10,128 bases of DNA from Bdellovibrionales bacterium (lineage in GTDB: Bacteria; Bdellovibrionota; UBA2361; JAGRAS01): contig JAGRAS010000036.1 in the NCBI GenBank assembly GCA_020434465.1, positions 1 through 10,128 on the forward strand, given 5' to 3'. Each line of letters begins with the position of its first letter. Position 1 is the stretch's first letter. Both the position numbers and the translations under genes were made by a program. Under the pieces are notes generated by a model that made no database searches, was not told the origin of the DNA, and saw nothing but the letters and a program-made list of their open reading frames with translations. Shown here piece after piece: positions 1 to 10,128 of this stretch.

Positions 1-10
1 CAATAAGAGC

Positions 11-26
11 TTACAGCGCATGTAAG
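11..26. repeat. Short inverted repeat downstream of the acyl-CoA dehydrogenase gene
   Basis: CTTACA and TGTAAG form a perfect 6-bp stem around the loop GCGCA, and three further outer pairs (AGA/TCT) form after one mismatch. It lies about 40 bases past the stop of the minus-strand acyl-CoA dehydrogenase gene. There is no U-run on the minus strand after the stem, so an intrinsic terminator is only weakly supported. Nothing else is recognisable in bases 1-65. Confidence 0.2.
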
Positions 27-65
27 ATCTTGTGTTAACATCTACAAATCAGTATTTTTAAATTC

Positions 66-1211
66 TTAAGACAAGCCTATCTGCTTTGCAATTATGTTGC
101 CCATAATCTCACTAGTTCCACCACCAATCGGCATCAAGCGTAAATCTCTCCACCATTTTTCTGGATTAAACTCCTTTGTGTATCCATAGCCACCATGAAT
201 TTGAATTGCTTTGTCTGCTATCCAAACCGCGTCTTCACATACTTTTCTCTTAGCACCTGATACTTCAGCACGGCATTCACTGCCATCATTGAGTAGAGTA
301 ATAGCGTGGTGGCATAAAGCTTCTCCGGCAATAATTTTTGTGTACATATCCTTTAGCCAATTATTAATTAAATCGATCTCTCGAATTGGCTTGCCAAAAG
401 CTTTTCTGTCTTGTGCATATTTAACAGTTTCCTTGAAACAAGCTCTAGCTGCTCCAAGTGAAGTTAGTGTTAACATCATTCTTTCCCAATTTAAATTATT
501 GGATGACTGAACCCAACCCTCTCCTAAACTGCCTAAAATACATGAATCATCGACTTCAACATTTTCTAACACTAATTCTGCAGTATCTGAAGAACGCCAA
601 CCCAACTTATCTAATTTTCTACTTACTGAAAAACCAGGTGTTTTAGTGTCGATAACAAAAGTTGTAAATCCTTTGTAGCCAGCTTGCGGATCTGTTCTTG
701 CTAATAAAAGTATAAAATCAGCACGTGCACCATTAGTTATAAAAGTCTTCGCTCCATTAATAACCCAATGATTACCTTTCTTTTCTGCTTTTGTACTAAG
801 GCTTGCTAAATCACTCCCAGCTCCAGGCTCTGTAAAGGCATAAGCCCCAATTGCTTCTCCGGTTACGGCAAGTGGCAACCACTTTTGTTTACTTTCATCA
901 GTTCCAAACTTTGCAAGACTATGGCTTATAACAAGTGAATGCATATTAACTGCCACTGTAAGCCCGACATCACAAAGCTCACCCCAAGTTTCACACCAAG
1001 CAGCAGCAAGTTTATAATCTCCACCGATTCCACCATACTCTTCTGGTATCAAAATTCCTAAAAAACCCTGCTCGCCGAGTTTCTTAAAAACATCATCGGG
1101 GAAAAATTCTTCCTCTTCCCATTTTTTTAAATGTGGACTTAGCTCAGATTCACAAAATTTCTTAATGCTGTGTGTAAAAACTTCGTGTTCTTTATAAAAT
1201 GAGCTGTACAT
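66..1211 (-). CDS. Acyl-CoA dehydrogenase, LCAD/isovaleryl-CoA dehydrogenase-type active site
   Basis: Flavoprotein of about 381 aa that would oxidise an acyl-CoA thioester to the trans-2-enoyl-CoA and pass electrons to ETF, the first step of beta-oxidation or branched-chain acyl-CoA breakdown. It has the normal three-part fold: N-terminal helical domain, beta domain with the signature YAFTEPGAGSD (about residues 124-134), and C-terminal helical domain with RKAFGKPI, then QIHGGYGYT. The usual MCAD/SCAD catalytic Glu near the C-terminus is Gly here (GGGTSEI). Instead Glu-243, in the motif NWERMM, aligns with the catalytic Glu of LCAD and isovaleryl-CoA dehydrogenase (LPQERL, LDLERL), so the enzyme looks active with that geometry. 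Start: ATG at 1211 fits the family N-terminus (FYKEHEVFTHSIKKF). A GTG 12 codons upstream has a GAGG that abuts it with no spacing, and a TATAAT lies between the two. Substrate length cannot be read from sequence. Divergent from the sufT-like operon. Confidence 0.93.
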   Translation of the reverse strand: MYSSFYKEHEVFTHSIKKFCESELSPHLKKWEEEEFFPDDVFKKLGEQGFLGILIPEEYGGIGGDYKLAAAWCETWGELCDVGLTVAVNMHSLVISHSLAKFGTDESKQKWLPLAVTGEAIGAYAFTEPGAGSDLASLSTKAEKKGNHWVINGAKTFITNGARADFILLLARTDPQAGYKGFTTFVIDTKTPGFSVSRKLDKLGWRSSDTAELVLENVEVDDSCILGSLGEGWVQSSNNLNWERMMLTLTSLGAARACFKETVKYAQDRKAFGKPIREIDLINNWLKDMYTKIIAGEALCHHAITLLNDGSECRAEVSGAKRKVCEDAVWIADKAIQIHGGYGYTKEFNPEKWWRDLRLMPIGGGTSEIMGNIIAKQIGLS

Positions 1212-1313
1212 AAAAATATCGACTAATGAATTATAACCCGCTGTCACCTCAAGGAATTTAATCTGAGTATCAGCCTAGTTAAAATATAGAAACACTTTAT
1301 AAAAGCAAACTTT

Positions 1314-1337
1314 TTTGCCAAAAAAATGCTTGGCAAA
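1314..1337. repeat. Perfect 8-bp inverted repeat, possible operator
   Basis: TTTGCCAA and TTGGCAAA are exact reverse complements separated by 8 bases. The repeat lies in the divergent region, just downstream of a consensus TATAAT on the minus strand (1353-1348), so it would cover the start of the transcript toward the acyl-CoA dehydrogenase gene. That position suits a dimeric repressor site, for example of the TetR type often found with acyl-CoA dehydrogenases, but no regulator gene is in the window. It is not followed by a U-run in either direction, so it is not a terminator. Confidence 0.35.
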
Positions 1338-1347
1338 CCACCCTACT

Positions 1348-1377
1348 ATTATAGTACATACCAGGCGCTTTTGAAAA
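1348..1377 (-). promoter_or_regulatory. Candidate sigma70-type promoter for the minus-strand acyl-CoA dehydrogenase gene
   Basis: On the minus strand, TTTTCA (1377-1372, 4 of 6 to TTGACA) and TATAAT (1353-1348, exact consensus) are separated by 18 bases. Transcription would begin near 1341 and leave a leader of about 130 bases before the ATG at 1211. The inverted repeat at 1314-1337 sits directly after the start. A plus-strand candidate overlaps in the same region: TTGAAA (1371-1376), 17 bases, TAAAAC (1394-1399). It could serve the sufT-like operon but is weaker at the -10. AT-rich sequence gives many chance matches. Confidence 0.35.
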
Positions 1378-1378
1378 T

Positions 1379-1425
1379 GTCATTAAGGGAAACTAAAACT
1401 CTTACTAATGACTGGCTTTTTCTTT
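1379..1425 (+). other. Weak hairpin with T-rich tail in the leader of the sufT-like operon
   Basis: GTCATTA (1379-1385) pairs with TAATGAC (1406-1412). Some imperfect inner pairing (AGGG/CTCT) is possible, and TGGC plus a T-rich stretch (1417-1425) follows. This resembles a leader terminator or attenuator about 50 bases before the sufT-like start. The loop is about 20 bases and the stem AT-rich, so it may be chance. The rest of the 1212-1477 gap holds A/T tracts and no convincing gene. Confidence 0.15.
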
Positions 1426-1477
1426 AAAAAAAACGTAGTTTTTATCTGCTTAAATCAAATAAAAAAATATTAGTGAG

Positions 1478-1774
1478 ATGCCCACCAAAGAGGATATAAT
1501 TGAAGTACTTAAAGAAATCGAGGATCCTGAGCTTTTTCTGGATATCTGGTTTTTAGGTTTAATCTATAACATTAGTATCGATGAAGATGACAAAGAGGTC
1601 GATATAGAGATGACTTTTACAACTCCAGCCTGCCCCGCTGCTCCGAGTTTAGTACAGCAAGTACACGATAAAATATCTGCACTTAATGAAGTAAATAAGG
1701 TAAATGTTGAAATAACTTTTAATCCTCCTTGGGAGCCAAGTGATGATGTAAAAGCTATGCTTGGGATGATCTAA
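1478..1774 (+). CDS. SufT/MIP18-family (DUF59) Fe-S cluster assembly protein
   Basis: Small protein (98 aa) of the MIP18/DUF59 family, which includes SufT and PaaD. Members act in the cytoplasm in maturation or repair of Fe-S clusters. Visible family features are DPEL (16-19), the strand-turn IWFLGLIYNI (23-32), the TFTTPACP segment with the conserved Cys-52, and PPWEPSD (83-89) near the C-terminus. Length is typical of a stand-alone DUF59 domain. The start is preceded directly by AGTGAG, a poor ribosome site with almost no spacing, but no better in-frame start exists. Its stop overlaps the ATG of the next acyl-CoA dehydrogenase homologue (TAATG), indicating translational coupling. There are no other suf or paa genes nearby, so whether it serves general Fe-S assembly, or has been recruited to acyl-CoA metabolism, is open. 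Family assignment is firm, exact role is not. Confidence 0.85.
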   Translation: MPTKEDIIEVLKEIEDPELFLDIWFLGLIYNISIDEDDKEVDIEMTFTTPACPAAPSLVQQVHDKISALNEVNKVNVEITFNPPWEPSDDVKAMLGMI

Positions 1775-2859
1775 TGACCTTTCTTTATTCGACAGAACAA
1801 GAAGAATTTCAACATACACTTAGAAAGTTTTTTTCAGAAATCTTAACCAGTGACTACCTACGAAATAGGATGGAAAGTTCTATCGGCACAGATGATGAAC
1901 TTTGGGATTCACTCTCAGAACTAGGTCTTTTTGAATATTTCTGCGAAGCAAATGATGATGGCGGTTCTTTTCATGATTTAGGTTTAATTGCATTTGAAGT
2001 TGGTAGATCTCTACTTCCTGAGCCTTTGATTGATACAATTTTTGCGAACTGTTTTGTATTACATCGCTGGCTTGATGATAAAACTTTTAGCACCTTCAAT
2101 AAAAGATTTCCTGCAATTACAAAAACTGGTTTGCTAAATGGCGATCTTTTCGTAAGCATAGCTCCACCGGTTGATGAAAAATCCTTCTCAGCAGATAAAA
2201 GTATATCAGGAGATTTGCGATTAGTTCCTGCTGCCTCAGACTCCGATGCAACAATTTGTTTTAATAATGATTCTTGCTTTCTGATTTCTCATCTTGATTT
2301 AGAAGCTAAAGATAAGTCTAAAACAATAGAGTTCTTAGCAGAAAAAACGCTTGATAAAATCAATAAATTCTATTCGATTAAACTCAAAAAAGCTGCCTGT
2401 ATAAAAATTGGTGATATCGAAAAAATATACTCTGCTCTTTTATGCTTAAAAGCTTTAGAACTTGCAGGTTGTGCAGAAAGAGCTTTAGAGATGACTACTG
2501 ATTATGTTAAAACTCGAAAACAATTCGGCGTTCCAATTGGTGGCTTTCAAGCAGTTCAGCATAGAGCCGCTGAAATGTTAGTTGACGTAGAGTCAATGAA
2601 ACAACTTAGCACTTTTGCTGCTTGGACTGAGAAAAATTCTCCAGATCAATTTGAAATTGCAAGTAGAGCAGCGATTCAACACGCAGCAATCAAAGCACCA
2701 GCAGTAATAGAAGCTGCAATTCAACTGCATGGTGGAATTGGATTTACTTGGGAATACGATCTGCATCTATTTCTACGAAGAGTAAAAATGATCTGTGCTA
2801 TGTGGCAACCAAGTGAAAACCAACAAATTAAGTTACTTGAGCTGGCTAAAAAAATCTAA
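1774..2859 (+). CDS. Acyl-CoA dehydrogenase family protein, apparently without the catalytic Glu
   Basis: Divergent member (361 aa) of the acyl-CoA dehydrogenase superfamily. The N-terminal helical domain (STEQEEFQHTLRKFF) and C-terminal domain (RKQFGVPIGGFQAVQHRAAEML at about 248-269 in two parts: RKQFGVPI and FQAVQH; then QLHGGIGFTWEYDLHLFLRR at 317-336) are clear. The central beta domain is short and has lost the TEPGAGSD FAD signature. Aligned on RK-x-FG, the LCAD/IVD catalytic position is Leu-222. Aligned on the C-terminal Arg, the MCAD/SCAD position is Trp-344. Neither is Glu. This matches the small, non-catalytic partner subunits of heteromeric acyl-CoA dehydrogenases (ChsE/FadE type known from steroid degradation), which need a second, catalytic subunit. 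The partner could be the divergent gene at 66-1211 or one elsewhere; that is inference. Translation is coupled to the sufT-like gene by a one-base overlap. It faces gmhA across a 29-bp gap. Confidence 0.85.
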   Translation: MTFLYSTEQEEFQHTLRKFFSEILTSDYLRNRMESSIGTDDELWDSLSELGLFEYFCEANDDGGSFHDLGLIAFEVGRSLLPEPLIDTIFANCFVLHRWLDDKTFSTFNKRFPAITKTGLLNGDLFVSIAPPVDEKSFSADKSISGDLRLVPAASDSDATICFNNDSCFLISHLDLEAKDKSKTIEFLAEKTLDKINKFYSIKLKKAACIKIGDIEKIYSALLCLKALELAGCAERALEMTTDYVKTRKQFGVPIGGFQAVQHRAAEMLVDVESMKQLSTFAAWTEKNSPDQFEIASRAAIQHAAIKAPAVIEAAIQLHGGIGFTWEYDLHLFLRRVKMICAMWQPSENQQIKLLELAKKI

Positions 2860-2883
2860 GCTTCAAGAATTAACACTTTTTTT
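2836..2883 (+). terminator. Possible weak terminator between convergent genes
   Basis: CTTGAGCT (2836-2843) pairs with AGCTTCAAG (2859-2867), with one bulged T. A T7 run lies at 2877-2883, about nine bases after the stem. The stem overlaps the end of the acyl-CoA dehydrogenase homologue. The long spacer between stem and T-run makes this weak, but it is the only terminator-like element in the 29-bp convergent gap. Confidence 0.25.
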
Positions 2884-2888
2884 AAAAT

Positions 2889-3449
2889 TTATGTTTCTAA
2901 AAATTCGCATAATGCATGAATAATGCAAATATGCGCTTCTTGTATTCTGTCAGTTTCATCGGAAGGTACAATAATTGAAATATCAGCAATGCTTTTTGCC
3001 TTACCTCCTCCTTTACCAGTTAACAGAATAGTTGTCGTTCCTTTTGCCTTTGCATTTTCAATAGCTTGGATAATATTCTTCGAATTTCCTGACGTTGAAA
3101 TAGCGATCAAACAATCATTAGCATTACAAAAAGTCTTTGCTTGGCGGCCATAAACAGTTTGAAAGTCATAATCATTTGCCCAACAGGTCAGTGTTCCGGG
3201 ATCCATGAAATGCATTGCCTTTATTCCTTCACGATCTCTTTTATATCTAGCCACTAATTCTTCTGTAAAGTGCATCGCATCGCAGGCTGAGCCTCCATTA
3301 CCACAAGCATAGATAGTGCCTCCATTAACAACAGTTTTCTTTAAGCTATCTGCTGCTTTATCAAAATTTTCAATAAAGCTATCGTCTGCTGCTAATTCGG
3401 TCTTAATCCTTGCTGACTCAATTAAAAAGGACTTAATTATTTCTTTCAT
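2889..3449 (-). CDS. gmhA: Phosphoheptose (sedoheptulose-7-phosphate) isomerase GmhA
   Basis: Cytoplasmic SIS-domain enzyme of 186 aa that converts sedoheptulose 7-phosphate to D-glycero-D-manno-heptose 7-phosphate, the first step toward ADP-heptose for the LPS inner core. The hallmark CGNGGSACDAMHFTEEL lies at 49-65, the phosphate-binding STSGNS at 118-123, and DRIQEAHICIIH at 167-178. Residues equivalent to the E. coli metal/catalytic set are all present: His-60, Glu-64, Gln-170, His-178. This distinguishes it from the related DiaA, which lacks the full set. Length is normal. The ATG at 3449 has AAGGG nine bases upstream on the minus strand. It stands alone, with no gmhB, hldE or heptosyltransferase genes beside it. 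It faces the acyl-CoA dehydrogenase homologue and diverges from sppA. Confidence 0.95.
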   Translation of the reverse strand: MKEIIKSFLIESARIKTELAADDSFIENFDKAADSLKKTVVNGGTIYACGNGGSACDAMHFTEELVARYKRDREGIKAMHFMDPGTLTCWANDYDFQTVYGRQAKTFCNANDCLIAISTSGNSKNIIQAIENAKAKGTTTILLTGKGGGKAKSIADISIIVPSDETDRIQEAHICIIHALCEFLET

Positions 3450-3526
3450 CTAAATTTTCCCTTGCGCTACCGAACTTTAGCAAGTTTTTAGCATAAAAGA
3501 AAAGAGATTTCCAAAGCTCTTTGCTA

Positions 3527-3554
3527 TTGCACCATCCCTGCTATTTAGTATTAT
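3527..3554 (+). promoter_or_regulatory. Candidate promoter for sppA
   Basis: TATTAT (3549-3554, 5 of 6 to consensus) is preceded at 16 bases by TTGCAC (3527-3532, 3 of 6). Transcription would begin near 3561, about 23 bases before the sppA ATG. The gmhA-sppA gap also holds a 6-bp inverted repeat, AAAGAG/CTCTTT (3501-3522). Supported by position and the -10 only. Confidence 0.3.
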
Positions 3555-3583
3555 TTGTTAAAATCTGGCTTAAGGAAAATTAT

Positions 3584-4483
3584 ATGCGAGAGTACTTTAT
3601 TTGGTTAGCAAAAATTATAACTTCTGTAGTTGTTTTTTTTATTTTTCTTGGAATGCTTGGTGGCTTTTTAGCTTCAACTGCAAAAATCAGTAAAGAATCA
3701 ATACCAACGAATAAAAAGACTGTGGCAGTAATTAATTTGGAGTCAATTATACTAGACTCAGAAGACATAATAAAAGAACTTTATACCCAAGTAGATAATG
3801 ATCAAATAACTGCGATTGTTTTAAGAATTAACTCTCCAGGTGGAGCCGTAGGCCCTTCACAAGATATTTATACTGCTGTGACAAACTTGAAAAAAATTAA
3901 ACCAGTTGTTGTTTCTATGGGAGCAGTTGCAGCATCAGGAGGATTGTATGCTGCACTTGGTGCAAGCAAAATTTTTGCACAGCCTGGGACAATGACTGGA
4001 TCTATTGGAGTTGTACTTCAAGTGCCAAATGTCCAAGAAATCACAGACAAAGTGGGTTTTAAAATGACCACAATAAAAGCTGGGGCTTTAAAAGATGTGG
4101 GAAATATGTACAGAGAAATGTCGCCAGAAGAAAAAGATTTTTTAACAGGACTTGCAGATGAAACCCATGCTGAATTTATCAATGCAGTGGTTGAAGGTAG
4201 AGGCCTGCAAATTTCAGCTGTTAATAAATTTGCAGATGGTAGAGTGATTCTAGGATCACAAGCAAAAGCTCTCGGTTTAATTGATGAAATCGGTGGAGTA
4301 TATGAAGCAGCAGCTTCTGCACTACAATTAGCTAATAAACCATTAGAAAAAGATGAAATACCTAACCTCTATTATCCAGATGATAAATTTAAAGAGTTTA
4401 GGAAATTGTTTGAAGCCTCTAGCTTCTTAAAAAGTTGGTTTGGAATTACCGAAACCTCTCGTTTAATGTATTTAATGCAATAG
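3584..4483 (+). CDS. sppA: Signal peptide peptidase SppA, S49 family, membrane anchored
   Basis: Serine peptidase of 299 aa that digests leftover signal peptides in the membrane. One N-terminal transmembrane segment (about residues 8-30) anchors a single S49 domain on the outer face of the inner membrane, as in the short 36-kDa-type SppA of Bacillus rather than the tandem 67-kDa E. coli form. The nucleophile is Ser-118 (VAASGGLY) and the general base Lys-170 (AGALKDVG). Their spacing of 52 residues equals that of the B. subtilis Ser-147/Lys-199 dyad. INSPGGAV (82-89) and FADGRVILGSQAKALGLIDE (216-235) are further family blocks. The start at 3584 has AGGAA about seven bases upstream and opens with MREYF before the TM segment. 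A longer in-frame start at 3521 adds 21 residues without a ribosome site and overlaps the promoter candidate. Monocistronic by context. Confidence 0.93.
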   Translation: MREYFIWLAKIITSVVVFFIFLGMLGGFLASTAKISKESIPTNKKTVAVINLESIILDSEDIIKELYTQVDNDQITAIVLRINSPGGAVGPSQDIYTAVTNLKKIKPVVVSMGAVAASGGLYAALGASKIFAQPGTMTGSIGVVLQVPNVQEITDKVGFKMTTIKAGALKDVGNMYREMSPEEKDFLTGLADETHAEFINAVVEGRGLQISAVNKFADGRVILGSQAKALGLIDEIGGVYEAAASALQLANKPLEKDEIPNLYYPDDKFKEFRKLFEASSFLKSWFGITETSRLMYLMQ

Positions 4484-4538
4484 TCTTTTTTGATTATTTA
4501 ATTAGGTAGTCCATAATATTGTTTTAACGTCTTTTTGT

Positions 4539-4567
4539 TTGATTCTAAGTAAATTTCCACTGATAAT
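4539..4567 (+). promoter_or_regulatory. Candidate promoter for the sensor-kinase-Rcp1 operon
   Basis: TTGATT (4539-4544, 4 of 6) and GATAAT (4562-4567, 5 of 6) are separated by exactly 17 bases. The start point would be near 4574, giving a leader of about 135 bases that contains the alternative hairpins at 4601-4669. A second candidate lies upstream, just after the sppA stop: TTGATT (4490-4495), 16 bases, CATAAT (4512-4517). Either fits; neither can be verified by eye in DNA this AT-rich. Confidence 0.4.
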
Positions 4568-4600
4568 CTAAAGAGAAATACTTAAAAGATTTTTGTTAAA

Positions 4601-4669
4601 AATTCTAGGTGTTTATTTTAGATCCAGCATACCCTAGAATTAAAATGATTCTAGAACTTTTACTTTTTT
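4601..4669 (+). promoter_or_regulatory. Leader with two mutually exclusive hairpins, attenuator-like
   Basis: Three segments share the CTAG core. AATTCTAGG (4601-4609) is an exact reverse complement of CCTAGAATT (4633-4641), giving a 9-bp stem. The same middle segment can instead pair with ATTCTAG (4648-4654), giving a 7-bp stem with a 7-base loop followed by AACTTTTACTTTTTT (4655-4669). The two stems compete for the middle segment, the layout of an antiterminator/terminator pair. TTCTAGAA (4649-4656) is also self-complementary. No leader peptide with an ATG or GTG start is visible upstream, and no known riboswitch consensus is recognised. The stems are A/T-rich, so chance is a real alternative; the region may instead only hold the sppA terminator. 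Confidence 0.3.
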
Positions 4670-4708
4670 AGATTGAGTAATTTTTTTCTAAATTCTTGAA
4701 ATTTTATT

Positions 4709-5332
4709 ATGCTAAATGAGTTTATAGACTTATTAAATACTAACTTCATGCCACATGGGCACTGTTACTTATGGAGCCCTTTTATTTTGTGGGGGCATGC
4801 AGTATCAGACGTAATAATTGCAATATCTTACTTTTCGATTCCAATTGTTCTTATTTATTTCATACAACAACGGGATGATATCGTCTTCTCACGTGTCTTT
4901 ATTTTATTTGCAGTCTTTATTTTAGCTTGTGGAGTTGGACATTTATTAGATGTTTGGAACATTTGGCATGGTGACTATACTCTTTCTTCAGTTGTAAGAA
5001 TTATTACTGCACTTGCTTCATTGGCTACAGCAAGCGTTCTTTGGCCTTTACTGCCAAAAGCATTGCAAATACCCAGCACTAAAACTCTTGAAAAACAAAT
5101 TCGAGCAAAAAGAGAGGCCCTTAAGCAATTGCAGAATATAAAAAGTGAGCTTGAGGATCGGGTAAAAGATCGAACTAGAGAGTTAGAGGAATTCAATAAC
5201 ATAGCTACCGGACGTGAACTTGAAATGATAAAGCTTAAACAAAGAATCAATGAATTATGTGATAAATTAAATCTTCCTCATGAATTTGATTTAAGTTTCT
5301 TAAATGAGGTCGGAATAAATTATGAAGACTAA
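4709..5332 (+). CDS. Ethylene-receptor-type three-TM sensor protein without kinase domain
   Basis: Membrane sensor of 207 aa. Residues 14-22 (MPHGHCYLW) are followed by three hydrophobic segments (about 25-52, 61-83, 92-116) that match the copper-binding ethylene-binding domain of plant ETR1 and Synechocystis Etr1. Residues needed for ethylene binding in ETR1 (Asp25, Tyr32, Ile35, Pro36, Ile62, Cys65, His69) correspond to Asp34, Tyr41, Ile44, Pro45, Ile71, Cys74 and His78, all at a constant offset of nine. Cys74 and His78 (ACGVGH) would hold Cu(I). A coiled coil (about 125-165) follows. The protein then ends in a GRELEMIKLK (168-177) tail in place of HisKA/HATPase. The next gene, a PAS histidine kinase, overlaps by 11 bases and probably supplies the kinase; that is inference. 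No clear Shine-Dalgarno precedes the ATG. Binding of ethylene itself is not proven; bacterial homologues may sense other small molecules or copper. Confidence 0.85.
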   Translation: MLNEFIDLLNTNFMPHGHCYLWSPFILWGHAVSDVIIAISYFSIPIVLIYFIQQRDDIVFSRVFILFAVFILACGVGHLLDVWNIWHGDYTLSSVVRIITALASLATASVLWPLLPKALQIPSTKTLEKQIRAKREALKQLQNIKSELEDRVKDRTRELEEFNNIATGRELEMIKLKQRINELCDKLNLPHEFDLSFLNEVGINYED

Positions 5333-6818
5333 GGAAATTCCGAATATTATCTCTCCATCTGCAAAAAGCTGCAAAATTAACTTTACTGTAATTTACCTGG
5401 GAATATTTGTTTGCTTAGCAGTATGGCAATTATCGCATGTTTTTAAATTAGAATTTATCTATAACTCTAAAAACATATTTCCTTTATCGAACATTTTATG
5501 TCCGCTAATCTTATTAGTTACCTTTTTATTAGAAAGACTAGTCTCTCTTAAAGCAAATATTACAAATTATAATTCGAAATTTTTAAAAACTAGTAAGATA
5601 CTTGAAGAAACATCAAATGAAATTAATAATATAAACACAAAGCTTAAAAATCGTGAGTTGGAACTTGTTCAACAAAGAAAAGCAGCTTTAAACATTGCAG
5701 CTGATGCAAAAAAAGCCCTCGAACAAGCTGAACAAGCAAATATAACTGCAAATGAACAAAGAAAAGCTTTTCAAGCTGTTGTTAATTCATCACCCAACGG
5801 TCTTTTAGGAGTGAGCCGTGATGGTAAAATTGAACTTGCTAATAAAACTTTAGAAAAAATGTTTGGCTACACTAACGAAGAATTAATTGGACAATCAGTT
5901 GAAATTTTGATTCCAATGGAATTCCATCATAAACATAAAGGATTTGTTGATGGGTTTTTTCAATCACCTGATGCTAGACCAATGGGAGAAGGACGTGATT
6001 TGTTAGGCCAGAGAAAGGATCAAACTACCTTCCCGGTAGAGATTGGTTTACAACCATTGGCTGGAAAAAACTCTTTATCTGTTATTGCCGCCATTACTGA
6101 TATAACCCAAAGAAAAAAATACGAAGAAGATCTTAAACATTCTAATGAAGAGCTTGAGCGATTTGCTTATGTTGCCTCTCACGACTTGCAGGAACCATTA
6201 AGAATGGTTGGTAGTTTTGCCTCAATTCTTCAAGAAGAATATAGTGGTAAATTTGACGAAAACGGACAAAAGTATCTAGATTTCATGATCGACGGTGCTA
6301 AGCGTATGCAAACTCTTGTTCAAGACTTACTTGCCTATTCACGTACAAGCAGCCGAGAAATTAATCAGGGGAAAATAGATGGCAATAAGCTTCTAGAGCA
6401 AGTCTTAAAAAATCTCTCAGTAATAATTCAAGAATCCAACGCCAAAATTAGCCATGATCCCTTACCCAACTTTATTGGCGACGAGAGTTTACTATTCTTA
6501 GTTTTTCAAAATTTAATTTCTAATGCTATCAAGTATATGTCACCTGATAAGACTCCGGAAATACATATAAATGCAGTTAACAATTATAATAAATGCACTA
6601 TTTCTATTAAAGACAATGGAATTGGAATTCCAAAAGAAGCCTATAATCGAATTTTTATTATCTTTCAACGGCTTCACGGTAGACAAGAATACTCAGGTAC
6701 AGGAATTGGACTGGCTATATGTAAAAAAATCATTGAGAGGCATGGTGAGAAAATTTGGTTAGAGTCTGAGGAAGGAAGAGGAACAACTTTTTATTTTACA
6801 CTTAAAACAATCCAGTAG
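5322..6818 (+). CDS. Two-TM PAS sensor histidine kinase
   Basis: Inner-membrane histidine kinase, 498 aa. Two TM helices (about 20-41 and 53-71) are separated by a very short external loop, so there is no real periplasmic sensor domain. A long coiled coil (about 72-148) leads to a PAS domain (about 149-262) and then HisKA with the phospho-acceptor His-287 in ASHDLQEPLR. In the HATPase domain the N-box is FQNLISNAIKY (Asn-401), G1 is DNGIGI (431-436) and G2 is GTGIGLAI (459-466). All catalytic boxes are intact. The PAS has His-205 and Arg-225, spaced as the haem His200/Arg220 of FixL, though many non-haem PAS domains share them. The start overlaps the preceding sensor gene by 11 bases and has CGGAA upstream at good spacing, so it is a separate gene and not a frameshifted continuation. 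The HDLQEPLR subtype commonly pairs with Rcp1-type receivers, as encoded next. Confidence 0.94.
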   Translation: MKTKEIPNIISPSAKSCKINFTVIYLGIFVCLAVWQLSHVFKLEFIYNSKNIFPLSNILCPLILLVTFLLERLVSLKANITNYNSKFLKTSKILEETSNEINNINTKLKNRELELVQQRKAALNIAADAKKALEQAEQANITANEQRKAFQAVVNSSPNGLLGVSRDGKIELANKTLEKMFGYTNEELIGQSVEILIPMEFHHKHKGFVDGFFQSPDARPMGEGRDLLGQRKDQTTFPVEIGLQPLAGKNSLSVIAAITDITQRKKYEEDLKHSNEELERFAYVASHDLQEPLRMVGSFASILQEEYSGKFDENGQKYLDFMIDGAKRMQTLVQDLLAYSRTSSREINQGKIDGNKLLEQVLKNLSVIIQESNAKISHDPLPNFIGDESLLFLVFQNLISNAIKYMSPDKTPEIHINAVNNYNKCTISIKDNGIGIPKEAYNRIFIIFQRLHGRQEYSGTGIGLAICKKIIERHGEKIWLESEEGRGTTFYFTLKTIQ

Positions 6819-6826
6819 GAGGAAAA

Positions 6827-7273
6827 ATGCAAGCTGAACCAATTAAGATTTTACTAGTCGAAGATAATCCAGGTGATGTCGAATTAGTAAAAAGAAGCTT
6901 ACGAAATGGTAAACTTACTAATGTACTATACCAAGTTAAGGATGGAGTTGAAGCAATGAAGTTTTTACGCAACTCTAATAGCGAAGAGAAAAATCCTTGC
7001 CCCGATTTAGTTCTGTTAGATATTAATTTACCAAACAAAAATGGATTAGAAGTATTAGAAGAGATTAAAGAAGATCCTATTTTAAAAACTATTCCTGTAA
7101 TAATGTTAACAACATCTAGTGCTGATTCTGACATTCTACTTAGTTACAAACACCATGTTAATGCTTTTGTTACCAAACCAGTAGACGCACAGGAATTTGT
7201 TGAAACAGTTAAAACGATAGAAGAGTTTTGGCTTACATTAGTTAAATTACCAAGCAAAATAAAAGATGTATAA
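6827..7273 (+). CDS. Rcp1-type single-domain response regulator
   Basis: Cytoplasmic receiver of 148 aa with no output domain. The acidic pair Glu-12/Asp-13 (VEDNPGD), phospho-acceptor Asp-65 (LLDINLP), Thr-95 (MLTTSS) and Lys-117 followed by Pro (TKPVD) are all present. The long insertion before the Asp and the C-terminal IEEFWLTLVKLP (131-142) are hallmarks of the Rcp1 group, known as partners of Cph1 phytochrome and related HDLQEPLR kinases. An excellent ribosome site, AGGAGG, overlaps the stop of the upstream kinase, and the gap is 8 bases, so it is co-transcribed with and probably phosphorylated by that kinase. The downstream target is unknown; Rcp1 proteins act by protein-protein contacts or phosphotransfer. 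Confidence 0.94.
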   Translation: MQAEPIKILLVEDNPGDVELVKRSLRNGKLTNVLYQVKDGVEAMKFLRNSNSEEKNPCPDLVLLDINLPNKNGLEVLEEIKEDPILKTIPVIMLTTSSADSDILLSYKHHVNAFVTKPVDAQEFVETVKTIEEFWLTLVKLPSKIKDV

Positions 7274-7295
7274 TATCAATAAGTTATGCTTTTTC

Positions 7296-7323
7296 TTGGA
7301 ATAGACGTTTTTTTTACTATAAG
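7296..7323 (+). promoter_or_regulatory. Candidate promoter for the hybrid kinase gene
   Basis: In the 89-bp gap after the Rcp1-type gene, TTGGAA (7296-7301, 4 of 6) and TATAAG (7318-7323, 5 of 6) are spaced by 16 bases. Transcription would begin near 7330, about 33 bases before the ATG. No terminator hairpin is visible in the gap, so read-through from the upstream operon is also possible. Confidence 0.3.
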
Positions 7324-7362
7324 GGTTTCCAGGATATTCCGAGATACTAATGGGGATTAAAA

Positions 7363-8877
7363 ATGGATCAAATTAGGACTTTAGTAATTGAAGATTCACC
7401 AGGTGATTTTGCTCTCACGCAGAATTGCCTTGCTAAAGTTTGTGATAGTTCCGATGGGGAATTTATAGGTCGTAAAATTTTGGTCGACTGGGCTCAGACC
7501 ATTAAAGAAGCAAAAGAAAAATCACAACAAAACGACTTTAAGCTCGTACTATTAGATTTAAACCTACCTGATGCATCTGGGATTGACTCAATTGATAAAG
7601 TAATTTCTATCTTTCCAGACTGCCCAATTGTTATTCTTAGCGGCTTATCTGATGCTAAGCTTTCAATAGAAGTTGTTAGAGCTGGAGCACAAGATTATTT
7701 AATAAAAAACGAACTGAATCCGTTAAACGTTGGTAGATCAATACGCTATGCAATCGAAAGATTTGAATTAGTTCGTGAACTAAAACAAAAAAATGCAGAT
7801 CTTGAGGCTTTTACAGCAGTTGCAACTCATGACCTTAAATCTCCATTATACAAAATTAGTGAAGCAAGTGAATTACTTTTAGAAGGCAATATCCATGACG
7901 AAGAACAAAAAAACATGTTTCTTGAGATGATTCGTCGGGGCGCCAGAAGGCTTGGCCAATTGATTGATGATCTGCTAATGCTTTCTCGAATTGGACATGA
8001 GGCAGTTGAATTTTCTAATGTAGATCTTAATCAACTATTTGACGATGTAGTAGAATCTCTTGATACTTTAATATTAAAAGAGAGTGCAAAAGTTACTAGA
8101 GATGACTTGCCCACCCTATTTGGCTGCCGCTCTGGACTAACAATAATTTTTCAAAATTTAATCAGTAATAGCTTAAAATACAGATCTGAAAGAGACCCTT
8201 TAATTAAAGTAAGTAGCCAGCAAGAAAATAAGGTCTGGAAAATTATTTTTTCTGATAATGGAATGGGAATCGACCAGCAGGAAATTAACAATATTTTTCA
8301 ACCTTTCGTTCGTGGTAGTGGTAGCTACGGAACAGAAGGATCTGGGATCGGTCTTGCCACTTGCAGCCGCCTAGCAGAACTGCATTACGGAAATATCACT
8401 GCCGAATCGATTATTGGTGAGGGAACAAATATAATTCTTAGCCTACCTAGTCAAAAAATACTTAATGTTGGGAAAAACAGAAATTTAACAAAAATCTCTA
8501 CAATTTCTACTAATTCGCATGCAAAAATATTACTTGTTGATGATGATCAGTTACAAACTAAAATTATCAGTAATGTACTAAAAAAAGTTGGTTTCGATGT
8601 AGTTGCATTTACTGAAGCTAAGGAAGCATTAGAGGCAATAAAGCAACATGATTTTGACTGCATTATTTCAGATTTGATAATGCCCGGAGTATCAGGCGAA
8701 GAACTATTGGTTCAAATCAAATCAGAGTCGGATTTACCAGTAATTATTTACACTGGCATGGCTCAAAGCGCTAAAGATAGAGTGCTTTCGCTTGGAGCTG
8801 CTGACTGCGTACAAAAGGGAGATGCGGCAAAAAAACTGCTAGAATCAATATTTTTACAGCTAAATATTTCGCCGTAA
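7363..8877 (+). CDS. Hybrid histidine kinase, REC-HisKA-HATPase-REC
   Basis: Soluble hybrid kinase of 504 aa, no TM segment. REC1 (about 4-125): Glu-10/Asp-11, Asp-65 (LLDLNLPDASG), Lys-115. HisKA: His-156 in VATHDLKSPL. HATPase: Asn-269 in FQNLISNSLKY, G1 SDNGMGI (297-303), G2 GSGIGLA (326-332). A Ser/Thr-rich linker (about 366-386) leads to REC2 (387-504): acidic cluster DDD 393-395, Asp-437 (IISDLIMPG), Thr-464, Lys-485. The N-terminal receiver takes the place of a sensor, so the kinase is probably an intermediate controlled by phosphorylation of REC1, perhaps from the upstream PAS kinase. REC2 may be the output, or a phosphate sink. GGGGA six bases upstream supports the start. No HPt domain is encoded in the window to complete a classic four-step relay. 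Confidence 0.94.
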   Translation: MDQIRTLVIEDSPGDFALTQNCLAKVCDSSDGEFIGRKILVDWAQTIKEAKEKSQQNDFKLVLLDLNLPDASGIDSIDKVISIFPDCPIVILSGLSDAKLSIEVVRAGAQDYLIKNELNPLNVGRSIRYAIERFELVRELKQKNADLEAFTAVATHDLKSPLYKISEASELLLEGNIHDEEQKNMFLEMIRRGARRLGQLIDDLLMLSRIGHEAVEFSNVDLNQLFDDVVESLDTLILKESAKVTRDDLPTLFGCRSGLTIIFQNLISNSLKYRSERDPLIKVSSQQENKVWKIIFSDNGMGIDQQEINNIFQPFVRGSGSYGTEGSGIGLATCSRLAELHYGNITAESIIGEGTNIILSLPSQKILNVGKNRNLTKISTISTNSHAKILLVDDDQLQTKIISNVLKKVGFDVVAFTEAKEALEAIKQHDFDCIISDLIMPGVSGEELLVQIKSESDLPVIIYTGMAQSAKDRVLSLGAADCVQKGDAAKKLLESIFLQLNISP

Positions 8878-8888
8878 TATCTAAAGTT

Positions 8889-8929
8889 GGTTTTTTCCAG
8901 GCTTTAGACAAGGTTTTTTCCAGGCTTTA
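8889..8929 (+). repeat. Perfect 18-bp tandem direct repeat before a receiver gene
   Basis: GGTTTTTTCCAGGCTTTA occurs exactly at 8889-8906 and 8912-8929, a 23-bp period. The second copy ends three bases before the ATG at 8933, so its AGG (8922-8924) may act as a weak ribosome site at 8 bases spacing. The shorter related string GGTTTCCAGG occurs at 7324-7333, before the hybrid kinase gene. Role unknown: a tandem regulator site, or a recent local duplication that doubled a translation signal. Confidence 0.6.
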
Positions 8930-8932
8930 TAG

Positions 8933-9484
8933 ATGACGACTAAAAATAAAATAAATAAAGATTGGCTCCAAAGCTCAACTATAAATGCTGGAGTTTCGAC
9001 GAATTCATTTAGTAGTAAATTTTCAATGGAGAAGAACCCTATGGAAGTAGCACATAACACAATGCAGGATGATTGGGGCCAAATGCCTGAGATCTTCCCG
9101 CTAGCAAAACGAACTCCGGCAAGTCATACAATTTTACTTGTTGATGACGACCCAGATCATTTAATAATTTATTCAACATTACTAGAAAATTCGGGCTTTA
9201 AAGTTAAAACGGCTAACAACACCAAAATGGCAAAAGCTTTGTTGCGAACTAAGAAATTTCAAATGGTAATTTCTGATGTTATGATGCCAGGTGAAAAAGG
9301 CGATGAATTTGTTCATTGGCTAAAAAGAAATCCAAAATTTAGTCAGATTCCAACAATTGTTTTAACTGCAACTAGGAACGATGTTTCAGACCTAGTATTA
9401 AAAAAATATGGTCCTGATATGTTTTGCATGAAGTCTGAGGCAATACGTATGTTACCTATGCAAGTTGATTATTTGCTTTTCTAA
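8933..9484 (+). CDS. Single-domain response regulator with polar N-terminal extension
   Basis: Receiver protein, 183 aa from the first ATG. Residues 1-63 are polar, low-complexity and probably disordered. The REC domain runs from about 65 to the end: acidic cluster DDD 71-73, phospho-acceptor Asp-115 (VISDVMMPG), Thr-145 (IVLTAT), Lys-167. No output domain follows. Lys-167 is followed by Ser, not the usual Pro. Start is uncertain: the ATG at 8933 has only AGG inside the 18-bp repeat, while the ATG at 9041 (residue 37) has GGAGAAG six bases upstream and would give a 147-aa protein still holding the complete receiver. The REC resembles the C-terminal receiver of the preceding hybrid kinase and may be its phosphotransfer partner or competitor; that is inference. 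Confidence 0.88.
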   Translation: MTTKNKINKDWLQSSTINAGVSTNSFSSKFSMEKNPMEVAHNTMQDDWGQMPEIFPLAKRTPASHTILLVDDDPDHLIIYSTLLENSGFKVKTANNTKMAKALLRTKKFQMVISDVMMPGEKGDEFVHWLKRNPKFSQIPTIVLTATRNDVSDLVLKKYGPDMFCMKSEAIRMLPMQVDYLLF

Positions 9485-9532
9485 AGCTCATTTGCTGTAC
9501 TTTACTGACTTTCACAGAAGCTTTATAATTTT
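9482..9532 (+). terminator. Weak hairpin after the extended receiver gene
   Basis: TAAAGCT (9482-9488) pairs with AGCTTTA (9519-9525) across a long loop that can form a small inner CTGT/ACAG stem. TAATTTTC follows. It is low in GC and overlaps the -10 of the next promoter candidate, so terminator function is doubtful. Confidence 0.15.
9501..9529 (+). promoter_or_regulatory. Promoter for the last receiver gene
   Basis: TTTACT (9501-9506, 4 of 6) is followed after exactly 17 bases by a perfect TATAAT (9524-9529). The start point would be near 9536, leaving a leader of about 83 bases. This is the best-matching promoter in the window and indicates that the final receiver has its own transcript. 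The leader contains an all-A/T inverted repeat, TTAATTTT/AAAATTAA (9546-9569), and a T8 run (9576-9583), neither clearly functional. Confidence 0.5.
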
Positions 9533-9618
9533 CTTGGTTATTTTTTTAATTTTGTTACATTAAAATTAACAAAGGTTTTTTTTGAGGTGTTAAAGGTGAA
9601 TTAAGCTATAAGTGATTT

Positions 9619-10020
9619 ATGCAGCAAGAAATAAAAAATTCATGTTTTGGCAAACAAATCCTAGTTGCTGAAGATTGCCCGGATGCAAGATTGCTTTTAA
9701 AATATACACTTAAAGAAATTGGAGTTGAAGTATCCTTTGTGAATAATGGCAAAGACTGTGTAAAAGAGGCTTTGCGTGCTTTAAATGACAACTCGCCTTA
9801 CCGCCTTATACTTATGGACATTCAAATGCCGATTCTTGATGGCTATGAAGCAACTAAACAACTTCGTAGCAAGGGGTACAAATATCCAATAGTAATTTTG
9901 AGCACTAGATCTACCAGCATAGATCAGGAAGCAACTTTAGATGTTGGCTGTAACTGCCACCTAAGCAAACAGTCTGGAAAAGAAGTATTACTAGAAACTG
10001 TTGCCGGCTATTTGCAATAA
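9619..10020 (+). CDS. Orphan receiver of hybrid-kinase (BarA-like) type
   Basis: Stand-alone receiver domain, 133 aa. It has Glu-18/Asp-19 (VAEDCPDA), phospho-acceptor Asp-67 in LMDIQMPILDGYEATKQLR, Ser-95 at the Thr/Ser switch site and Lys-117. The MDIQMP-x-x-DGYEAT-x-x-LR block and the C-x-CHLSK pattern are those of receivers normally fused to the C-terminus of hybrid kinases, so it was probably derived from, or works with, such a kinase. The usual TANA after the switch residue is replaced by TRST, and Lys-117 is followed by Gln, not Pro. It has its own promoter candidate. The ribosome site is weak (AGTGA three bases before the ATG); a better AGGTGA at 9593-9598 is too far away, and a TGA just before the ATG blocks an in-frame extension. 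Confidence 0.92.
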   Translation: MQQEIKNSCFGKQILVAEDCPDARLLLKYTLKEIGVEVSFVNNGKDCVKEALRALNDNSPYRLILMDIQMPILDGYEATKQLRSKGYKYPIVILSTRSTSIDQEATLDVGCNCHLSKQSGKEVLLETVAGYLQ

Positions 10021-10069
10021 TTTTTTTTTAAAAAAAAAGTTCCTTAAGGGGGATGAATCCTTAAGGAAC
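10021..10069 (-). terminator. Intrinsic terminator, strongest on the minus strand
   Basis: GTTCCTTAAGG (10039-10049) and CCTTAAGGAAC (10059-10069) form a perfect 11-bp stem with a 9-base loop. Read on the minus strand the stem is followed almost at once by T9 (complement of A 10030-10038), an ideal intrinsic terminator. On the plus strand the stem lies 18 bases after the last receiver's stop, but the next T-run (10083-10088) starts 13 bases beyond it, so plus-strand termination is less certain. A T9A9 tract precedes the stem. It may be bidirectional, and suggests a minus-strand gene entering from beyond the window. Bases 10070-10128 hold no complete gene. Confidence 0.7.
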
Positions 10070-10128
10070 CTTAGAGCTTAAGTTTTTTACACCTAAGCGG
10101 GACGTTCATGTCAAATCAAATATTAAGC

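Follow-up and report, generated by a model that had tools for sequence, protein, structure and literature searches.

Control of a kinase across two polypeptide chains is familiar from the RetS/GacS pair, in which RetS is itself a kinase-type protein, and from split histidine kinases, which divide the catalytic machinery. The accessible sections of the literature name RetS/GacS (PMC6981129) and describe function across two chains in split histidine kinases (PMC3591291). A precedent for an ethylene receptor governing a separate kinase by contact is found in rice, where OsERS2 binds and inhibits the histidine kinase MHZ1/OsHK1 (PMC6981129, same sections). The locus described here differs from the split kinases in dividing the sensor from the kinase, and it also differs from the rice pair, in which OsERS2 has a kinase-type region of its own and works via its GAF domain while MHZ1 has no transmembrane (TM) domain (PMC6981129). 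The Arabidopsis receptors ETR1 and ERS1 share with our protein the three-TM domain (PF25487) and the seven residues used for binding. However, our chain has no GAF, kinase or receiver domain, carries Arg97 at the position of K91, has its kinase in a separate gene and ends in a conserved tail. Bacterial homologues with the same sensor domain, SynEtr1 (PMC6682694) and AzoEtr1 (PMC11819568), are reported to bind ethylene in the available parts of these papers but are one-chain kinases, AzoEtr1 being an EBD-PAS-HK protein of 525 aa. Finally, the helical relay behind the sensor resembles the S-helix, a 40-residue helix with an ERT signature that, in the sections available, is nearly always flanked by two signalling domains within a single chain (PMC1592074). 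A DRT in our protein resembles this signature by eye, but no Pfam domain follows the helix and the chain ends about 50 residues past the DRT, in a different motif.

The locus lies in a window of 10,128 nucleotides (the whole stretch of DNA analysed) from a Bdellovibrionales bacterium, and its features are collected in Table 1.

Table 1. Features of the split sensor-kinase locus, with positions in the window.
Feature	Position	Strand	Evidence
Kinase-less ethylene-receptor-like sensor, 207 aa	4709..5332	+	PF25487 E=2.9e-37; AlphaFold2 pLDDT 91.4
Three-TM ethylene-binding-type domain, residues 24-120	4778..5068	+	Profile match, alignment, AlphaFold2, hydropathy
Long helix, first part, residues 124-159, with S-helix-like VKDRTREL	5078..5185	+	AlphaFold2 helix; ERT likeness by eye
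Conserved C-terminal tail, residues 160-196, EEFNNIATGRELEMIKLKQRINELCDKLNLPHEFDLS	5186..5296	+	Two tail models, 63.7 and 43.6 bits
End of sensor gene overlapping start of kinase gene, 11 nt, different frames	5322..5332	+	Sequence
Presumed partner kinase of 498 aa (PAS histidine kinase; two hydrophobic segments)	5322..6818	+	PAS, HisKA, HATPase_c (Pfam); hydropathy
ALN-like motif QQRKAALNIAADAKKA, kinase residues 117-132	5670..5717	+	7.2 bits, weak
Single-domain response regulator, possible phosphate acceptor	6827..7273	+	Response_reg E=7.9e-22; adjacency only

The sensor gene starts with ATG and encodes a stand-alone ethylene-receptor-type sensor without a kinase of its own. The Pfam match to ETR1_N (PF25487) covers residues 26-121 and scores 127.3 bits against a curated cut-off of 27, so it is not due to chance. 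AlphaFold2, run on a 54-row alignment, predicts that residues 24-54, 61-87 and 90-120 form TM helices, in agreement with three hydropathy peaks; a 63-residue helix (124-186) follows, and then an ordered non-helical end with a short helix at 197-201 near the C-terminus. Neither Pfam nor our own HATPase_c model found HisKA or HATPase_c in the 207 residues. A search of solved structures returned no relatives, either by sequence (best E 0.15) or by fold at E<=0.001. In the neighbouring kinase, residues 19-37 and 52-70 stand out as hydropathy peaks ahead of the PAS, HisKA and HATPase_c domains. A sequence-only reading of this DNA had put forward a three-TM domain on a chain without kinase, followed by an overlapping kinase gene with two TM helices of its own; these observations are confirmed, and the profile search that it called for was significant, while its interpretation is partly supported, as discussed below.

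The same reading had listed seven residues needed for ethylene binding, and they can be read directly in the sensor as D34, Y41, I44, P45, I71, C74 and H78, at a constant offset of +9. The corresponding ETR1 positions, which we take from that reading to be D25, Y32, I35, P36, I62, C65 and H69, are kept almost throughout the 54-row alignment: the Tyr, both Ile, the Cys and the His in all 54 rows, the Pro in 51 and the Asp in 48. The complete set is therefore usual among relatives and nothing special to this sensor, and its retention is not remarkable. In the 22 rows that carry the tail, Asp is found in 20, Pro in 19 and the other five in all. The rule of seven residues, with ETR1 D25, C65 and H69, appears in the accessible part of PMC11819568, which also ties K91 to D25 and to receptor output. 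The position of K91 is taken here by Arg97 (4997-4999). Arg is found there in 13 and Lys in nine of the 22 tailed rows, and Lys in 27, Arg in four and Asp in one of the 32 others. Arg in place of Lys may point to a change in output coupling.

Cu(I) and the ligand are both putative, and a conserved three-TM site is no proof that ethylene is the natural ligand. The same split pair could instead sense copper, the redox or membrane state or another small molecule, which we consider unlikely but deserving of weight. It would fit the roles of C65 as copper ligand and of H69, positioned for copper coordination in ETR1 (PMC11819568, in part), the absence of any pointer to ethylene metabolism among the ten window proteins scanned with Pfam, and the Thr found at the Pro36 position in three Colwellia split receptors (L032-L034), i.e., in half of the six tailed ORFs for which there is DNA context. 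Against it stand the presence of all seven binding residues in the sensor and the reported ethylene binding of SynEtr1 and AzoEtr1 (PMC6682694, PMC11819568, sections available).

With its own hydrophobic segments, the kinase could also have an input of its own. Its homologues (the best 120 of 7996, including the window's own) are PAS kinases covering 65-78 percent of the query, and no family of partner kinases was apparent among them. The other 119 listed include six one-chain proteins with PF25487, PAS and kinase (P0134, P0136, P0138, P0145, P0166 and P0205), so that the separate kinase resembles kinases that elsewhere bear this sensor. More signalling genes are located downstream, at 7363-10020, namely a REC-HisKA-HATPase-REC protein and two REC proteins by Pfam.

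Relatives of the sensor were sought among 5.8 billion proteins, at lengths of 0.55-1.75 of the query, and 178 were found, the best 120 of which (including the window's own) were listed. Among the other 119 listed, 19, some of them near-copies, carry the tail at 34 bits or more with a model made only from the tails of other sensors; one further relative, P0017, scores 17.8 bits. In one of the 19 (P0019) a PAS domain sits between the ethylene-type domain and the tail. Many homologues, of 182-222 aa, share the tail and a stop close behind it. The overlap of the two ORFs in different frames might suggest a frameshift, an assembly fault or a decaying gene, an explanation that we take as refuted, given how often the tail and the stop behind it recur among homologues; moreover, a fusion would put two more hydrophobic segments after the tail.

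The 40 loci from the genome collection, pooled with those of later searches, gave 90 distinct ETR1_N ORFs. Six of them have the tail (the window, a Bdellovibrionales MAG, three Colwellia and one Pseudocolwellia; 182-207 aa), four are short and tail-less (121-140 aa) and one is stopped by the contig end at 217 aa. The remaining 79 have at least 321 aa and contain neither the tail nor the ALN motif described below, 23 of them being cut by the end of the locus. The gene after the sensor coded for a HATPase_c protein in all six tailed ORFs with DNA context (window, L001 and L031-L034), at gaps of -11, 10, 26, 60, 27 and 59 nt. These calls come from our own model, built from eight kinases; for the window, L001 and L031 they are backed by Pfam. 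The split is thus not peculiar to this locus. The available parts of the papers are in line with plant and cyanobacterial receptors having this domain and the kinase in one chain, but stand-alone forms recur in bacteria.

They are nevertheless a minority, and commonest in the Bdellovibrionota sample, to judge from frame lengths in three phylum samples. PF25487 was found in 32 of 191 genomes in the phylum of G001 (Bdellovibrionota, judging by the name of L001), and seven of the 34 matches there lie in frames 124-220 aa long, the known L001 and L038 among them. In the phylum of G002 the count was 18 of 249 genomes, and one of 19 matches, the known L031, lies in a short frame; in that of G445 it was 15 of 235, with all 16 matches in frames of at least 402 aa. 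No tail turned up in four genomes that encode one-chain ETR1_N proteins (L005, L006, L028, L030), nor in the genome of L038. The minimal tail-less proteins are encoded at L038 3995-4360, L142 1414-1836, L143 434-805 and L144 1447-1842; a kinase gene follows or overlaps in L038 (by Pfam) and in L142 and L144 (by eye), making these another type of split receptor.

In a tree of 111 rows (22 tailed), built from few columns, 13 tailed rows including the window group with P0017 (SH-aLRT 98). Other tailed rows lie elsewhere, with up to seven label changes, at least two of them forced by supported branches, so a single ancient split is not borne out. The ethylene-type domain itself is of a known bacterial kind, and the two-chain form with its shared tail is a new variant. 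Among the open-licence papers listed by our searches, none dealt with a stand-alone ethylene-binding protein with a separate kinase, nor with the tail, which is weak evidence of absence.

The chain had been read as stopping after a coiled coil. It does end in a long helix, but its end is a conserved tail, common to other kinds of sensor, that had been missed. The first score in Table 1 is from a tail model that includes the window row, and the second (E=1.7e-12) from a model of 39 non-ETR1_N tails only; these were retrieved with the first model, which holds one of them (L040), so the two are not fully independent. The consensus is approximately F...DREe.MI.LK.e.NeL..eLGrp..yDl. Most of the tail lies inside the predicted helix 124-186, and by alignment and AlphaFold2 the conservation reaches its non-helical end. 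No Pfam or NCBIfam model matched the region at cut-off, and the coiled-coil matches were below threshold (Pfam ATG16, 18.1 bits vs. 33.7; NCBIfam PRK02793, 17.9 vs. 103).

Genome samples were searched with a 17-row tail alignment (A2), whose founders count among the matches in the phylum of G001 and in the phylum and class of G002. In the phylum of G002 it matched 42 of 249 genomes (63 matches in all, the loci of part of them, the best, being examined), and many of these matches may be from Magnetococcales, a taxon bias. Elsewhere it matched four of 191 (phylum of G001), three of 222 (phylum of G445), 14 of 178 (phylum of G446) and five of 166 (class of G002). Adding all 20 C-terminal tails among L047-L079 to the seven already known gave 27 sites, 24 of which have a kinase within two genes. 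At 22 of them a HATPase_c protein is next or next-but-one by our own model, and Pfam adds two more (L081, with HisKA_2, and L082, cut inside HisKA). The three sites where none was seen are L084, at a contig end, and L040 and L080, whose tailed sensors (2894-4150 and 3032-4180) are possible orphans for distant kinases. Later loci (L155-L171) gave 14 tails above 18 bits, seven of them C-terminal, and an adjoining kinase was seen in one (L167) within pieces of 3 kb.

The tail is not specific to ethylene-type sensors; it also ends kinase-less sensors of the PAS, PocR, GAF, binding-protein and Cache-like kinds. Pfam domains before it in a scan of ten sensors include PAS arrays, PocR with a weak CHASE8, GAF with PAS, and SBP_bac_3 with PAS; L040 has a below-threshold dCache_1 (41.5 bits vs. 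45). In L086 and L096 a gene for a periplasmic binding protein lies between sensor and kinase. This common tail suggests a reusable way for sensors to address separate kinases.

In longer chains, where the tail is internal, it is followed by a second motif of the type RxAAlsLAEDAexAR (ALN). It was found downstream in 11 of the 12 longer chains without a second tail, the exception (L076) being cut off before the position of the motif. The distance is about 21-47 residues, or else ALN lies beyond a PocR domain. Kinases are found among these one-chain proteins (L059, L068, L071), and L066 and L069, with tail, PocR and ALN, end soon after without a kinase domain. PocR lies between tail and ALN in all eight chains scanned (L059, L060, L062, L066, L068, L069, L071, L074), as if inserted into the coupler. 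The Magnetococcus protein P0242 has tail and ALN before PAS domains and a SpoIIE-type phosphatase (PF07228), an output indicating that the tail-ALN module is not limited to kinases. L083 and L087 show an N-terminal region (with a weak CHASE8 match in L083), tail, PocR, ALN and a second tail at the end, and then a kinase gene. In the one-chain P0241 the tail helix is predicted to end at 277 and the ALN helix to start at 302, with a low-confidence linker between them (mean pLDDT 65.9 from eight rows, hence tentative).

In the phylum of G002, our ALN model A4 matched 31 of 249 genomes. The tail is present in 30 of these 31, compared to 42 of 249 overall (Fisher p=7e-28), and in 18 of 19 after leaving out the 12 genomes that gave training rows (p=3.5e-18), p values that are overstated by treating related genomes as independent. 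With one exception (G201), the 37 ALN matches lie downstream of a tail encoded on the same strand of the same contig. At loci outside training, ALN was located 40-55 aa downstream of six of seven internal tails (6.7-16.8 bits), L171 having none.

For the split kinases we used an independent ALN model with 19 training rows, from which ethylene-type systems were left out. Its best site in the window kinase is the one in Table 1, weak and in the expected place. Of 1,200 shuffled N-termini from the six partner kinases, one scored as high. Among other ORFs of at least 250 aa, 34 of the 309 with a reported score exceeded it. These 34 all belong to tail loci, and many are duplicate pieces or gave training rows; the best score outside tail systems was 2.1 bits (L037). 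From this sequence comparison, an ALN motif in the window kinase is possible to likely. The model also finds L032 (5.5 bits) among the other partner kinases and does not recover ALN in L001, L031, L033 and L034. Above 5 bits, it is found in nine of 24 neighbouring kinases (window, L032, L082, L089, L093, L095, L096, L098 and L099), of which L089, L093 and L095 supplied training rows. ALN as an obligatory motif of partner kinases was dropped as a general rule. In six systems (L083, L085, L087, L088, L090 and L094) ALN is in the sensor chain rather than in the kinase.

The tail might also be mainly an element of homo-oligomerisation or stability, the sensor and kinase being co-transcribed yet separate, or the sensor only scaffolding the kinase. 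The location of most of the tail in a predicted helix, the tailed L040 and L080 without adjacent kinase and the 15 of 24 neighbouring kinases without ALN above 5 bits would all be compatible with this, but the kinases near 24 of 27 tails, the co-occurrence of tail and ALN in a fixed order and the conservation of the non-helical end make it improbable.

The best reading, and in our judgement a fairly probable one, is that a Cu(I)/olefin-type sensor acts in trans on the adjacent kinase via the hitherto unannotated tail. It draws on the ETR1_N match with its full residue set, the 19 tailed relatives among 119, the kinase beside every tailed ETR1_N ORF with context and near most other tails, the co-occurrence and order of tail and ALN, and the absence of both from all 79 longer ETR1_N ORFs. 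It is weakened by the weak ALN of the window kinase and the minority of neighbouring kinases with the motif, by L066 and L069, which have no kinase, and by L040 and L080. The three-TM domain would most likely hold Cu(I) at Cys74/His78 and read ethylene or a similar small olefin, and the state of the ligand would alter the long helix that emerges from the third TM helix. The tail would then dock on the juxtamembrane region of the neighbouring kinase, possibly packing on its ALN-like helix, and the docked sensor would set kinase activity toward the response regulator. The split pair would thereby rebuild, from two chains, a coupling like the tail-then-ALN arrangement of its one-chain relatives. 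Tail and ALN being tentatively predicted as separate helices in P0241, such a coupling could be divided between two genes and lose nothing, in keeping with the split form. Signalling in trans to a membrane kinase had already been proposed for this locus, and the pairing with a separate membrane-type kinase is indeed conserved in distant bacteria; the sensor-kinase contact, the direction of regulation and the phosphotransfer partner are what we infer.

A broader reading, to which we would give slightly less than an even chance, is that one two-part coupler (tail plus ALN helix) links many kinds of sensor to effector enzymes, either within one chain or, when cut between its parts, across two. 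Ethylene-type, Cache-like, PocR, PAS, GAF and binding-protein sensors would be exchangeable inputs, the receptor described here among them. The finding of ALN in only nine of the 24 neighbouring kinases reduces its weight.

If these readings are true, the locus would provide an ethylene-type receptor naturally made of two chains, so that the binding of the ligand and the output of the kinase are separable for study, and a conserved module that lets sensors act on separate kinases. Genes for sensors labelled "hypothetical" or "PAS protein" for want of an output domain would then be given an output. The profiles of tail and ALN make the module directly searchable, and it is this wider tail module that holds the greater interest.
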